A DNA stretch of 64,000 bases from NCBI GenBank assembly GCA_013298895.1, contig JAAFJM010000010.1, forward strand, positions 1 to 64,000. Reading direction: 5' to 3'. This DNA comes from Bacteroidota bacterium. GTDB taxonomy: Bacteria; Bacteroidota; Bacteroidia; UKL13-3. Within the stretch, counting starts at the first letter, position 1. Each line of letters opens with the position of its first letter. The position numbers and the translations under genes are program-made. Below are positions 1-64,000 of this stretch, piece after piece. The notes beneath the pieces are model-generated. The model did no database searches. It was not told the origin of the DNA and worked only from the letters and a program-made list of their open reading frames with translations.

Positions 1-34
1 TAATTTGCAATAAACTAAAAACAATAATATAAGA

Positions 35-1012
35 ATGAAAAATTTAATTAAATCAATAGCAGCATTATCATTAGTGGCTGCTATATTTACATCATGTTCA
101 AAGGACGAGGATAAAGTAACTTCAGATCCAGGTGCACCTACATTGACAGTTACTGTACCAACAGCAGACTTAAACTTAAGGTTTAACGATGTTTATACTA
201 CCAAATTCAATGCAAGCCCAGCGGCTGGAGCAAAGTTTAAATCTATTTTAGTGACTAGAACAAATTTAACTTCAAATATTACACGTAAAATTTATGGTGA
301 TTCAAGCACAATAGCTGATTCATCAACAATTACTAGAACTGTTAACGATAGTATTTTACCTGAAAATGCTAATGTTAATGATGTAATTGCATATACGATC
401 CTTATTATTGATGATAAAGGTAAAACAGCAACAAAAACAATCAATGTTACTGTTAAAGATTTGTATTCAACAGGTCAGTTCACATTAGGTGCTCAAAGCA
501 ATTCAAACACAGGTATTCAAGAATTTAAATTCTTTGGATTAAATGAAAATGCTCCTAATAGTATATTACTTTACAAAGCAGGTACCCCAATTGCTCCTGA
601 TATGCCATCTAAAGCAGATTCAGCTTTAAGAGCTAGATATAACTCATCAAATATTGATATGGGAATTTATTACGGTACAGCTAATTTAAATACTATTTTT
701 TCACCATCTTTAACAGGTAATGATGTGGCTCCTTGGGCAACTGAATTAGGTTTTTGGGCTAAAAGAAATATTACAACATTTAAAGCCACTGCATATACTA
801 GTTCTCAGTTTTCAGCAGCTAATTTCAATGTAGAACAATTAATCAATGAAGTTGATTTTACAACTGGAAATGTAAGTTTTGTAAAAACTTTAGTTAAAGG
901 TCAAGTTGTTGCTTTTAAAACAGAAAGTGGTGCTAAAGGTTTAATTTTAGTTGAAAACACAGCTACTGATGCAAAAAGTTTTGCTCAATTTTCAATTAAA
1001 TGGAAAAAGTAA
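35..1012 (+). CDS. Surface-type lipoprotein of unknown function
   Basis: The 325-residue product begins with a lipoprotein signal peptide: two lysines, a hydrophobic stretch and a lipobox ending FTSC, which places the lipidated cysteine at residue 21. The residues right after it (SKDEDK) are charged and acidic. In Bacteroidota such a stretch after the cysteine is known to act as a signal for export to the cell surface. The rest is Thr/Ser/Asn-rich and looks like beta-rich extracellular domains: an Ig-like part at about residues 35-140 and a second globular part from about 150. I recognise no enzymatic motif. The gene is single, followed by a strong terminator. The lipoprotein call is firm; surface exposure is inferred and the function is unknown. 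Confidence 0.85.
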   Translation: MKNLIKSIAALSLVAAIFTSCSKDEDKVTSDPGAPTLTVTVPTADLNLRFNDVYTTKFNASPAAGAKFKSILVTRTNLTSNITRKIYGDSSTIADSSTITRTVNDSILPENANVNDVIAYTILIIDDKGKTATKTINVTVKDLYSTGQFTLGAQSNSNTGIQEFKFFGLNENAPNSILLYKAGTPIAPDMPSKADSALRARYNSSNIDMGIYYGTANLNTIFSPSLTGNDVAPWATELGFWAKRNITTFKATAYTSSQFSAANFNVEQLINEVDFTTGNVSFVKTLVKGQVVAFKTESGAKGLILVENTATDAKSFAQFSIKWKK

Positions 1013-1030
1013 ATTAAAAAATTATCAAAA

Positions 1031-1065
1031 AAAAACCGCTTCAAATTCGAAGCGGTTTTTTTTTG
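1031..1065 (+). terminator. Rho-independent terminator after the lipoprotein gene
   Basis: A 7-bp GC-rich stem (CCGCTTC / GAAGCGG) with a 6-base loop is flanked by A-runs and followed by nine T residues. It starts 18 bases after the lipoprotein stop codon. Its T-tract overlaps the -33 element proposed for the next gene. Confidence 0.9.
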
Positions 1066-1092
1066 ATTTAGCCAAATAGATTGATAAATTTA
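1062..1092 (+). promoter_or_regulatory. Candidate Bacteroidota-type promoter of pfkA
   Basis: TTTG at 1062-1065, a 19-base spacer, then TAAATTTA at 1085-1092. This matches the Bacteroidota consensus TTTG-N19-TAnnTTTG except for the last base. It lies 44 bases before the pfkA start codon. The call rests on pattern match only. Confidence 0.5.
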
Positions 1093-1135
1093 CAAACTGT
1101 AACAACAACAAAATAATTAGTAAAAAAATTAATAA

Positions 1136-2113
1136 ATGAAAAAAATAGCTGTTTTTACCTCAGGTGGCGATTCTCCTGGAATGAATGCATGTATAAGAGC
1201 TGTAGTTAGAACAGCCATTTTTAAAAATGTAGAAGTGGTTGGAATAATGCAAGGCTATAAAGGAATGATTGAAGGTGGTGAAAATTTTGTACCTTTAACA
1301 TCTCGTTCAGTTGGAAATATTATTCAAAGAGGTGGTACTATTTTAAAAACATCGCGTAGCAAAGAATTTATGACCCCCGAAGGTCGTAAAAAAGCTTATG
1401 ATAATTTAGTTGCTAATGGAATTGAAGGCATAGTTTGTATCGGTGGAAATGGCACTTTTACAGGTGCGGAAATTTTTTATAATGAATATAAAATCCCTTC
1501 AATTGGATGTCCTGGCACCATAGATAATGATTTATTTGGAACTGATTTAACCATTGGTTTTGATACTGCTATTAACACCGCAGTGGATGCAATTGATAAA
1601 ATAAGAGATACAGCGGACTCACATGGTCGTATATTTTTTGTGGAGGTAATGGGAAGAGAAGCTGGATTTATTGCTTTAGCATCAAGCATAGCTGGAGGTG
1701 CTGAAATAGCACTATTACCTGAAGTAAGAGAAGATTACACAGCACTTATTGACTTTTTTAAAGGCAGAACTAATAGTAAAAAATCATTTACAATTGCCAT
1801 TGTTGCGGAAGGGAACTCAGAAGGAGGTTCAACTGCAATTGTTGAGAATATTAAGAAACAAATCCCTGATTTTGATCCAAGAATTGTAATTTTAGGGCAT
1901 ATACAACGTGGTGGTTCACCTACAGCTTACGATAGAGTATTGGCTTCTCGAATTGGCAATGGTGCAGTAGAGGCTTTACTTGAGGGTAGAAAAAATGAAA
2001 TGACAGGCTTAATTAATAACCAAATTGCTTTTACCAGTTTTCATGAGGCTATTTTTAGCAAAAAAGAATTGAACCCTGGTTTATTAAAACTAATTGATGT
2101 GTTTAATTGCTAA
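1136..2113 (+). CDS. pfkA: 6-phosphofructokinase
   Basis: Phosphorylates fructose 6-phosphate to fructose 1,6-bisphosphate in glycolysis (cytoplasm). At 325 residues it has the usual bacterial length. Visible motifs are the N-terminal GGDSPGMN loop, catalytic PGTIDND (Asp130 and Asp132, equivalent to E. coli Asp127 and Asp129), MGREAG for sugar-phosphate binding, and GHIQRGGSPTAYDR. Arg21 and Arg25, which form part of the effector site in E. coli, are present. One position is odd: the nucleotide/Mg2+ loop reads GGNGT, so Asn105 replaces the aspartate (E. coli Asp103) of the GGDGS motif. The following glycine is the one typical of ATP-dependent enzymes, whereas PPi-dependent enzymes have GGDD. 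I call it an ATP-type enzyme with one unusual residue. The gene is monocistronic between terminators. Confidence 0.95.
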   Translation: MKKIAVFTSGGDSPGMNACIRAVVRTAIFKNVEVVGIMQGYKGMIEGGENFVPLTSRSVGNIIQRGGTILKTSRSKEFMTPEGRKKAYDNLVANGIEGIVCIGGNGTFTGAEIFYNEYKIPSIGCPGTIDNDLFGTDLTIGFDTAINTAVDAIDKIRDTADSHGRIFFVEVMGREAGFIALASSIAGGAEIALLPEVREDYTALIDFFKGRTNSKKSFTIAIVAEGNSEGGSTAIVENIKKQIPDFDPRIVILGHIQRGGSPTAYDRVLASRIGNGAVEALLEGRKNEMTGLINNQIAFTSFHEAIFSKKELNPGLLKLIDVFNC

Positions 2114-2154
2114 ACAATTCAATTGAAATATAAGAACTACTTAATAAACACCTT

Positions 2155-2183
2155 AAAAACCTAGTATCAACTAGGTTTTTTTG
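2155..2183 (+). terminator. Rho-independent terminator after pfkA
   Basis: Stem AAAACCTAGT / ACTAGGTTTT with a 4-base loop (ATCA) and a T-tract, 42 bases after the pfkA stop codon. Being nearly symmetrical, it could also stop leftward transcription from the sua5 operon. Confidence 0.8.
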
Positions 2184-2245
2184 TTTTTATACCTACAAAA
2201 AAATTCTACAACCTTACCAACATAAACTGAAAAGGTTAATTTTTT

Positions 2246-3205
2246 TTACTCTTGAATACTTGCACGCTTTAACCTATCATTTATGGCATAACCCAATCCT
2301 TGATTAGGGAATTTTTCAGCATAAATTTCATCAATATCTAATTCATCAATATTGCGCATAACGGCAAATAAATTGCTAGCGGCTTCGTTTAAGTCTTTAC
2401 TTTTTGATAATATAAATTGGTTCTTAGCAGGAATATTTATTATTGAATTGGAAAAAGTTATCACTCCTACCCTATCTCTATTTTTTCCTTCTAAAGCCTT
2501 AACAATATCATCCACTAAAAACATTGGATGATTTGGGGCATAATGTTTAGTAAGCATTCCCGGGGCTACTATTTTTTCTGAAGTATTATTTACTAATAAT
2601 TGATGACCTATAACCTCCTCAATTTCCTCAATAGCTAAACCTCCAAAACGTAGTATTTTTGGTTCATTTTCTAAAAACGAAATAATTGTAGATTCCACAC
2701 CAACATTACAAATGCCTCCATCTAAAATATAATCAATTTTGTTACCCAATTGTCTATCTACATGTAAAGCGGAAGTTGGGCTAATAAATCCACTTGGATT
2801 AGCACTTGGTGCCGCAAGTGGAAAATTTAACTTTGAAAGCAACTCCAATGTAAGCGGATGATTAGGAACACGAATAGCCACAGCACCGGTACCTGCGGTA
2901 ACAATATCAGGAACTTTATCATTGGCAGGAATAATAAATGTTAATGGACCTGGCCAAAACTTATTGGCAAGTAACCTTACGTCATTTGGTATTTCTAAAC
3001 CCCATTGCTCAAATCGTTCAATGCTATTGCTATGAATAATAAGGGGATTAAATTGGGGTCTATTTTTAGTTTTATAAATACTTAAAACAGCATTTTCGTT
3101 AAAGGCATTAGCTGCCAAACCGTAAACAGTTTCGGTTGGAATGGCAACTAATTTATTGCTATTTAAAAGCTCAATTGCAAGCTGTATATCTATTCCTATT
3201 GACAA
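2246..3205 (-). CDS. sua5: L-threonylcarbamoyladenylate synthase, Sua5 type
   Basis: Makes threonylcarbamoyl-AMP from threonine, bicarbonate and ATP, the first step of the t6A37 tRNA modification. TsaD, encoded at 51.4-52.4 kb in this window, carries out the transfer step. The 319-residue length matches the long two-domain Sua5 form rather than the short TsaC form. An N-terminal YrdC domain covers about residues 1-190 and contains the PTETVYGLAANA and KTKNRP motifs and the PSANPSG loop. A C-terminal Sua5 domain follows a linker at about 205-215 (APGMLTKHYAP). The start lies 6 bases after the stop of the upstream kinase gene, so the two genes very probably share a transcript. Confidence 0.93.
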   Translation of the reverse strand: MSIGIDIQLAIELLNSNKLVAIPTETVYGLAANAFNENAVLSIYKTKNRPQFNPLIIHSNSIERFEQWGLEIPNDVRLLANKFWPGPLTFIIPANDKVPDIVTAGTGAVAIRVPNHPLTLELLSKLNFPLAAPSANPSGFISPTSALHVDRQLGNKIDYILDGGICNVGVESTIISFLENEPKILRFGGLAIEEIEEVIGHQLLVNNTSEKIVAPGMLTKHYAPNHPMFLVDDIVKALEGKNRDRVGVITFSNSIINIPAKNQFILSKSKDLNEAASNLFAVMRNIDELDIDEIYAEKFPNQGLGYAINDRLKRASIQE

Positions 3206-3211
3206 TTTCTA

Positions 3212-3823
3212 CTAAAATAAACCGTTAAGTTCTGTTTGAATCCTGTCAATTACTTTACCTAAATCTTCAGGACGTTCAGCATAGTTTAAATCATCAACCT
3301 CAATTATGATGTGGCGATGTTTGTAAGAACTTATCCATGCTTCGTAGCGTTCGTTTAAGCGTTTTAAATAATCCAAACGTATGCTATCCTCATAATCTCT
3401 TCCACGTTTTTGAATATTATTAACCAAAGTTGGAATGGAAGCACGTAAGTAAATCATTAAATCGGGTGCTTTAATTGTTTGGTTTAACGATTCAAACATT
3501 TTTTGATAAGTATCAAAATCGCGTGTACTCATTAAACCCATAGAATGAAGATTAGGTGCAAAAATATTTGCATCTTCATAAATTGTTCTATCTTGAATTA
3601 TACTTTTTTTATTTTTTTGAAATTGTAAAATAGAATTATAGCGACTATTTAAAAAATAGATTTGCAGATTAAAACTCCAACGTTGCATATCTTCATAAAA
3701 ATCAGATATATAAGGATTATCTTCAACATCTTCGTAATGAGGTTCAAAATTATAATGTTTACTTAAAAGAGTAGTTAATGTAGTTTTGCCCGACCCAATA
3801 TTTCCTGCTATTGCTAAATGCAT
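3212..3823 (-). CDS. Deoxynucleoside kinase (dNK/dGK family)
   Basis: Salvage kinase that phosphorylates deoxynucleosides with ATP. The 203-residue product opens with a P-loop (GNIGSGKTT, residues 7-15). It then has the DR motif (QDRTIYED) that binds the substrate, and RGRDYEDSIRLDYLKRLNERYEAW, which holds the arginine-rich lid and tyrosine typical of deoxyadenosine/deoxyguanosine kinases. Exact substrate preference cannot be read from sequence. It is the first gene of the leftward operon with sua5. Confidence 0.9.
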   Translation of the reverse strand: MHLAIAGNIGSGKTTLTTLLSKHYNFEPHYEDVEDNPYISDFYEDMQRWSFNLQIYFLNSRYNSILQFQKNKKSIIQDRTIYEDANIFAPNLHSMGLMSTRDFDTYQKMFESLNQTIKAPDLMIYLRASIPTLVNNIQKRGRDYEDSIRLDYLKRLNERYEAWISSYKHRHIIIEVDDLNYAERPEDLGKVIDRIQTELNGLF

Positions 3824-3973
3824 ATTATTGTATTATTATTATTGTACGATTTTAGCACTTTAAAGACAAACGATTTAAACACTGTTTCAACAAAATAAAT
3901 GATTAATTGGTATAGTTATTGAAAAGTAAGATACAACATCATAAAATTTATTAACTTGCGCAATCATTTTAAA

Positions 3974-5407
3974 ATGAAGAAACTTCATCAACTAATTATA
4001 GGCAGCTTTTTTAGAACATTTTTACCAACCATAGTGGTAGTAATGTTTATCTTATTAATGCAATTTATTTGGCTTTATGTAGATGAGCTTATTGGAAAAG
4101 GACTTGAATGGCAAGTAATTGCTGAATTGCTTTTTTACTGGTCAGCATCCTTAATTCCGCAAGCCATGCCTTTAGCTGTTTTATTAGCTTCTATCATGAC
4201 ATTTGGAAATTTAGGTGAAACCTATGAATTAGTAGCGGCCAAAGCTGCAGGAATTTCCATTTGGAAAATGTTTAAACCGATGTATTTAGTAATGTTATGT
4301 ATTTCCATTTTTGGAATTTTTGTATCTAATATTCTTATACCTGTTGCAAATTTAAAAAGTAGGGCTTTATTGTACGATGTACGTGAAAAAAAACCAGCTT
4401 TAGCCATAACTGAAGGTGTATTTTATAGTGGTATTCAAGGAATAACACTTAGAGTTGGTAAAAAAAATAAAACTACTCAAGAGATGCAGGATATCATTAT
4501 TTATGATAAACGCTCTAACACTTCTCACTCAACTGTTATTTCGGCAAAAAAAGGTACCATGACATTAAGTAATGATGGAAGGTTTCTATTTTTCACCTTG
4601 TTTGATGGTGCTCGATACGAAGAAATGGAAACCCAAAGAAATTACTATAATACCTTTCCTCATTCTAGTACCTATTTTAGCGAAGAAAAAATTATGTTTG
4701 ACTTATCAGTGTTAAATTTTAATAGAACTGATGAAGATTTATTTAAACATAATTATGAAATGTTAAATGTGTTTCAATTGCAATTTTACAGCGATTCCAT
4801 GAAAGTGGTAAAGTATAAAAAAGCACTAGAGTTAAAAGGATACGTTAAACCATACTATTTCTTTTTAAGAAAAGACTCTACCCTTAAAAATACTTCTAAT
4901 TTAATGGTGAGTGATACTATTAAAAACGTCATCAATTTATTCAATTCACAATACAAAGATGTAATTTTAAGCAATGCAGAAAGCAATACAAGAACTGTAA
5001 AAAATGTTATTTCTTATGCTATCACAGAACGTTATGATATAAAAAAAAGTGGGGCTAGATATGATATTGAATGGCACAAAAAATTTGTTCTGGCCGTTGC
5101 ATGTATTATTATGTTCTTTATTGGAGCTCCACTAGGTTCCATTATAAGAAAAGGTGGATTTGGTTTACCTGTTGTTGTTTCAATTTTACTTTACCTCATA
5201 TATCATATTATTTCGCTATCAGGCGAAAAGGCCGCAAAAACAATGGCATGGTCGCCTATGTTTGGTATTTGGATTGGTGTTTTGGTGCTTACCCCGCTTG
5301 GCTTTTTCTTAACTTATCAAGCTAGTAACGATAGTTCCTTATTTAACAAGACCGCTTGGACCAATATTTTCAAAAAAATAATTCCGAAAAATAAAACTAC
5401 AAAATGA
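3974..5407 (+). CDS. LptF/LptG family permease (YjgP/YjgQ)
   Basis: Inner-membrane permease of the lipopolysaccharide export machinery. Three or more hydrophobic segments lie in the first 130 residues and three near the C-terminus, with a large periplasmic beta-jellyroll-like region between, as in LptF/LptG. The motif MKKLHQLIIGSFFRTFLPT at the N-terminus and PLAVLLASIMTFGNLGETYELVAAKAAGIS are family hallmarks. The frame is open from a TTG at 3956, but the ATG at 3974 gives the normal family N-terminus, so I chose it. The stop overlaps the next start (ATGA), so it is translationally coupled with the glycosyltransferase. LptC is encoded separately at 37 kb. Whether this is LptF or LptG is not decidable here. 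Confidence 0.9.
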   Translation: MKKLHQLIIGSFFRTFLPTIVVVMFILLMQFIWLYVDELIGKGLEWQVIAELLFYWSASLIPQAMPLAVLLASIMTFGNLGETYELVAAKAAGISIWKMFKPMYLVMLCISIFGIFVSNILIPVANLKSRALLYDVREKKPALAITEGVFYSGIQGITLRVGKKNKTTQEMQDIIIYDKRSNTSHSTVISAKKGTMTLSNDGRFLFFTLFDGARYEEMETQRNYYNTFPHSSTYFSEEKIMFDLSVLNFNRTDEDLFKHNYEMLNVFQLQFYSDSMKVVKYKKALELKGYVKPYYFFLRKDSTLKNTSNLMVSDTIKNVINLFNSQYKDVILSNAESNTRTVKNVISYAITERYDIKKSGARYDIEWHKKFVLAVACIIMFFIGAPLGSIIRKGGFGLPVVVSILLYLIYHIISLSGEKAAKTMAWSPMFGIWIGVLVLTPLGFFLTYQASNDSSLFNKTAWTNIFKKIIPKNKTTK

Positions 5408-6600
5408 ATATTTTACAAATAACACCACGTTTTCCTTGGCCACTAAAAGATGGAGGAGCGCTTTGCTACTTTAATTATGCAAAAGGTTATGGCGATACTG
5501 GTTGTTCGTTAACTATTGCTTCCTTAAACACTTCAAAGCACTTCATAGATTACCAAGAATTGCCAAATCATGTGAAAGCCCTTGGTGATATTCATTTAAC
5601 ATTTATCGATAACCATATTAAACCAATTGACGCCTTTTTAAATTTATTCTCTGATGAATCATACCATGTAAAGCGATTCATCAATAAAAATTTTGAACAG
5701 CAGTTGACTGATATTTGCAATGAAAAACAATTTGATGTGGTTGTATTTGAAACTGTTTTTGTAGCTCCATATTTAGACATTATCAGAAAACATAGCAAAG
5801 CAAAGTGTATTCTAAGACAGCATAATGTAGAATATCAAATATGGGAAACATTAGCTTGTAATGAAGGAAATCCTTTAAAAAAATGGTACTTAAATTTATT
5901 GGCTAAACGTTTGAAAAAATTCGAAAAACAACAATTAAATAATTTTGACGGAATAGCTGCCATTACTAAAAATGATGCATTAGCTTTTAAAGAAAGTGGT
6001 TGTACTAAACCTATACATGTATCGCCATTTGGTATAAATTTAGAAAAACTAATTGTTGATAATACCAATTTAGAAATGCCTAGTTTGTTTCATATAGGTT
6101 CAATGGACTGGATGCCAAACCAAGAGGCAATGAAATGGTTTATTCAAAATGTTTGGTACGATATGAACCACGAGTTTCCTGAACTAAAATTTTATTTGGC
6201 CGGTAGGAATATTCCCAATTCATTTTTTGACTATAATAACCAAAATCACATAGGTGTATTAGGCGAAATAGATGATGCCATTAGGTTTATGAATGAAAAG
6301 GCAATAATGGTTGTACCTTTATTTTCTGGCAGTGGCATCAGGGTAAAAATTTTGGAAGGAATGGGATTAGGAAAGTGTATCATTTCAACCTCATTAGGTG
6401 CCCAAGGAATTGAGGCTAAAAATGGAGAACATATTATCATAGCTGAGACTGCTGAAGAGTTTAAATATGAAATTAGAAACCTTATAAATAACCCAAGTGA
6501 AATAATTAGAATTGGAAAAAATGCACTTAGGTTAGTAAAAGACAAATATGACAATAAAAAAATTGTAACTGATACTTTGGATTTTTATTCAAAGCTATAA
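5404..6600 (+). CDS. Glycosyltransferase, GT4-like
   Basis: The 398-residue protein is a probable retaining glycosyltransferase of the GT-B fold. The N-terminal domain starts MNILQITPRFPWPLKDGGA, the usual acceptor-side glycine-rich loop. The C-terminal nucleotide-sugar domain holds GSGIRVKILEGMGLGKCIISTSLGAQGI (about residues 310-340), which resembles the E-x7-E region. It starts inside the stop codon of the LptF/G-type gene, so it may act in envelope polysaccharide or LPS synthesis; this is inferred from context. Donor and acceptor are unknown. Confidence 0.88.
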   Translation: MNILQITPRFPWPLKDGGALCYFNYAKGYGDTGCSLTIASLNTSKHFIDYQELPNHVKALGDIHLTFIDNHIKPIDAFLNLFSDESYHVKRFINKNFEQQLTDICNEKQFDVVVFETVFVAPYLDIIRKHSKAKCILRQHNVEYQIWETLACNEGNPLKKWYLNLLAKRLKKFEKQQLNNFDGIAAITKNDALAFKESGCTKPIHVSPFGINLEKLIVDNTNLEMPSLFHIGSMDWMPNQEAMKWFIQNVWYDMNHEFPELKFYLAGRNIPNSFFDYNNQNHIGVLGEIDDAIRFMNEKAIMVVPLFSGSGIRVKILEGMGLGKCIISTSLGAQGIEAKNGEHIIIAETAEEFKYEIRNLINNPSEIIRIGKNALRLVKDKYDNKKIVTDTLDFYSKL

Positions 6601-6609
6601 CAAAACAAG

Positions 6610-6870
6610 TTATTCATTGGCGGAATTAAATACAAAATACATATTCCAACATTTCAAACACTTGAATTTTTTTACTCCTTTACCATAAAATAGTATTTGT
6701 GTAAAAACTCCTTTTGGAACTCGTTCTGCGTCTTTGGCTTGACACCTAGGGCATATATTACTTCGTGTTAACTTAGAAATAAATAATTTAACAATATAGA
6801 TGGAAAGCAAAATTAATAAACCAATTAGCATATAATTATAGCTTGCCACTATTTCATCTAAAATTTTCAT
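6610..6870 (-). CDS. Small membrane protein with a zinc ribbon
   Basis: An 86-residue protein with one transmembrane helix at about residues 13-31, followed by a small domain with two Cys pairs (CPRC at about 40-43 and CLKC at about 74-77), the spacing of a zinc ribbon. It converges on the glycosyltransferase gene with only 9 bases between the stops. No function is recognised. Confidence 0.7.
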   Translation of the reverse strand: MKILDEIVASYNYMLIGLLILLSIYIVKLFISKLTRSNICPRCQAKDAERVPKGVFTQILFYGKGVKKFKCLKCWNMYFVFNSANE

Positions 6871-6991
6871 ATTGATTAAATACTTTGAAATATTTTACAA
6901 ATAAACCTTTTTAAATGAAATTGTCAATATTATTATTACATTTCTTGTTGATTAACTTATAAATTTGTGGTTTGATCTTGCATTTGAAAAT

Positions 6992-8119
6992 ATGAAAAAA
7001 TATATACTGTTATTAAGTATTCTTATTGTAAATTCAGTCAACTTATTTTCTCAAATAAACTTTTCAAATTTTGGCATAAATATTAATTATTTCAACGGCT
7101 ACAGCTTTGCTCCAAATAAAATAGAAAAATCTCAGCAAAGTTTGGATGGTTTAGTGCATGGATTCAATATTGGCATCCACAAACAAGTAAATGGTAATAA
7201 AGATTGGCATCAAACATACGGAAATCCAAGAATTGGGTTGAATTTGCAAACCATCTTTATGAATAAACCCGATACTTTTGGGTTTCATGTTTCATTGATT
7301 CCATTTATTCAAATAAATATATTACAATCAAAAAACTCAAACATAAGTGGCAAAATTGGAATTGGTGGTGCATATGCATCGGAGTCATTTAAATTTAGCA
7401 GTAATTTTGATAACCGGGCGGTTAGTTTACCTTTAAATTTTGCATTAGAAGTTGGGGCAGTTTTAAATAAAAAAATAACCAATCAATTAGAATTCAATTT
7501 TGAATTGGGCTATTTTCATTTATCAAACGGAAGTTTTCGAATGCCTAATGGAGGGTTCAATATTTATTATTTAAAAACAGGACTTAGCTATTTTTTTAAC
7601 CAAACTCCACTAAATAAAACGTTAAAAAATAACTTTACCCTAAAAAATAAAACTACTTATTACACAACATATATGGCAGGGGCATATAGAGAACAGGGCA
7701 CTTTTGCCTACAGACGACAATTTCCAATTTTCATATTTCACAATGCCATCATGAGACAATTTAATAAAGTTTATAATTATGGTTTAGGGTTTGACTTATT
7801 TTATGATGCAACACAAAGATTAATTGATGAGCCTGATTTATTGGTGAGTGATGTAAAAGAGAGTGACAAATGGAATGCAGCATTAGGTTTTTGCAATGAA
7901 TTAAATATTGGTAAAATAGCTGTTCCATTAGATTTTTACCATTATGTGTATGACTTAAATGTAGTTAAACAAAAATATTATATACGTTTTGGGCTTACCT
8001 TTTACCCTTATAAAAAATTATTTGTGGGATGTTATTTCAAAGGAAGTATCAATAAATACAAATCATTAGAATCCGATTTTATGGAATTTGCCTTAGGATG
8101 GAGATTTAGGAAACTATAA
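6992..8119 (+). CDS. Acyloxyacyl hydrolase, PagL-like lipid A deacylase
   Basis: A 375-residue outer-membrane beta-barrel. A signal peptide (MKKYILLLSILIVNSVNLFSQ) is followed by alternating hydrophobic strands. The stretch YFHLSNGSFRMPNGGFN carries the His-x-Ser-Asn signature of the PagL family, whose catalytic residues are His and Ser and which removes the 3-O acyl chain of lipid A. PagL itself is about 150-170 residues, so the extra C-terminal half (from about residue 220) is a Bacteroidota-type extension. The frame is open from a TTG at 6965, but the ATG at 6992 starts the signal peptide. A possible -7 element TAAATTTG lies at 6960-6967. Enzyme activity is inferred from the motif. Confidence 0.75.
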   Translation: MKKYILLLSILIVNSVNLFSQINFSNFGININYFNGYSFAPNKIEKSQQSLDGLVHGFNIGIHKQVNGNKDWHQTYGNPRIGLNLQTIFMNKPDTFGFHVSLIPFIQINILQSKNSNISGKIGIGGAYASESFKFSSNFDNRAVSLPLNFALEVGAVLNKKITNQLEFNFELGYFHLSNGSFRMPNGGFNIYYLKTGLSYFFNQTPLNKTLKNNFTLKNKTTYYTTYMAGAYREQGTFAYRRQFPIFIFHNAIMRQFNKVYNYGLGFDLFYDATQRLIDEPDLLVSDVKESDKWNAALGFCNELNIGKIAVPLDFYHYVYDLNVVKQKYYIRFGLTFYPYKKLFVGCYFKGSINKYKSLESDFMEFALGWRFRKL

Positions 8120-8544
8120 TTGTTTAGATTCTTGATCAATAATAAACCGAAGATTTCCAATTTTAAATTGTAAATTTATTAATAAATATTTTTAGAGTAT
8201 ATCAATAATAATGTAGCAAATAAATTTAAAATTTGAATAGACATATTTCAACTTTATAAATAAAATAATTTAAAATAATGTTTTTTAAAATCAAGATAAT
8301 TGTTCTACTTAAAAATAATTATTCAAATAAAAATATTTGCCATTTTATACTAAAAAATATTGGTAAACAATTTAAAATTCTACTGTCTTAACTTCCCTAA
8401 AAAGTGCATTATAAAAATGCGAAAATAATTATGTAGTAGCAATAGTAAAATGATGAACTAGATTAGTAAAATATAGTCAAATAAAAATTTTTACACAAAG
8501 TGCCTTATTAATTTCATATCATGCAGAGCAAATAATTAAGATAA
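8120..8544. other. Long AT-rich intergenic region, no gene seen
   Basis: These 425 bases are extremely AT-rich. The longest open frame starting with ATG (8279, 37 codons) has random-looking composition. I see no strong hairpin and no clear promoter match. It precedes the lipid-enzyme-like cassette starting at 8545 and may carry its leader and promoter. Confidence 0.5.
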
Positions 8545-9090
8545 GTGAAAAAAATACCTTTTTTATACAGTTTGTTTTTAGTTAGCTTTTTGATTGTTTC
8601 TGATAAAACCAAAGCGCAAACATCCAATCAAAAATTTACCGAGGAGACGGTAACAGAAGAGCCTAGTTTAGGTTTAGTGGCTGGATATACGGGTTCTGGT
8701 TATAACATACTTGAAGTTGGAATTGGTTATCAACCTTGGCAAGTTGAAGGATTATTTGTTGAATATCCTTTTGCTGGTTTTTTAGCTTTGTATGAGTTTG
8801 ATCCAAGTAGGAAATTGTATGGAACCAGTTTAAATGCATGGTATTTAAGTGGCTTAATTGCATTTGGGTTAAATGTAAATAGGTATTCTGATTATAAAAA
8901 TGAAACTTATGGAATAAAACCAATGATTGGAATTTCGAGTTATAGAGTTGGACTTATGTGGGGCTACAACTTTTTCCTAAATGGCAATGATATTGAAAAT
9001 TTAAGCAATCAATCAATTACTATTAAGTATTACCACCCTTTATGGAAAAGAAAAAGCGATGACATTTCCAGTAAATATTCATATAGGTAA
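8545..9090 (+). CDS. Small exported outer-membrane-type protein
   Basis: A 181-residue product from a GTG start. A signal peptide ends at KAQ (about residue 25), followed by repeated short amphipathic strands rich in Gly, Tyr and Phe, which suggests a small beta-barrel or beta-sandwich envelope protein. No family is recognised. Its 3' end overlaps the next gene by 32 bases in another frame, so the two are almost certainly co-translated. This puts it at the head of the Lgt-like/radical SAM cassette. Confidence 0.7.
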   Translation: MKKIPFLYSLFLVSFLIVSDKTKAQTSNQKFTEETVTEEPSLGLVAGYTGSGYNILEVGIGYQPWQVEGLFVEYPFAGFLALYEFDPSRKLYGTSLNAWYLSGLIAFGLNVNRYSDYKNETYGIKPMIGISSYRVGLMWGYNFFLNGNDIENLSNQSITIKYYHPLWKRKSDDISSKYSYR

Positions 9091-9817
9091 AATAGAAATT
9101 TCATCGCATTTGGTATGCGAGTTATTGGCTTATAGCATTGGCTTTAGGTATTTTTTGTATTTGCGTAAAAATACCATTGATACCATAAGCACTGAACAAA
9201 GAACATTAATTTTGATAGCGGCTACTTTAGGTTCGTTTGTATTTTCGCGATTGGTTGGTTTTATGGAAACAGCCGAGTTTTTCAATGGTCAAGTTTCGTT
9301 TGCTGGCATGTATGGAAACAAAACCATTTTGGGTGGATTACTTGGCGGTTTATTGGCAGTTGAAATTTGTAAAAAAATAATTGGTGTTACACAATCATCA
9401 GGCGATTTGATGACTTATCCAATTTTGTTAGCTATGATTATTGGTAGAATGGGTTGTTTTTTATCTGGGCTTGAAGATGGCACTTATGGTGTGGAAACAA
9501 CATTGCCTTGGGCTATCAACTTTGGTGATGGTGTTTTTAGGCATCCAACTAATTTATATGAAATTTTATTTTTAGCATTGGTTTGGATAATTATTTACTT
9601 GGCCGAACATCAATTTATACTAGCTAATGGAACCAAGTTTAAATTGTTTTTACTTAGCTATTTTTTATTCCGATTTTTAGTTGAATTTATTAAGCCTGTC
9701 AATACATTTTCATTCGGTTTATCAGCCATTCAAATTACAGCTTTGCTTGGTATTATTTATTATTATAAAATTATTTTATTTCCAAAATCATTAATAGAAA
9801 AACGCAACTATGCCTGA
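9059..9817 (+). CDS. Lgt-family membrane protein with altered active site
   Basis: A 252-residue polytopic inner-membrane protein resembling prolipoprotein diacylglyceryl transferase, which moves a diacylglyceryl group from phosphatidylglycerol to lipoprotein cysteines. Family landmarks are GRMGCF (129-134, normally GRxGNF), HPTNLYE (162-168, normally HPTQLYE) and FRFLVEF (204-210), which holds the C-terminal conserved Arg. Deviations: Asn of GNF is Cys, Asn of FxN is Ser, and the HGG loop reads LGG (91-93), so the histidine important in E. coli Lgt (His103) is missing. It overlaps its upstream neighbour by 32 bases and the radical SAM gene by 8 bases. A standard Lgt role looks unlikely; a modified glycerolipid substrate is an inference. 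Confidence 0.8.
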   Translation: MTFPVNIHIGKIEISSHLVCELLAYSIGFRYFLYLRKNTIDTISTEQRTLILIAATLGSFVFSRLVGFMETAEFFNGQVSFAGMYGNKTILGGLLGGLLAVEICKKIIGVTQSSGDLMTYPILLAMIIGRMGCFLSGLEDGTYGVETTLPWAINFGDGVFRHPTNLYEILFLALVWIIIYLAEHQFILANGTKFKLFLLSYFLFRFLVEFIKPVNTFSFGLSAIQITALLGIIYYYKIILFPKSLIEKRNYA

Positions 9818-11201
9818 AAGAAATTATACTTATTACGACTTTACTTTAAGTCTTTGTCACATTTGCTTAAAAAGAGTTGACACCAAAATTGTATTTGAAG
9901 GCGATAATGTTTATATGCTTAAAAGATGCAATGAACATGGAAGACAAAAGGTTTTAATAGCCACCGATAAAGAGTATTATAAAAACTGTAGAAACTACAT
10001 GAAACCGAGTGAAATGCCAATGAAGTTTAATACAGCTACTCATTATGGTTGCCCTTACGATTGTGGTTTATGTCCTGACCATGAGCAGCATTCATGTTTA
10101 ACAGTTATTGAAATAACCGATAGGTGTAATTTAACTTGCCCTACTTGTTATGCCGAATCATCGCCACACCATGGCCGACACAGAACGGTAGAAGAAGTAG
10201 AAAAAATGCTTGATATTATTGTGGCCAATGAAGGTGAGCCTGATGTGGTTCAAATAAGTGGAGGTGAACCAACTATTCACCCTGATTTTTTTACTATATT
10301 AGATATTGCTAAAACCAAACCTATTAAACATATAATGATTAATACCAATGGTGTACGAATAGCAAAAGATGAAGAGTTTGTGGCCAAGCTTGCTACCTAT
10401 ATGCCTAGTTTCGAAATTTATTTACAATTTGACTCATTTAAAGAAGAAGCATTGGTAAAATTACGTGGTAAGGATTTAAGAGAAACGCGTTTAAAAGCCA
10501 TTGAAAACTTAAATAAATACAACCTATCAACCACTTTAGTTGTAACTATTCAGAAAGGTTTGAATAATGATGAACTAGGCGAAATTATAGAATTTGCACT
10601 TAAACAAAAATGTGTAAGAGGCGTTACTTTCCAGCCAATTCAAGTAGCTGGTAGATTAGAAAGTTTTGACCCTGCAACCGAAAGATATACGTTAACAGAA
10701 TGCAGAACCGATATCATCAATCAGTTTCCTATGTTTTCTGAAAAAGATTTAATTCCTGTCCCTTGCAATCCTGATGCATTGGTAATGGGTTATGCTTTAA
10801 AATTAGAAGGACAAGTTTTTCCATTAACACGCATGATTGACCCATCTGTTTTGTTAAATAATTCAGGAAATACCATTGTGTACGAGCAAGATGAAAAACT
10901 AAAATCGCACTTGTTAAATGTATTTACAACTGGCAATACTGTTGATACTGCTACTAAAGAAATTCAATCTTTATTGTGTTGTTTGCCAGCTATTAATGCA
11001 CCCAATTTAACTTATGAAAATGTGTTTAGGGTAATTATCATGTCGTTTATTGATGCTTACAATTTTGATGTAAGAGCCATCAAAAAATCGTGTGTACACA
11101 TAGTAAATAAAGATGGGAAAATTATTCCATTTGAAACCATGAACATGTTTTACCGCGATGATAAAATTGAAATATTAAATGAATTGCGAAAAGGAAATTA
11201 A
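9810..11201 (+). CDS. Radical SAM protein of the MJ0619/tetraether synthase (Tes, COG1964) family
   Basis: A 463-residue multi-cluster radical SAM enzyme. Cys16/Cys19 (CHIC) with Cys40 resemble a rubredoxin-like site. GCPYDCGLCPDHEQHSC gives Cys81, 85, 88 and 96, probable ligands of an auxiliary cluster. The radical SAM motif is CNLTCPTC (Cys106, 110, 113), followed by the SAM-binding GGEP at 151-154. Further conserved Cys occur late (PVPCNPD, LLCCLP). Motif order matches the archaeal MJ0619 family, one member of which was shown to be the tetraether lipid synthase Tes, which joins lipid tails through C-C bonds. Bacterial members are little characterised. It overlaps the Lgt-like gene by 8 bases, supporting a lipid substrate. 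Family is clear; reaction is inferred. Confidence 0.85.
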   Translation: MPERNYTYYDFTLSLCHICLKRVDTKIVFEGDNVYMLKRCNEHGRQKVLIATDKEYYKNCRNYMKPSEMPMKFNTATHYGCPYDCGLCPDHEQHSCLTVIEITDRCNLTCPTCYAESSPHHGRHRTVEEVEKMLDIIVANEGEPDVVQISGGEPTIHPDFFTILDIAKTKPIKHIMINTNGVRIAKDEEFVAKLATYMPSFEIYLQFDSFKEEALVKLRGKDLRETRLKAIENLNKYNLSTTLVVTIQKGLNNDELGEIIEFALKQKCVRGVTFQPIQVAGRLESFDPATERYTLTECRTDIINQFPMFSEKDLIPVPCNPDALVMGYALKLEGQVFPLTRMIDPSVLLNNSGNTIVYEQDEKLKSHLLNVFTTGNTVDTATKEIQSLLCCLPAINAPNLTYENVFRVIIMSFIDAYNFDVRAIKKSCVHIVNKDGKIIPFETMNMFYRDDKIEILNELRKGN

Positions 11202-11204
11202 GTA

Positions 11205-11474
11205 ATGAAAAACAGTAAAATACATCTAACAAATTTGTTGGTTCTTTTTGGTTATATGGTATTATTAACAATCATTTTTAATGATATGGTTTTAATTATG
11301 AGCATTATTCCAATTGCGGGTCAAATACTTATTAATTTGGGTTTGTGTGTACAGCAATTTAAAAAAGATAGGTCGCTTGCTTATACTTATTTGCTATCCG
11401 CATTTTTAGTATTATTAATCGGTTTTCCTTCGTGTTGGGGTTTTTCAAGTATTGGTAGTCAATTTGCAAAATAG
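11205..11474 (+). CDS. Small three-helix membrane protein, paralog 1
   Basis: An 89-residue protein with three hydrophobic segments (about residues 8-25, 27-46 and 60-75), a short cationic loop after helix two (QQFKKDRS), and a conserved-looking ending LLIGFPSCW. It begins 4 bases after the radical SAM stop. It shares architecture and the helix-three IG-x-x-SC type motif with the next gene, so the two look like a duplicated pair. No family recognised; the operon context suggests a membrane partner of the upstream enzymes. Confidence 0.7.
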   Translation: MKNSKIHLTNLLVLFGYMVLLTIIFNDMVLIMSIIPIAGQILINLGLCVQQFKKDRSLAYTYLLSAFLVLLIGFPSCWGFSSIGSQFAK

Positions 11475-11477
11475 AAT

Positions 11478-11807
11478 ATGAAACATTTTAAATCAATCAT
11501 AGGGTTCAGTTTTTTGATGCTTATTTTAGCGGTTATTACTTTAACACTTTTCAATTTTGATAGTCAGGTTTTACTAATTCCTGTTTTTGTTATTACAGTT
11601 ATAAACTTATTGGCAGCTTTGCATCAATATAAAAAAGGTGAAAAAGTTAAGGCAAATACTTTCATGTTATCTAGCTTATTGATATTAATGATTGGTGGTT
11701 CATCGTGCGTTACTATTAAATTTAAGCGCGATAGAAAAGTGGTACCTAAGCCAGTTATTAAGCAAAAAGACAGTGTAATTAGTATGCTTATATCAAAGCA
11801 CAATTAA
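11478..11807 (+). CDS. Small three-helix membrane protein, paralog 2
   Basis: A 109-residue protein starting 4 bases after its paralog. Three hydrophobic segments, a cationic loop (HQYKKGEK) and LMIGGSSC near residue 77 line up with the previous gene. A basic tail of about 30 residues (KFKRDRKVVPKPVIKQKD) is extra. It is the last gene of the cassette; 87 bases separate it from the HSP90-like gene. Function unknown. Confidence 0.7.
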   Translation: MKHFKSIIGFSFLMLILAVITLTLFNFDSQVLLIPVFVITVINLLAALHQYKKGEKVKANTFMLSSLLILMIGGSSCVTIKFKRDRKVVPKPVIKQKDSVISMLISKHN

Positions 11808-11894
11808 CAGTAAAATGAATTTGTAAAATTTTATTCGCTGTTCAAATATTTGATAGTTTTTTGTATTGTTGTTTTTAGCTAATTACAGCAAAGC

Positions 11895-13691
11895 ATGAGT
11901 AAAAAAGTAAACAATAGTAACGATTCAGATAGTTCCATATTTCAAGTAAATTTAGGTGGTGTTTTAAAAATATTATCCGAAAGTTTATATAGTAAAAAAG
12001 AAGTTTTTTTAAGGGAATTAATTCAAAATGCTGTAGATGCCATTAAGGCTAGAAACCAAATTGAAAAGGTTAAACCCCAAATACTGATTGAATTTTATAA
12101 TCAAGGTGAAAGCAAAGCATTGGTATTTTCTGATAATGGCGTTGGTTTAACCATAGAAGAAGTAGAGGAGTTTTTATCAAAAATAGGTGCTAGTTCTAAA
12201 TCAACTTTATTAAATCAAACAAACGATTTTATTGGTCAATTCGGAATTGGTTTACTCTCGTGTTTTATGGTGAGTAACGAAATTGTGGTGGTATCACAAT
12301 CAGCCAAAGCTGATTACAGCATTAGGTGGACTGGCAATATTAACGGAACTTATAAAAGTGAGCAGTTAGATGCTTTAACCCAAGTTGGAACCAAATGTGT
12401 TTTACAATTGCGCAATGATATTGAGTTTGATGAAGAGCTACTAGTAACTTTGGTAGAAGATTATGGTAAGTATGTTGGAATTCCAATTGAGGTTGAAATT
12501 GATGGTGTTTTAAAATACGAGTACAACGAACAGTTTCCTTGGATAAATGGAGTGAACCACGAAATTTTAGAATTTGGAAAACAATGTTTTAAGGAAGAGT
12601 TTCAGTATTATTTTGATTTAGAAACTAGTGATGGCAAAAATAAAGGGATAGCTTATATTTTATCACATCCATTGCACCAATCGGCTTTGAAAGCCAATAG
12701 AGTATATTTAAAAAGGATGTTTATTACAGATAAAAGCAATAACATTTTACCTGATTGGGCCTTTTTTGTAAATGCAGTTATCAACTCTGAAAACCTTTCA
12801 CCAACAGCCTCGCGCGAGGATATTTATGAAAACAATACTTTGGAAGAAGTTAGAGAGGAGTTAGGTTTTTGTATAAAAAAGTATCTTAAAAACTTAAGTC
12901 AAAAATCGCCAAAGGTATTAGAACATATTATTAGCATTCATCATATTGCTTTAAAATCGTTGGCTTTAACCGATGATGATTTTTTGAAATTTATTTATAA
13001 GTGGTTTAAATTTACTACCAGTCAAGGTGAAATGAACTTGGAAGAAATTAAATTGAAGACCAAACAAATTTTATACATAACCAGTATTGATGAGTTCAGG
13101 CAAGTGGTTCCTATTGCCAATGCCAATAATACTTTAGTAGTAAATGCTGCTTATATTTATGAAGCCGATTTGCTTGAATCTATTGCTGATTTTGATAATA
13201 AAACAACTTATGCCAGAATAAATGCGGAGTATTTTGGTAATATTCTAAACGATTTAAATTTAATTGATTATCAGGCAAATGAGTATAGGTTAGAAATGCT
13301 TCAAAAACATTTAAAACCTTATAAATGCAATTTAGAAGTGAAGCGATTTTTACCTGAAAGTATTCCTGCTTTATTTTATATTTCTAACCAAACTGTGTAT
13401 GATAGAGAAGTGGAAGAAATAAAAAAATCGAGTGATGATTTATGGAACTTTATTTCTGATGCGGTGCATGAGATTGATGAAAGTTTATTTTCAAAATTAT
13501 TTTTAAACTTTAACAATCCTGTTATTGAAAAACTATTTAAAAACACCAATACAAAAAATGATCAGTTAATCATAGAAACCTTATACATCAATTCTTTAAT
13601 GATTGGTCATTACCCATTAAGCAGCGTGGAGCTTGAAACCATGAATAAAAATTTGATATTGATGATTGACAATTTAAACAATACATTATAA
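11895..13691 (+). CDS. Divergent HSP90-family ATPase (HtpG-like)
   Basis: A 598-residue GHKL ATPase of the HSP90 family. The N-terminal domain has FLRELIQNAVDAI (37-50; Glu41 and Asn45 bind Mg-ATP), DNGVGL (80-85) and GQFGIGLLSCFMVS (114-127). The middle domain has SENLSPTASRED, which keeps the catalytic-loop arginine of canonical HtpG although NISRE has become TASRE. The C-terminal part is poorly conserved and about 25 residues shorter than in E. coli HtpG (624). This matches a less-studied HSP90 subgroup distinct from housekeeping HtpG. Its stop overlaps the next start (TAATG), so the next protein is a likely partner or client. Confidence 0.85.
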   Translation: MSKKVNNSNDSDSSIFQVNLGGVLKILSESLYSKKEVFLRELIQNAVDAIKARNQIEKVKPQILIEFYNQGESKALVFSDNGVGLTIEEVEEFLSKIGASSKSTLLNQTNDFIGQFGIGLLSCFMVSNEIVVVSQSAKADYSIRWTGNINGTYKSEQLDALTQVGTKCVLQLRNDIEFDEELLVTLVEDYGKYVGIPIEVEIDGVLKYEYNEQFPWINGVNHEILEFGKQCFKEEFQYYFDLETSDGKNKGIAYILSHPLHQSALKANRVYLKRMFITDKSNNILPDWAFFVNAVINSENLSPTASREDIYENNTLEEVREELGFCIKKYLKNLSQKSPKVLEHIISIHHIALKSLALTDDDFLKFIYKWFKFTTSQGEMNLEEIKLKTKQILYITSIDEFRQVVPIANANNTLVVNAAYIYEADLLESIADFDNKTTYARINAEYFGNILNDLNLIDYQANEYRLEMLQKHLKPYKCNLEVKRFLPESIPALFYISNQTVYDREVEEIKKSSDDLWNFISDAVHEIDESLFSKLFLNFNNPVIEKLFKNTNTKNDQLIIETLYINSLMIGHYPLSSVELETMNKNLILMIDNLNNTL

Positions 13692-14770
13692 TGATGAATT
13701 TTGAAACAGAAGAAGATATTGAATACATACTTTACAGCATAGATGGTGAATACAGCTCACACAATAAGGACATTGCTTTTGAATGTGTAAAAAAAGCAGC
13801 CGCTTTAAACAATAAGTATTTAGAATTTAGGGCCAGGTATGAACATTTATCGCAGTTGGTTTTTAGTAATATGTACGAGGAGGCAATTCCAATGTATCCT
13901 TGGTTATTAAATTATATGAAAACCTACGATGAGGAACACATGCAAATATTGTGGGCTTTTAAATGGGTAGTTGGCCATTTGGCCAATTTTCATAAAATAC
14001 CATTATCAAAAATTAATGAGCTATTCGAATTATTTGAAAAAGAATATACTGCTTATGGGGAAACAAAAAAAATTGTAGCATATAAAAAGTTTCATTTTTA
14101 CTTACATACAGGCAACTTAAACTTAGCCGATGAGATGTACGACATTTTTAAAAAATCGAAGAAAGGTGAATTAGATGATTGTGGTGCTTGCCAAAAACAT
14201 GGCATTATTGAATATCATTTTGCAAAGAAAAATTACAAGGCTTTACTAGCAGAAAGTGAAAAGTTATTTTCTCAAAAACAAAACTGTGTAGAAGTACCCA
14301 ATATTACATATCCTTTAGTAAGTTATGTTTATTTGTTGTTAAATAAATTGCCAGAGGCTGAGCATCGTGCTCAAATAGCTAACAAAAAACTAAAGTTTAA
14401 TATTTTTCAAAGCAATGCTTATTTCTTGTTATTGTATTACAGCAAAACCAATCAATTTGTTCAAGGCAAAAAGTTAATTGATAAACAATTACCATTTATA
14501 GTAAATAATAATGACAATATATTTAAGTTCAATTTTTACAGTGCTTGTTATGTGTATTTTAAATGTTTAGAGCAAGATAATATAACAGATATTAAACTTA
14601 AATCGGCAGATTTGGTGAAAGGAAAAATACAACCAACCAAGGCTAATAATTACGCTGTATCAGCTTTGAAAGATTATTTTTATAATGAAGCCAAACAAGA
14701 ATCTTTATTATTAGATAACCGCAATCAAAATACATTTTACGAAGAAAAATTAGCTGAGTTGGTGAGTTAA
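13691..14770 (+). CDS. Helical-repeat (TPR-like) protein coupled to the HSP90 gene
   Basis: A 359-residue soluble protein with no signal peptide. It consists of helix pairs that look like degenerate tetratricopeptide repeats (for example residues about 40-70, 130-160, 165-200 and 205-245, with the pattern A/G-x3-A/L-x6-F/Y). A DDCGACQKH stretch at about residue 157 holds a CxxC pair. It starts on the last base of the HSP90-like stop codon. In eukaryotes TPR proteins are classic HSP90 co-chaperones; a similar pairing here is inference. No named family is recognised. Confidence 0.65.
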   Translation: MMNFETEEDIEYILYSIDGEYSSHNKDIAFECVKKAAALNNKYLEFRARYEHLSQLVFSNMYEEAIPMYPWLLNYMKTYDEEHMQILWAFKWVVGHLANFHKIPLSKINELFELFEKEYTAYGETKKIVAYKKFHFYLHTGNLNLADEMYDIFKKSKKGELDDCGACQKHGIIEYHFAKKNYKALLAESEKLFSQKQNCVEVPNITYPLVSYVYLLLNKLPEAEHRAQIANKKLKFNIFQSNAYFLLLYYSKTNQFVQGKKLIDKQLPFIVNNNDNIFKFNFYSACYVYFKCLEQDNITDIKLKSADLVKGKIQPTKANNYAVSALKDYFYNEAKQESLLLDNRNQNTFYEEKLAELVS

Positions 14771-15219
14771 ATGCAATATCTTTAATAAAATACTTAAAGT
14801 CATGCTGCAGGCATCTCCTTGGCTTTAACTAATAACTTTCCATTAGCATTTACCACTGCACCCTAAAGTTAAAGTAAATTTTTTATAAACTGACATTCTT
14901 TAGTAAGGTTCGAGTGTTATCATTTACATGGCAACCCAATTAGCTAATGGATAAATCATTTCTTTTTTTATTCATACTTTTTGCATTACTACTTCTCACG
15001 AAAATTATCGCGATGACTCATTATGAACTTCTAAGAAACAATTCCGCAAGGTTTGCAATAACTTTTAACTAAAATCCACTACAAACGTCACTGCGAGGAA
15101 CGAAGCAGTCTCAAGCGATAGGCGGTTTAGGTTGATTGTTAATCGAGTAGATAAGTATTTTATAACTTTGCCTTTGGTAATTGTTTTCACCGAACATTTT
15201 AAGTAAGTCTAATAATTAT
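14771..15219. repeat. Intergenic region with decayed copies of the 18-20 kb repeats
   Basis: No credible gene. It holds a weak copy of the second half of the hairpin module (CATCTCCTTGG..., then GCAACCCAATTAGCTAATGGATAA at about 14928-14953). A clean copy of the ACGTCACTGCGAGGAACGAA repeat lies at 15081-15120. The first half of the hairpin module (TTGTTTTCACCGAACATTTTAAGTAAGTCT) follows at 15181-15210, right against the stop of the membrane-protein gene. These are the same three modules that build the large array at 18.4-20.6 kb. Confidence 0.7.
15081..15120. repeat. Dispersed repeat R3, copy 1
   Basis: Contains ACGTCACTGCGAGGAACGAA followed by GCAGTCTCAAGCGATA. The ends ACTGC/GCAGT form a short inverted repeat. 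The core recurs identically at 18904, 19749 and 20185. Confidence 0.9.
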
Positions 15220-15921
15220 TTACTTTAGTTCATACCATCCAATACCTAACAAGCCATCGTAATAATCTATATCAATATAATCACCAATACTTTTCGAATC
15301 ATATAGCTTTTGTGTAACATGTTCGGTTTCATTTTTGGTTTGAGTATGCCATCTTTCCAATACAAAATTATTACTACTACTTTTACCTTTGGTTTCATAC
15401 TTATCAATTATTTTGGCAGTAAAATAGTTTGATGGATTTTTGTTAAAAGCACAGTTAAAAAATATAACCATTGCAAAGCAATAGAAAAATCCGTAAAAAG
15501 AATTGATTACTAAACGTAAAACTAAAGACTCTTGTGGCAATTTTGTAATTACTTCAAAGAGAAAAATAAATAATACTGTTCCGGCTATACCGTAAATCCA
15601 TACCAAAGTGTAGCTGTAAATAGAATAATCAGAACCTATTCTTATAACCATACCACAAACAGCTATTACACAAGCCAAACCTATATTGGGCTTATTACCA
15701 TCTTCATGATCATAAACAATAATACCTTTGTATTCGCGTAACAAATACATACAAGCAAAAGGAACCAAAGCCATAATTAAAAAGGCTAATTGAGTGGTTA
15801 TTGATGTAAATATTAACCAAGCTAATATGGCAAAAACAATAATATTAACCGCCCTTACCGTATTTTTAGCTTGCTTATAACTGATGTGTTCTTGGCTTCT
15901 GTTGGCTCTTTTTTTGCTCAT
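15220..15921 (-). CDS. Multi-pass membrane protein of unknown function
   Basis: A 233-residue protein. A basic N-terminus (MSKKRANRSQEH) is followed by about five transmembrane helices between residues 25 and 155, then a soluble C-terminal domain of about 75 residues rich in Tyr, Asp and Lys and ending GIGWYELK. No family is recognised. It starts 6 bases after the stop of the TonB-dependent receptor gene and is therefore probably its operon partner. Confidence 0.7.
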   Translation of the reverse strand: MSKKRANRSQEHISYKQAKNTVRAVNIIVFAILAWLIFTSITTQLAFLIMALVPFACMYLLREYKGIIVYDHEDGNKPNIGLACVIAVCGMVIRIGSDYSIYSYTLVWIYGIAGTVLFIFLFEVITKLPQESLVLRLVINSFYGFFYCFAMVIFFNCAFNKNPSNYFTAKIIDKYETKGKSSSNNFVLERWHTQTKNETEHVTQKLYDSKSIGDYIDIDYYDGLLGIGWYELK

Positions 15922-15927
15922 AAGTTG

Positions 15928-18309
15928 TTACATTCTTAATCTTAAACATGCCCAAATATTTCTGCCTGCGGCACTTACACCAGATGCAAAAACACGGTAT
16001 TGTGTATCCGTTATATTATCAATTCCTGTTTGTAATTGAATTTTACCTTTAGTACCAAAACTATATTGTGCTTTTAAGTTTAAAGTGTACCAAGCTGGCG
16101 AACCTTTAGGGGTAGCATAAACTGCATTGTCTTCACCAGTTAAATTAAAATCTTCTATGCGTTTCCAACCATTATATACCGAGCTAAATTCAACCATTAA
16201 TTTGTTTTTATGAAACTGAATGGCACTTCTGCCAAACATAGGTGGAATATGGTCTAAAGGCGTTTCGTTATCGCTGTTTTTTATTCTTCCATAAGTATAA
16301 TTTATAGATGAAAAAGCCATGAAGTTGGAAGTAATATCCACTGCCAACTGTGCGTTATACCCATAAATATATGCTTGTTGCGCATTTTGATTGCTAAAAA
16401 CTTTAGTGTTAACACCATTGTAAAGCGCAGAATCACTTCCATTTAAAGTAGTAGCTTTTATAGTGATGGCATTGTCAATTTGAGTAAAATAAACATTACC
16501 TTCTAGTTTTACTTTTTTATGTGCCACTGCACTAAAACCTAACTCGTAATTATAAGTATATTCAGGTTTTAGTTCAGGATTTGGAATAATTATAGCCTCG
16601 CCTGATTTGCTATCAAACACTTTGTTTACATCATCTAAATTGGGTGCTCTAAATGCGGTAGATGCATTGGTGTATAATTTAATGGCTTTAATAGGCAAAT
16701 AAACCAAACCAATATTTCCGTTTATAGCTGAATTTGGTTGCGTTAAACTATTATTTAAAAATGGAAAAAACGATTTGTTGTTAAAGGTTGAATTTAACTC
16801 TACATAATTTACACGTAAACCATCACTTACAATAAATTTTTTGCCAATTTCTAACGAGTGGCTTAAGTATGCTGCTAAATAACTCATGTTACTTCCACCA
16901 TCAGGATAACGAGTTGAAATATTTGTGATATTACCATTTGAAACATTTTTAGCATTGGCATTAGAAGCCACGTAATTAAACTGTCCATCAAAACCGTACC
17001 TAAACTCGTGTTTCATATTTGGAAAATGTCTAATTTGTTTAGTAGCATCTATGTTTAACGATGTTACATGCAAAAATTCGTTGCGTTGGTTTAAGTTGGC
17101 CGCTTGCCAATTTCTGTCATACCTGCTTTCTTCAATATATTGGTGAGCTAAAGTTATCTTGTAAAAATCAGCAAAATCGCTCTTCGTCATTCTGCGGTAT
17201 TGATACGAAGCCAAGGTGCGTAATTCAGGGCCATAATACCACTCTGCACTGCGGTAATTTTTAGTTCCTTTCCATTCGTTTAACCTATCGTAGCGAGGTA
17301 CATTATTGGTATTACTTACTTGGAAATTAAATACATGTTGTTCAGTTGAACGCCTTGCATATAACGCTTTATAAACTATATCGTATTGGTTATAAGCAGT
17401 TCCTAGTTGTAAACTTGGGTCGTTGTTTTTAAGCATGGTATCGCGGTTATTTATTCTGGCTGCGTTATAGTTGCGTTGGTAAATACTATCGCCATCAATA
17501 CTTTCTTTATTGGTTCCTTGTCGTAAGTCGCCAAAATTACTATTGGTAAAACTGATTAAGTGTGCCCATTTTTTCTTTCCAATATTTATATCAAAATGAA
17601 TTGTTGATTCATTATTTACACTGCCAAAACGGTAATAGGCATTGTATTCATTGGTTTTTAGTTTGGGTAAAATAGTTTCAAAATACAATACACCACCCAA
17701 CGCATCGCTGCCATAAATGGTGCTTCCTCCACCAAATAAAACTTCGGTTCGGTTTAAAATATTTTGGTCAATACGTAATACATTTTGCAAATGCCCACCA
17801 CGGTAAATGGCATTGTTCATGCGCACCCCATCAATTACCAACAAAATTCGGTTTGATTCAAATCCACGTAAAACCGGACTGCCGCCACCTTGTTGACTTT
17901 TTTGCATAAATACATTTCCTGTATTTTCTAGTAAATCAGCAGTGTTTTGTCTGTTTTGAAATTGAATTTGACCTTTGCTAATGGTTTGAATTTGCCTTGG
18001 TATATCTTTTTTATCTTCTTGAAATTTATTGGCTGAAATTACTACCTCTTCTATTTTTAAAGCAGAAGGAACCAAAAATATACGAATGGTATCTTTAAAG
18101 TTGGTATTAACTGTTTGGTTATAGGGTTTATAGTCGGGGTGTTTTATAGAAATAGCAGCTTCGTTATCATAATATTCTTGAACAATATTGATATTTGCAT
18201 CGTTAATGGCTAATTGGGTATTTTTATCAAAAACTAATACTGTTTGGGCTTGGCTTGAGTTAAATCCAAAAAACAATAATATAATGAGAGTAGGTAAAAG
18301 TTTATTCAT
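15928..18309 (-). CDS. TonB-dependent outer-membrane receptor, haem/haemoglobin-receptor-like
   Basis: A 793-residue outer-membrane transporter. A signal peptide (MNKLLPTLIILLFFGFNSSQAQ) is followed by a short carboxypeptidase-regulatory-like fold (to about residue 90). The plug domain contains GGGSPVLRGFESNRILLVIDGVRMN and IYGSDALGGV, and a 22-strand-type barrel runs to the end (GRNIWACLRLRM, with terminal aromatic/basic residues). The plug signature resembles the haemoglobin/transferrin/lactoferrin receptor group, but substrate is not provable from sequence. The frame is open 18 codons further upstream, but the ATG at 18309 starts the signal peptide. A small membrane protein follows 6 bases downstream. 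Confidence 0.88.
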   Translation of the reverse strand: MNKLLPTLIILLFFGFNSSQAQTVLVFDKNTQLAINDANINIVQEYYDNEAAISIKHPDYKPYNQTVNTNFKDTIRIFLVPSALKIEEVVISANKFQEDKKDIPRQIQTISKGQIQFQNRQNTADLLENTGNVFMQKSQQGGGSPVLRGFESNRILLVIDGVRMNNAIYRGGHLQNVLRIDQNILNRTEVLFGGGSTIYGSDALGGVLYFETILPKLKTNEYNAYYRFGSVNNESTIHFDINIGKKKWAHLISFTNSNFGDLRQGTNKESIDGDSIYQRNYNAARINNRDTMLKNNDPSLQLGTAYNQYDIVYKALYARRSTEQHVFNFQVSNTNNVPRYDRLNEWKGTKNYRSAEWYYGPELRTLASYQYRRMTKSDFADFYKITLAHQYIEESRYDRNWQAANLNQRNEFLHVTSLNIDATKQIRHFPNMKHEFRYGFDGQFNYVASNANAKNVSNGNITNISTRYPDGGSNMSYLAAYLSHSLEIGKKFIVSDGLRVNYVELNSTFNNKSFFPFLNNSLTQPNSAINGNIGLVYLPIKAIKLYTNASTAFRAPNLDDVNKVFDSKSGEAIIIPNPELKPEYTYNYELGFSAVAHKKVKLEGNVYFTQIDNAITIKATTLNGSDSALYNGVNTKVFSNQNAQQAYIYGYNAQLAVDITSNFMAFSSINYTYGRIKNSDNETPLDHIPPMFGRSAIQFHKNKLMVEFSSVYNGWKRIEDFNLTGEDNAVYATPKGSPAWYTLNLKAQYSFGTKGKIQLQTGIDNITDTQYRVFASGVSAAGRNIWACLRLRM

Positions 18310-18782
18310 TCTTATATTATTGCAAATTTGAATAAATAAATGGATTTTGGAAGTAATGGACAATTTATTTTGAAATTAGGTTCCTTGCAGATGACTGCTA
18401 GCCTTTGGCTATTTGCCTTTGCCTTTTGTCAGTGTTTTCACCGACCATTTTATGTAAGTCTTTTTAATAGCAATATTTATAACAAAAAAATTAAAGTCAT
18501 TCAGTAGGAATCTCCTTTGCAAGGCAACCAAGTTAGCTAATGGATAAGTCATTTTTTTCTTCATACTTTTTGCATTGCCAAAAAAGTATGCAAAAACGCT
18601 AGACAATAAAAAGCTACCCACCCGCAAGGCTAGAAGCACGGCCCGCTTTATTGTCTGCCCTACGCACGCCACATTTTTATCATTGGAGTAAATAATTAGC
18701 ATTGGAATTTTTATTTATAGTTAATCAAAAAATGTGCGGGAAATATTCCCCTTGCGAATTGGAATTGTTTGCAAGCGAAGGG

Positions 18783-18800
18783 TACCGAAAGCTTTCGGTA
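18783..18800. repeat. 18-bp perfect palindrome centred on AGCT
   Basis: TACCGAAAGCTTTCGGTA is its own reverse complement. Similar 18-bp palindromes occur at 22886-22903 (imperfect centre) and 57420-57437, all outside genes. Confidence 0.8.
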
Positions 18801-18903
18801 TTAGGGGATGTTTAGAAATGTTTTTTATAAGCTAATGGAGTTGATAAGTATTAAACAACCAAGTACTTCGGATTTTAAACTTCGAACAAATTAAGCACCA
18901 ACA

Positions 18904-18938
18904 ACAAACGTCACTGCGAGGAACGAAGCAGTCTCAAG
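18904..18938. repeat. Dispersed repeat R3, copy 2
   Basis: Same 35-bp core as at 15081, flanked by different sequence. It sits between two R1 modules. Confidence 0.9.
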
Positions 18939-19271
18939 TTAACAAAGTTTCCTGCACTTGGTCTGAATTATGATTTATTTGTCTTCGGTCAGTTTTTCAC
19001 AGACCATTTTATGTAAGTCTTATTAATAACAACATTTATAACAAAAAAAGTAAAGTCATTCCTTAGGAATCTCCTTTGTAAGGAAACAAAGTTAGCTAAT
19101 GGATAAGTCATTTCTTTTTTTCTTCTTTCTTTTTCCATTTGCCTTTGGTTGGTGTTTTCACCGACCAATTTATGTATGTATTACTAATACCAATATTTAT
19201 AAAAAAAGTTAAGTCATTTCGTAGGAATCTCCTTTGTGTGGCAACCAAGTTAGCTAATGGACAAACACTTT

Positions 19272-19426
19272 CTTTTTACTTTTTGTTTGGGCAAAAAGTA
19301 AAGCAAAAAGCCCACCACTAAATCCAAATTTCAATTTTTCTTTCGCACTTCCCAACGTCACTCGGGCCGAAAAATTAAAATTTCGCGCATTTAGTGGACA
19401 TCCACCCACACCACTTTTTCCGCTCC
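19272..19426. repeat. R2 structured repeat, copy 1 (155 bp)
   Basis: Begins with a hairpin (CTTTTTACTTTTTG / CAAAAAGTAAAG). A long imperfect inverted repeat then runs from CCACTAAAT to ATTTAGTGG, and the element ends in CCGCTCC. Exactly 155 bp like the other three copies, from which it differs at only a few bases. Confidence 0.9.
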
Positions 19427-19565
19427 TTTTTTTGTCTTCGGTCAGTGTTTTCACAGACCATTTTATGTAAGTCTTATTAACACCAATATTTATAAAAAAA
19501 AGTCAAGTCATTCCAAAGGAATCTTCTTTGTATGGCAACCAAGTTAGTTAATGGATAAGTCACTT

Positions 19566-19720
19566 CTTTTTACTTTTTGTTTGGGCAAAAAGTAAAGCAA
19601 AAAGCCCACCACTAAATCCAAATTTCAATTTTTCTTTCGCACTACCCATCGCCACTCGGGCCGCAAAATTAAAATTTCGCGCATTTAGTGGACATCCACC
19701 CACACCACTTTTTCCGCTCC
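19566..19720. repeat. R2 structured repeat, copy 2 (155 bp)
   Basis: Same length and layout as copy 1, 294 bp downstream of it. Preceded by an R1 module whose hairpin reads GGTCAGTG-TTTT-CACAGACC. Confidence 0.9.
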
Positions 19721-19748
19721 TTTTTTTTGAGTTGATTTGAAATCGACA

Positions 19749-19788
19749 ACAAACGTCACTGCGAGGAACGAAGCAGTCTCAAGCGATA
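19749..19788. repeat. Dispersed repeat R3, copy 3
   Basis: Includes the trailing CGATA also present at 15081 and 20185. Followed by an R1 module. Confidence 0.9.
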
Positions 19789-19983
19789 CGAGGTTTAGGT
19801 TGGTTGTTAATGGAGTAAATAAGTATTTCATAACTTTGCCTGTGGTCGGTGTTTTCACCGACCATTTTATATAAGTCTTATTAATAGCAATATTTGTAAC
19901 AAAAAAAATCAAGTCATTCCGTAGGAATCTCTCTTTATGGCAACCAAGTTAGCTAATGGATAAGTCATTTCTTTTTTATACTT

Positions 19984-20138
19984 CTTTTTACTTTTTGTTT
20001 GGGCAAAAAGTAAAGCAAAAAGCCCACCACTAAATCCAAATTTCAATTTTTCTTTCGCACTACCCAACGCCACTCGGGCCGAAAAATTAAAATTTCGCAC
20101 ATTTAGTGGACATCCACCCACACCACTTATTCCGCTCC
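19984..20138. repeat. R2 structured repeat, copy 3 (155 bp)
   Basis: Same length and layout as the other copies. The preceding R1 hairpin at 19851-19874 has the perfect stem GGTCGGTG / CACCGACC. Confidence 0.9.
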
Positions 20139-20184
20139 TTTTTTTTGACTTGATATGGTTAATTAAGTTGATTAGAAATCTACA

Positions 20185-20224
20185 ACAAACGTCACTGCGA
20201 GGAACGAAGCAGTCTCAAGCGATA
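20185..20224. repeat. Dispersed repeat R3, copy 4
   Basis: Core identical to the other copies. R3, R1 and R2 follow each other here in the same order as at 19749-20138. Confidence 0.9.
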
Positions 20225-20416
20225 AGAGAATGAAGTTGATTAGTTTATGGAGTTGATAAGTATACAACTTTGCCTTTGGTTGGTGTTTTCACCGACCAAT
20301 TTATGTTTGTCTTACTAATACCAATATTTATAAAAAAAGTAAAGTCATTCCGTAGGAATCTCCTTTGTAAGGCAACAAAGTTAGCTAATGGATAAGTCAT
20401 TTCTTTTTTATACTTT

Positions 20417-20571
20417 CTTTTTACTTTTTGTTTGGGCAAAAAGTAAAGCAAAAAGCCCACCACTAAATCCAAATTTCAATTTTTCTTTCGCACTACCCAC
20501 CGCCACTCGAGCCGAAAAATTAAAATTTCGCGCATTTAGTGGACATCCACCCACACCACTTGTTCCGCTCC
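20417..20571. repeat. R2 structured repeat, copy 4 (155 bp)
   Basis: Last copy of the array, ending about 100 bp before the stop of the methyltransferase-HIT gene. Same hairpins as the other copies. Confidence 0.9.
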
Positions 20572-20669
20572 TTTTTTGTTTGTTGAGTAAATTTAGTTGA
20601 TAGCTTATGGCGTTGAAGGATTGTGGGAGTTTACAGGTGCGTTTTGGGAATTTTTAATTGTAAACATCA

Positions 20670-21530
20670 TCAATACTTCTGTTTTTCAGGAATAACTCCT
20701 CTTACTCCACCTCTTGGTTCTGTTACATCACCTTTGTATCTTGGAATTAAATGGATGTGAACATGAGGAACGGTTTGTCCTGCTGCTTCACTGATATTTA
20801 TTCCAATATTGAATCCATCAGGATTAAATTGTTTTGTCAAAATTTCTTTTGCTTTGTTGAGCATGTACCAACAAGCAGCTTGTTCTTTAAACGAAAGTTC
20901 AAAATAATCCAAGCAATGTTTTTTGGGAATAATTAATGCATGACCATTATTAACAGGAAATTTATCGAATATGGCATAAGCGGTTGCCGATTCTAATATC
21001 AATTCTCTTTCAGCATCTGGATTACAAAAAGGGCAATCAATATGATTTATTTTGCTTACTTGATTGAAATGTTGGTATTCATATATTTCACAATTTTCGT
21101 TTTTGAAAATTGATTGGTAATTTAAAACTACATTACATTGATAAGTTGGTTTTTGATGTACTTTGTGGGTTCTGAAACCTTCGTATTGCAAATCTCTTCT
21201 TACCGCAAAATATGCTTTTCCAGTTGACTTTAAGAGTTGTGATATTTCCATCAATACATTTGCCTGCTCTTCTTGCATCAATACGTTTAGGACATAAAAA
21301 CAAATGATGGTGTCAAACTTTTCTGTTGGATAATTAGGGAAATAATGTTTGTCGTAGCCAACCACATTTATTCCTTTCGCTTTCAGTAACTCTACATCTT
21401 TACCAAAACCACAGCCAAAATCTAACACATTGCCTACCAATAAACTTTTGTTCAATAAAAGTTTTGCAGGAAAAGAAAGCGTTTCTCTTTCTTTTGCTGT
21501 TAAATGATTGTATTGATTAGATTGTATCAT
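20670..21530 (-). CDS. Class I methyltransferase-HIT fusion protein
   Basis: A 286-residue two-domain protein. Residues about 1-155 form a SAM-dependent methyltransferase with VLDFGCGFGKDVELL (SAM-binding loop, 35-49) and an acidic GYDKHY (58-63). Residues about 162-286 form a HIT-family hydrolase/transferase: CPFCNPD at 166-172, NNGHALIIPKKH at 194-205 and the catalytic HVHIHLIPR at 256-264. HIT proteins act on nucleotide phosphoramidates, dinucleoside polyphosphates or adenylated ends. It overlaps the HNH gene by 4 bases (ATGA), implying a joint job, perhaps nucleic-acid modification or repair after cleavage. The combined substrate is unknown. Confidence 0.85.
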   Translation of the reverse strand: MIQSNQYNHLTAKERETLSFPAKLLLNKSLLVGNVLDFGCGFGKDVELLKAKGINVVGYDKHYFPNYPTEKFDTIICFYVLNVLMQEEQANVLMEISQLLKSTGKAYFAVRRDLQYEGFRTHKVHQKPTYQCNVVLNYQSIFKNENCEIYEYQHFNQVSKINHIDCPFCNPDAERELILESATAYAIFDKFPVNNGHALIIPKKHCLDYFELSFKEQAACWYMLNKAKEILTKQFNPDGFNIGINISEAAGQTVPHVHIHLIPRYKGDVTEPRGGVRGVIPEKQKY

Positions 21531-22561
21531 TTTAAAAATTCGAAGCCATTGTTTGATGCAATAGTAATTAAAGGTTGAATCCTTTCTTTAAACTTCTCTT
21601 TAGAAAAATTCTTTTCTAAGTCCGGAAATATCGTCAAGTAATCTTCAAGAAATTTATTCTTAGGGTTTTTATCCATCACAATTTTAATGGCTGTTTTTTG
21701 CATATCAAAAAACGAATTGAAATACTTTTCAAGTGGAGGAAGTTTATCACTCTTAGAACTGTTGAATGATTTGTCAGCAGGAATTAAATTCCAAATCAAA
21801 TCGTGTGAAACAAAATTATAAGGTATAAAATGTTCTACTGCATAATTTCCAATTGTGAGTTTCTCACCAGTGTAAATACAATTTACCGAACCAAGTTCTT
21901 TCACTACTAAATCCCAAAATCCTTTTCGTTGTGTTGTTAAACCACTTCTTTGTGCTGGCTTAATAAGCTTGTTCGGAATATCTGGAACATTTGGATTTTT
22001 TGATTGTAGAAACAAAGCTAAATTCCAATAACAAAAATCTTTAAGCACTCTTGCATTTAAAGTAAGATAACTTTTCCAATTAGAATTGATTACAATTTCG
22101 TTTTCATATAAAGCATATAAACAATTTTCATTGAATGATTTTGACAATTGGTAAATTTCATTTTTATCCTTTTTAGGAAACCACGGACTTAAAAACCAGT
22201 GAGGAACATTTTTATTAAAATGCCAAAGTTGTCTTTCGGTATCTCTGTTTGTTGTTGCACAAAGTTTTTGAAAAACTATATTTTGTTTTTCATCAATTGG
22301 TATTTTTTCAATTTGATTTATAGTTAAAATTGCTTGTTGTATTAAATCTTGCGTGCCAAATGAAACATGAAAGTAGTTTACGGTGTACCAAGCATTTGAA
22401 ATCATTCTTGCAAACAGATTTCTTTTGGGAACATTTAAGTTACCATTTTCAACTTCTTGCAAAATGGAGAGAAGCCAATAATACTTGTATGTTGCAGAAG
22501 TATTATTGAAACAAGCTGCTAAATGATTAACAGGTAAACTATTTGAATTAGGCAGTAACAT
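21527..22561 (-). CDS. HNH endonuclease domain protein
   Basis: A 344-residue protein. A helical N-terminal region (1-220) has no recognised family. The HNH nuclease core comprises CIYTGEKL (228-235, with one Cys), AVEHFIPYNFVSHDLIWNLIP (241-261; His244 and Asn258) and NSSKSDKLP (267-275), followed by a helical tail. The core matches a single-Cys HNH group without the second zinc CxxC. Its start overlaps the 3' end of a decayed upstream frame, and its stop overlaps the methyltransferase-HIT gene. A restriction/defence or DNA/RNA processing role is plausible but not shown. Confidence 0.8.
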   Translation of the reverse strand: MLLPNSNSLPVNHLAACFNNTSATYKYYWLLSILQEVENGNLNVPKRNLFARMISNAWYTVNYFHVSFGTQDLIQQAILTINQIEKIPIDEKQNIVFQKLCATTNRDTERQLWHFNKNVPHWFLSPWFPKKDKNEIYQLSKSFNENCLYALYENEIVINSNWKSYLTLNARVLKDFCYWNLALFLQSKNPNVPDIPNKLIKPAQRSGLTTQRKGFWDLVVKELGSVNCIYTGEKLTIGNYAVEHFIPYNFVSHDLIWNLIPADKSFNSSKSDKLPPLEKYFNSFFDMQKTAIKIVMDKNPKNKFLEDYLTIFPDLEKNFSKEKFKERIQPLITIASNNGFEFLK

Positions 22562-22836
22562 TTAATTTTTCTTTTATAGATATCTCAATTAATTTTTCCT
22601 CTAATTGCTGAATTATCTTTTCTAATGAAAATTATTATTTCATACAAATTAATTCAATTTTTACCTTTTATTATAAACGAAGGATATAATTTATTAACCT
22701 TTTCTGCAATTAGTTCTAATTTTTCAGTCCTTATTTCGAAGTTCTTAGTAATTAGTTTTTTATGGTTTGTGTCAGTCCCATTTAGCTTTAAGTTTGGGTT
22801 ATGGTAGCAAAAACAAATGTGCGGGAAAGTCAGCGT
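22548..22836 (-). pseudogene. Broken 3' remnant of a third gene upstream of the HNH gene
   Basis: Reading leftward, one frame (22836 to stop at 22654) encodes about 48 residues of convincing protein-like sequence (includes KLITKNFEIRTEKLELIAEK and ends FIIKGKN) but has no ATG start. A second frame, shifted by one base (22631 to stop at 22548), encodes FSLEKIIQQLEEKLIEISIK and overlaps the HNH start, as a genuine operon neighbour would. The two pieces look like one C-terminus split by a frameshift, with the 5' part lost into a repeat at 22820. Identity is unknown. Confidence 0.5.
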
Positions 22837-22860
22837 TTATCTGTGGCATCTGCGGGAAAG
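22820..22860. repeat. TGCGGGAAA repeat, copy 1
   Basis: Unit TGCGGGAAAGTCAGCGTTTA then TCTGTGGCATCTGCGGGAAAG. It recurs with few changes at 22961-23001; part of it appears at 18735 and as AATCTGCGTTTATAAGCG near 57400. Confidence 0.75.
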
Positions 22861-22885
22861 TTATGTTCAAATGAGATTGCTTCGT

Positions 22886-22903
22886 TTCCGATAGCAATCG
22901 GAA
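22886..22903. repeat. 18-bp imperfect palindrome
   Basis: TTCCGAT-AGCA-ATCGGAA, 7-bp arms around a 4-base centre, same size class as the palindromes at 18783 and 57420. It lies between the two TGCGGGAAA repeats. Confidence 0.65.
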
Positions 22904-22960
22904 TCACAATAACGAATCATGTCAATCAACATAATCAAATAAATCAAGGTTCAAACAGAA

Positions 22961-23001
22961 TGCGGGAAAATCTGCGTTAATCTATGGCATCTGCGGGAAA
23001 G
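22961..23001. repeat. TGCGGGAAA repeat, copy 2
   Basis: Second copy of the unit at 22820, reading TGCGGGAAAATCTGCGTTAA then TCTATGGCATCTGCGGGAAAG. It lies 76 bases before the DUF4175 gene. Confidence 0.75.
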
Positions 23002-23077
23002 CTTTCCAACCCCAAACCATTCAAAATTTTTTACTTTATCAATACCTTTTAAAGATTAAATTCGCTCCAACTGAAAT

Positions 23078-26000
23078 ATGCAAAGCAATTACGAAGTATT
23101 AATTCAAAAATTAGAAGCGTTTATACGCAAGTATTATAAAAACCAATTGATTAAAGGGGCTATATTTTTTATAACCGCCTTTGTGTCGAGCTATATATTA
23201 ATTGCTACTTTGGAGTATTTTGGTAGGTATAACTCCACAATTAGAGCGGTAATATTTTTTACCTTTTTGGCTTTTACTATTTTTTGTTTGGTAAAATATA
23301 TTTTAGTGCCCATAGCAGGTATTTTTAAATTACGCAAAACCATTAATTATGAACAAGCATCGCTTATTATTGGAACCCATTTTTCTAATGTAAGCGATAG
23401 TTTATTAAATACTTTACAGCTTAAAAATACAGCCAATAACCAAGTAGATAATAGTTTGTTAATAGCTGCAATTGAGCAAAAAACCAGTCAGCTAAATCCT
23501 GTTCCTTTTCAAAAAGCCATTAACTTTAAAGCTAATCTAAAATATGTAAAATTTGCTTTGGTGCCTTTGGCCATTATAGTGTTACTTAGTTTTGTAAAAC
23601 CCGATATTTTAAGCGATGGCGGTAAACGCATTTTACAATACAATACTGCATTTGCACCTGTGGCACCTTTTACTTTTACCATTGAAAATTCTGATTTAAA
23701 TGCTGAACAGTTTACCGATTTTGATTTACAAGTTAAAGTAAGTGGAAAGCAAATTCCTGATGAGGTTTTTATAGTCCTAGATGGCAATAGTTATAAGTTA
23801 CAAAAATCTGATAAAACCCATTTTACTTATAGTTTTAAAAATATTCAAAAAACCACTGTTTTTAACTTACAAGCCGATGAATTTAGCAGTAAAGATTATA
23901 CATTAGATGTGGTGGCTAAACCCATTATTTTAGGTTATCAAGTTAAATGTACTTATCCAGTTTATGTAGGTAAACGCAGCGAAGTATTGAATAATCCTAC
24001 CGATTTTACTGTACCTGCTGGAACGGTGTTAACGTGGTTATTTACCAGCAAACAAACAAGTAAAATAGAGTTAGGTTTTGATAATAAAATAGCTGACGCA
24101 AAAATGGAAGATGATGGACATTTTTCTTTTAACAAAAAAGTGTTTTTAAGCCAAAATTATTTTATAAAAAACAGCAATTTAACCAAGGCCAAAGGCGATT
24201 CGATGAATTATAATTTAACCGTAATTCCCGATGCATATCCAACCATTAGTATTGATGAAAAAAGTGATTCGGTTACCGGCAAACAAATCTATTTTATTGG
24301 CGATGGCAGCGATGATTATGGATTAACCAAACTTACTTTTAACTACCATTTTATTAATAGCGAAAACAAAGAAAAGATTAATAAAACAGTGGTAAAGCCT
24401 ATTGCCATTGATAAAACCCAAAACCCAATTAGGTTTAATTATTATATAAATTTAAGCGAAACAGGTTTGGAACCTGGCGATGAGTTGGAGTATTATTTTG
24501 AACTTTGGGATAATGATGGTGTGTTTGGTGCTAAATCAATTAAATCGAAAACAGTGGTTTTTAAAGCTGCAAGCAATAAGGAAATGAAAGAACAAAGCAG
24601 CAAAAATGCGGAAGCCATGAAGGATAAAATGGAAGATGCATTGAAAGAGGCCAAAGAACTGCAAAAAGATTTGAAACAATTGCAACAAAAAATGCTTGAA
24701 AAGCGCGAATTAACTTGGGAAGAAAAACGCAAAGCAGAAAGCATTTTAAAGCAACAACAAGAATTGCAAAAGAAAATTGAGGACTTGAATAAAGAGTTTA
24801 AGTTGAACAATCAGCGTGAGCAAGAGTATAAAAAAGAGGCAGAGAATATTTTACAAAAGCAGCAACAAATTGAAAAAATGTACAATGAGTTGATGAACGA
24901 TGAAATGAAGCAATTGATTAAAAAAGTGGAGGATATGATGAAACTTCAAAACAAAGATCAATTAAAACAGCAAATGGAAAATATGCAGTTGAATAACAAA
25001 GATGTGGAGAAGGAGTTGGATAAAATGCTGGAAATGTACAAGGAGTTGGAGTTGGAGAAAAAAATGGATGAAGCTACCAAAAACTTGGAAGATTTAGCTA
25101 AAAAGCAAGAAGATTTGGAGCAAAAAACTGATGATAAAAACAGTAATTCAGAGGATTTAAAAAAGCAACAAGATGAGTTGAACAAACAGTTTGATGAAAT
25201 AAAAAAAGACCTAAAAGATATTGAAAAACAAAACAATGAGTTGGAAGATAAACAAGAACTAGCCGATACCAAAGAGGAAGAAAAAAGCATAGAAAAAGAC
25301 ATGCAAGAAAGCAGCGAGGATTTGAAAAGTGGCAAACAAAAACAAGCCAAAAAGAAACAAAAACAAGCGGCTGATAAGATGAAGGAAATGGCTGAAAAAA
25401 TAAAGCAAAAGAAAAGTGATCAAGAAGCTGAACAGGCCGAAATCGACATCAATGCTTTGCGCGAAATTATTGAAAATTTAGTTGAGTTAAGTAAGCAGCA
25501 AGAGGCTTTAATGGTTAAGTTTAAGGATATAAATGGTTATAATCCGCAGTTTGTACAATTGGGGCAAGACCAAAGAAATTTAAAAGAGAATGCCAAAATT
25601 ATAGAAGATAGTTTAACAGCCTTGAGTAAACGTGTAGCTGAAATCAGTTCGTTTATTGATAAAGAAGTTACCAAAATGAATTTCCAAATGGATAAAGCTA
25701 CTACTAATTTTGGAACGCGTAATATTCCTCAAATTAGAACAAGCCAACAAACTGCTATGACCCACATGAACAACTTAGCGGTAATGTTGAGTGATGTATT
25801 GAAACAAATGCAGCAAGAACAGGAAGGAAAAGAACAAGAAGGAAAAGGCGAAAAAAGCGGAAAGAAAAAAGGCAAAGGCCAAGGTAAGGGAAAAGGGGAA
25901 GGCAGTGGCAAAAAAAGCATGAGTCAACTTAAAAAAATGCAAGAAGAGTTGAACAAACAATTGCGCGAAGGTTTGAATAAAAATGGAAATTATAAAGGCA

Positions 26001-26473
26001 ATAAACCGGGACAAAAACCTGGCGAAGGACAAGGAATGGGAAGTGAAGGTTTTGCTAGAATGGCTGCGCAACAAATGGCTATTAGACAACAATTGCAAAA
26101 AATGTTAAGCCAAATGGATGCCAAAGAAAAAGAAGGTTTGGGAGGCAGTGGCAAATTGCAAGAAATGCAAAAACAAATGGAACAAACCGAAAAAGAATTG
26201 TTCAATAAAAGATTGACCCAAGAAACGATAAATAGACAGCAAGATATTTTAACTCGTTTGTTAGAAAGCGAAAAGGCTGAAAAGAAACAAGACCAAGATA
26301 AAAAACGTGAGGCCGAACAAAGTAAAGAAAAGGACCGCAATGCACCTCCGCCTGTTTTTAATAATTACATAGATAAAAAAAATAAGGAAGCAGAAATTTT
26401 AAAAACTGTTCCTTCCGAACTAAAACCATATTATAAAACCAAAGCCAATCAATACTTGAAAAAAGCAAGTTGA
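23078..26473 (+). CDS. DUF4175-family membrane-anchored coiled-coil protein
   Basis: A 1131-residue protein. Two or three transmembrane helices lie at residues about 20-85 and 160-180, followed by a beta-rich Ig-like extracytoplasmic part (about 190-490). Residues about 500-800 are a very long charged coiled coil of Lys, Glu and Gln. A Gly/Lys/Glu low-complexity linker follows (about 905-945, EGKEQEGKGEKSGKKKGKGQ), then Gln/Met-rich helices and a C-terminal VPSELKPYYKTKANQYLKKA. The layout matches the Bacteroidota DUF4175 family, whose function is unknown. Not operonic with its neighbours. Reverse-strand open frames across the coiled coil are compositional artefacts. Confidence 0.85.
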   Translation: MQSNYEVLIQKLEAFIRKYYKNQLIKGAIFFITAFVSSYILIATLEYFGRYNSTIRAVIFFTFLAFTIFCLVKYILVPIAGIFKLRKTINYEQASLIIGTHFSNVSDSLLNTLQLKNTANNQVDNSLLIAAIEQKTSQLNPVPFQKAINFKANLKYVKFALVPLAIIVLLSFVKPDILSDGGKRILQYNTAFAPVAPFTFTIENSDLNAEQFTDFDLQVKVSGKQIPDEVFIVLDGNSYKLQKSDKTHFTYSFKNIQKTTVFNLQADEFSSKDYTLDVVAKPIILGYQVKCTYPVYVGKRSEVLNNPTDFTVPAGTVLTWLFTSKQTSKIELGFDNKIADAKMEDDGHFSFNKKVFLSQNYFIKNSNLTKAKGDSMNYNLTVIPDAYPTISIDEKSDSVTGKQIYFIGDGSDDYGLTKLTFNYHFINSENKEKINKTVVKPIAIDKTQNPIRFNYYINLSETGLEPGDELEYYFELWDNDGVFGAKSIKSKTVVFKAASNKEMKEQSSKNAEAMKDKMEDALKEAKELQKDLKQLQQKMLEKRELTWEEKRKAESILKQQQELQKKIEDLNKEFKLNNQREQEYKKEAENILQKQQQIEKMYNELMNDEMKQLIKKVEDMMKLQNKDQLKQQMENMQLNNKDVEKELDKMLEMYKELELEKKMDEATKNLEDLAKKQEDLEQKTDDKNSNSEDLKKQQDELNKQFDEIKKDLKDIEKQNNELEDKQELADTKEEEKSIEKDMQESSEDLKSGKQKQAKKKQKQAADKMKEMAEKIKQKKSDQEAEQAEIDINALREIIENLVELSKQQEALMVKFKDINGYNPQFVQLGQDQRNLKENAKIIEDSLTALSKRVAEISSFIDKEVTKMNFQMDKATTNFGTRNIPQIRTSQQTAMTHMNNLAVMLSDVLKQMQQEQEGKEQEGKGEKSGKKKGKGQGKGKGEGSGKKSMSQLKKMQEELNKQLREGLNKNGNYKGNKPGQKPGEGQGMGSEGFARMAAQQMAIRQQLQKMLSQMDAKEKEGLGGSGKLQEMQKQMEQTEKELFNKRLTQETINRQQDILTRLLESEKAEKKQDQDKKREAEQSKEKDRNAPPPVFNNYIDKKNKEAEILKTVPSELKPYYKTKANQYLKKAS

Positions 26474-26653
26474 TTTTTGAGTTGTGAATTGTGATTTGTG
26501 AGGTGTGATATGTGAATTATGGTTTTTGATTAATAATTCAATGTAATTATATTAATTAAACAAGTAACAACACCAATAAACTAAGTACTAACGCTTCGGC
26601 TTCGCTCTGCGACCAAAACTAAGAACTAAAATCTAGGAACTAAAAACTAAGAA
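26474..26653. repeat. Degenerate intergenic satellite
   Basis: Left part: tandem variants of GTGAATTGTGATTTGTGAGG. Right part: tandem variants of AAGAACTAAAATCTAGGAACT. The same two styles of degenerate repeat return at 34736-34890 and 58878-59066. No gene is seen. Confidence 0.6.
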
Positions 26654-27484
26654 CTAAAGTTTCAAAATTTCGTTTACCCTAATACCTTTTTCGGTTTGAT
26701 GTACGGAACACATTTCATTAAATGGATCGTGTTCAAAATATAGTAAATAATTGTTTTCAGCAGCGGTATTTAGTATGGAAACTTTTTCTTTCATGGTATC
26801 TAACGGACGAACATCATAACCCATTACATAAGGTGTTGGTATATGCGCCATGGTTGGAATTACATCAGCTAAATAAATCAATTTAGTATCTTTATATGGC
26901 ACAATTGGATGCATCATATTATTGGTGTGGCCAATGGTATAAAGTAAATCAATATCGTCATGAAATTTTTCGCCTGCTTTGAGTAATTTCAATTGACCGC
27001 TTTCTTCAATTGGTAAAATATTTTCTTTTAAAAAACTGGCTTTTTCGCGCGGATTTGGAGCAATGGCTTCTTGCCAATGTGCATCAGCAATCCAATAAGT
27101 GGCATTTTTAAAAGTAGTTTCATATTTGGTTCTATCATTATTCCATTTGATGCTTCCACCACAATGGTCAAAATGTAGGTGTGTTAAAACCATATCGGTA
27201 ATATCGTTTACACTAAAACCGTGAGCAGCCAACGATTTTTCTAAAGTAAAGTCGCCATGCATATAATAATGGCCAAAGAATTTATCATCTTGTTTATTGC
27301 CCATTCCATTATCAATTAATATAAGTCTTTTGCCATCTTCAATTAACAAGCAGCGCATGGCTAAACTAATCATATTGTTTTCATCGGCTGGGTTTAGTTT
27401 ATTCCAAATTGATTTAGGAACAACGCCAAACATGGCTCCTCCATCTAATTTAAATCGGCCGGTTTCTATGCTGTATAAGTTCAT
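26654..27484 (-). CDS. MBL-fold metallo-hydrolase
   Basis: A 276-residue metallo-beta-lactamase fold hydrolase without a signal peptide. The zinc motif THLHFDHCGG lies at 101-110 (HxHxDH). IGHTNNMMHPI supplies the next histidine region, and LIYLADVIPT the bridging Asp. Overall layout resembles lactonase-like (AHL lactonase/AttM) and other small-molecule hydrolases. Substrate is not identifiable. Transcribed alone, with degenerate repeats downstream. Confidence 0.85.
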   Translation of the reverse strand: MNLYSIETGRFKLDGGAMFGVVPKSIWNKLNPADENNMISLAMRCLLIEDGKRLILIDNGMGNKQDDKFFGHYYMHGDFTLEKSLAAHGFSVNDITDMVLTHLHFDHCGGSIKWNNDRTKYETTFKNATYWIADAHWQEAIAPNPREKASFLKENILPIEESGQLKLLKAGEKFHDDIDLLYTIGHTNNMMHPIVPYKDTKLIYLADVIPTMAHIPTPYVMGYDVRPLDTMKEKVSILNTAAENNYLLYFEHDPFNEMCSVHQTEKGIRVNEILKL

Positions 27485-27572
27485 TTTTTTTAGTTTAAAG
27501 TGTTGACGTTGGGAAGTGTTTATGTTGGATTGTTAGATGGTTGGATTGTTATATTGTTGGATTGTTTGTTTT

Positions 27573-28307
27573 TTACAATACATTATTATCTAAAAATTCT
27601 TCGATGGTAACTGCATTTTGTAAATTATAATCTCCGCTTGCGGTTCGGCAAAGGGAATTTAAATGTGCACCATTATTTAGTTTTTTACCAAAATCGTAAG
27701 CAATACTACGAATATAAGTTCCTTTACTGCAATTTATTTTAAAATAAACCAAAGGCAATTCAATAGCTGTAATCTCAAAGTTATGAATGGTAATTGGCCT
27801 TGGATTTAATTCTATTTCCTGACCTTTTCTTGCTGCATCATACGCTCTTTGTCCATCTTTTTTTATGGCTGAAAATACGGGAGGTAATTGCATTTGTTCA
27901 CCAACAAAACTTTTAGCTGTGGCTTCAATCATTTCATTGGTAATTCGGCTAATATCAAAGGTTTCACTTACTTCCGTTTCTTTATCGTAACTTGGTGTGG
28001 TTGCGCCCAAATAAATGCTGCCTGTATATTCCTTTTCAGTAGCCATGTATTGGTCAATATTTTTGGTTTCTTTTCCAATACAGATAATTAATAAGCCGGT
28101 AGCCAATGGATCTAAAGTACCCGCATGACCTACTTTTATTTTCTTTTTTCCAACATTATTGGCTTTTAAAGTTTCAATATGAAACTTGGTAATGGCATAC
28201 CTTAATTTATTAACTACCTGAAAACTGGTCCATCCCAATGGTTTGTTTACCAAAACTACATCTTGCAATGGATTAATAGAAACAATTGTTTTACTTTCTT
28301 GCATCAA
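27573..28307 (-). CDS. truB: tRNA pseudouridine(55) synthase
   Basis: Converts U55 of tRNA to pseudouridine. The 244-residue protein has the TruB motifs NKPLGWTSFQVVNKLR (21-36) and KVGHAGTLDPLATG (58-71), with catalytic Asp66, then PPVFSAIKKDGQRAYDAARKG and KCSKGTYIRS-like CSKGTYIRSIAYD. It lies 10 bases downstream of ftsK and is probably co-transcribed with it. Either of the first two Met codons could be the start. Confidence 0.95.
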   Translation of the reverse strand: MMQESKTIVSINPLQDVVLVNKPLGWTSFQVVNKLRYAITKFHIETLKANNVGKKKIKVGHAGTLDPLATGLLIICIGKETKNIDQYMATEKEYTGSIYLGATTPSYDKETEVSETFDISRITNEMIEATAKSFVGEQMQLPPVFSAIKKDGQRAYDAARKGQEIELNPRPITIHNFEITAIELPLVYFKINCSKGTYIRSIAYDFGKKLNNGAHLNSLCRTASGDYNLQNAVTIEEFLDNNVL

Positions 28308-28317
28308 TATTTTTATT

Positions 28318-30867
28318 TTATAAATGTTTCAATCTTTCCTCTAATTCAATGATATCAACTATTAAAACTTCACGAGCTTTACTGCCTTTAAACGGACCCA
28401 CAATACCTGCTTTTTCTAATTGATCAATCAGTCTTCCTGCACGGTTATAGCCTAAGTTTAGTTTACGTTGTAATAATGAAGTTGATCCTTGTTGGCTCGA
28501 AACGATTAAGTGAGCTGCTTCATTAAATAGTTCATCTTTATCTTTGCTATCAAACATTTCACCTCCACCAAAATCTTCGCCTTCCACGCTGTATAAAGGT
28601 AATAAGTATGGTTCATTTCCATTTTGACTGCCAATAAAATCTGCAATTCTTTCCACTTCAGGTGTATCAACAAATGCACATTGAATACGCACTAAATCAT
28701 TTCCATTGCTAAATAACATATCACCTTTACCAATTAATTGATCAGCCCCATTGGCATCTAAAATGGTTCTTGAGTCAATTTTTTGAGAAACCCTAAATGC
28801 TAATCTTGCAGGGAAATTGGCTTTAATAGTACCTGTAATAATATTTACCGAAGGACGTTGAGTAGCTAAAATTAAGTGAATTCCAATAGCACGCGCTAAC
28901 TGAGCCAAACGAGCAATTGGTAACTCTACTTCCTTACCAGCTGTCATCATTAAATCGGCTAACTCATCAATAACTACTACTATATAAGGTAAGAAACGAT
29001 GCGCCAACTTATCGGTTGGCACCAAACGCCTACTTAAAAATTTTGCATTGTATTCTTTCAGGTTTCTAACTTGAGCATCTTTTAATAAATCATAACGCTC
29101 ATCCATTTCTTTACATAATGAATTCAGCGTATTTACCACCAATTTAGTATCAGTAATAATTGCATCTGCATCACCAGGAATTTTAGCTAAGAAATGGCGT
29201 TCTATGGTTTTGTATATATTTAACTCTACTTTTTTAGGATCGACCAATACAAACTTAATTTGAGATGGATGTTTTTTATACAATAACGAAACCAAAATAG
29301 CATTTAAACCAACCGACTTACCCTGACCCGTAGCACCTGCCATTAATAAATGCGGCATTTTAGCTAAATCGGCTACAAACACTTCGTTAGAAATGGTTTT
29401 TCCGAAAGCTATTGGTAAATCCATATCAGAATTGATGAACTTAGCCGATGAAATTAAACTGCGCATGGGCACCATAGCCGGATTAGAATTTGGCACTTCA
29501 ATACCAATTGTTCCTTTTCCAGGAATTGGTGCAATAATCCTAATTCCTAAAGCAGCTAAACTCAAGGCAATATCGTCTTCTAAATTTTTTATTTTAGCAA
29601 TTCTAACTCCATCTTGCGGAATTATTTCGTATAAAGTAACCGTAGGCCCAACGGTTGCCGATATTTTTTTAATACCAATGCTATAATTTTTAAGTGTTTC
29701 CTCAATCATCCGAGTTTTTTCACTTAACTCATTGGTATCCATTTTCGATTTATTTTCGCCATAATCGGTTAATAAATCAATGGTTGGAAACTTGTAACCG
29801 CTAAATTCTAAAGTTGGATCGTAAGCTTCATCTATACCAAAGTGTTTTTTATGAGCGGGCAAAACTTCCTCTTCTTCTTCAGGTAAATCTTTTACTTCTA
29901 AAATTAAACCACTATCGGTTTTTAAAGGTTGCTCTGTAGGTTCTGTCTGCTTTGCAATGATTGGAGGCTCAACAAATGTAGGAATTTCGGGAGCTTGTTC
30001 ATCTTGTGGAAATTCTTCAATAACAGAAGTTTTTAAATCTTCCATTGGACGTTCCACCATAATAAAATCCTCTTCATTTAGAGGTGGTAAATCTAAATTA
30101 TCGGCCAAGGTTATGGAACCTTCAACTATATTGGTTTTTAATTTTTCTTCCTCCTTTTCGGATTGATTTGCAGCTAAACCATTTTCAAAAATATGCTCCG
30201 ATTTTAACTTCACACCGGGGTGATAAAACTCTATATTAAATATTGCAACTGCAAAAACTAGAATATAGGCTAATAAAAACAAAGTGGTACCAATATTTCC
30301 TAATAAATTTTGCAAATAAATTATTCCAAAATGTCCAAATACACCACCTAAAATTTGGTATGATTGATTAAATACAAAACCCAATAACAACGAAAGCCAT
30401 ATAACAGCAAAAAATGAATACCTTAACGTTTTAAAAATAGGTATAGGCTGAAGTTTGGTTAATAAATAAATACCAATAGATGTAAAAATTAAACAAAAAG
30501 CAAAAGAGGCTATTCCAAATCCTTTATAAAAAAATACAAACCCAAGCCATGCACCAAAAATACCCAATGCATTTTGTACTGATTGTTCATCGGCTAATTG
30601 AAAAAAACCAAATGTCATGGTTTTAACCAAGCTTTGGTCGGCTTGCCAAGTAAGCAAAAACGACAAACCTGCAATCAATAAAAACAACGAAAATAAAATC
30701 ATGGTTATGCCCAATGATTTTAAAAAACGTTCATCATTTAAAAACGAAAATAACTTTAAAGAACCTTTAGTAGGGTTCTTAGTTGGTTTTTCTTTTTGTT
30801 CATCAGGCTCAGTAAAATCATTTACATCACCAAATAATATTTTATTTTCCTTAATTTTTTTTGCCAT
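28318..30867 (-). CDS. ftsK: DNA translocase FtsK
   Basis: An 849-residue septal DNA pump that clears chromosome ends during division. Four to five N-terminal transmembrane helices (about 45-210) are followed by an acidic linker (about 230-345). The motor has Walker A AGATGQGKS (about 497-505), Walker B YIVVVIDELADLMM and the ATQRPSVNIITG sensor. A C-terminal winged-helix gamma domain (about 775-849; DELFNEAAHLIVSSQQGSTS, RAGRLIDQLEKAGIV) reads KOPS-type DNA. The linker is much shorter than in E. coli FtsK, as usual outside Proteobacteria. First gene of the ftsK-truB unit. Confidence 0.95.
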   Translation of the reverse strand: MAKKIKENKILFGDVNDFTEPDEQKEKPTKNPTKGSLKLFSFLNDERFLKSLGITMILFSLFLLIAGLSFLLTWQADQSLVKTMTFGFFQLADEQSVQNALGIFGAWLGFVFFYKGFGIASFAFCLIFTSIGIYLLTKLQPIPIFKTLRYSFFAVIWLSLLLGFVFNQSYQILGGVFGHFGIIYLQNLLGNIGTTLFLLAYILVFAVAIFNIEFYHPGVKLKSEHIFENGLAANQSEKEEEKLKTNIVEGSITLADNLDLPPLNEEDFIMVERPMEDLKTSVIEEFPQDEQAPEIPTFVEPPIIAKQTEPTEQPLKTDSGLILEVKDLPEEEEEVLPAHKKHFGIDEAYDPTLEFSGYKFPTIDLLTDYGENKSKMDTNELSEKTRMIEETLKNYSIGIKKISATVGPTVTLYEIIPQDGVRIAKIKNLEDDIALSLAALGIRIIAPIPGKGTIGIEVPNSNPAMVPMRSLISSAKFINSDMDLPIAFGKTISNEVFVADLAKMPHLLMAGATGQGKSVGLNAILVSLLYKKHPSQIKFVLVDPKKVELNIYKTIERHFLAKIPGDADAIITDTKLVVNTLNSLCKEMDERYDLLKDAQVRNLKEYNAKFLSRRLVPTDKLAHRFLPYIVVVIDELADLMMTAGKEVELPIARLAQLARAIGIHLILATQRPSVNIITGTIKANFPARLAFRVSQKIDSRTILDANGADQLIGKGDMLFSNGNDLVRIQCAFVDTPEVERIADFIGSQNGNEPYLLPLYSVEGEDFGGGEMFDSKDKDELFNEAAHLIVSSQQGSTSLLQRKLNLGYNRAGRLIDQLEKAGIVGPFKGSKAREVLIVDIIELEERLKHL

Positions 30868-31037
30868 TTTTACTAAACGAAAATAAGATTATACGTGGTA
30901 ACTTTTAAAGGTTTTTTCTAAACAAAATCTATTTGTTTGTATAATAATTGTATCAATTTTTTCATATTAAATTTTTAAAAAAAAGTTTACATTTATAATT
31001 TTTACCATGAGTTAGCTATTTTTCATGTCCAAAATTG

Positions 31038-31072
31038 ACGAAGGCTACTTTAAAAATATAAAGCAGCCTTCT
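31038..31072 (-). terminator. Terminator between a small frame and ftsK
   Basis: Leftward reading gives a stem GAAGGCTGC / GTAGCCTTC (7 bp plus a mismatch and a closing pair) around an AT-rich loop. It shares AAGGCTAC with the yidC terminator at 31489. It would stop a transcript starting near 31260 before ftsK. Confidence 0.55.
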
Positions 31073-31130
31073 TATTTAAAAATTTAAATAATTTTTTTTC
31101 ATTGATAAATGCCATTTAATTGCCAATATT

Positions 31131-31244
31131 TTAACATTTTATTTTAAGTAAAATTGGCTTTGCATTTATGCGGGTTTTCATGTTTTGGTTAATTAACATG
31201 AATAACGAAATACTAGCTAAAATTGTTACGGTTAAAGTTGTCAT
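31131..31244 (-). CDS. Possible 37-residue membrane peptide
   Basis: An ATG-started frame encodes MTTLTVTILASISLFMLINQ followed by a basic tail (NMKTRINAKPILLKIKC). This gives one predicted transmembrane helix and a cationic cytoplasmic end, the standard layout of bacterial microproteins. A hairpin terminator follows at 31072-31038. It lies in an otherwise empty 670-bp gap between ftsK and yidC. Conservation cannot be judged here. Confidence 0.35.
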   Translation of the reverse strand: MTTLTVTILASISLFMLINQNMKTRINAKPILLKIKC

Positions 31245-31488
31245 AATTCTGTTTGTTTTATAATTAACTAGTTGCAATCATTCAACCACGAATACAAATC
31301 ACTGATAATTAATATATTATTATTGGGGTTCATGATAAATAATTCCAGTCTGAAACACCTTTGTATCAAAATGAAACTTTTTAAATTATGACGAATGAAA
31401 ATTTGAATTAAGGTTGATGAGCGGAGCCTGATAGATAAAGGACGAAGCAAGAGTTATAAAATTCTAAAAAAATAAATATGACAAATAG

Positions 31489-31520
31489 AAAAGGCTACCT
31501 TAAATTAAAGTAGCCTTTTC
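31489..31520 (-). terminator. Rho-independent terminator after yidC
   Basis: Perfect 10-bp stem AAAAGGCTAC / GTAGCCTTTT with an 11-base AT loop, 21 bases past the yidC stop on the minus strand. Confidence 0.8.
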
Positions 31521-31540
31521 TATTTATAACTTACTAACTT

Positions 31541-33367
31541 TTATTTTTTACCCATATTGTTTAAATCAACACCACGGCTTTTAGCCATATCTTCCAATTT
31601 TTGTTGGAATTTTGATTTAGTAACAGGTTTCTTTTTATTTTCTTGCAATTGGCTGTGTAGTTTCTTTTCATCTACAAAACCTTTAATAATCAATTGCTGT
31701 GCTATGGTTACCAAGTTACTTACAAAATAGTAGTAATTTAATCCTGCCGCAAAACTATTTAAGGTAAATAAGAAAATAACTGGCATAAACATACCCAACC
31801 ATTTCATTTGACCGGTAACACCTGTAGCTTGATTATTATACATGGCATAAGCCACCGATGAAATAGTCATTAACAAAGCAAATAAACTTACGTGGTCGCC
31901 ATAAAACGGAATGGTGAATGGTAAGTTCAATACATTATCAAAGGTTGATAAATCTTCTGCCCAAAGGAAACTTTGTTGGCGTAACTCAAAAGCCGAAGGG
32001 AAAAACTGGAACATAGCAAATAAAATAGGCAATTGTAATAGCACAGGAATACAACCACCAAATGGATTTACGCCTGCTTTTTTATACAACTTCATGTTTT
32101 CTTGCTGAATTTTAGTCATATCGCCATCGTTCTTCTCTTTTATTTCATCCATTTCTGGTTTTAATAAACGCATTTTAGCAGCACTTAAATAGCTTTTGTA
32201 AACCAATGGCAATAAAGCTGTTTTAATTAATAGCGTTAATAAAAGAATAATAATACCAAAGCTACCAATATATCTACTTAAAAAATCAAACACATTGATT
32301 ACAATGTACTTATTTACCCATCTAAAAATACCCCAACCTAATGTTACAATGCGCTCTAACGAAATATCTAATTTCTCTAAAGTTTTATAATGGTTAGGAC
32401 CATAATAAATTTTCATAGCAAAACTTTCGTTTGCAGTATGGTTGTAAGGAATGGTTAATTGAGAGCTAAATTTACGTAAGCTAGTTTTGTAAGGATCGTT
32501 TTTAGTTTCTAATACAGCATCAGTAAAGCCTTTATCAGCAATGATGGTTTGGTTAAAATACTGTTGTTTGTAACTTACCCAATGCACATTGCTGGTAATA
32601 TTTTCTTTATTTTCGCTTCCTTCCGAAATTTTGGTAGGCTCATCATCCTTTATTCTATAAAAAATGGTTGATACACGCTCTTCAGCTTCACGTGTTTTTT
32701 CTTGAACTTTTAAGTTTACAGCCCAATTTAAATCAATACTGGTTTTATTACGTTGAATTACTTTTTCTAAACCTACTAGGTTTAAATTGTATTTCAACAT
32801 ATTATTATTTTCATCAAAAGCATATAATTGTTCAATGTATTGGTTATTGCCAATACTTACCTTCATACTGATGCTTTTTTTATCATCTGCTAATGTTGGC
32901 GTAAAATACAAATCAGCGGTATTGATTACTTTATTATCAACTGTCGAAAAATCGAACGATTGAACGTTTTCAGCACCATCTAATAAAACTAAATCTTTCT
33001 TTTCGTAAGTTTTGTATTTTTTTAATTCTACACGGTAAATACGTCCACCTTTATTACTTACAGTAATTTTTAATTCTTCGTTTTCAATGGTCGAAAATTG
33101 TTCAGTTCCTTTGGCATAAGCTGCAAAAGTTCCAAATGTTTGAACAGCCATATTCGAATCGTTGGCAGCAGTTAATACTGCATTGGTTTTGGCCGAATCA
33201 ATAACTGTTTTAGCTAAACTGTCTTGTTGAACTTCGGCTATTTTTAAACTATCTTGTTGACGTTTGTAAGCCTCTATTTCTGCATCGCTAGGTTTTAAAA
33301 AGTAAGCCCAACCTACTAATAAGGCTAAAATTAGCGAAAAGCCAATAATCGTATTTCTATCTAACAT
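31541..33367 (-). CDS. yidC: Membrane protein insertase YidC
   Basis: A 608-residue inner-membrane insertase. The N-terminal helix (MLDRNTIIGFSLILALLVGWAYFL) is followed by a large periplasmic beta-domain (about 60-350). The five-helix conserved core from about residue 360 includes FGIIILLLTLLIKTALLPLVYKSYLSAAKMR and NPFGGCIPVLLQLPILFAMFQFF. A basic C-terminal tail (KKPVTKSKFQQKLEDMAKSRG) may touch ribosomes. Monocistronic, with its own terminator. A YidD-like gene occurs elsewhere (48.3 kb), not next to it as in many bacteria. Confidence 0.96.
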   Translation of the reverse strand: MLDRNTIIGFSLILALLVGWAYFLKPSDAEIEAYKRQQDSLKIAEVQQDSLAKTVIDSAKTNAVLTAANDSNMAVQTFGTFAAYAKGTEQFSTIENEELKITVSNKGGRIYRVELKKYKTYEKKDLVLLDGAENVQSFDFSTVDNKVINTADLYFTPTLADDKKSISMKVSIGNNQYIEQLYAFDENNNMLKYNLNLVGLEKVIQRNKTSIDLNWAVNLKVQEKTREAEERVSTIFYRIKDDEPTKISEGSENKENITSNVHWVSYKQQYFNQTIIADKGFTDAVLETKNDPYKTSLRKFSSQLTIPYNHTANESFAMKIYYGPNHYKTLEKLDISLERIVTLGWGIFRWVNKYIVINVFDFLSRYIGSFGIIILLLTLLIKTALLPLVYKSYLSAAKMRLLKPEMDEIKEKNDGDMTKIQQENMKLYKKAGVNPFGGCIPVLLQLPILFAMFQFFPSAFELRQQSFLWAEDLSTFDNVLNLPFTIPFYGDHVSLFALLMTISSVAYAMYNNQATGVTGQMKWLGMFMPVIFLFTLNSFAAGLNYYYFVSNLVTIAQQLIIKGFVDEKKLHSQLQENKKKPVTKSKFQQKLEDMAKSRGVDLNNMGKK

Positions 33368-33384
33368 ATTTTTTTAAAAGGATG

Positions 33385-33392
33385 CAAATGTA
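33385..33392 (-). promoter_or_regulatory. Candidate -7 element of the yidC promoter
   Basis: On the minus strand the sequence reads TACATTTG, an exact TAnnTTTG match 18 bases before the yidC ATG. No good TTTG was found about 19 bases further upstream, so this is weak. Confidence 0.3.
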
Positions 33393-33459
33393 ATAAGTTA
33401 CCTTGTTTAATAACTTAATTTACATTGCAAAGCAAAATTATTAATTAATTGATTTTAAA

Positions 33460-33942
33460 CTATTTACCAATAAACTCAACGTTTAACGCATCGCCCCAAA
33501 GTTCTTCTACTGCATAAAACTCGCGTTTTTCAGTTTGGAAAATATGCGCTACCACGTTAAAATAATCTAATAAAACCCATTCGTTATTTTCTAAACCTTC
33601 GCGGTGCCAAGGAGTTTCGCCTGTTAATTTTTTCACTTCTTCGTCCACACTATGAGCAATAGCTTCTACTTGCTTATCGCTATCGGCATTACAAATTACA
33701 AAAAAATCGGAACTTGCACCACGTACATTGCGCATATCTAATATCTTAATATCTTGTGCTTTGCGCTCAAACATTCCTTGCGCTACTGCCCAAGCTAAAA
33801 ACTCGGTAGGATCAGTTATTTTAGGTGTTTTTGCGGTTTCTTTTTTAGCACTTACTGCTTTTGAACTCACTTTTTTTGCAGCTACTTTTTTGGCTACTTT
33901 CTTTGCAGCTACTTTTTTTGCTGGTTTTTTATCAATGCTCAT
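33460..33942 (-). CDS. rsfS: Ribosome silencing factor RsfS with basic N-terminal extension
   Basis: A 160-residue protein. The C-terminal 120 residues are the RsfS/Iojap domain (ILDMRNVRGASSDFFVICNADSDKQVEAIAHSV, TPWHREG, WVLLDYFNVVAHIF), which binds ribosomal protein L14 and blocks subunit joining. The first 40 residues are an added tail of AAKKV/AKK repeats, resembling histone-H1-like tails and likely to bind RNA. The start is within 65 bases of the divergent birA start. Confidence 0.93.
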   Translation of the reverse strand: MSIDKKPAKKVAAKKVAKKVAAKKVSSKAVSAKKETAKTPKITDPTEFLAWAVAQGMFERKAQDIKILDMRNVRGASSDFFVICNADSDKQVEAIAHSVDEEVKKLTGETPWHREGLENNEWVLLDYFNVVAHIFQTEKREFYAVEELWGDALNVEFIGK

Positions 33943-34003
33943 CTTCTATTTATCTTATCTATATTGCGCGCCAAAAATAGCTTTTAAAAACGGTTTTAAA
34001 AAT

Positions 34004-34735
34004 TTGTTCCCAATTCATTTTAAATATCATTTCATAAATCAGGTAAATTCTACCAACAATTACATCAAAAACCTGAATGCCGAAAATGGTTTGTTGGTAT
34101 ACACTGCCCACCAAACGGCAGGAAGAGGCATGGCTAGCAATACTTGGGAAAGTGAACCCAATAAAAACTTGTTATGCAGTATTTTACTTGAATTTCATTT
34201 TGTAAAAATTGAACATCAGGCATATATAAACATGGCTATTAGCATTGCTTTACAAACAGTTATAAAAAATATTGCACAAAAAAACTGTTTTATAAAATGG
34301 CCAAACGATATTTATATAGAGAACAAAAAAATAGCCGGCATTTTAATTGAAAATGCCATTCAAGGAACTGTTTTAAAACAAACCATTATTGGAATTGGGC
34401 TCAATGTAAACCAAACTGTTTTTGAAAATAAAAATACCATTTCCCTAAAAAATATTTTAAATCATGATTTGGAAATAGAAGCCATTTTACACCAACTGAC
34501 TGACAGAATAAATATTGTATATCAAACACTTAAGCAAGGTAATTACAGCGAAATTGCTGAACAATACAACCAACTTTTATACCGAAAAAATGAAATTTGC
34601 CAATTTATGGTAAACAACAAAATATGCCAAGGTACCATTGTAAATGTAAATAATTATGGTTTATTGCAAGTAATAATTGATAATAAATTGCAAGAGTTCG
34701 CGCACAAAGAAATTGCTATGATAAATGAGTTGTGA
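34004..34735 (+). CDS. birA: Biotin--[acetyl-CoA-carboxylase] ligase
   Basis: Attaches biotin to the carboxyl-carrier protein. The 243-residue product from TTG 34004 has NSTNNYI, TAHQTAGRGMASNTWES (biotinyl-AMP loop GRGxxxxxW), FIKWPNDIYIENKKIAGILIE (KWPND) and a C-terminal SH3-like part. It lacks the N-terminal DNA-binding domain of E. coli BirA, so it is a non-repressor type. The frame is also open from an ATG at 33935, but that start would overlap the beginning of rsfS and leave no promoter space; the TTG is therefore preferred, with limited certainty. Confidence 0.88.
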   Translation: MFPIHFKYHFINQVNSTNNYIKNLNAENGLLVYTAHQTAGRGMASNTWESEPNKNLLCSILLEFHFVKIEHQAYINMAISIALQTVIKNIAQKNCFIKWPNDIYIENKKIAGILIENAIQGTVLKQTIIGIGLNVNQTVFENKNTISLKNILNHDLEIEAILHQLTDRINIVYQTLKQGNYSEIAEQYNQLLYRKNEICQFMVNNKICQGTIVNVNNYGLLQVIIDNKLQEFAHKEIAMINEL

Positions 34736-34890
34736 AATGTGAGTTGTGAAATGTGAGATGACAAAGAAATGAGAATTAAACCAAAAACTTCGAACTGTGA
34801 ACTTCGAACTTAAAACTGAATCACACAAGGCGCGAAAAAACTATGAACTTAAAACTTCGAACTTCGAACTAAAAACTGTGAACTAAAAAA
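34736..34890. repeat. Degenerate intergenic satellite
   Basis: Starts with GAGTTGTGAAATGTGAG-type units, then AACTTCGAACT / AACTTAAAACT units in tandem. Same style as 26474-26653 and 58878-59066. The last units run to within a few bases of the coaX start. Confidence 0.6.
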
Positions 34891-34894
34891 AAGA

Positions 34895-35617
34895 GTGAAA
34901 AACATTTGTATTGATATAGGAAACACACAAACTAAGTTGGGCATTTTTGATAAGTCAGAATTGCTCGATACTATTTTGCTGCCTGAACTTACCACAGAGT
35001 TGTTGGAACCTATTTTAATCAAATACGAAATTACACACAGCATTGTAAGTAATGTAAACAATAATTTGGAATCTGTAACTCAGTTATTGCAAGATAAAAC
35101 TAATTATTTGCCTTTTAATCATTTTACCAAACTACCTTTTACCAACCAATACCAAACACCACAAACACTTGGATTGGATAGAATTGCACTCGTTGCTGCA
35201 GCAACTAATTTTGCCGCACAGCAAAACATTTTAGTAATAAGTTTAGGCACTTGTGTAACCTTTGAGTTTTTGAACCGTAAATTAACCTACTTGGGCGGAG
35301 CAATTTCGCCAGGATTAAATATGCGATTACAAGCCATGAATCATTTTACAGCAAAACTACCTTTGCTAAACTTTAGTGAGCCAACTCATTTTAATGGAAA
35401 TACCACCGAAAGCTGCATGCAAAGCGGTGCTTTCTATGGCATTTTAGCCGAAATAAACAGCAGAATAGAATGGTATAAAAACCAATTTGGACCAACTGAA
35501 ATACTATTAAGCGGTGGCGATTGTTTTTTGTTTGAAAAACACCTAAAAAATGCCTTATTTGCGCATCCTTATTTAACTTTATTCGGACTTAATAAAATAT
35601 TAACCTACAATGTATAA
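34895..35617 (+). CDS. coaX: Type III pantothenate kinase
   Basis: Phosphorylates pantothenate in coenzyme A synthesis. A 240-residue ASKHA-fold protein from a GTG start: DIGNTQTKLGIF phosphate-1 motif, GLDRIALVAAA, ISLGTCVTFEFL phosphate-2 region, GGAISPGLNMRLQAM and LSGGDCFLF. Slightly shorter than the usual ~255 residues. Its 3' end overlaps the next gene by 8 bases, so the coaX/outer-membrane-protein/lptC/small-gene run is a likely operon. Confidence 0.93.
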   Translation: MKNICIDIGNTQTKLGIFDKSELLDTILLPELTTELLEPILIKYEITHSIVSNVNNNLESVTQLLQDKTNYLPFNHFTKLPFTNQYQTPQTLGLDRIALVAAATNFAAQQNILVISLGTCVTFEFLNRKLTYLGGAISPGLNMRLQAMNHFTAKLPLLNFSEPTHFNGNTTESCMQSGAFYGILAEINSRIEWYKNQFGPTEILLSGGDCFLFEKHLKNALFAHPYLTLFGLNKILTYNV

Positions 35618-37016
35618 AGCCCCTGCTAGGCAATTAACTATATTAAACAACAAAATAAGCTTAGGTTTATTGTTCTGTTTTTTATTCCAAAATTTTTACT
35701 CTAATGCTCAAAACCTTTCGCAAAGTCCATATTCTTTCTTTGGAATAGGCGATTTACAATACTATGGTTCGGCCACTTTAGGTAACATGGGACAAGTAAG
35801 CCAAGGTATAAGACGTGGTTATGATTTAAATAATTTAAATCCCGCATCATACAGTGCTTTAAAACAAACTAATTTAGAAGCAGGTGCCATGCTAAGTAAT
35901 GGTACTTTGAAAAGTGGCGGTTCACAAATTAATAGCTCATTATCAGGCTTAACTTACTTTAATTTTGGAACTAACATTTCAAAACGTGGAATTGGAGTAG
36001 CTTTTGGTGCAGCACCATATTCAGCATTAGGTTATGATATTAAACGCAGTACTCCTATTCAAACCGACACTGCCGGAATTATCAATGCAACTACAACTCA
36101 AACAGGGGATGGAGGATTAAATAGAGCCTATATTGGTGTTGGTGCAAAAATCAACAAAAATTTTTCTGCTGGTGTGAATTTGGGATATGTTTTTGGACAG
36201 AATAATTCTAAAATTATTCAAACTGTTCCAACAGATTATTTTATGTTCAATTGGACTCAGGAGAGTAAAAATTATATCAATGGTTTTGTAATTGAATATG
36301 GTTTACAAGCTCATTTTGATAGTGTAAATATTAGTTTACCATTTTATAGGAATATCATTGATTCAAATGGTTTTGAAAGAAAGAAATTCACAACTTCTAA
36401 AAAATATCCAATAACAATAAATGCTGGATTTACTATTAATACCGAAACAAATATTGATATTATTCAAAGATATTCATTTAGAACTCTTTCGAGAGGTGGT
36501 ATTGACAATTCTAGAGATTCTATAAAAACGGATGACAATAAAACAGGTAATATTACAATTCCAATGAGTTTACAATACGGAATAGCATTTACTAATAATT
36601 ACAATTGGACTATTGCTGCCGATTTTGGTACCACTGCATGGAGCAATTTTAGTAGTTTCGGAATAAATAGAGGATTACAAAATTCATGGTTTTTTAAAAC
36701 AGGTGCATGTTGGTTACCTGATGTGAAAGAGGATGCTAGAAATTATTTTAAACGTTTAGAGTATAGAATTGGTTATAGGGTTGAGCAGTCAAACATAATA
36801 TTAGACAATCAATCGGTTAATATTAATGCATACAGTTGCGGAATTGGCATACCAATTGCTGAAAGAGATAGAAACAGAAAATTTTCTAGGGTAAATGTTG
36901 GTTTTGAATATTTAACTAGGGGCGCAAATACTAATTTAATAAACGAAGAATACTATAAGTTTACTGTTGGAATTGTATTTTCTGATAAATGGTTTATTAA
37001 ATATAAATATGATTAA
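35610..37016 (+). CDS. Outer-membrane beta-barrel protein of the coaX-lptC locus
   Basis: A 468-residue protein. A signal peptide ends near SNAQ (residue 34), then SPYSFFGIGDLQYYGSATLGNMG and DLNNLNPASYSAL, motifs typical of a Bacteroidota outer-membrane protein family usually found next to coaX. Alternating amphipathic strands fill the rest, and the last residues (WFIKYKYD) fit a barrel C-terminus. FadL-like transport has been suggested for similar proteins; I cannot confirm it. It overlaps coaX by 8 and lptC by 8 bases. Confidence 0.8.
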   Translation: MYKAPARQLTILNNKISLGLLFCFLFQNFYSNAQNLSQSPYSFFGIGDLQYYGSATLGNMGQVSQGIRRGYDLNNLNPASYSALKQTNLEAGAMLSNGTLKSGGSQINSSLSGLTYFNFGTNISKRGIGVAFGAAPYSALGYDIKRSTPIQTDTAGIINATTTQTGDGGLNRAYIGVGAKINKNFSAGVNLGYVFGQNNSKIIQTVPTDYFMFNWTQESKNYINGFVIEYGLQAHFDSVNISLPFYRNIIDSNGFERKKFTTSKKYPITINAGFTINTETNIDIIQRYSFRTLSRGGIDNSRDSIKTDDNKTGNITIPMSLQYGIAFTNNYNWTIAADFGTTAWSNFSSFGINRGLQNSWFFKTGACWLPDVKEDARNYFKRLEYRIGYRVEQSNIILDNQSVNINAYSCGIGIPIAERDRNRKFSRVNVGFEYLTRGANTNLINEEYYKFTVGIVFSDKWFIKYKYD

Positions 37017-37566
37017 TTTTTCTTTCAAATTCAGAACTATTTTAACCTTCAGTATTATTACCAGCATATTAGCTTGCAAAAATGATAATATAGAAAAAAT
37101 ACAAGTACTAACTGCTTCCGATAATTTACCAATAGAGGTTGGAACAAATATTTTATTAAATTATACCGATTCGGGCCTGGTAAAAGCGAAAGTATTCGCA
37201 CCAACCCTCGAACGTTTTGATAATGATAAAAGTAATCAATCCATTATGAAAAAGGGCATCACTGCCTATTTTTACAACAATCAAAAAAAAATAACCAGTT
37301 ACATTAAATCAAAATATGCCATACGCGATGACAGAGCTAGAACCATGACTGTTAAAAATGATGTGATTGTGGTAAATATTAAAGGTGATACTCTTAGAAC
37401 AGAATTACTTATTTGGGATGAAAAAACCAATAAAATTAATACCAATGAAGCTGTTAAAATTACTACTCCTGATGAAATTATTTATGGAGATGGTTTAGAA
37501 AGTAATACAGAATTCTCTCAATACAAAATATTTAAAATTAAAGGAATAATTAGTTTAAAAAAATGA
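37009..37566 (+). CDS. lptC: LPS export ABC transporter protein LptC
   Basis: A 185-residue single-domain beta-jellyroll protein that passes LPS from the inner-membrane LptBFG complex to the periplasmic bridge. The N-terminus has a lipobox-like ILAC (Cys23), so it is probably a lipoprotein rather than an anchored helix as in E. coli. SGLVKAKVFAPTLERFDNDK, MTVKNDVIVVNIKGDTLRTELLIWDEKTNKI and the final ISLKK follow the LptC pattern. The ATG at 37009 overlaps the preceding stop by 8 bases and is preferred over a TTG at 36967. Confidence 0.85.
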   Translation: MINFSFKFRTILTFSIITSILACKNDNIEKIQVLTASDNLPIEVGTNILLNYTDSGLVKAKVFAPTLERFDNDKSNQSIMKKGITAYFYNNQKKITSYIKSKYAIRDDRARTMTVKNDVIVVNIKGDTLRTELLIWDEKTNKINTNEAVKITTPDEIIYGDGLESNTEFSQYKIFKIKGIISLKK

Positions 37567-37733
37567 TGGATAAGTGGATTTTAAGAAATTGGCTTGTGCT
37601 TGCTATAATATGCCTTTTAGTTGGTTTTTATATTTCCATTTTCGAAAACTTTGTAGAAGGAAAAGCTTACTTATACTTTATTCTTACCATTGTTTTTACT
37701 TTTATTTGGTTAAAGAAAAGGGGTAGTTTATAG
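37563..37733 (+). CDS. Small two-helix membrane protein downstream of lptC
   Basis: A 56-residue protein (MMDKWILRNWLVLAIICLLV...) with two hydrophobic helices (about 9-25 and 36-50) joined by an acidic loop (FENFVEGK), ending in basic WLKKRG. The ATG overlaps the lptC stop (ATGATGG), so it is translationally coupled. No family is recognised. Context suggests an envelope role. Confidence 0.65.
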   Translation: MMDKWILRNWLVLAIICLLVGFYISIFENFVEGKAYLYFILTIVFTFIWLKKRGSL

Positions 37734-37754
37734 TTTTATAAATTCCTTAAATAA

Positions 37755-39071
37755 CTAAAAATAAAACACAAGCCAAACCACAATTAAAACAGGTAACAAA
37801 TACGGAATACTGTATTTATAAATATATTCACCAAAACTTGGCATTTTTACACCCGCTTTATCAGCAATTGATTTAACCATAAAATTTGGTCCATTTCCAA
37901 TATAGGTCATTGCTCCAAAAAACACTGCTCCGGTTGATAATGCGGAGAGAAATTCAATATTATTTGACTTTAAAAATAACTTTACATCATTTAAATTATC
38001 GATACTAAAACCAAATTTAGATAATACTACTGCAAAAACATTTAAGTAAGTTGGCGCATTATCTAAAACAGATGAAAAAATACCGCTAAACCAATAAGCT
38101 ACACCCACAGTTATTTGATTACTTATTAATGGATTTTGTGCACTGTGTTCTAACCATTGTAAAGCTGGAATCATAGTTAAAAAAATACCAATAAAAAGCC
38201 ATGCCACTTCTTTTATAGGTTCAAATGAAAATTCGTTACTTTCCATGGCATTTTTGTTACTAAATTTAAAACAAAAAAATGCTGAACTTAATTGAATTAT
38301 TTCTCTTAAATACGATATTTTATTACCTTCCATATCAATATGGGGTAAACCATCTATAAGATTTGGATCAATAAAAATACTTATAATTCCAATGGCAAGC
38401 CAAACAAAATTACGTTTTCCATTGATTAAAATTTTATTAGTGTAATGAGAGCTCGTATCTACATCATCTAACTTGGTGTTTTTTCTATCCACCAAAAAGA
38501 AAACAAATAATATAAGAGAAATAGCTAGAAACCATTTAGGTAACAAATGTATAAAAGTCCATTCAAATGGCACACCTTTCAAATAGCCCATGAATAAAGG
38601 TGGATCGCCAATAGGAGTTAATAAACCACCTAAATTAGATACAATAAAAATAAAAAACACAATGTGATAGGGTTGAAGCCTGTATCTATTAATGCGCATA
38701 AAAGGTTTTATTAATAGTACAGAAGCTCCTGTAGTTCCTAATAAATTGGTTAAAATAGCAGCCAAAAATAAAAATAAAATATTGGTTAAAGGCTTACTTT
38801 CTACATCAATAAATGCATAAATACCGCCACTTGCCACAAATAATATAGTAAGTAAACTAATAAATGAAATATATTCTGCAATGGTTTCTAAAGAATGCGA
38901 AAAACTATCCATCATCAACCCATAATATAAAAAGACAACTGCTCCCAAACCAACACTAACTTTTTGAAAATGATGGTGCCAAAATTTACTTAAAAATATG
39001 GGGCCAATTGCAATTAAAAGTAAAAGTATAATAAATGGAAAAACCAATAAAAATGGAGGAAGTTGATGCAT
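37755..39071 (-). CDS. Sodium:proton antiporter-like ion transporter (NhaD/ArsB superfamily)
   Basis: A 438-residue protein with about 11-12 transmembrane helices. LGTTGASVLLIKPFMRINRYR and NLGGLLTPIGDPPLFMGYLKG are the two signature stretches of the Bacteroidota sodium:proton antiporter group in the ion-transporter superfamily. FFGAMTYIGNGPNFMVKSIA near the end is the matching second-repeat motif. The transported ion is inferred from family only. Transcribed alone, convergent with the lptC operon. Confidence 0.85.
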   Translation of the reverse strand: MHQLPPFLLVFPFIILLLLIAIGPIFLSKFWHHHFQKVSVGLGAVVFLYYGLMMDSFSHSLETIAEYISFISLLTILFVASGGIYAFIDVESKPLTNILFLFLAAILTNLLGTTGASVLLIKPFMRINRYRLQPYHIVFFIFIVSNLGGLLTPIGDPPLFMGYLKGVPFEWTFIHLLPKWFLAISLILFVFFLVDRKNTKLDDVDTSSHYTNKILINGKRNFVWLAIGIISIFIDPNLIDGLPHIDMEGNKISYLREIIQLSSAFFCFKFSNKNAMESNEFSFEPIKEVAWLFIGIFLTMIPALQWLEHSAQNPLISNQITVGVAYWFSGIFSSVLDNAPTYLNVFAVVLSKFGFSIDNLNDVKLFLKSNNIEFLSALSTGAVFFGAMTYIGNGPNFMVKSIADKAGVKMPSFGEYIYKYSIPYLLPVLIVVWLVFYF

Positions 39072-39136
39072 TATAAAAATTGAATGTTTGATTTAAAAAT
39101 ATTTTATTTAATTGCAAATAAATTAACACAGCAAAT

Positions 39137-39523
39137 ATGAAAAAACTATTCGTAATATTAACTTTTTTATTTTTAAGCACCTTAAACGTTCAACATATTT
39201 GTGCTAAACCAAATTTATGCTTTCAAAATAATATTGAAGAAGAAAAAATTAATAAACTTATTTTATTTATAGAAAAAAGCAATGCAGTTTTTATTAGAAA
39301 TGGAAATGAATATGAAGCAAAAGAAGCTGCTGACCATTTAAGAATGAAAAGGAAAAAGGCAGGTAATAAAGTAAAAACAGCTAAAGATTTTATTGACCTA
39401 ATAGCAAGTAAATCCTACATGAGTGGAGATGCTTATAAAATGAAATTTAGCAATGGTTCCATTATCAATACGCGAGATATGTTGTATAATGAGTTAAGAA
39501 AACTTGAACGAAATTCAAAATAA
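39137..39523 (+). CDS. DUF5329-like exported protein
   Basis: A 128-residue protein. A signal peptide ends at about residue 24 (ICAKP). The mature part has KINKLILFIEKSNAVFIRNG, EYEAKEAADHLRMKRKK, TAKDFIDLIASKSYMSG and YKMKFSNG in the order seen in DUF5329 proteins. The function of this family is unknown. It is followed by a terminator that has been split by a mobile element. Confidence 0.75.
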   Translation: MKKLFVILTFLFLSTLNVQHICAKPNLCFQNNIEEEKINKLILFIEKSNAVFIRNGNEYEAKEAADHLRMKRKKAGNKVKTAKDFIDLIASKSYMSGDAYKMKFSNGSIINTRDMLYNELRKLERNSK

Positions 39524-39747
39524 AAAAGCCAACCTTTTTTGTTAGAGGGCACTGAAAAAGTCCTTTAATATTTTAAACACTTTAGAAATATTAAATAAAG
39601 GCTCTGAGAATCGACTGTACGAGAGTAGTTGTGAGTCCCGACCCAATTACTTTAAAGAAAAAGAGGCTGTTTTCTAAGTTGAAAACAGCCTCTTTTGATA
39701 AACAGCCACTTTTTCAGTGCCCTCTTTTTGTTAGGGTCGGCTTTTTA
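39524..39747. terminator. Bidirectional terminator split by a MITE insertion
   Basis: AAAAGCCAACC (39525-39534 region) and GGGTCGGCTTTT (39734-39745 region) would pair into an 11-bp stem with one mismatch if the 180-bp element between them and one copy of the target duplication were removed. It then sits exactly between the convergent DUF5329 and thioredoxin-fold genes. The element's own 16-bp hairpin (39659-39696) may now do the terminating. Confidence 0.65.
39545..39724. mobile_element. 180-bp MITE-like element
   Basis: Perfect 17-bp terminal inverted repeats (GAGGGCACTGAAAAAGT at 39545-39561; reverse complement at 39708-39724) are flanked by a perfect 9-bp direct repeat TTTTTGTTA (39536-39544 and 39725-39733), the footprint of transposition. 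No coding capacity. Inside is a 16-bp perfect hairpin (AAGAGGCTGTTTTC / GAAAACAGCCTCTT core). No transposase is present in the window, so the source IS is not known. Confidence 0.85.
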
Positions 39748-41289
39748 TTATTTATTAGTTTTTTCTTTTTCAAACTTTTCAGCATTCTCAACAAATTCTT
39801 TAATTTGGTTTGCTGCTATTCGCTTTGCTATCACTTTTTTATTGCTATCTAATATATAAAGCACTGGTGTGCTGTAAACATCATAATATTGTCTAAAATT
39901 AGTTTCATTCAATGGGTCATAAACATTTAATTTCCAAGGTAATTTTTGTTCAATTAAATACTTTTTCCAGTCATCTACACTTTCGGTTAAACTAACCGAA
40001 AATACATCAAACTTTAAAGGCAGTAGATTGGGTCCAATTTTATCTTTGGTTTTAATTTTCGAAAGAGCTAAATTTTTTTCAATTACATCCTTATTTATTT
40101 CATTGTATGCTTCTACTACCTTAGGCATTTCTTCTTTACAATGTCCGCATGTAGCATTCCAGAACATAACAAGTGTATATTTAGCATCCATATTATAAAG
40201 TGCATGATAACGATTGTTAGTGTCAAGCATATTTAAATTCTTAGCCTTAACACCAATTAAGTTATTACGTAATTTATCACATTTATCTTTCATTTTCCAA
40301 ATCAATAAACTATCAACCCAATAAGCTTTTCCTTTAGCGTAGTAATTGTCAATTAAGTGCACAAATACAGCATCCATTCCCATGTATTGAGATGCTTCGT
40401 AATGGTTTGTGGTCCAAAACAAGCAAAACTTGAAATTTTCTTTTCCTCTACTCGCTTGCTTTAGCATTAAATCTGAACCAACAATAATACTATCAGGAAT
40501 TTGTGGTACTACTTTTAACATATAGGTTTCGAACTTTGGAAAAAAAGTAGGTGTTCTCGTGATTCTTTCATCCGAAAAATCAAAATTATCGAAATAATGA
40601 GTTTTATAATATTGATATTGGAAATTAGAATCAATTAAATCACCTTTTGCATTTTTAGGTGCTTCAGGTACATCAATTTCCTGCATCATTTTAAAAATTT
40701 TACTAATTAAAAAGGTTGGATTAGTTTCTAAAATTCTTTTTCGTTCAGCATTTAAATCAGCCATTAATAATTTATATTCCGACATTAATTTATCTTCCTC
40801 TTCTTTATTTTTACTTTCTTTAGCATCTTTAATTTTAGGTTCCAAAATACTGGCTTTTTTACCTACTATACTTGTAAATTTAGTATATTCAAAAAATGCC
40901 ACATTTTCAGGTGAATTTGTTACTTTCATGTTTTCAATGATGCCATTCGTATCTGTCTCTAGTGAAAAATTTTGTTCGGTAACTATAAAATCAAATAGTA
41001 ACGATTTGTCAGCGGTTGCAATTAAATAAACTCCACCTTCTAAAGTTTTGTTATCCTTAAAAATCATTTTACCTTTCGCATCTGTTATAGCACTGTCTCG
41101 CAAATACTGTTTATCTCCAAAATAATACCCTAAATAAAACATCTTGTTGGGAAATCCTTTTAAAGTTATTGAAATTAAATGACCTTGAGGTTGATTTGTT
41201 TGAACTTTTTTTGTTTCAGGTTTTTGAGCAAATATTGCACAATTGAATACCGAGAATAAAATTAGTAGTGATATTTTTAAAATACGCAT
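39748..41289 (-). CDS. TlpA-like thioredoxin-fold protein with DUF4369/DUF5106
   Basis: A 513-residue exported protein. A signal peptide ends near FAQK (residue 22). A DUF4369-like N-terminal beta-domain (about 36-130) is followed by a helical DUF5106-like middle (about 135-345) and a C-terminal thioredoxin-like domain with TLVMFWNATCGHCKEEMP (redox CGHC at 381-384) and a cis-Pro region (YSTPVLYIL). Probable periplasmic thiol-disulfide reductase or cytochrome maturation-type protein. Transcribed leftward from a gap shared with the hydroxyacyl-CoA dehydrogenase gene. Confidence 0.88.
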   Translation of the reverse strand: MRILKISLLILFSVFNCAIFAQKPETKKVQTNQPQGHLISITLKGFPNKMFYLGYYFGDKQYLRDSAITDAKGKMIFKDNKTLEGGVYLIATADKSLLFDFIVTEQNFSLETDTNGIIENMKVTNSPENVAFFEYTKFTSIVGKKASILEPKIKDAKESKNKEEEDKLMSEYKLLMADLNAERKRILETNPTFLISKIFKMMQEIDVPEAPKNAKGDLIDSNFQYQYYKTHYFDNFDFSDERITRTPTFFPKFETYMLKVVPQIPDSIIVGSDLMLKQASRGKENFKFCLFWTTNHYEASQYMGMDAVFVHLIDNYYAKGKAYWVDSLLIWKMKDKCDKLRNNLIGVKAKNLNMLDTNNRYHALYNMDAKYTLVMFWNATCGHCKEEMPKVVEAYNEINKDVIEKNLALSKIKTKDKIGPNLLPLKFDVFSVSLTESVDDWKKYLIEQKLPWKLNVYDPLNETNFRQYYDVYSTPVLYILDSNKKVIAKRIAANQIKEFVENAEKFEKEKTNK

Positions 41290-41430
41290 ATATATATATT
41301 GTTATTTTTTTGGGGGTAAAATTAATAAAAATATAAGCCTATACACACAAGTTAATAAGTTTAATAAATTTTTAAGTTTAGCCTTTATACTTTTCGATTT
41401 ATAAAAATAGTAAACATCATAAATTTTACA

Positions 41431-41461
41431 TTTGTTAAAGCGCAAGTGTTTAATAGATTTG
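41431..41461 (+). promoter_or_regulatory. Consensus Bacteroidota promoter of the dehydrogenase gene
   Basis: TTTG (41431-41434), exactly 19 bases, then TAGATTTG (41454-41461): a full match to TTTG-N19-TAnnTTTG. The start codon is 33 bases further on. Confidence 0.75.
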
Positions 41462-41493
41462 CCTGATAAAAAAACTAAACAGATAAAATAATA

Positions 41494-42390
41494 ATGAAAA
41501 ATATTACAGTAATTGGTTCTGGAACAATGGGAAATGGCATAGCGCATACATTTGCTCAATTTGGCTACCAAGTAAATTTAATTGATGTTAATGAAGCTGC
41601 TTTGCAAAAAGCATTGGCTACCATTGCTAAAAATCTTGATCGTCAGGTTGCAAAAGGCTCCATAACAGAAGCTGATAAAACGGCTACTTTTGCCAATATT
41701 ACTACATATACCAATTTAAAAGATGCTGCAAGCAATGCAGATTTAGTAGTTGAAGCCGCAAGTGAAAATATTGCTATTAAATTAGATATATTCAAACAAT
41801 TGGATGAAATTTGTCCAGCTCATACTATTTTAGCATCTAACACTTCGTCTATATCAATAACTAAAATAGCAAGTGTTACTAAACGCGCTGATAAAGTAAT
41901 AGGTATGCACTTTATGAATCCGGTTCCAGTAATGAAATTGGTTGAAGTAATTAATGGTTTTAAAACAAGCGAAGAAGTTACTACCACAATTATCGAATTA
42001 TCTAAAGCAGTAGGTAAAATTCCTGCTTTGGCAAATGATTACGCAGGTTTTATTGCAAATCGTATTTTGATGCCAATGATTAACGAAGCTATTTTCTGTT
42101 TACAACAAGGAGTTGGTTCGGTTGAATCAATTGATACTGTTATGAAACTTGGTATGGCTCATCCAATGGGTCCATTACAATTAGCTGATTTTATTGGCTT
42201 AGATGTTTGTTTAGCTATTATGAATGTACTACACGAAGGTTTAGGCGATCACAGATATGCACCATCTCCATTATTGGTAAATATGGTTACTGCTGGTAAT
42301 TTAGGAGTTAAATCTGGGGAAGGTTTTTATGTTCATACCGCTGGTAGTAAAGAGTTAGTGGTTAGTGATAGATTCAAAAATCATAGATAA
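41494..42390 (+). CDS. hbd: 3-hydroxybutyryl-CoA dehydrogenase
   Basis: NAD(P)-dependent interconversion of 3-hydroxybutyryl-CoA and acetoacetyl-CoA. At 298 residues it has family length. VIGSGTMGNGIAHTFAQFGY (5-24) is the dinucleotide-binding loop; SNTSSISITKIA and GMHFMNPVPVMKLVEVI (catalytic His of HF-NP) define the active site, with catalytic Glu in LVEVI. The C-terminal helical dimer domain carries GLD-type ADFIGLDVCLAIM and GEGFY. It has its own consensus promoter and terminator. Confidence 0.93.
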   Translation: MKNITVIGSGTMGNGIAHTFAQFGYQVNLIDVNEAALQKALATIAKNLDRQVAKGSITEADKTATFANITTYTNLKDAASNADLVVEAASENIAIKLDIFKQLDEICPAHTILASNTSSISITKIASVTKRADKVIGMHFMNPVPVMKLVEVINGFKTSEEVTTTIIELSKAVGKIPALANDYAGFIANRILMPMINEAIFCLQQGVGSVESIDTVMKLGMAHPMGPLQLADFIGLDVCLAIMNVLHEGLGDHRYAPSPLLVNMVTAGNLGVKSGEGFYVHTAGSKELVVSDRFKNHR

Positions 42391-42395
42391 TATCC

Positions 42396-42437
42396 AAAAA
42401 CACCTTGCACTTTTAATCAGTTGCAAGGTGTTTTTTT
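42396..42437 (+). terminator. Rho-independent terminator after the dehydrogenase gene
   Basis: Stem CACCTTGCA / TGCAAGGTG with a 12-base loop, preceded by A5 and followed by T7. It touches the stop of the convergent CoA-binding gene and may serve both. Confidence 0.9.
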
Positions 42438-42438
42438 A

Positions 42439-42798
42439 TTAAAACTGGTTAGTTCTTAACAGAACCAAAGTACAAGCCTCAATTGGTTCAATATTATTTT
42501 GAATTAATAAATTTTCAAATTCCTTATTCTCAGTTCCGGGATTAAAAATTACTCGCTTAGGTTTTAAACTCACTACCTTATTAAAATAATCGGCTTGATT
42601 TTGAGGCCCAACATACAAAGTTACAGTATCAAATTCTTCATTAATAGGCCATTCAGTTTGTATTTCGGTTTCATTAATCTTTCCTTTTTTTAAGCCAAAT
42701 GCAAAAACAGGATGTTTGTATTCCTTGAGCATTTCAGTTGCCAAGTAGGCATATCTATCAGGATTAGGGCTTGCTCCTATTACTAAAGTTTTTTTCAT
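42439..42798 (-). CDS. CoA-binding domain protein (YccU-like)
   Basis: A 119-residue Rossmann-like protein from the ATG at 42798: MKKTLVIGASPNPDRYAYLA nucleotide loop, HPVFAFGLKKGKI, VTLYVGP and a C-terminal FNPGTENKEFE / EACTLVLL. This is the stand-alone CoA-binding family related to the succinyl-CoA synthetase alpha N-terminal domain. Function unknown. An upstream in-frame start at 42813 is less likely because it precedes the first beta-strand. Confidence 0.88.
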   Translation of the reverse strand: MKKTLVIGASPNPDRYAYLATEMLKEYKHPVFAFGLKKGKINETEIQTEWPINEEFDTVTLYVGPQNQADYFNKVVSLKPKRVIFNPGTENKEFENLLIQNNIEPIEACTLVLLRTNQF

Positions 42799-42877
42799 AT
42801 TCAAAAATAGCAATCCTATCCTTCATTTTGTTATTTTCGCACACAAATTTTTATAAAACAATTACAATTATTCATTA

Positions 42878-45313
42878 ATGAAAATAAGTTATAACTGGTT
42901 AAAAGATATTATTGATATAAATTCAACTCCTAACGAAGTGAGCCAAATGCTTACTGGTTGCGGATTAGAGGTAGAACATGTTGAAAATTACCAAAGCATT
43001 AAAGGTGGTTTAGACGGCATTGTTATTGGCTTTGTTAGAGAAAGAGAAAAACATCCAAATGCCGACAAATTAAGTGTTTGTAAAGTTGATATTGGCACAG
43101 GCGAAGATAAACAAATTGTTTGTGGAGCACCCAATGTGGCCGCTGGTCAAAAAGTATTGGTGGCAACAGTTGGAGCAACTTTATACCCAAGCAAAGGCGA
43201 ACCATTCAAAATCAGTAAATCAAAAATTAGAGGCGAAGTAAGCGAAGGAATGATTTGTGCTGAGGATGAAATTGGTTTAGGCGAAAGTCATGATGGTATT
43301 TTAATTTTACCCGAAAACTACGAAGTAGGAAAACCTGCATCTGAATATTTTAAAGTTTATAACGATTTTGTTTTTGAAATAGGCTTAACAGCCAATAGAG
43401 GCGATGCTGCTAGTCATTTAGGTACAGCTAGAGACTTAAGGGCAATTACAAAGTGCGAAGTGAGAAGTGTGGATTTCGAAGTGCCGTCCATAAATAGCAG
43501 CCAGCAGCCAGTAGCCGTGACCATAGAAGATACCAAAGGTTGCAAACGTTACACTGGATTGAGCATTTCAAATATTGAAGTTAAACCTTCGCCTGAATGG
43601 ATGCAAAACAGATTGCGCGCCATTGGTATTAGCCCTATTAACAATATTGTGGATGCTACCAATTATGTTTTACATGAATTAGGACAACCTTTACATGCTT
43701 TTGATGCTGATAAAATTAAAGGCAATCAAATAATAGTGAAAAAAGCCGTAGCTGGCGGTAAATTTACTACTTTAGATAAAACAGAACGTACCTTAAAAGG
43801 ACACGAATGCATGATTTGTGATTCAGAAAAACCTTTGGCATTAGCGGGTGTTTTTGGTGGATTAGATTCTGGAATTTCGGATACAACCAAAAATATATTT
43901 TTAGAAAGCGCCTATTTTGATGCAGCAACCATTAGAAAAGCTGCAAAAGCACATGGTTTGAGTACCGATGCAAGTTTTAGATATGAAAGAGGAACTGACC
44001 CTAATATAACCGAAATAGCCTTAAAACGCGTTGCTAATTTAATTATTGAAATAGCTGGTGGTAATATTAGTTCAGCAATTATTGATATTTATCCAACCAA
44101 AATTGAAAATACAGTTATTGAATTTTCTTTGACCAAATCAAATCAATTAATTGGAAAAGAAATTGAAAAAGAGAGAGTCACACAGATTTTAACTGCTTTA
44201 GATATTGAAATAGTAGCTGATAAAGGTGATGTATTAACTATTTCAATTCCTCCTTATCGTTCTGATGTTACTAGACCTGCCGATGTTACTGAAGAAATTT
44301 TGCGTATTTATGGTTTAAACAATATTGAAATTGGGAATGATATTAAATCAACTATTTCGTACAACGAAACTGAACAAAAAGTTAAACTTAAAAATAATTT
44401 AGCTGATTATTTAAGCGCAAATGGTTTTAACGAAATTGCTACCAATACCCTAACAAAATCGGCTTATTACAGCGAGGATGAATTGCAAAATGCAGTTAAA
44501 ATGTTGAATCCGTTAAGCAGCGATTTAGACATTATGCGTTTAAATATGTTGCCAAGTGTTTTAGAGGCTTTGCAATACAATAATAACCGTAAATTAAGCA
44601 ATTTAAAGTTTTATGAGTTTGGCAAAACTTACTTTAAAGGCAATAAAACCGAAGCTGGTGGAATTAATTTACTAGAAAATTATGTGGAGCAATCGCACCT
44701 AGTTTTAGCCATGACAGGTTCTACTGAAAACGAAAATTGGAATCAAAATAACAAGCAAGCTAACTATTATATTATTAAAGGATTTGTTCAAAATATTTTA
44801 GCTAAAAGTAAATTAACTAAATTGGAGTTGGTGTTAACTGAAAATGTCAATTTTGATTATGCTGTAGCGGTAAATTACAAGCAAAAACAAATTGCTGTAA
44901 TGGGAACTGTAAATCAAAAATTAGCTGATAAATTTGATTTAAATGCACCTGTTTTTTATGCTGATATCAATGTAGATTTATTAGTAGAATTAAACAAAAA
45001 CGAAAAAACTACCATTAAGTTAGTTCCAGCGTTTCCAGCCGTTAGGCGCGATTTAGCTTTGTTGATTGATGATGCAATTAATTATGCTCAATTAGAAAAA
45101 ATCGCAGTAAAAACAGATAGTAATTTAATCAAGCAAGTAAATGTTTTTGATGTATACAAAGGTGATAAAATAGAAAGCGGTAAAAAAAGTTACGCTTTAA
45201 GTTTTATGCTGCAAGATGAAAACAAAACCTTAACCGAAGATGAAATTGATTCGGTTATGAAAAAATTAATTAAGAACTTTGAAAAAGAAGTTGGAGCTAG
45301 TTTAAGAGCATAA
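42878..45313 (+). CDS. pheT: Phenylalanine--tRNA ligase beta subunit
   Basis: The 811-residue subunit of the alpha2-beta2 synthetase. The N-terminal tRNA-binding (EMAP-like) domain (about 40-155) has HPNADKLSVCKVDIG and CGAPNVAAGQ. The B3/B4 editing domain (about 210-385) contains NNIVDATNYVLHELGQPLHAFD. B5 follows (about 400-480, PPYRSDVTRPADVTEEILRIYG), then the catalytic-like core and a C-terminal anticodon-binding FDX-ACB domain (PAVRRDLALLIDD). pheS is not in the window. Confidence 0.96.
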   Translation: MKISYNWLKDIIDINSTPNEVSQMLTGCGLEVEHVENYQSIKGGLDGIVIGFVREREKHPNADKLSVCKVDIGTGEDKQIVCGAPNVAAGQKVLVATVGATLYPSKGEPFKISKSKIRGEVSEGMICAEDEIGLGESHDGILILPENYEVGKPASEYFKVYNDFVFEIGLTANRGDAASHLGTARDLRAITKCEVRSVDFEVPSINSSQQPVAVTIEDTKGCKRYTGLSISNIEVKPSPEWMQNRLRAIGISPINNIVDATNYVLHELGQPLHAFDADKIKGNQIIVKKAVAGGKFTTLDKTERTLKGHECMICDSEKPLALAGVFGGLDSGISDTTKNIFLESAYFDAATIRKAAKAHGLSTDASFRYERGTDPNITEIALKRVANLIIEIAGGNISSAIIDIYPTKIENTVIEFSLTKSNQLIGKEIEKERVTQILTALDIEIVADKGDVLTISIPPYRSDVTRPADVTEEILRIYGLNNIEIGNDIKSTISYNETEQKVKLKNNLADYLSANGFNEIATNTLTKSAYYSEDELQNAVKMLNPLSSDLDIMRLNMLPSVLEALQYNNNRKLSNLKFYEFGKTYFKGNKTEAGGINLLENYVEQSHLVLAMTGSTENENWNQNNKQANYYIIKGFVQNILAKSKLTKLELVLTENVNFDYAVAVNYKQKQIAVMGTVNQKLADKFDLNAPVFYADINVDLLVELNKNEKTTIKLVPAFPAVRRDLALLIDDAINYAQLEKIAVKTDSNLIKQVNVFDVYKGDKIESGKKSYALSFMLQDENKTLTEDEIDSVMKKLIKNFEKEVGASLRA

Positions 45314-45333
45314 AATTTATTGAAAACTGAAAA

Positions 45334-45624
45334 ATGAATCAAAATTCATTGTTAACAACTGAAATAAAACTGAAAGTTTTAAAGCTGCTAGCGCAAAATA
45401 AAAAATTGAGCATTAGCAATATGGAGTTAAAAAATGAAAACGAGGAATTAAAAAAATTTATACAAAATCAAAAAAATAGTATAGAACAGTTAGAAGATAA
45501 CAATAAAATTATTAAACTTGCGAGTGAAATGCATTTATCGGATTTAGAAAAAAAACAGTTGAAAACAGAATTAACTGAAAAAATAAAACTAATAGATGAA
45601 TGTATAAAAATGTTAAGCACTTAA
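45334..45624 (+). CDS. Small coiled-coil protein between pheT and zapA
   Basis: A 96-residue, highly charged protein: a long helix with heptads (about 28-60, KNENEELKKFIQNQKNSIEQLEDNN) and a second helix at the end. It lies 20 bases after pheT and 13 before zapA, so it is in the same transcript. Position and coiled coil suggest a ZapA/ZapB-like division accessory, which is inference. Confidence 0.7.
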   Translation: MNQNSLLTTEIKLKVLKLLAQNKKLSISNMELKNENEELKKFIQNQKNSIEQLEDNNKIIKLASEMHLSDLEKKQLKTELTEKIKLIDECIKMLST

Positions 45625-45637
45625 ATTACTTAACAGT

Positions 45638-45925
45638 TTGAACGAAATATCAATAAATATCAGTATAGCTGGGCGTAAATATCCGCTAACCATTGCCGCA
45701 AGCGATGAGCAAAATATTAGGGCTATAAGCAAAATGATAAACGAAAAAGTGCAAGCCTATGGCGAACAGTTTTCGTTAAAAGATAACCAAGATGCATTGG
45801 CCATGTTCGCTTTAGAAATAGCTGCCGAGTATCAAAAAATAAGTTTGCAATTGGAAGCAAACACGGAGCAAACAAACAAAGAATTGCTTGAAATAAAGCA
45901 ACTATTGGCTTCTGTTCAACTGTAA
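45638..45925 (+). CDS. zapA: Cell division protein ZapA
   Basis: A 95-residue FtsZ-ring-stabilising protein from a TTG start. The N-terminal beta-hairpin ISINISIAGRKYPLTIAASDEQNIRAISKMINEKV is followed by a helix AMFALEIAAEYQKIS and a terminal coiled coil, the standard ZapA order. Next comes rny after 90 bases, an arrangement typical for Bacteroidota. Confidence 0.9.
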   Translation: MNEISINISIAGRKYPLTIAASDEQNIRAISKMINEKVQAYGEQFSLKDNQDALAMFALEIAAEYQKISLQLEANTEQTNKELLEIKQLLASVQL

Positions 45926-46015
45926 AAGCTAGTTTTAGCTGTTTAACTTTATTAATTGTAACTAATTGTTACTGTTGATGTTATGAATTAAAACAAAAAG
46001 TTAAACCAAAAACAA

Positions 46016-47557
46016 ATGGAAATTTATTTAGTAGTAATTATTGCTATGCTTACATTTGGTGGAGGAGCTGTTATTGCATTTATTGTAAATAATAATTTGC
46101 TAAAAAACAAAGCTAACACCCTAATTAAAGACGCAGAAGCACAAGCCGAAATTAACAAAAAGAAAAAAGAGCTTGAAGCCAAAGAACGATTTATTCAGTT
46201 AAAATCGGAACATGAAAAAGAAGTAAACAAACGCAACAGCGAAATTGCTCAAAACGAGAACAGACTAAAGCAAGTTGAAAACAGTTTAAAGCAAAAAACG
46301 GAAGCTGCAACAAAAAAAGATGCTGAATTAGAACAAATCAAGCAAACTTTAACAAAACAACAAGAAACAGTAAAGTTAAAACAACAAGAAGCCGAAAAAG
46401 CATTATTAAACCAACAAAAGCAATTAGAGAAAATTGCTGGTTTAACTGCCGAAGAAGCTAAAAAACAATTGGTTGAAACTTTAACAGATCAAGCAAGAAC
46501 TGAAGCCTTAAGTAGGGTTAAAGATATTGTTGACGAGGCTAAATTAACAGCTAATAAAGAAGCTAAAAAAATTATTTTAGGAACTATTCAACGTACTGCA
46601 GCGGAACATGCTATTGAAAATGCAATCTCTGTATTTAATATTGAAAGCGATGAATTAAAAGGCCGTATTATCGGTAGAGAAGGAAGAAATATCAGAGCAT
46701 TGGAAGCAGCAACAGGTGTTGAATTTATTGTTGATGATACCCCTGAAGCAATTATTCTTTCATGTTTTGATCCCATCAGACGTGAAATTGCTCGTTTGGC
46801 GATTCACCGCTTGGTTACCGATGGACGTATTCACCCTGCACGTATCGAAGAAGTAGTTGCTAAAACTAAAAAACAAATTGAAGACGAAATTGTAGAAATA
46901 GGTGAACGTACTTGTATTGATTTAGGAATTCATGGTTTACACCCTGAATTGATAAGAATGGTTGGTAGAATGAAATACAGAAGTAGTTATGGCCAAAATC
47001 TATTAATGCACAGTAGAGAAGTAGCAAACTTATGTGCTACCATGGCAGCCGAATTAGGCTTAAATGTAAAATTAGCTAAACGTGCCGGTTTATTACACGA
47101 TATTGGTAAAGTGCCAGATGACGATGCAGAAACTCCACATGCATTATTGGGTATGAAACTAGCCGAAAAATATAAAGAACATCCCGAAGTAGTAAACGCT
47201 ATTGGAGCCCATCATGATGAAATAGAGATGACAAGTATGTTATCGCCAATTGTTCAAGCTTGTGATGCCATAAGTGGCGCAAGACCAGGTGCAAGACGTG
47301 AAGATACTGAAAACTACATGAAGCGCTTAAAAACCTTAGAAGATATGGCTTTAAGTTTCAAAGGTGTAGAAAAAGCATTTGCAATTCAAGCAGGACGCGA
47401 ATTACGTGTAATGGTTGAAAGCGAAAAAGTTACTGATGAAGAATCAGAAATGATTTCATTACAATTATCTAACCGTATTCAAACTGAAATGACTTATCCA
47501 GGTCAGATTAAAGTAACTGTTATACGCGAAAGAAGAGCAGTAAATTATGCTAAATAA
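46016..47557 (+). CDS. rny: Ribonuclease Y
   Basis: A 513-residue membrane-anchored endoribonuclease that starts mRNA decay. One N-terminal transmembrane helix is followed by a coiled coil (about 30-160) and a KH domain (about 205-270; [31 protein letters not shown]). The HD domain (about 330-425) has [20 protein letters not shown] and [11 protein letters not shown]. Its stop overlaps the start of the LolA-like gene, and a strong terminator lies just downstream. Confidence 0.96.
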
Positions 47558-48305
47558 TAAAATACAACTAATAATTTTCAAAAACTGTAAGCACTTAAAA
47601 CTGCTTACAGTTTTTTTAGTTTTGATGCTATTTAGTTTTAAAACAGCTAACGAAAACTTTGAAAAAATTAGTGTTACTATGCAAAGTAAAAAATCGGCTA
47701 AAGGCAAACTAATTGTAACAAATGCCGATATTTTTTACAATGTAGATGGCAAAATGGTTACACATGTTTTATCACCAATTGAAACAATAGTAATTAATAA
47801 CTCTAAAGGCGATTTAAGTATTTATAATCCATCAGAAAATTCTGTTTATAAAGATTTTAACTATATGCAAAGTACAGAAACATCAACTCTATACTATTTT
47901 TTAAAAGATAAAAACAATGAATTGGGACTTCGTAGTTTAGGTTTTACATTAAAAGGCACCAAATTTGAAAATGGTTATATGATTACAACTTGGATGCCTT
48001 CCACTAATTATATGAAACTTTTTAGTGCAGTTGAATTAGTTTACCAGCAAGGAAAACCAGTTTTCACTAAGTTCATAAACAATAAAAATCAAGTTATTAA
48101 ACGCAGCTATTATTACAATTATTCAAAAGTGTTCAATATCAATTTTCCATTGGCAATTACTCATATAAATTATTTTGAAAATGGCGATTCAACAGTAGAA
48201 AAAACAGTTTTTTCAAATGTTAAAGTAAATGGAAATGTAAGTAGTTCGTATCTAGATTTTACTATTCCATCTAATGCAAAATTGATAAAAATTGAGAAAA
48301 AATGA
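47547..48305 (+). CDS. LolA-like exported protein
   Basis: A 252-residue protein. The N-terminus [22 protein letters not shown] is a signal-peptide-like helix. The mature part ([44 protein letters not shown]) has the half-barrel strand pattern of outer-membrane lipoprotein carriers (LolA fold). The start at 47547 lies within the rny stop region, and the segment encoding the signal peptide contains a perfect terminator hairpin. A start at 47622 or 47625 would avoid the hairpin but destroy the signal. It ends with a 4-base overlap onto yidD. Confidence 0.65.
47580..47617 (+). terminator. Terminator of rny inside the LolA-like coding region
   Basis: Stem AAAACTGTAAGCA / TGCTTACAGTTTT, 13 bp without mismatch, 8-base loop, then a run of seven T (some within the stem's end). 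It begins 23 bases after the rny stop. The strand also encodes part of the next protein's signal peptide. Confidence 0.8.
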
Positions 48306-48739
48306 AATTTTTACTACTTACATGCTTGATGATTTTTATAAAAACTACTGTATTTGGGCAAATAGCTAAATCAGATTTGTTTTTAATTAAAGAAAAAAAC
48401 GAAAGTATAATAATTAAAAAAAATATCAGAGAATATACCAATTTAAGTAAGAATAAATGGCAAGTATATAACCCAATAAATTTAACATTTTCAGGACTTA
48501 TGTTTTTTTATCAAAATGTACTTTCAAGTCAAGTAAATGCCGGTTGTATTTATTCGCCCTCATGCAGCGAATTTTCAAAACAATGTATAAAAAAACATGG
48601 ACTTGTTAAAGGCATTTTTTTATCAGCCGATAGGGTTCAAAGATGCAATAGAATAACAGCCTTAGGATTGAATATTAAAAATTTAAATTCTCAATTTAAG
48701 TTTCCTGACAATCCAGAAGAATATAGTTGTAAACACTGA
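48302..48739 (+). CDS. yidD: YidD-family protein with a signal peptide
   Basis: A 145-residue protein. The central region NPINLTFSGLMFFYQNVLSSQVNAGCIYSPSCSEFSKQCIKKHG, with GIFLSADRVQRCN, is the YidD (membrane insertion efficiency factor) domain with its conserved Cys, Pro and Arg. Ordinary YidD is about 70-85 residues and cytoplasmic/membrane-peripheral. This one has an added N-terminal signal peptide ([20 protein letters not shown]) and a spacer, so the domain is predicted outside the inner membrane. It overlaps both neighbours (ATGA and TGATG). Confidence 0.85.
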   Translation: MKFLLLTCLMIFIKTTVFGQIAKSDLFLIKEKNESIIIKKNIREYTNLSKNKWQVYNPINLTFSGLMFFYQNVLSSQVNAGCIYSPSCSEFSKQCIKKHGLVKGIFLSADRVQRCNRITALGLNIKNLNSQFKFPDNPEEYSCKH

Positions 48740-49593
48740 TGAACATTAGATTCAAAATATTTTTCTTGCTATTTATCGCGGGTTTATATTCCAAAGCCCA
48801 AAGCCAATTTGATTATACTTTTTATAAAAATTTAATCAATCAAAAGGAACAAGATTTAGCTCTTCTTTATTTAAATAATGCATTATCCGTAAATAGCCTT
48901 ATACAAAAAGATAGCATTCATTATTTAAAGGGAATTCAATTTTATGAAAAAAAACAATTTGATTCCTCAGAAATAAATTTTCAAAAAATAAGTAATTCAT
49001 CCCCAACTTTTAATCACGCTAAGTTGGTTCAAGTTATTGCTTTAAGCTTTTTAAACCAGCCCGAATTAGCTATTTCTAAAAGTTTAAATGCTGTTTCAAA
49101 TAGCGATACCGTGATTAAACAAATAAAAATATTATTACTTGCTTCAAATGCAATTATTCATAAAAACTATTCAAGTTATGATTCTTTAATTTTACAAATA
49201 AATGATTCATTGTATATTTATAACTCATTACAAACTACTTTAAACAAATGGAGTAAAAAAAGAACTCAAAAAGTGAAAAGTGGTTTTGTGGCAGGAATAT
49301 TTTCGGCAGTTGTACCTGGTTTAGGAAAAGTTTATGCAGGTAAAGGTTTTGATGGCCTTAGTACGTTTTTTACACATGTACCTTTGGTATTTATACTTAA
49401 TGAAAGTTTACAAAATTCAGGTGTAAACTCTGGTAGATTTATAACATTCGCATCTATAACATCCTTATTTTATATTGGAAATATTTTAACAAGTTATCAT
49501 GATGTAAAATTAAGTAGAAAGGAGGTTGATTTTGAAAGGAAAAATGAAGTACTGCTTCAGTGTAATATTATGCTGCGCAACTATTTTAATTAA
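48739..49593 (+). CDS. Exported TPR-like protein with C-terminal membrane segments, paralog 1
   Basis: A 284-residue protein. A signal peptide ends near KAQS (residue 22). Helical TPR-like repeats fill about 25-170, then a membrane part starts with SGFVAGIFSAVVPGLGKVYAGKGFDGLSTFF (about 185-215) and two more hydrophobic helices. The P-G-x-G-x-x-Y-x-G-K motif is shared with the next gene and is reminiscent of TM2-type glycine motifs. Starts on the last base of the yidD stop. Function unknown. Confidence 0.7.
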   Translation: MNIRFKIFFLLFIAGLYSKAQSQFDYTFYKNLINQKEQDLALLYLNNALSVNSLIQKDSIHYLKGIQFYEKKQFDSSEINFQKISNSSPTFNHAKLVQVIALSFLNQPELAISKSLNAVSNSDTVIKQIKILLLASNAIIHKNYSSYDSLILQINDSLYIYNSLQTTLNKWSKKRTQKVKSGFVAGIFSAVVPGLGKVYAGKGFDGLSTFFTHVPLVFILNESLQNSGVNSGRFITFASITSLFYIGNILTSYHDVKLSRKEVDFERKNEVLLQCNIMLRNYFN

Positions 49594-50356
49594 TGCACAA
49601 AGCAATAATTTAAACAATTTACAAACTGAACTAGCATATGAGCAAAAAATTTTTAAGAACATAAATAACTTAGACAGTTTAAATATACTTTTTTTCAAAA
49701 AAGCTATTTATCTAAAGGAGCAAAAAAAATATGGTAAAGCCATACAAACATTGAATAGAATTAATGAAAACGATTTATCAGATTCAAGTAAATTTAGACT
49801 TTACTATGAGCAAGCCATATTGAATTATTTAACCAATAATTACAATGAAGTTGAATTAAATTTAAATAAAACCAAATACTTCATTAGTGATACTACTTTT
49901 CATAATAAACTAACTTTACTAGAAATACTTAATTTAAACAATTTACAAAGATGGGGGGAAAGTAAAGTTCTACTAATTTCTGAGTTAAAAAATAAAAGTG
50001 ATAGTAACATAATAAATGAATGGTATAAACAAGCATTAAGCTTGAAATTAAAAAAAGTAAAAACTGCCCAAACATTACAAACCTTTTTACCAGGAACTGG
50101 CCATGTTTATGTTGGAAAAACTACACATGGAATTATAAATGCAGGTTTAATTTTATCGGGTTTAACTTGGGGAGCTTACAACTTTTATTATGGTTATTAT
50201 GTAACAGGAGTTTTTACAGGTTTCTTTATTTCGTATGTTTTTTATTCAGGTGGTATTGCTTATGCCATAAATAACGTTGGGAAATATAATACAATGAAGA
50301 TTAATCAGATTAACAGTGATTTAAATAAAAAAATTATTGAAATTTTAGAACCATAA
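49544..50356 (+). CDS. Exported TPR-like protein with C-terminal membrane segments, paralog 2
   Basis: A 270-residue protein from the ATG at 49544 (signal MKYCFSVILCCATILINAQ), overlapping the previous gene by 50 bases in another frame. TPR-like helices (about 20-175) are followed by TLQTFLPGTGHVYVGKTTHGIINAGL and three hydrophobic helices. Layout and the PGxGxxYxGK motif match paralog 1, so the pair arose by duplication. Last gene of the operon, followed by a terminator. Confidence 0.7.
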   Translation: MKYCFSVILCCATILINAQSNNLNNLQTELAYEQKIFKNINNLDSLNILFFKKAIYLKEQKKYGKAIQTLNRINENDLSDSSKFRLYYEQAILNYLTNNYNEVELNLNKTKYFISDTTFHNKLTLLEILNLNNLQRWGESKVLLISELKNKSDSNIINEWYKQALSLKLKKVKTAQTLQTFLPGTGHVYVGKTTHGIINAGLILSGLTWGAYNFYYGYYVTGVFTGFFISYVFYSGGIAYAINNVGKYNTMKINQINSDLNKKIIEILEP

Positions 50357-50392
50357 AAAAGCCCAATCAATAAATTTGATTGGGCTTTTTTA
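50355..50392 (+). terminator. Bidirectional terminator between the YidD operon and the TM2 genes
   Basis: Stem AAAAAAGCCCAATCAA / TTGATTGGGCTTTTTT with a 5-base loop. Symmetrical A/T flanks serve both converging transcripts. Confidence 0.9.
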
Positions 50393-50410
50393 TTTTGTAG
50401 TTAATTAAAA

Positions 50411-50836
50411 CTACCACATAAAGAATTTAGTATTATCCTCGTATTTTCCAATGTCGTTTTTAATTGCTCCTACTAATAAAACAACCCAATCAACAAAAGG
50501 AACAATTCCAAAAATTCCACCACATGTTAAAATGTAACCAATACCAGTTAAAGTAGCTGTACCTAAGTAAAAACGGTGAATACCTAATTGACCAATTATG
50601 GTACATAAAGCAAATGCAACCCAAGCATTGGCACCACCTGTAACTTTAGCTTGTTCAGTTGGAACATTAGGTAAAATTGAATTTACATAATCTAATGTAA
50701 CTGGGGCAGCATCGCAAGAAGCAAAAACAGCCTCTACAGCATTGTCGTTAATTACATAATTTTCAGCTTTTACTGAAGTTGTGCCAGCAATAACCATTAC
50801 TGCTAAAACACTAAAAATAGTTAAGATTTTTTTCAT
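50411..50836 (-). CDS. Exported TM2-domain protein, copy 1
   Basis: A 141-residue protein. Signal peptide of about 24 residues, a short linker, then a TM2 domain: KVTGGANAWVAFALCTIIGQLGIHRFYLG and a second helix IFGIVPFVDWVVLLVGAI joined by a short turn with the DRF-like HRFYLG motif. Very similar to the gene 65 bp upstream on the same strand, a tandem duplication. TM2 proteins have no settled bacterial function. Confidence 0.8.
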   Translation of the reverse strand: MKKILTIFSVLAVMVIAGTTSVKAENYVINDNAVEAVFASCDAAPVTLDYVNSILPNVPTEQAKVTGGANAWVAFALCTIIGQLGIHRFYLGTATLTGIGYILTCGGIFGIVPFVDWVVLLVGAIKNDIGKYEDNTKFFMW

Positions 50837-50901
50837 ATTCTTTTTTATAAATGAATTTGCAAAATATAAATTGAAATTGAAAAAACAAAAAAATAATTAA
50901 C

Positions 50902-51330
50902 TTACCACATCATAAATTTTGAATTGTCTTCATATTTACTTATATCATTATTAACTGCATTCGCTATTAACAACACAAACCAATCTATTGTGGGAATAAC
51001 TCCAAAGCATCCTCCACAAGTTAATATATAAGCGAACCCTGTAAAAGGATCTGTTCCCATATAAAACCTATGTATTCCAAGTGGACCCAGAAAGGTACAC
51101 AACGCAAAAGCAACCCAACCATTAGCATTTCCTGTAAGTTTAGCTTTTTCATTTGGAATATGAGGTAAAATTGAGTTAGCATAATCTAAGGTACCAGATG
51201 CAACATCGCAAGATGCAAAAACAGCTTCTACAGCATTGTCGTTGATTACATAGTTTTCAGCTTTTACTGAAGTTGTGCCAGCAATAACCATTACTGCTAA
51301 AGCACTAAAAATTCTTAAGATTTTTTTCAT
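50902..51330 (-). CDS. Exported TM2-domain protein, copy 2
   Basis: A 142-residue paralog of the gene at 50411. The first 40 residues are almost identical in both (MKKIL-IFS-LAVMVIAGTT, VKAENYVINDNAVEAVFASC), while the second halves have diverged (GIHRFYMGTDPFTGFAYILT). Both end KYEDN-KF-MW. It has its own candidate promoter and is the first of the pair. Confidence 0.8.
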   Translation of the reverse strand: MKKILRIFSALAVMVIAGTTSVKAENYVINDNAVEAVFASCDVASGTLDYANSILPHIPNEKAKLTGNANGWVAFALCTFLGPLGIHRFYMGTDPFTGFAYILTCGGCFGVIPTIDWFVLLIANAVNNDISKYEDNSKFMMW

Positions 51331-51347
51331 ATATTTAAATAATTTTG

Positions 51348-51377
51348 CAAATTAAATATTGCATTTAATAAAACAAA
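51348..51377 (-). promoter_or_regulatory. Candidate promoter of the TM2 pair
   Basis: On the minus strand TTTG (51377-51374), 19 bases, then TAATTTG (51354-51348), a one-base-short variant of TAnnTTTG. It ends 17 bases before the start codon. Confidence 0.4.
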
Positions 51378-51431
51378 CAACATGAAAAAAACATTTCAAC
51401 AAATAAACTAAATGTAATATAATAAATTTTA

Positions 51432-52433
51432 TTACCTAGCACTTGGAGCCACTTCCAAACTTTCAAATTCATTATTAAAGTATTTGTAATGCGCTGTCAT
51501 AGCAATCATTGCAGCATTATCAGTACAATATTCAAAAGCAGGAATAAAGGTTTTCCATTGGTATTTTTTTCCAGCATCTTCTATCGCTTTTCGTAAGCCA
51601 CTATTAGCCGAGACCCCACCTGCTAATGCAATATTTTTTATGCCTGTTTGTTTACTAGCTAAAACCAATTTTTTCATCAGATGAGTAACAATACTATGTT
51701 GTATAGATGCACATAAATTATCCCTATTCTCCTTAATAAAATTTTCGTTTTTAGCCATTTCATTTTTTAAGAAATATAAAAACGAAGTTTTTAAACCGCT
51801 AAAACTGTAGTCAAGTTCAGGAATATTGGGTTTAGCAAATTCATAAACCACATTTCCTTGTTGGGCATATTTATCAATTAATGGCCCACCAGGATAAGGT
51901 AAACTCAACATTTTTGCTGCTTTATCAAAAGCTTCGCCTGCCGCATCATCAATGGTTTTTCCTATAATTTCACTTTCAAAATAATTTTTAAAAACTGCAA
52001 TTTGTGTGTGACCACCACTTACGGTTAAGCATAAAAATGGAAAAAGAGGTTTAGGCTCGTCAATAAAATGAGCTAGAACATGCGCCTGCATATGGTTAAC
52101 TGCTATAAGCGGAATATTTAATGTTTGTGCTAAGGATTTTGCGAAACTACAACCAACCATTAATGAACCAATTAAACCTGGGTTTTGTGTAAATGCTATT
52201 GCGTTCAATTCAGATAATTGAATATTAGCTTGTTTTATGGCCACATCTAAAACAGGTACTATATTGGCTTGATGCGCCCTGCTGGCCAATTCTGGAACTA
52301 CACCACCATATTGTTCATGTACCTGTTGTCCTGCAACTACATTGCTTAATATTTTTCCATTTTTTATAATAGAAACAGCAGTATCATCGCAGCTTGATTC
52401 GATGGCAAGTATAGTAATATTGGTTAATGACAT
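51432..52433 (-). CDS. tsaD: tRNA N6-threonylcarbamoyltransferase TsaD
   Basis: Transfers the threonylcarbamoyl group to A37 of tRNA; its substrate is made by the Sua5-type protein at 2.2 kb. The 333-residue ASKHA protein has ILAIESSCDDTAVSI, QYGGVVPELASRAH, the metal-binding HMQAH motif and SGGHTQ, then AGGVSANSGLR. The frame also opens at a TTG at 52445, but the ATG at 52433 is the better start. Divergent from tamB. Confidence 0.95.
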   Translation of the reverse strand: MSLTNITILAIESSCDDTAVSIIKNGKILSNVVAGQQVHEQYGGVVPELASRAHQANIVPVLDVAIKQANIQLSELNAIAFTQNPGLIGSLMVGCSFAKSLAQTLNIPLIAVNHMQAHVLAHFIDEPKPLFPFLCLTVSGGHTQIAVFKNYFESEIIGKTIDDAAGEAFDKAAKMLSLPYPGGPLIDKYAQQGNVVYEFAKPNIPELDYSFSGLKTSFLYFLKNEMAKNENFIKENRDNLCASIQHSIVTHLMKKLVLASKQTGIKNIALAGGVSANSGLRKAIEDAGKKYQWKTFIPAFEYCTDNAAMIAMTAHYKYFNNEFESLEVAPSAR

Positions 52434-52487
52434 TTTATGGTTCAAAATTTGACAGGTGTAATTTATTCCAATCAGAATAAATTATTA

Positions 52488-52495
52488 TATATTTG
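52488..52495 (+). promoter_or_regulatory. Candidate -7 element of tamB
   Basis: TATATTTG, an exact TAnnTTTG, ends 11 bases before the TTG start of tamB, which would give a very short 5' leader. No convincing -33 box was found at the usual spacing. Confidence 0.35.
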
Positions 52496-52506
52496 GCAAA
52501 ACTACA

Positions 52507-55500
52507 TTGAAAAAGCTATTAATTAAAATATCGTACACAATTATAGGAATTTTCTTTTCCCTATTGCTATTGGGCTACCTTATTTTTAACAGTGGAACTT
52601 TTCAAAATTTTATAATCCAAAAAGCTGATAACTACTTAAGTAAAGCCTTTAAATGCGAAATTTCAATTGGTAGATTTAATTACGATGGTTGGACAACTTT
52701 TAGTTTGGATAATATTTATTGGGGCGATCAAAAAAAGGACACTTTATTTTTTGTAAAAAACTTACAGTTTGATTTAGGTGGAGTTGAACTTGACTCAAGT
52801 AAGTTTACACTTTCCAAAGTAAATATTAATGGAGGTATGTGTAAAATAATTACTTACCCCGATAAAACTTTTAATATTGATGTTTTATTCAATATTTTGG
52901 ATCCAAATGATACCATGCCACCCGACCCCAATGCTCAAAAATTTAAACTTATTTTTGATGAGGTAAATGGAAAAAACTGTAGGTTTAAAATGATTGATTA
53001 TACTGCAAAATGGGATCAGCCTGGGTTTAATCCTTTTGATGAAGATTTTTACAATATTGACATCAAAGCTTCGCATTTTAAAATTATTGAAGACTCGCTT
53101 CATTTTTTTTTACAAAACTTAAGTGGAATGGAAAAAGGTGGTTTGCAAATAAAAAAGATGGCTTGCAAAACTATCATTTCGCCTACCACCATGGAGTTTG
53201 CCAACCTTGATTTACAGCTAAACAAAAGTAAAATTAAGGATTATGCTTGTATGCGCTATGCTAATTACGATAGTATGGCCAATAATTTTATAAGCAATGT
53301 TAAGCTTGAAGCCAATTTAAAACAAAGTTACGTGCACATATCCGACATAGCATTTTTTGCACCGCTTTTAAATCAATATGATTACGATGCTACCATAACT
53401 GCAAAAATTAAAGGTACTATTGATAATTTGAGCATGAAAAATGGCCATTTACGTTATGCAAATAATACCGAATTTAATGGCAGTGCTAGTTTAAGTGGCT
53501 TACCCGATATAGACCAAACGTTTTTTGAAATTAAAGCTGATTATGCCACTTCAACTAAAAAGGAATTAGATAAACTTGCGGGCATGTTATTACCAGCCGA
53601 ATTAGAACGCTTTGGTTTGCTAAAATTTAAAGGCAGTTATACTGGTTTCTATAACGATTTTGTGGCTTATGGAAATTTAGAAACTCCTTTTGGAAATATC
53701 AGTTCAGATTTAAATATGAAACTTACAGATGATGCTTTGCAATCAATTTATTCAGGAAACTTAAACTTAACTGAATTTAATTTAGGTGCATTGTTAAACG
53801 ATACCAAACAGTTTGGAATGGTAAGTCTAACAAGTGAGTTAAATGGAAAAGGATTCAACTTAAAAACGTTAAAAGCAAATACCACTACCACAATTAAAAA
53901 CTTTACTTATAATAATTACGATTATAAAAATATTAGCATAATTGGTGATTTTGACCGAAAGTATTTTAACGGTAAGCTTGAAATAAATGATGAGAATATT
54001 GGTTTTAATTTAGTTGGTAAAGCAGATTTAAACAAAAAAATTCCAGAATTTTTATTTGAAACAAATATAAACCAAGCTCATTTAAAAACACTCAATTTAT
54101 ACGATAAAGACATAATTTTAACAACCAAAATTAAGGGTGATTTTGCTGTAAAAGATATTGATAGAAATAATGGTGAACTTAATATTAGTAACACCTCTTT
54201 AGAATACAACCATGTTGATTATACAATTAATCAAATTAAAGTAAAATCAAGCAATGCTGGAACTGAAAACAGAAATTTGGTGCTAAAAAGCGATTTCCTA
54301 AATGCTACTATTAATGGAGAATATAATTTTTTAAGTCTTTACAAATCCTTTAACAACATGCTATGTAAAGTGGTGCCTAATTATTTATCGCCATATAAAA
54401 ACGAAGAAATTACCAAACAGAACTTTAGCTTTGATTTAGCTTTAGATAATACTCAAAAACTAAATGTATTATTTTTTCCTGACTTAGATATAGAGCAACT
54501 TGAGCTAAAAGGTAATTTAAATAATTATAAAGATAAAGCCGAGGTGCTTGGTTATGTTGAAACATTTAGATACAAAAATTATCTGTTAAATGATTTAACC
54601 TTAAAAACAGAAATTAAACCCAATAATTCAGCTCAATTTTTATTTGCTATTTCAAAGTTTGCCCAAAATGATACCATTTTGATGAAGGAGTTTGCATTAA
54701 AAGCTAGTGGGGCAAACAATAAAGCGTTACTACAAGTCATTGTTCAAGATACAACCAGTTTAATTTATGCTAACCTAAACAGTGCAGTCAATTTTTTACC
54801 AAAACAAGTTCAGTTTAAGTTTAACGAATCTAACATCATCTATAGTCAATCAAACTGGAAAATAAATCCGGATGGAGAATTAAATTTATACGACTCATTG
54901 ATTAAAATAGAACAAGTATCATTAAGTAGTGGCAAACAATTGATAGCAATAAATGGGCAGGTTAATCAAAAAACTAGCAAAAAGAATTTATTGGTTTCGT
55001 TAACCGATTTTGAACTCAACAACCTAAATTTACTTTATCCTAATTTATACATTAACATAGAGGGGAAAAGTAATGGTAATCTTTCATATCAATCGTACCA
55101 AGATAAGAATATAATAAATGGAAATGTAGTTGTAAATAACTTAAAATTGGATAACGACACCATTGGTGATATTGAGTTAATAAGTAATTTTGATGATAAA
55201 AATAAACGACTTTCGTTTGATGCAACTGCTTTAAACGGTAAATTAAATAATTTTGAAGCCAGTGGTTATTGGTTAGTTAATACCAACGTAATTGATGCCA
55301 ATGTTAGCTTTAGTGAGGCCGATGCAAGCGCCTTTCAATCGTTTGGTAAAGATTATATAACCATTTATAAAGGTAAACTAAGTTTAAAAGCATTGGTGAG
55401 TGGAACATTAGATAAACCAGATATTGATGGCGTTTTACAAGTAAATAATTTACATACCAAAATTAACTATTTACAAACTACTTACCATTGCACCAACACC

Positions 55501-56889
55501 ATTCATTTTAATAAAAGTATCATAGAGTTTGTACCTTTTGAAATGATGGATATAAATAACAATATTGCCAAAGTAAATGGCAGTATCAATCACCATAATT
55601 TTAACAGATTTGACTTTGATATAGATATCAAAGACTTTAATAACTTAATGGTTTTGAACACCACTAGTAAAGATAATTCGCTTTACCATGGACAAGCATT
55701 TGGAAGTGGAAATATGTCGATTAAGGGTCCCTTAAATGATATTGCACTAAACATAGAAGCTGCTACCGAAAAAGGCACCAAAGTTACTATTACTCCATTT
55801 GGTGTAAGCGATGGTGAAGATGAAACACTGATGCACTTCAATTCAAAAGATACCACCAAAAAACTTTTAATAACAAGGCAAGAAAATTTAAGTGGATTTT
55901 CAATAAATTGTTTAATAAAAACTAGGCCAAATGCTGAAGTAGCAATTTTGTTAAATGAACAAACTGACGATAAAATTAGAGCTACTGGCTTAGGTGATAT
56001 AAAACTTGAACTTACGCGACAAGGCGCATTTAATATGTATGGCGAGTATAATGTAATTGAGGGCGACTATATTTTTACTGCATTAAATATTGTACCAAAA
56101 AAATTTAAATTACAGAAAAGTAACATAAATTGGAGTGGCGACCCATTGAATGCTCAGCTAAATATTGTTGGTATTTATAAGTTAAGAACTACAACAAGCG
56201 AACTTACAGGTAATAATGCAGCTGCCGCTCAAAATACGAACGGAACAGCAACAAGTGACCCCAAAACTACAGTTGAAGCAGTTATGAATATTAAAGGATC
56301 ATTATTACAACCTCAATATGTATTTGATTTAAATTTCCCTGATATTGATAATTCAATGAACAGCAGCAGTATTTCTGATTTAAATTTAGCAGTCAGTAAT
56401 TTACGTAAAGAGCCAGAAAATATGACTCAGCAAATTATTAGTTTAATAGTTTTTGGAAGATTTACGGCAATTAATTCGGCTAATTCAGCCACTGCAGGAA
56501 TAAATAATAATATTGGAATTAATACCCTTTCTCAAATAGCGTCAGCTCAAGTTACCAATATAGTAAATAAGTATATACCTAATTTTGACTTAAATGTTGA
56601 TCTTATAAACAGTACAGACCAAACTAGAAGAAATATTATTATATCCGCTAGTAAGAAATTACTTAATAATAAATTGGAAGTACGTGGAAGTTTTGCTACC
56701 GATAATTCACAAAATAATATTTTAGCACAATACAATATTTCACAAAATGGAAATTTTAAAGCAAGAGCATTTAACCGCTTTACAACAGATCCAATTTTTA
56801 ATAGAAACATAACCACTCAAGGTATTGGATTGTACTATCGCAAAGAATTTGATGGCATAAAAGATTTATTTAAAAAAAGAAGTTATTAG
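52507..56889 (+). CDS. tamB: Translocation/assembly module protein TamB
   Basis: A 1460-residue envelope protein, anchored by one N-terminal helix (about 8-28) and spanning the periplasm as a long beta-taco, thought to carry phospholipids or assist outer-membrane protein assembly. The start region resembles AsmA (YLSKAFKCEISIGRFNYDGW). The C-terminal DUF490/TamB domain (about 1060-1460) includes GEYNVIEGDYIFTALNIVPKKFKL and QIISLIVFGRF. TTG start. The tsaD-tamB divergence is common in Bacteroidota. Confidence 0.9.
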   Translation: MKKLLIKISYTIIGIFFSLLLLGYLIFNSGTFQNFIIQKADNYLSKAFKCEISIGRFNYDGWTTFSLDNIYWGDQKKDTLFFVKNLQFDLGGVELDSSKFTLSKVNINGGMCKIITYPDKTFNIDVLFNILDPNDTMPPDPNAQKFKLIFDEVNGKNCRFKMIDYTAKWDQPGFNPFDEDFYNIDIKASHFKIIEDSLHFFLQNLSGMEKGGLQIKKMACKTIISPTTMEFANLDLQLNKSKIKDYACMRYANYDSMANNFISNVKLEANLKQSYVHISDIAFFAPLLNQYDYDATITAKIKGTIDNLSMKNGHLRYANNTEFNGSASLSGLPDIDQTFFEIKADYATSTKKELDKLAGMLLPAELERFGLLKFKGSYTGFYNDFVAYGNLETPFGNISSDLNMKLTDDALQSIYSGNLNLTEFNLGALLNDTKQFGMVSLTSELNGKGFNLKTLKANTTTTIKNFTYNNYDYKNISIIGDFDRKYFNGKLEINDENIGFNLVGKADLNKKIPEFLFETNINQAHLKTLNLYDKDIILTTKIKGDFAVKDIDRNNGELNISNTSLEYNHVDYTINQIKVKSSNAGTENRNLVLKSDFLNATINGEYNFLSLYKSFNNMLCKVVPNYLSPYKNEEITKQNFSFDLALDNTQKLNVLFFPDLDIEQLELKGNLNNYKDKAEVLGYVETFRYKNYLLNDLTLKTEIKPNNSAQFLFAISKFAQNDTILMKEFALKASGANNKALLQVIVQDTTSLIYANLNSAVNFLPKQVQFKFNESNIIYSQSNWKINPDGELNLYDSLIKIEQVSLSSGKQLIAINGQVNQKTSKKNLLVSLTDFELNNLNLLYPNLYINIEGKSNGNLSYQSYQDKNIINGNVVVNNLKLDNDTIGDIELISNFDDKNKRLSFDATALNGKLNNFEASGYWLVNTNVIDANVSFSEADASAFQSFGKDYITIYKGKLSLKALVSGTLDKPDIDGVLQVNNLHTKINYLQTTYHCTNTIHFNKSIIEFVPFEMMDINNNIAKVNGSINHHNFNRFDFDIDIKDFNNLMVLNTTSKDNSLYHGQAFGSGNMSIKGPLNDIALNIEAATEKGTKVTITPFGVSDGEDETLMHFNSKDTTKKLLITRQENLSGFSINCLIKTRPNAEVAILLNEQTDDKIRATGLGDIKLELTRQGAFNMYGEYNVIEGDYIFTALNIVPKKFKLQKSNINWSGDPLNAQLNIVGIYKLRTTTSELTGNNAAAAQNTNGTATSDPKTTVEAVMNIKGSLLQPQYVFDLNFPDIDNSMNSSSISDLNLAVSNLRKEPENMTQQIISLIVFGRFTAINSANSATAGINNNIGINTLSQIASAQVTNIVNKYIPNFDLNVDLINSTDQTRRNIIISASKKLLNNKLEVRGSFATDNSQNNILAQYNISQNGNFKARAFNRFTTDPIFNRNITTQGIGLYYRKEFDGIKDLFKKRSY

Positions 56890-57063
56890 TTTTTAATATA
56901 AAGAAGTAAACCTTAAAAAGTTGTAATTTTTTAAATAATAAACATTTGTTAAACATGGATAAACATTTTATGGTTCAATCATTTTGTTAACTGTAAGCAT
57001 CATATTCATGGTTTTTAACCTAATGAAAGAAATTAATTTTTCGGTTATAGAACTTTTCAATCA

Positions 57064-57243
57064 ATGAGTTCGAGAGAAAACTTGATTTATGCCAATAAAT
57101 TGTCAGCTAAATTTTTAGTATATCTTTTTTCAATATTATTTACTGTTTCAATTATGTGTAATTTACAAGGTATAGATTACGAAAAATATTATTGGGCAAT
57201 TTGTGGAGGAGGTATATTAATATCAATGTTTTACATTGAATAA
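57064..57243 (+). CDS. Small two-helix membrane protein
   Basis: A 59-residue protein (MSSRENLIYANKLSAKFLVY...) with hydrophobic helices at about 17-33 and 45-58, a charged N-terminus and a middle loop GIDYEKYY. It lies alone in the 580-bp gap between tamB and rlmD and is followed by a good terminator, which supports real expression. No family recognised. Confidence 0.5.
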   Translation: MSSRENLIYANKLSAKFLVYLFSILFTVSIMCNLQGIDYEKYYWAICGGGILISMFYIE

Positions 57244-57322
57244 AAATTGAAATTTGGTGAGAAAAAGTTTTAATTACTACAATAACAATTTTTAACCAAG
57301 GTGGATTCCTTACCAACCTTCA

Positions 57323-57359
57323 AAAAAGTTCAATCATTTATTTGGTTGAACTTTTTTTA
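57323..57359 (+). terminator. Terminator after the small membrane gene
   Basis: Stem AAAAAGTTCAA / TTGAACTTTTT around a loop TCATTTATTTGG, ending in T7. About 80 bases after the small gene's stop. Confidence 0.8.
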
Positions 57360-57419
57360 TAATAAATACCTTTAAAATACTGTTATTTGCAAACAGAATA
57401 ATCTGCGTTTATAAGCGAG

Positions 57420-57437
57420 TCCCGATAGCTATCGGGA
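57420..57437. repeat. 18-bp perfect palindrome centred on AGCT
   Basis: TCCCGATAGCTATCGGGA, in the leader of rlmD, 30 bases before its start. Same size and centre as the palindrome at 18783. It could be a mobile or regulatory element, or an RNA hairpin that affects rlmD. Confidence 0.75.
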
Positions 57438-57467
57438 TGCGAGGAACCAAAAAAAAATAATACAACA

Positions 57468-58877
57468 TTGAGCAAGAGAAAATTTAAACCATACGTTTTA
57501 GAAAATATTGAAATAATCAATGCTGGTAGTGAGGGAAAAGCTATTGCAAAGCACGAAGGACAAGTAATTTTTGTTGATTTTGCTGTTCCTGGAGATATAG
57601 TAGATTTATATGTTCATAATAAAAAGAAAAGTTTTTGTTTTGCACGAATTCATAAAATTGTAAAACCTTCAGATGAACGTATAGAACCTTTTTGTGCTCA
57701 TTTTGGAACTTGTGGTGGCTGTAAATGGCAGCACATGAGTTACCCAATTCAATTAAAATACAAACAGCAACAAGTAATTGATGCTTTTGAACGCATTGGT
57801 AAATTTCCTTTTCCAACTCCTGAAAATATAATTGGTTCAGCTCAAACTCAGTATTACAGAAATAAATTAGAGTTTACATTTACAGATAAAAAATGGCTTG
57901 AAACACTTGATAACAAAGACGAATTAAGCGTGGCCGAACATAAAGGTTTAGGTTTTCATATTCCTGGAAAATTTGATAAAATTTTGGATGTTCAAAAATG
58001 TTATTTGATGGACGATTTCCATAATCAAATAAGAAATACCATTAAAGAATTTTGTGTAAATCAAGGATTTGATTTCTTCAATGCCCGCAGCCAAGAAGGA
58101 TTTATGCGCAATATGATTTTGCGTAATACCAGCTTAAACGAGTGGATGTTAATAGTTGTTTTTAAACAAAACGATGAAGAAAAAATAAATGTGTTGATGG
58201 AATATTTAAAAAATACTTTCCCTCAAATAACCTCATTGTTATATGTGGTAAACGATAAAATGAACGACACCATTCACGATTTGGATGTGCATGTTTATGC
58301 AGGAAAATCATACATGGTGGAGCAATTAGAAGATTTGAAATTTAATATTCAACCTAAATCGTTTTTCCAAACCAATACTGAGCAAACTTTTAATTTATAC
58401 AACGAAGCGCGTAAAATGGCCAATATCCAAAGCCATGAAACAGTTTACGATTTATATACTGGTGTGGGTTCAATAGCTAATTTTGTAGCTAAACAAGCGT
58501 TAACAGTTGTGGGTATTGAGTATGTGGAGCAAGCAATTATTGATGCTAAAGAAAACTCAGCCATCAATCAAATAAACAATACACACTTTTATGCAGGCGA
58601 TATGAAAGATGTGTTGAATGATGAATTGATTGCAAAGCATGGCAAACCTGATGTAATAATTACTGATCCACCTCGTGCAGGAATGCATCCTGATGTAATC
58701 AATAAAATGTTGGAATTACGTGCTCCTAAAATTGTGTATGTAAGCTGTAATCCTGCTAGCCAAGCGCGTGACATAGCTATGATGCAAGAAGTTTATAAAG
58801 TAACCAAAGTGCAAGCGGTAGATATGTTTCCGCATACGCATCATGTAGAGTGTGTTACGTTATTAGAGTTGATTTAG
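57468..58877 (+). CDS. rlmD: 23S rRNA (uracil-C5)-methyltransferase, RlmD/RumA type
   Basis: A 469-residue SAM-dependent methyltransferase for U1939-type sites of 23S rRNA. The N-terminal TRAM domain (about 8-68) is followed by a [4Fe-4S] motif CAHFGTCGGCKWQHM (about 77-91). The catalytic domain has QPKSFFQTNTEQ, VYDLYTGVGSIANFVA (SAM loop), ITDPPRAGMHP, and YVSCNPASQARD with the catalytic Cys. TTG start. Motifs fit RlmD, but close paralogs with other rRNA/tRNA targets exist in Bacteroidota. Confidence 0.92.
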   Translation: MSKRKFKPYVLENIEIINAGSEGKAIAKHEGQVIFVDFAVPGDIVDLYVHNKKKSFCFARIHKIVKPSDERIEPFCAHFGTCGGCKWQHMSYPIQLKYKQQQVIDAFERIGKFPFPTPENIIGSAQTQYYRNKLEFTFTDKKWLETLDNKDELSVAEHKGLGFHIPGKFDKILDVQKCYLMDDFHNQIRNTIKEFCVNQGFDFFNARSQEGFMRNMILRNTSLNEWMLIVVFKQNDEEKINVLMEYLKNTFPQITSLLYVVNDKMNDTIHDLDVHVYAGKSYMVEQLEDLKFNIQPKSFFQTNTEQTFNLYNEARKMANIQSHETVYDLYTGVGSIANFVAKQALTVVGIEYVEQAIIDAKENSAINQINNTHFYAGDMKDVLNDELIAKHGKPDVIITDPPRAGMHPDVINKMLELRAPKIVYVSCNPASQARDIAMMQEVYKVTKVQAVDMFPHTHHVECVTLLELI

Positions 58878-59066
58878 GAGAATTGTGATTTTTGATGTGT
58901 GAAATATGAGATAGAGGTTGAGAAATGTGAGATGAGATGTGAGAGATGAGCGTTGAGAATTGAGAAAAATGAGTGCTGAGAACATTAACCTTGTAATCTT
59001 TCAAACCTTGTAACCTTCTACACCTTGTGATCTCTAAATCTCTAAATCAAAAAATCTTTAAATAAA
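58878..59066. repeat. Degenerate intergenic satellite
   Basis: Tandem variants of GAGAAATGTGAGATGAGATG followed by CCTTGTAATCTTTCAAACCT-type and CTCTAAATCTCTAAATC units. Resembles 26474-26653 and 34736-34890. Nothing codes here. Confidence 0.6.
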
Positions 59067-59069
59067 ATA

Positions 59070-59546
59070 ATGAATAGAACTTATATTTTATTAGGAACCA
59101 ATTTAGGTGATAAAAGGGCCAATTTACTAAAAGCTGTTGAACTTATAAAAAATCATTCTTTATTAACAAAACAATCGAGCATATATGAAACTGCGGCTTG
59201 GGGTAATACCAATCAAGATAATTTTTACAACCAAGTAATTGAGGTAAAAACTGAATTATCTGCTAATGATTTGTTGCAAACGCTTTTGCAAATAGAAATC
59301 CAAATGGGAAGAGTGCGCAATCAGAAATGGGAAGCGAGGATAATTGATTTGGATATTTTATATTATAACCATGAAATAATTGATACTGAAAATTTAAAAG
59401 TTCCGCATCCTTATTTGCATGTTCGGAGGTTTACTTTAGCACCATTGGTTCAAATTGCTCCCGAGTTTTTGCATCCTGTTTTTAATAAAACCAATACAGC
59501 ACTTTTAGAAAATTGTAGCGATAATAGTGAGGTGAAATTGGTATAA
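59070..59546 (+). CDS. folK: 2-amino-4-hydroxy-6-hydroxymethyldihydropteridine pyrophosphokinase
   Basis: Pyrophosphorylates hydroxymethyl-dihydropterin in folate synthesis. A 158-residue protein with ILLGTNLGDKRANL (N-terminal loop), SSIYETAAWG, NFYNQVIEV (pterin pocket) and RVRNQKWEARIIDLDILYY (Mg2+-binding DLD). The usual Pro in W-x-P-R is Ala here (WEAR). Rest conforms. Confidence 0.94.
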   Translation: MNRTYILLGTNLGDKRANLLKAVELIKNHSLLTKQSSIYETAAWGNTNQDNFYNQVIEVKTELSANDLLQTLLQIEIQMGRVRNQKWEARIIDLDILYYNHEIIDTENLKVPHPYLHVRRFTLAPLVQIAPEFLHPVFNKTNTALLENCSDNSEVKLV

Positions 59547-59614
59547 ATATTATTAAGTTTACATAAATTATTTAATTTAAAACGTATTTTCGTTACTCAA
59601 TAAAATAGCTTATT

Positions 59615-60562
59615 ATGAAATTGACTCTCCAATTATTGTTTATCCTATTTTTAGGTTTTAGCGAAATAAGTGCACAGATTAGACCTTTTCAAGGCATTTA
59701 TAATTTAGATAGTTGTGATTTTGAAAGTGTTGCTTGTCAATATGTTAGTTTTACAAATGATAGCAATAATGTTTGGCAATTAGGTAAGCCCAATAAAGTG
59801 CTTTTTGATAGTGCTTATAGTGGAAATAATGCAATAGTTACTGATACAACTAATTCTTATCCGGTAAATAATCATTCATATTTTGATGTAAGAATTGTTT
59901 CAAAAAATAATGCCCCTTATGGCAATAGAATTATAAGTTTTAAACACAAATTTGATACTGATAGTTTAAAAGATGGCGGTTATATTGAAGTATCTTATGA
60001 TAATGGAAATACTTGGAACAATGTTATCTATCAAAACGGTGATCGTAAACCTGCATTTTTTGCAACAGAAAATATGTACTCAAGTAATGATTCTTTATTC
60101 AATGGAAAAGTAGGGTTTTCTGGAAAATCAAAAGGTTGGATTTATTCTCGTATTCAGTGGGTTTGGGTTTTTGTTATGAAACAATATTCTGATACCATTA
60201 TTTTACGATTTAATTTTATGAGTGATTCAATTCAAACTAATAAAGCAGGTTGGATAATTGATGATTTCATGATTTCATATGTTGATCAAGGTAGTGGAGT
60301 AAATAACATTTCGAAACGTGCAACTTATTTAGAAATATCGCCCAACCCAATAAATGAAAATACTAAAATCAATTTAATTGGAACTATTGGATCTAATTAC
60401 AACATTACTCTTTTAAACAGCTTAGGGCAAACTGTTAAAAATATTGATATTATTGATCAACAGGCTATTTTAAATAATCAAAGTTTAAAGCAAGGACTTT
60501 ATTTTGTTCAATTAAAAAAAGAAGAACAAGTGTTAGAAACTAAAAAAATAATAGTAGAATAA
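59615..60562 (+). CDS. Secreted protein with type IX secretion sorting domain
   Basis: A 315-residue exported protein. Signal peptide MKLTLQLLFILFLGFSEISAQ. A beta-sandwich body (about 30-220; GGYIEVSYDNGNTWNNV and GWIIDDFMIS are typical of jellyroll/MAM-like adhesive domains). The C-terminal 75 residues form a type A T9SS signal: YLEISPNPINENTKINL, LLNSLGQTVKNI and GLYFVQLKKEEQVLETKKIIVE. This indicates the organism has a T9SS, with cargo released or attached at the surface. Ligand unknown. Confidence 0.9.
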   Translation: MKLTLQLLFILFLGFSEISAQIRPFQGIYNLDSCDFESVACQYVSFTNDSNNVWQLGKPNKVLFDSAYSGNNAIVTDTTNSYPVNNHSYFDVRIVSKNNAPYGNRIISFKHKFDTDSLKDGGYIEVSYDNGNTWNNVIYQNGDRKPAFFATENMYSSNDSLFNGKVGFSGKSKGWIYSRIQWVWVFVMKQYSDTIILRFNFMSDSIQTNKAGWIIDDFMISYVDQGSGVNNISKRATYLEISPNPINENTKINLIGTIGSNYNITLLNSLGQTVKNIDIIDQQAILNNQSLKQGLYFVQLKKEEQVLETKKIIVE

Positions 60563-60677
60563 TTTTTGCTAATATTTTCTATATAAATACGCTATTCAAT
60601 TCTAAATCTGAAAGAAATTTTAAAAACTTTTGCAATTGAAATTAGTTAAAGGTTCAAAGAATTATAGCTCAACAGAA

Positions 60678-61262
60678 CTAATCTAAATTGGCAAAAACCT
60701 CGTCTAAATTTAAAACAAAACCGGGTAAAATAGGGGTGATAATTTTATCGCCAAGCGTGAGTAGTTTAGAAGGTTGGTATTTTCCATTTACCAGAGTATA
60801 AACCAACATGGTTTGGCTTTCAGGCTCAATTATCCAATATTCTTTCACAGCAGACTCTTCATAAACTTCATATTTGTTTTGAAGTTCCTTTTTATTATTT
60901 CCTTTCGATAAAATTTCAATAATTAAATCAGGAGCTCCAATGCAGCCAGCATCGTCTAATTTAGTTGGGTCGCAAATTACACAAATATCGGGTTGAACTA
61001 CTGTAAATATATCTTCGTTTTTTCTAGATTTTACCGGTAATCTCACATCAAAAGGTGCAGAATAAACTTTACATTTTTGTCCTTCTAAAAGATTGAATAT
61101 TTTACTACTAATTCTTATAGAAATAGTTTGATGCACTCTTTTTGGAGCACTTAGTTTATAAACTCTTCCTTTAATAATTTCAACCATTTCATCCATGGTC
61201 CATTTAAGGTAATCGGCATACGAGTAGTTAACATACGATAAGTCAGGCTCATTTACTTCCAT
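60678..61262 (-). CDS. Uma2-family (DUF820) PD-(D/E)xK nuclease-fold protein
   Basis: A 194-residue protein of the Uma2 family. YADYLKWTMDEMVEIIKGRVYKLSAPKRVHQ, then VQPDICVIC and APDLIIEILSKGNNKKELQNKYEVYEESAVKEYWII hold the D...E-x-L pattern of the restriction-endonuclease fold. Family members are common stand-alone genes in Bacteroidota and Cyanobacteria without a settled role. Not visibly part of a toxin or restriction pair here. Confidence 0.85.
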   Translation of the reverse strand: MEVNEPDLSYVNYSYADYLKWTMDEMVEIIKGRVYKLSAPKRVHQTISIRISSKIFNLLEGQKCKVYSAPFDVRLPVKSRKNEDIFTVVQPDICVICDPTKLDDAGCIGAPDLIIEILSKGNNKKELQNKYEVYEESAVKEYWIIEPESQTMLVYTLVNGKYQPSKLLTLGDKIITPILPGFVLNLDEVFANLD

Positions 61263-61308
61263 AGAATGATTGATTTTTATAGTTCAAAAATAGAATAAAT
61301 TTATTGAA

Positions 61309-62901
61309 CTACAAGTCCATTTTAACTTGTTCAACAACCTTTTTACTAACCTTTTTTGTAGCTTTTTTCTTGCGTTTAAATGTTGATTCTCTATCCACTA
61401 CACCATCGCCAAGTTTAACTTCTTCTTCCGTATTACGGTGTGATAATTTGTTCAAAATTTCATTTACCTCAACCTTTGAAGCTTTTGATTTTTTGAGTGC
61501 CCACAAATTATTGCTAGCAATTTTGGTGCTTGTTTTTAAATCAACTTTTGGTGCTGGATAATCTTTACCGATTATACAATTAAATGTTTGTTGCTGTTCC
61601 AAATTCATTAACCAAGGCTCATGTATAAATTCTTTGGGAACATAAGATAACTCAGGAATCCATTGTTTAATAAATTCTCCATTTTCATCGTGGTCGTACG
61701 ATTGTTTAATGGGGTTATAGGTTCTAATAATATGAACGCCCATGGTGGCAGCTTGCATTTGAAACTGTGGGTAATGTATGCCAGGTTCAAAATCCAAAAA
61801 TTGTTGTGCTAAATGATGCACGCCAAAGCGCCAATCTTGCCATAAATTATGCGTTAAAAAACTAACTAACATGGCTCGCATTCTAAAGTTCAAATAACCA
61901 GTAGCAATAACCGAACGCATACAAGCATCAATAAGCGGATAACCCGTATTTCCTGTTTTCCATGCGGTAACAAAAGCCTCATTTTTTTCGGTTCTAATTG
62001 AATTGTAAGCTGAGTTTACATTATTAAACTCCATACTACAATCGGTTTCAAACTTTTGAATAAAATGGCAATGCCAATGCAATCGAGCTATAAAAAAGTT
62101 AATAGCTCTTTTGTTAGCATTAGGTTTATTTTTAGTTGCCATTACTGCTTGGTAAACCATGCGCATACTTAAATTTCCCCACGCTAAGTAAGGTGAAAGG
62201 CGGCTACAACTTTTACGTGCCAAAGCCGGTTTTGAAATATGTTTGGCATAATTGATATGCCTTGTTTCTACAAACGACTGCAAATATTGTAAAGCATAAC
62301 TTTCGCCCCCAGGTTGAAAATTTTTATTATACGTTTTTACTGTTTCATCAAAATTATAAAAATGAAGTTCCTTGAGTAATCTTTCGTTTGGAATGAGTAA
62401 ATTAAGGTCAAAACCATATTGTGATGAATTCATGGTCTTTATCCATTTTTTATTCCAATCATTTGGGCGGTATTTCAAACCTCTAATAATGCCATCTCGC
62501 TTACATTCGGTCCAAGTAATATTGTTTTGCTTAAATAAATTTGCCATTAGCTTATCGCGCTTGAAGCTCAGGTTATTTCCAATTTCTTGATGGCTAAATA
62601 CATATTTTACATCAAACTCATTGCCAAGCAAACTGAAAACTTCATTGGCCTCTTGGTAAGCAATAAAAATATTGTTTTCCATGCCCGAAAATGTTTGCAG
62701 TTTTTTATTCATATCAGTTAAACTTTGCCACACAAACTGATGATGACGTAAGCTGCTATCGGCATATTGCATTAAAGTAGGTTCAAAAATATAAAGCAAA
62801 ATAGTTTCTAATCCATTAGCATTGGCCAGTGCTAGTGGTTCATGATCGCTTAAACGTAAATCACGTTTTAGCCAAACTATATTGATTGTTTTTTTGCTCA
62901 A
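61309..62901 (-). CDS. Cryptochrome/photolyase family flavoprotein
   Basis: A 530-residue protein. An N-terminal Rossmann antenna-binding domain (1-130; VWLKRDLRLSDHEPLALA) is followed by the FAD domain (about 190-420; SRLSPYLAWGNLS, RLHWHCHF, NTGYPLIDACMR, LWQDWRFG). The region that carries W382 in E. coli photolyase reads YPQFQMQAA (377-385), with Phe380 at that place. The partner W306 position (STGW) is ATGY, Tyr336. W357 matches W359. A Lys-rich C-terminal tail (about 505-530, KRKKKATKKVSKKV) is extra. Whether it repairs DNA or senses light is open. Adjacent to DUF2805. Confidence 0.85.
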   Translation of the reverse strand: MSKKTINIVWLKRDLRLSDHEPLALANANGLETILLYIFEPTLMQYADSSLRHHQFVWQSLTDMNKKLQTFSGMENNIFIAYQEANEVFSLLGNEFDVKYVFSHQEIGNNLSFKRDKLMANLFKQNNITWTECKRDGIIRGLKYRPNDWNKKWIKTMNSSQYGFDLNLLIPNERLLKELHFYNFDETVKTYNKNFQPGGESYALQYLQSFVETRHINYAKHISKPALARKSCSRLSPYLAWGNLSMRMVYQAVMATKNKPNANKRAINFFIARLHWHCHFIQKFETDCSMEFNNVNSAYNSIRTEKNEAFVTAWKTGNTGYPLIDACMRSVIATGYLNFRMRAMLVSFLTHNLWQDWRFGVHHLAQQFLDFEPGIHYPQFQMQAATMGVHIIRTYNPIKQSYDHDENGEFIKQWIPELSYVPKEFIHEPWLMNLEQQQTFNCIIGKDYPAPKVDLKTSTKIASNNLWALKKSKASKVEVNEILNKLSHRNTEEEVKLGDGVVDRESTFKRKKKATKKVSKKVVEQVKMDL

Positions 62902-62958
62902 TTTTTTTTGTTTACTATTTTTTAAACAACAACGGCTGTTTTGTGTTTCAATTTTAGT

Positions 62959-63237
62959 ATGAATAATTTAACCGAAATAGAAATTGATAGAATTATAGAA
63001 ATGGCTTGGGAAGACAGAACTCCGTTTGATGCCATTAAATTTCAGTTTGGTGTAAGCGAAGCTGAAGTTATAAAGCTGATGCGTAATCAATTAAAACCAA
63101 GCAGTTGGAGACTTTGGCGTAAAAGGGTTAATCAAGGTGTTTCGCAAAAACATGCTAAAAAGCGTAATCCTGAAATTAATCGTTTTAAATGCACTTTGCA
63201 ACGACAAATTACAAGTAATAAGATGAGTAAACGCTAA
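62959..63237 (+). CDS. DUF2805/TIGR03643 family protein
   Basis: A 92-residue basic protein (MNNLTEIEIDRIIEMAWEDR...) with FDAIKFQFGVSEAEVIKLMRNQLKPSSWRLWRKRV, the hallmark of a small helix-turn-helix-like family usually found beside photolyase-type genes. It diverges from the cryptochrome/photolyase gene by 57 bases. It could be a DNA-binding accessory. An upstream TTG at 62941 is a less likely start. Confidence 0.9.
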   Translation: MNNLTEIEIDRIIEMAWEDRTPFDAIKFQFGVSEAEVIKLMRNQLKPSSWRLWRKRVNQGVSQKHAKKRNPEINRFKCTLQRQITSNKMSKR

Positions 63238-63239
63238 AA

Positions 63240-64000
63240 TTAATTTTGATTATTTAAATTGATGGTTTCATTCATTAAACGAACCTCTTCGTCAAGTTGA
63301 AGAGCAGATATTCGAAGTAACTCCAAGAATTTGTTATTAGTTTCTAAATCATTCTCTTCTTTTAGTAATGGAATAATAGCTAGAATATTAGCCAAAGGTC
63401 TTCTGAGTTCATGTGAAGTTTTAAAAGCAAATTTTTCTAATTGATTATTATACCTTTTTAGTTCAAATTCGTTTTTTTTACGAGCATTAATATCACGCGT
63501 AATACCCATACAACCAACTATTTCATTTTTACCATTAAGAACAGGATTTAAGTTAATTTCAGCATAATCAACCTCATTATCTATCTTTCTTTCATCTTCA
63601 AAATGAAGTTTTTTCCCTGTTAAAACCTGCTCATAAATCGGTTTCCATTTTTTTATATTATTTTCAGGAACATCTCTAAAAAAACTATCACCTAATTGAA
63701 TATCGGAATTAAATACCCTTTTTCTTAAATCAAAAAAAGCTTTGTTGGCGGCAGTTAAAATAAAGTTTTTATCAAACGACCAAATAATTTCAAAGGTGCT
63801 ATCAACTAATGCCTTGAATTGATTACTATTATTATCAAACTCAGAGAATCGTTTTACTCTTGAGGTAATATTGTTGATTATGCAAGTACATTCATTTATT
63901 CCACCAAGAAGTCGAAAATTATAGAATTGCTGACCATTTTCTACATTTCTAAAGCAGTGGTAGTTATTTTCTTGCAAATACTTACTTATTAAATCGGTAA
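63240..64000 (-). CDS. PAS-HisKA sensor protein without ATPase domain (partial)
   Basis: The frame is open from the window edge at 64000 to the stop at 63240 (about 253 residues seen), so the true start lies beyond the window. A PAS domain (about 50-165 of the visible part; AALVDSTFEIIWSFDKNF-like core, GCMGITRDINARKKNE) is followed by a HisKA dimerisation segment with SHELRRPLANILAII (phosphoacceptor His). The gene ends about 50 residues later with no HATPase_c domain, so this protein cannot phosphorylate itself unless the kinase part is elsewhere. The 2-base gap to the DUF2805 stop is convergent. Confidence 0.75.
   Translation of the reverse strand, partial: TDLISKYLQENNYHCFRNVENGQQFYNFRLLGGINECTCIINNITSRVKRFSEFDNNSNQFKALVDSTFEIIWSFDKNFILTAANKAFFDLRKRVFNSDIQLGDSFFRDVPENNIKKWKPIYEQVLTGKKLHFEDERKIDNEVDYAEINLNPVLNGKNEIVGCMGITRDINARKKNEFELKRYNNQLEKFAFKTSHELRRPLANILAIIPLLKEENDLETNNKFLELLRISALQLDEEVRLMNETINLNNQN

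Follow-up and report, generated by a model that had tools for sequence, protein, structure and literature searches.

A recurrent bacterial gene module joins an Lgt subfamily, a Tes/TrsS-like radical SAM enzyme and small membrane proteins with a C-terminal cysteine

We found that an Lgt subfamily, a Tes/TrsS-like radical SAM enzyme and one or more small membrane proteins with a C-terminal cysteine form a recurrent, co-conserved gene trio in several bacterial phyla. This three-part module is well supported and apparently undescribed, as the literature we searched (Lgt with radical SAM; TrsS; C-terminal cysteine lipidation) held no description of it. The link among the three is invisible in present annotation because neither Pfam nor NCBIfam has a family that the small proteins match. 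We propose that the module is a dedicated system in which the Lgt-like protein lipidates the C-terminal cysteine and the radical SAM enzyme acts on the lipid tail; for this general form, with both steps, we put the probability at roughly 45%.

To our knowledge, Lgt is held to act at a single type of site, the N-terminal lipobox. If our reading is true, there would be a second lipidation pathway, in which a separate Lgt branch is paired with microproteins bearing a C-terminal cysteine and with a Tes-like radical SAM enzyme. In addition, the gene trio, the single cysteine and cultured carriers such as Mucilaginibacter and Chitinophaga provide concrete candidates for the role of bacterial Tes homologues, a question of the brGDGT field.

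Results

Five ORFs form the cassette

Within the window, the whole 64,000-nucleotide stretch analysed here, the cassette comprises five ORFs on the + strand, with the coordinates and spacing reported in a preliminary description of this DNA. The first ORF (8545 to 9090; 181 aa) and the second (9059 to 9817; 252 aa) share 32 bases, and the second and third (9810 to 11201; 463 aa) share 8 bases. The fourth (11205 to 11474; 89 aa) and fifth (11478 to 11807; 109 aa) follow after 3-base gaps, downstream of 11201 and 11474, respectively. The core components are the Lgt-subfamily membrane protein (ORF 2), the radical SAM enzyme of the Tes/TrsS (COG1964) superfamily (ORF 3), and two small membrane proteins, M1 and M2 (ORFs 4 and 5), which are paralogues with 31% identity, as had been described.

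The first protein has an N-terminal signal-peptide-like sequence, in line with its earlier label as exported, but the barrel also ascribed to it was not confirmed, and no Pfam or NCBIfam family matched above cut-off. Among the 65 loci compared, its homologues were present only in the two nearest (L003 and L004), and therefore we regard it as a lineage-specific neighbour outside the conserved core.

The Lgt and radical SAM genes are co-conserved

Co-conservation of the two genes had been set beforehand as the point on which a joint role would fall, and it held strongly. In profile searches of 296 Bacteroidota genomes, the Lgt subfamily was present in 22/22 genomes carrying this radical SAM subfamily, Lgt alone in one, and neither gene in 273 (Fisher p = 2e-32, a statistic that ignores shared ancestry). 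The two genes lay side by side in 20 of the 22 and on different contigs in two; in genome G034, the Lgt, radical SAM and small-protein genes lie on three contigs. Genome G017 keeps the Lgt subfamily without the radical SAM gene. Both genes were found in 61 of 65 related loci.

The trio also occurs in other phyla, in Mycobacterium branderi, on the M. avium plasmid pS2b and in Nonomuraea, as well as in a distant Bacteroidota genome (G096). The radical SAM enzymes of these distant cassettes are approximately 29-35% identical, and their small proteins end in ...SGGLCTGLNPADYAG, ...SAGICTGINPSLYG or ...SGGMCIFLPQPL. This reach outside Bacteroidota had been missed by the preliminary description.

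The Lgt-like protein keeps the fold and motifs of Lgt

The second protein, previously noted as Lgt-like, belongs to the Lgt superfamily, scoring 77.9 bits against PF01790 (LGT; gathering cut-off 24.9). Its AlphaFold model (pLDDT 93.9) aligned with E. coli Lgt (5AZB) at Z 13.6 over 240 residues (Foldseek E = 2.3e-7); the VIA-align list showed no other solved Lgt-like fold, which excludes nothing. R130, RHP161-163, YE167-168 and R205 are kept in the family (alignment A1). R130 (in GRxG) and R205 (in FRxxxEF) do not vary in A1 and, in the alignment with 5AZB, match the catalytic arginines of E. coli Lgt, which we take to be R143 and R239.

The score against the canonical Lgt equivalog TIGR00544 was 39.6 bits, below its cut-off of 118.9. 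In the tree, the cassette Lgts stood apart from canonical Lgts across a branch with support 98, which has the canonical Lgts plus two unassigned ones on one side and the rest on the other. The AU test rejected the cassette Lgts as a single clade (p = 0.003) under a constraint that forced out the G017 Lgt, which nests among them. The source genome also encodes a canonical-type Lgt.

The radical SAM enzyme has the Tes fold

The third protein had been described as a radical SAM enzyme of the Tes/MJ0619 type, and its matches bear this out. PF04055 (Radical_SAM) scored 102.8 bits, PF23545, the zinc ribbon of the former MJ0619 'HMPTM' family, scored 61.3 bits at residues 8-51, and the match to Tes (7TOL) had an E value of 4e-63. 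The model (pLDDT 75, weaker over residues 351-398) aligned with 7TOM at Z 36.5 and rmsd 3.1 over 397 residues, while the next family reached Z 17, indicating a GDGT-MAS fold.

The N-terminal rubredoxin-like/zinc-ribbon domain (9831 to 9962) carries C16-C19-C40-H43, which is invariant in alignment A2 and equals C9-C12-C33-H36 of Tes in pattern. Downstream are the auxiliary N-terminal [4Fe-4S] motif C81-C85-C88 plus His (GCPYDCGLCPDHEQHSC, 10050 to 10097), corresponding to C73/C77/C80 plus His in Tes, and the CxxxCxxC motif C106-C110-C113 of Pfam Radical_SAM (10125 to 10148). Both cysteine motifs are invariant in A2 and exactly as first quoted. The ligands of the rubredoxin site, the N-cluster and the radical SAM cluster, together with the labile Met (Met439 equivalent), are kept. 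Tes Tyr459, which is strictly conserved in archaeal Tes and reported dispensable for activity, is Ile431 here.

The protein scored below the cut-offs of both NF045702 (Tes; 280.8 bits vs 450) and NF045646 (TrsS; 330.6 bits vs 490), the latter being the best-scoring NCBIfam model and matching near full length. The Lgt-linked members do not form one clade in the radical SAM tree, and the actinobacterial cassette enzymes lack the N-terminal auxiliary cluster ligands. A TGA in the radical SAM gene of G156 was considered as an in-frame selenocysteine codon and dropped; it is most simply a normal stop ending a 450-aa ORF, and therefore we make no selenocysteine claim. A defence system was also rejected, as the PADLOC match (55 bits, via viperin) covered only the generic radical SAM core.

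The small membrane proteins share a C-terminal cysteine

M1, the candidate lipidation substrate, has a C-terminal GxxxC motif, G73-F-P-S-C77 (11421 to 11435), at the end of its last TM helix and 12 residues from the C-terminus. The corresponding motif of M2 is G73-G-S-S-C77 (11694 to 11708), followed by a basic tail of 32 aa, longer than that of M1. The preliminary description had passed over this conserved cysteine.

Across loci, the small proteins are highly divergent, and nearly all end in a TM helix and then a cysteine near the C-terminus. A C-terminal Cys after a hydrophobic helix was found in 74/85 small TM ORFs adjoining the radical SAM gene, compared with 9/74 elsewhere (Fisher p = 6e-23). 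We use 74/85 as the unbiased figure, because the rows of alignment A3 were picked by hand and the invariance of the cysteine there is partly by construction. No such small protein was detected by the ORF screen at 11 of 63 loci; in Chitinophaga, the cysteine is missing from some of the second copies. The A3 profile matched 12/22 cassette-positive and 0/23 cassette-negative genomes, and inspection revealed a small protein in several of the positives it missed. In the source genome, M1 and M2 were its only strong matches.

Apart from the cysteine and, usually, a Gly at -4, nothing else is conserved, and A3 shows no conserved partner cysteine. The residue at -1 is mostly T/V/I/S/L, and His is a recurrent last residue (24/90 tails). 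Basic residues are more frequent ahead of the last helix (mean 1.8 K/R) than in the tail (0.7). Hydropathy and charge predict a periplasmic position for the cysteine, on the side of the membrane at which Lgt acts.

With the cysteine near the C-terminus, the small proteins do not show the lipoprotein pattern of an N-terminal signal peptide II whose lipobox Cys is preceded by a small residue. Neither do they follow the MYXO-CTERM order of Cys, TM helix and Arg-rich tail, as the TM helix comes first, then Cys, mostly with a short tail. M1 scored 11.5 bits against NCBIfam invert_tail (NF058595, 'lipo-invert C-terminal anchoring'; cut-off 37); we discarded this match because it is far under the cut-off and the model gives sub-threshold matches in every control genome.

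Discussion

The joint lipid role suggested earlier for the two enzymes is plausible from the folds of both families, but a lipid on the C-terminal cysteine of the small proteins is more likely as its product than the free membrane glycerolipid then envisaged. We propose that the small protein inserts with its last helix running from a basic cytoplasmic loop outward, so that the cysteine would lie at the periplasmic face. The helix and cysteine may act like the h-region and lipobox of a prolipoprotein, and the Lgt-like enzyme would move a diacylglyceryl-type group from phospholipid to the cysteine. We infer that lipidation is likely, and we give this particular transfer somewhat better than even odds. 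Cleavage by LspA is probably absent because Cys is usually preceded by T, V, I or L, not by a small residue; the lipid would thus remain on a helical hairpin, at its C-terminal end.

The radical step is speculative. The cytoplasmic radical SAM enzyme may perform C-H chemistry on the lipid tail of either the donor phospholipid or the attached lipid, and that it acts on lipid at all seems to us a little short of an even chance. Perhaps it joins tails through the iso-branched termini that are common in Bacteroidota, but such tail-to-tail coupling is also speculative and rather unlikely. For the membrane-spanning or cross-linked product of the preliminary description, the Tes fold speaks in favour, but no result indicates either tail coupling or a product that spans the membrane. 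We know of no coupled fatty acids in the bulk lipids of cultured Bacteroidota. A new anchor class, in which a dedicated Lgt would attach to the C-terminal Cys a glycerolipid with a tail coupled by the Tes-like radical SAM enzyme, giving a cross-linked or membrane-spanning anchor, is the least probable of our proposals. In the general form, the module would yield an inner-membrane microprotein with an unusual lipid modification.

The two enzymes might instead produce an unusual glycerolipid that stays free, either cross-linked or membrane-spanning and similar to brGDGTs or diabolic acid, with the small proteins as subunits or scaffolds. The radical SAM model has the fold of Tes, which makes such lipids (PMC9433317, PMC8941075), and bacterial Tes homologues have been proposed for brGDGTs. 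However, the known acceptor of Lgt is a protein cysteine, the radical SAM enzyme scores under the Tes cut-off, and the sole strongly conserved residue of the small proteins is a cysteine on the predicted working side of Lgt, which is not something that a scaffold would require. We consider this explanation unlikely.

An improbable alternative is that the small protein is RiPP-like: its peptide would be modified by the radical SAM enzyme, for instance through a thioether or a C-C bond, and lipidated by the Lgt-like protein in the manner of DAG-RiPPs. Peptide maturation is common among radical SAM enzymes, several peptide maturases were among the weaker matches, lipidated RiPPs using Lgt exist in Bacteroidota (PMC12636315), and many tails end in His. 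Nevertheless, a peptide site for the radical SAM enzyme is hard to name with so little conserved, and the predicted topology puts the cysteine on the side opposite the cytoplasm. Equally improbable is an Lgt-like protein that is no longer a diacylglyceryl transferase, in a trio handling a quinone, hopanoid or sulfur lipid with the cysteine as thiol relay or disulfide partner: Lgt-like proteins fall widely under the canonical equivalog cut-off and homologous radical SAM genes elsewhere adjoin methyltransferases and, once, CcdA plus a disulfide oxidoreductase, but the Arg, RHP and YE residues are kept family-wide and the cysteine has no conserved partner.

The module and its proposed cysteine lipidation can be compared with known systems. 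The cassette Lgt shares its fold and core motif residues with canonical Lgt (PF01790; 5AZB), but lies on the other side of the tree branch and under the TIGR00544 cut-off. With Tes/GDGT-MAS (MJ0619; NF045702; 7TOL/7TOM), the radical SAM enzyme shares the whole fold, the rubredoxin-like C-C-C-H, both sets of cluster ligands and the labile Met; it differs in its score, in having Ile for Tyr459, in being bacterial and in its Lgt-like and small-protein partners. TrsS, a radical SAM (seleno)protein for which the literature searched gave no function, is the best NCBIfam match, yet below the cut-off. The bacterial Tes homologues proposed for brGDGTs are of the same superfamily, and the accessible parts of those papers (PMC8941075, PMC11868695) mention no Lgt or small-protein partner.

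In MYXO-CTERM/myxosortase proteins, Lgt-like lipidation has been proposed for a conserved cysteine in the C-terminal region, likewise beside a TM helix (PMC11980579). In those proteins, the helix lies between the cysteine and an Arg-rich tail and is removed by cleavage, whereas in the cassette proteins the cysteine comes after the helix, near the end. DAG-RiPPs (PMC12636315) resemble the proposed product in being small, ribosomally made and lipidated via the Lgt pathway, with examples in Bacteroidota. Unlike the cassette, they rely on LspA, MNIO enzymes and the usual lipobox at the N-terminus, and have neither a dedicated Lgt nor a radical SAM enzyme.

Organization of the cassette and family assignment

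As described in the preliminary description, the cassette consists of five ORFs, encoding an exported protein (8545-9090), an Lgt-like protein (9059-9817), a radical SAM protein (9810-11201) and two paralogous small membrane proteins, M1 (11205-11474) and M2 (11478-11807). The first three ORFs overlap by 32 and then 8 bases, and 3 bases separate each of the remaining neighbours. Pfam assigned the second protein to the LGT family of membrane proteins and identified the third as a radical SAM protein with an MJ0619-type N-terminal ribbon. In NCBIfam, the latter scored 330.6 bits against TrsS (cut-off 490) and 280.8 bits against the archaeal tetraether lipid synthase Tes (cut-off 450). Since both scores are below the cut-offs, we placed it in the Tes/TrsS superfamily as a member of neither named family. 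Tes is its closest solved relative by sequence, and its structure model (pLDDT 75) matched Tes with Z 36.5 across 397 residues, the next family reaching Z 17. The only clear match of the Lgt-like model (pLDDT 93.9) was E. coli Lgt (Z 13.6). In the family alignment, R130, RHP161-163, YE167-168 and R205 were invariant or nearly so, and we take the Arg residues of these motifs to be the catalytic Arg of E. coli Lgt.

Elsewhere in the window, a gene for a PagL-like outer-membrane protein (lipid A 3-O-deacylase, PF09411, 46 bits) lies at 6965-8119 (+), 425 bases upstream of the cassette, and two adjoining large tandem duplications of 294 and 433 bases, with two copies each, about 90% alike, occupy 19138-20577.

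The Lgt-like and radical SAM genes are co-conserved

When one genome per species was scanned, the radical SAM gene turned up at 65 loci, the majority of them in Bacteroidota. An Lgt-like gene was present alongside it in 61, and the two matches were at most 60 bases apart in 47 of these. The radical SAM gene was typically followed by between one and three ORFs for small membrane proteins. Of the surveyed loci, just the two nearest encode a homologue of the exported protein at 8545, which is not part of the conserved core.

Among 296 evenly drawn Bacteroidota genomes, 22 encoded the radical SAM subfamily (>790 bits) and 23 the Lgt subfamily (>240 bits). Each of the 22 also had the Lgt subfamily, 20 with the genes adjacent and two with them on different contigs (Fisher p 2e-32, a statistic that ignores relatedness), confirming the association suggested in the preliminary description. 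Nine further genomes from the window's genus were searched and a single one carried the cassette, which was absent from all other relatives examined. This distribution indicates that the module is accessory and patchy, and that the joint presence is not simple neighbourhood inheritance.

In the Lgt tree, a branch with support 98 separated the canonical Lgts and two unassigned sequences from the cassette Lgts of three phyla. The Lgt of G017, a genome without the radical SAM partner, grouped on the cassette side, and the window's genome encodes a separate canonical-type Lgt. In the radical SAM tree, built by a quick method and with some long branches, the Lgt-linked enzymes fell into two groups, separated by Tes and the haloarchaeal type, implying either an old partnership with losses or two origins.

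Most small membrane proteins share a C-terminal cysteine

The small proteins have almost no common sequence, and no Pfam or NCBIfam family covers them. Nearly all close with a hydrophobic helix, a Cys and a short tail, the stretch up to the Cys often reading L-I-G-F-S-T-C. By an unbiased count, a hydrophobic stretch followed by a C-terminal Cys was present in 74 of the 85 small TM ORFs that immediately follow the radical SAM gene, versus 9 of 74 elsewhere in the same loci. At least one such protein was present in 52 of 63 loci. In our alignment of these proteins (A3; mean identity 20%), whose rows were hand-picked, partly for the motif, Gly at -4 and the Cys were the sole invariant columns; among 90 small proteins, this Gly was common (52) rather than universal. 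A C-terminal His ends 24 of the 90, often as (N/G)-hydrophobic-His (e.g. loci L019, L023, L036 and L039).

In the window's own genome, the only strong matches to the A3 profile were M1 and M2. The profile matched 12 of 22 cassette-positive genomes versus 0 of 23 cassette-negative ones. Several genomes that it missed do have a small protein by inspection, located for example between the Lgt and radical SAM genes in G012 or directly downstream in G170 and G088. In G034, the three genes are spread over three contigs.

The module outside the main clade

The trio also occurs in Nonomuraea and on plasmids of Mycobacterium branderi (L097) and M. avium (pS2b, L098), with radical SAM proteins about 29% identical to that of the window. 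The small proteins translated from M. branderi and Nonomuraea carry basic residues of the RRKP/RRPW type ahead of a helix, which leads to SGGLC, TVGVC or SAGIC and then to a tail resembling TGxNPxxYxG. Further trios were found in G096 and in two Bacteroidota that are more distant, G156 and G121. In G156, the radical SAM and Lgt genes are separated by those for an ICMT-like membrane methyltransferase and a DUF4395 protein (L078, 4784-5858). ICMT (isoprenylcysteine methyltransferase) normally methylates a C-terminal lipidated Cys, so this enzyme would fit C-terminal lipid-Cys chemistry.

Undibacterium has a lipoprotein-like gene between the Lgt and radical SAM genes, and the Cys of its small protein follows an N-terminal helix. 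In Nannocystis sp. RBIL2 (L067, 9836-10590), the Lgt-like and radical SAM sequences occur only in broken pieces that are fused and lie in different frames, which seems to reflect either decay of the cassette or an assembly error. On plasmids of haloarchaea and Mycolicibacterium (L094, L096 and L113), by contrast, related radical SAM genes have a methyltransferase neighbour and no Lgt, which suggests another use of the same COG1964-type superfamily.

Proposed function

Taken together, the Lgt-like protein, the radical SAM enzyme and the small membrane proteins form a real, recurrent and apparently undescribed three-part module. The preliminary description had proposed that the cassette makes or attaches an unusual glycerolipid. 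An unusual lipid remains plausible, with its destination now redirected to the C-terminal Cys of the small membrane protein.

Basic residues precede the last helix of the small proteins and are few in the tail. Under the positive-inside rule and simple hydropathy, the Cys would therefore face the periplasm, the compartment in which Lgt is active. T, V or I most often precedes the Cys, which does not resemble an LspA site, and we infer from this that the protein may be lipidated but not cleaved. The radical SAM enzyme is expected to be cytoplasmic. Tes binds a pair of lipids whose tails occupy hydrophobic pockets; given this chemistry, the most natural substrate of the cassette enzyme would be the donor or the attached lipid. 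As argued in PMC8941075, the iso-branched chains that are common in Bacteroidota terminate in the same way as the isoprenoid chains of archaea.
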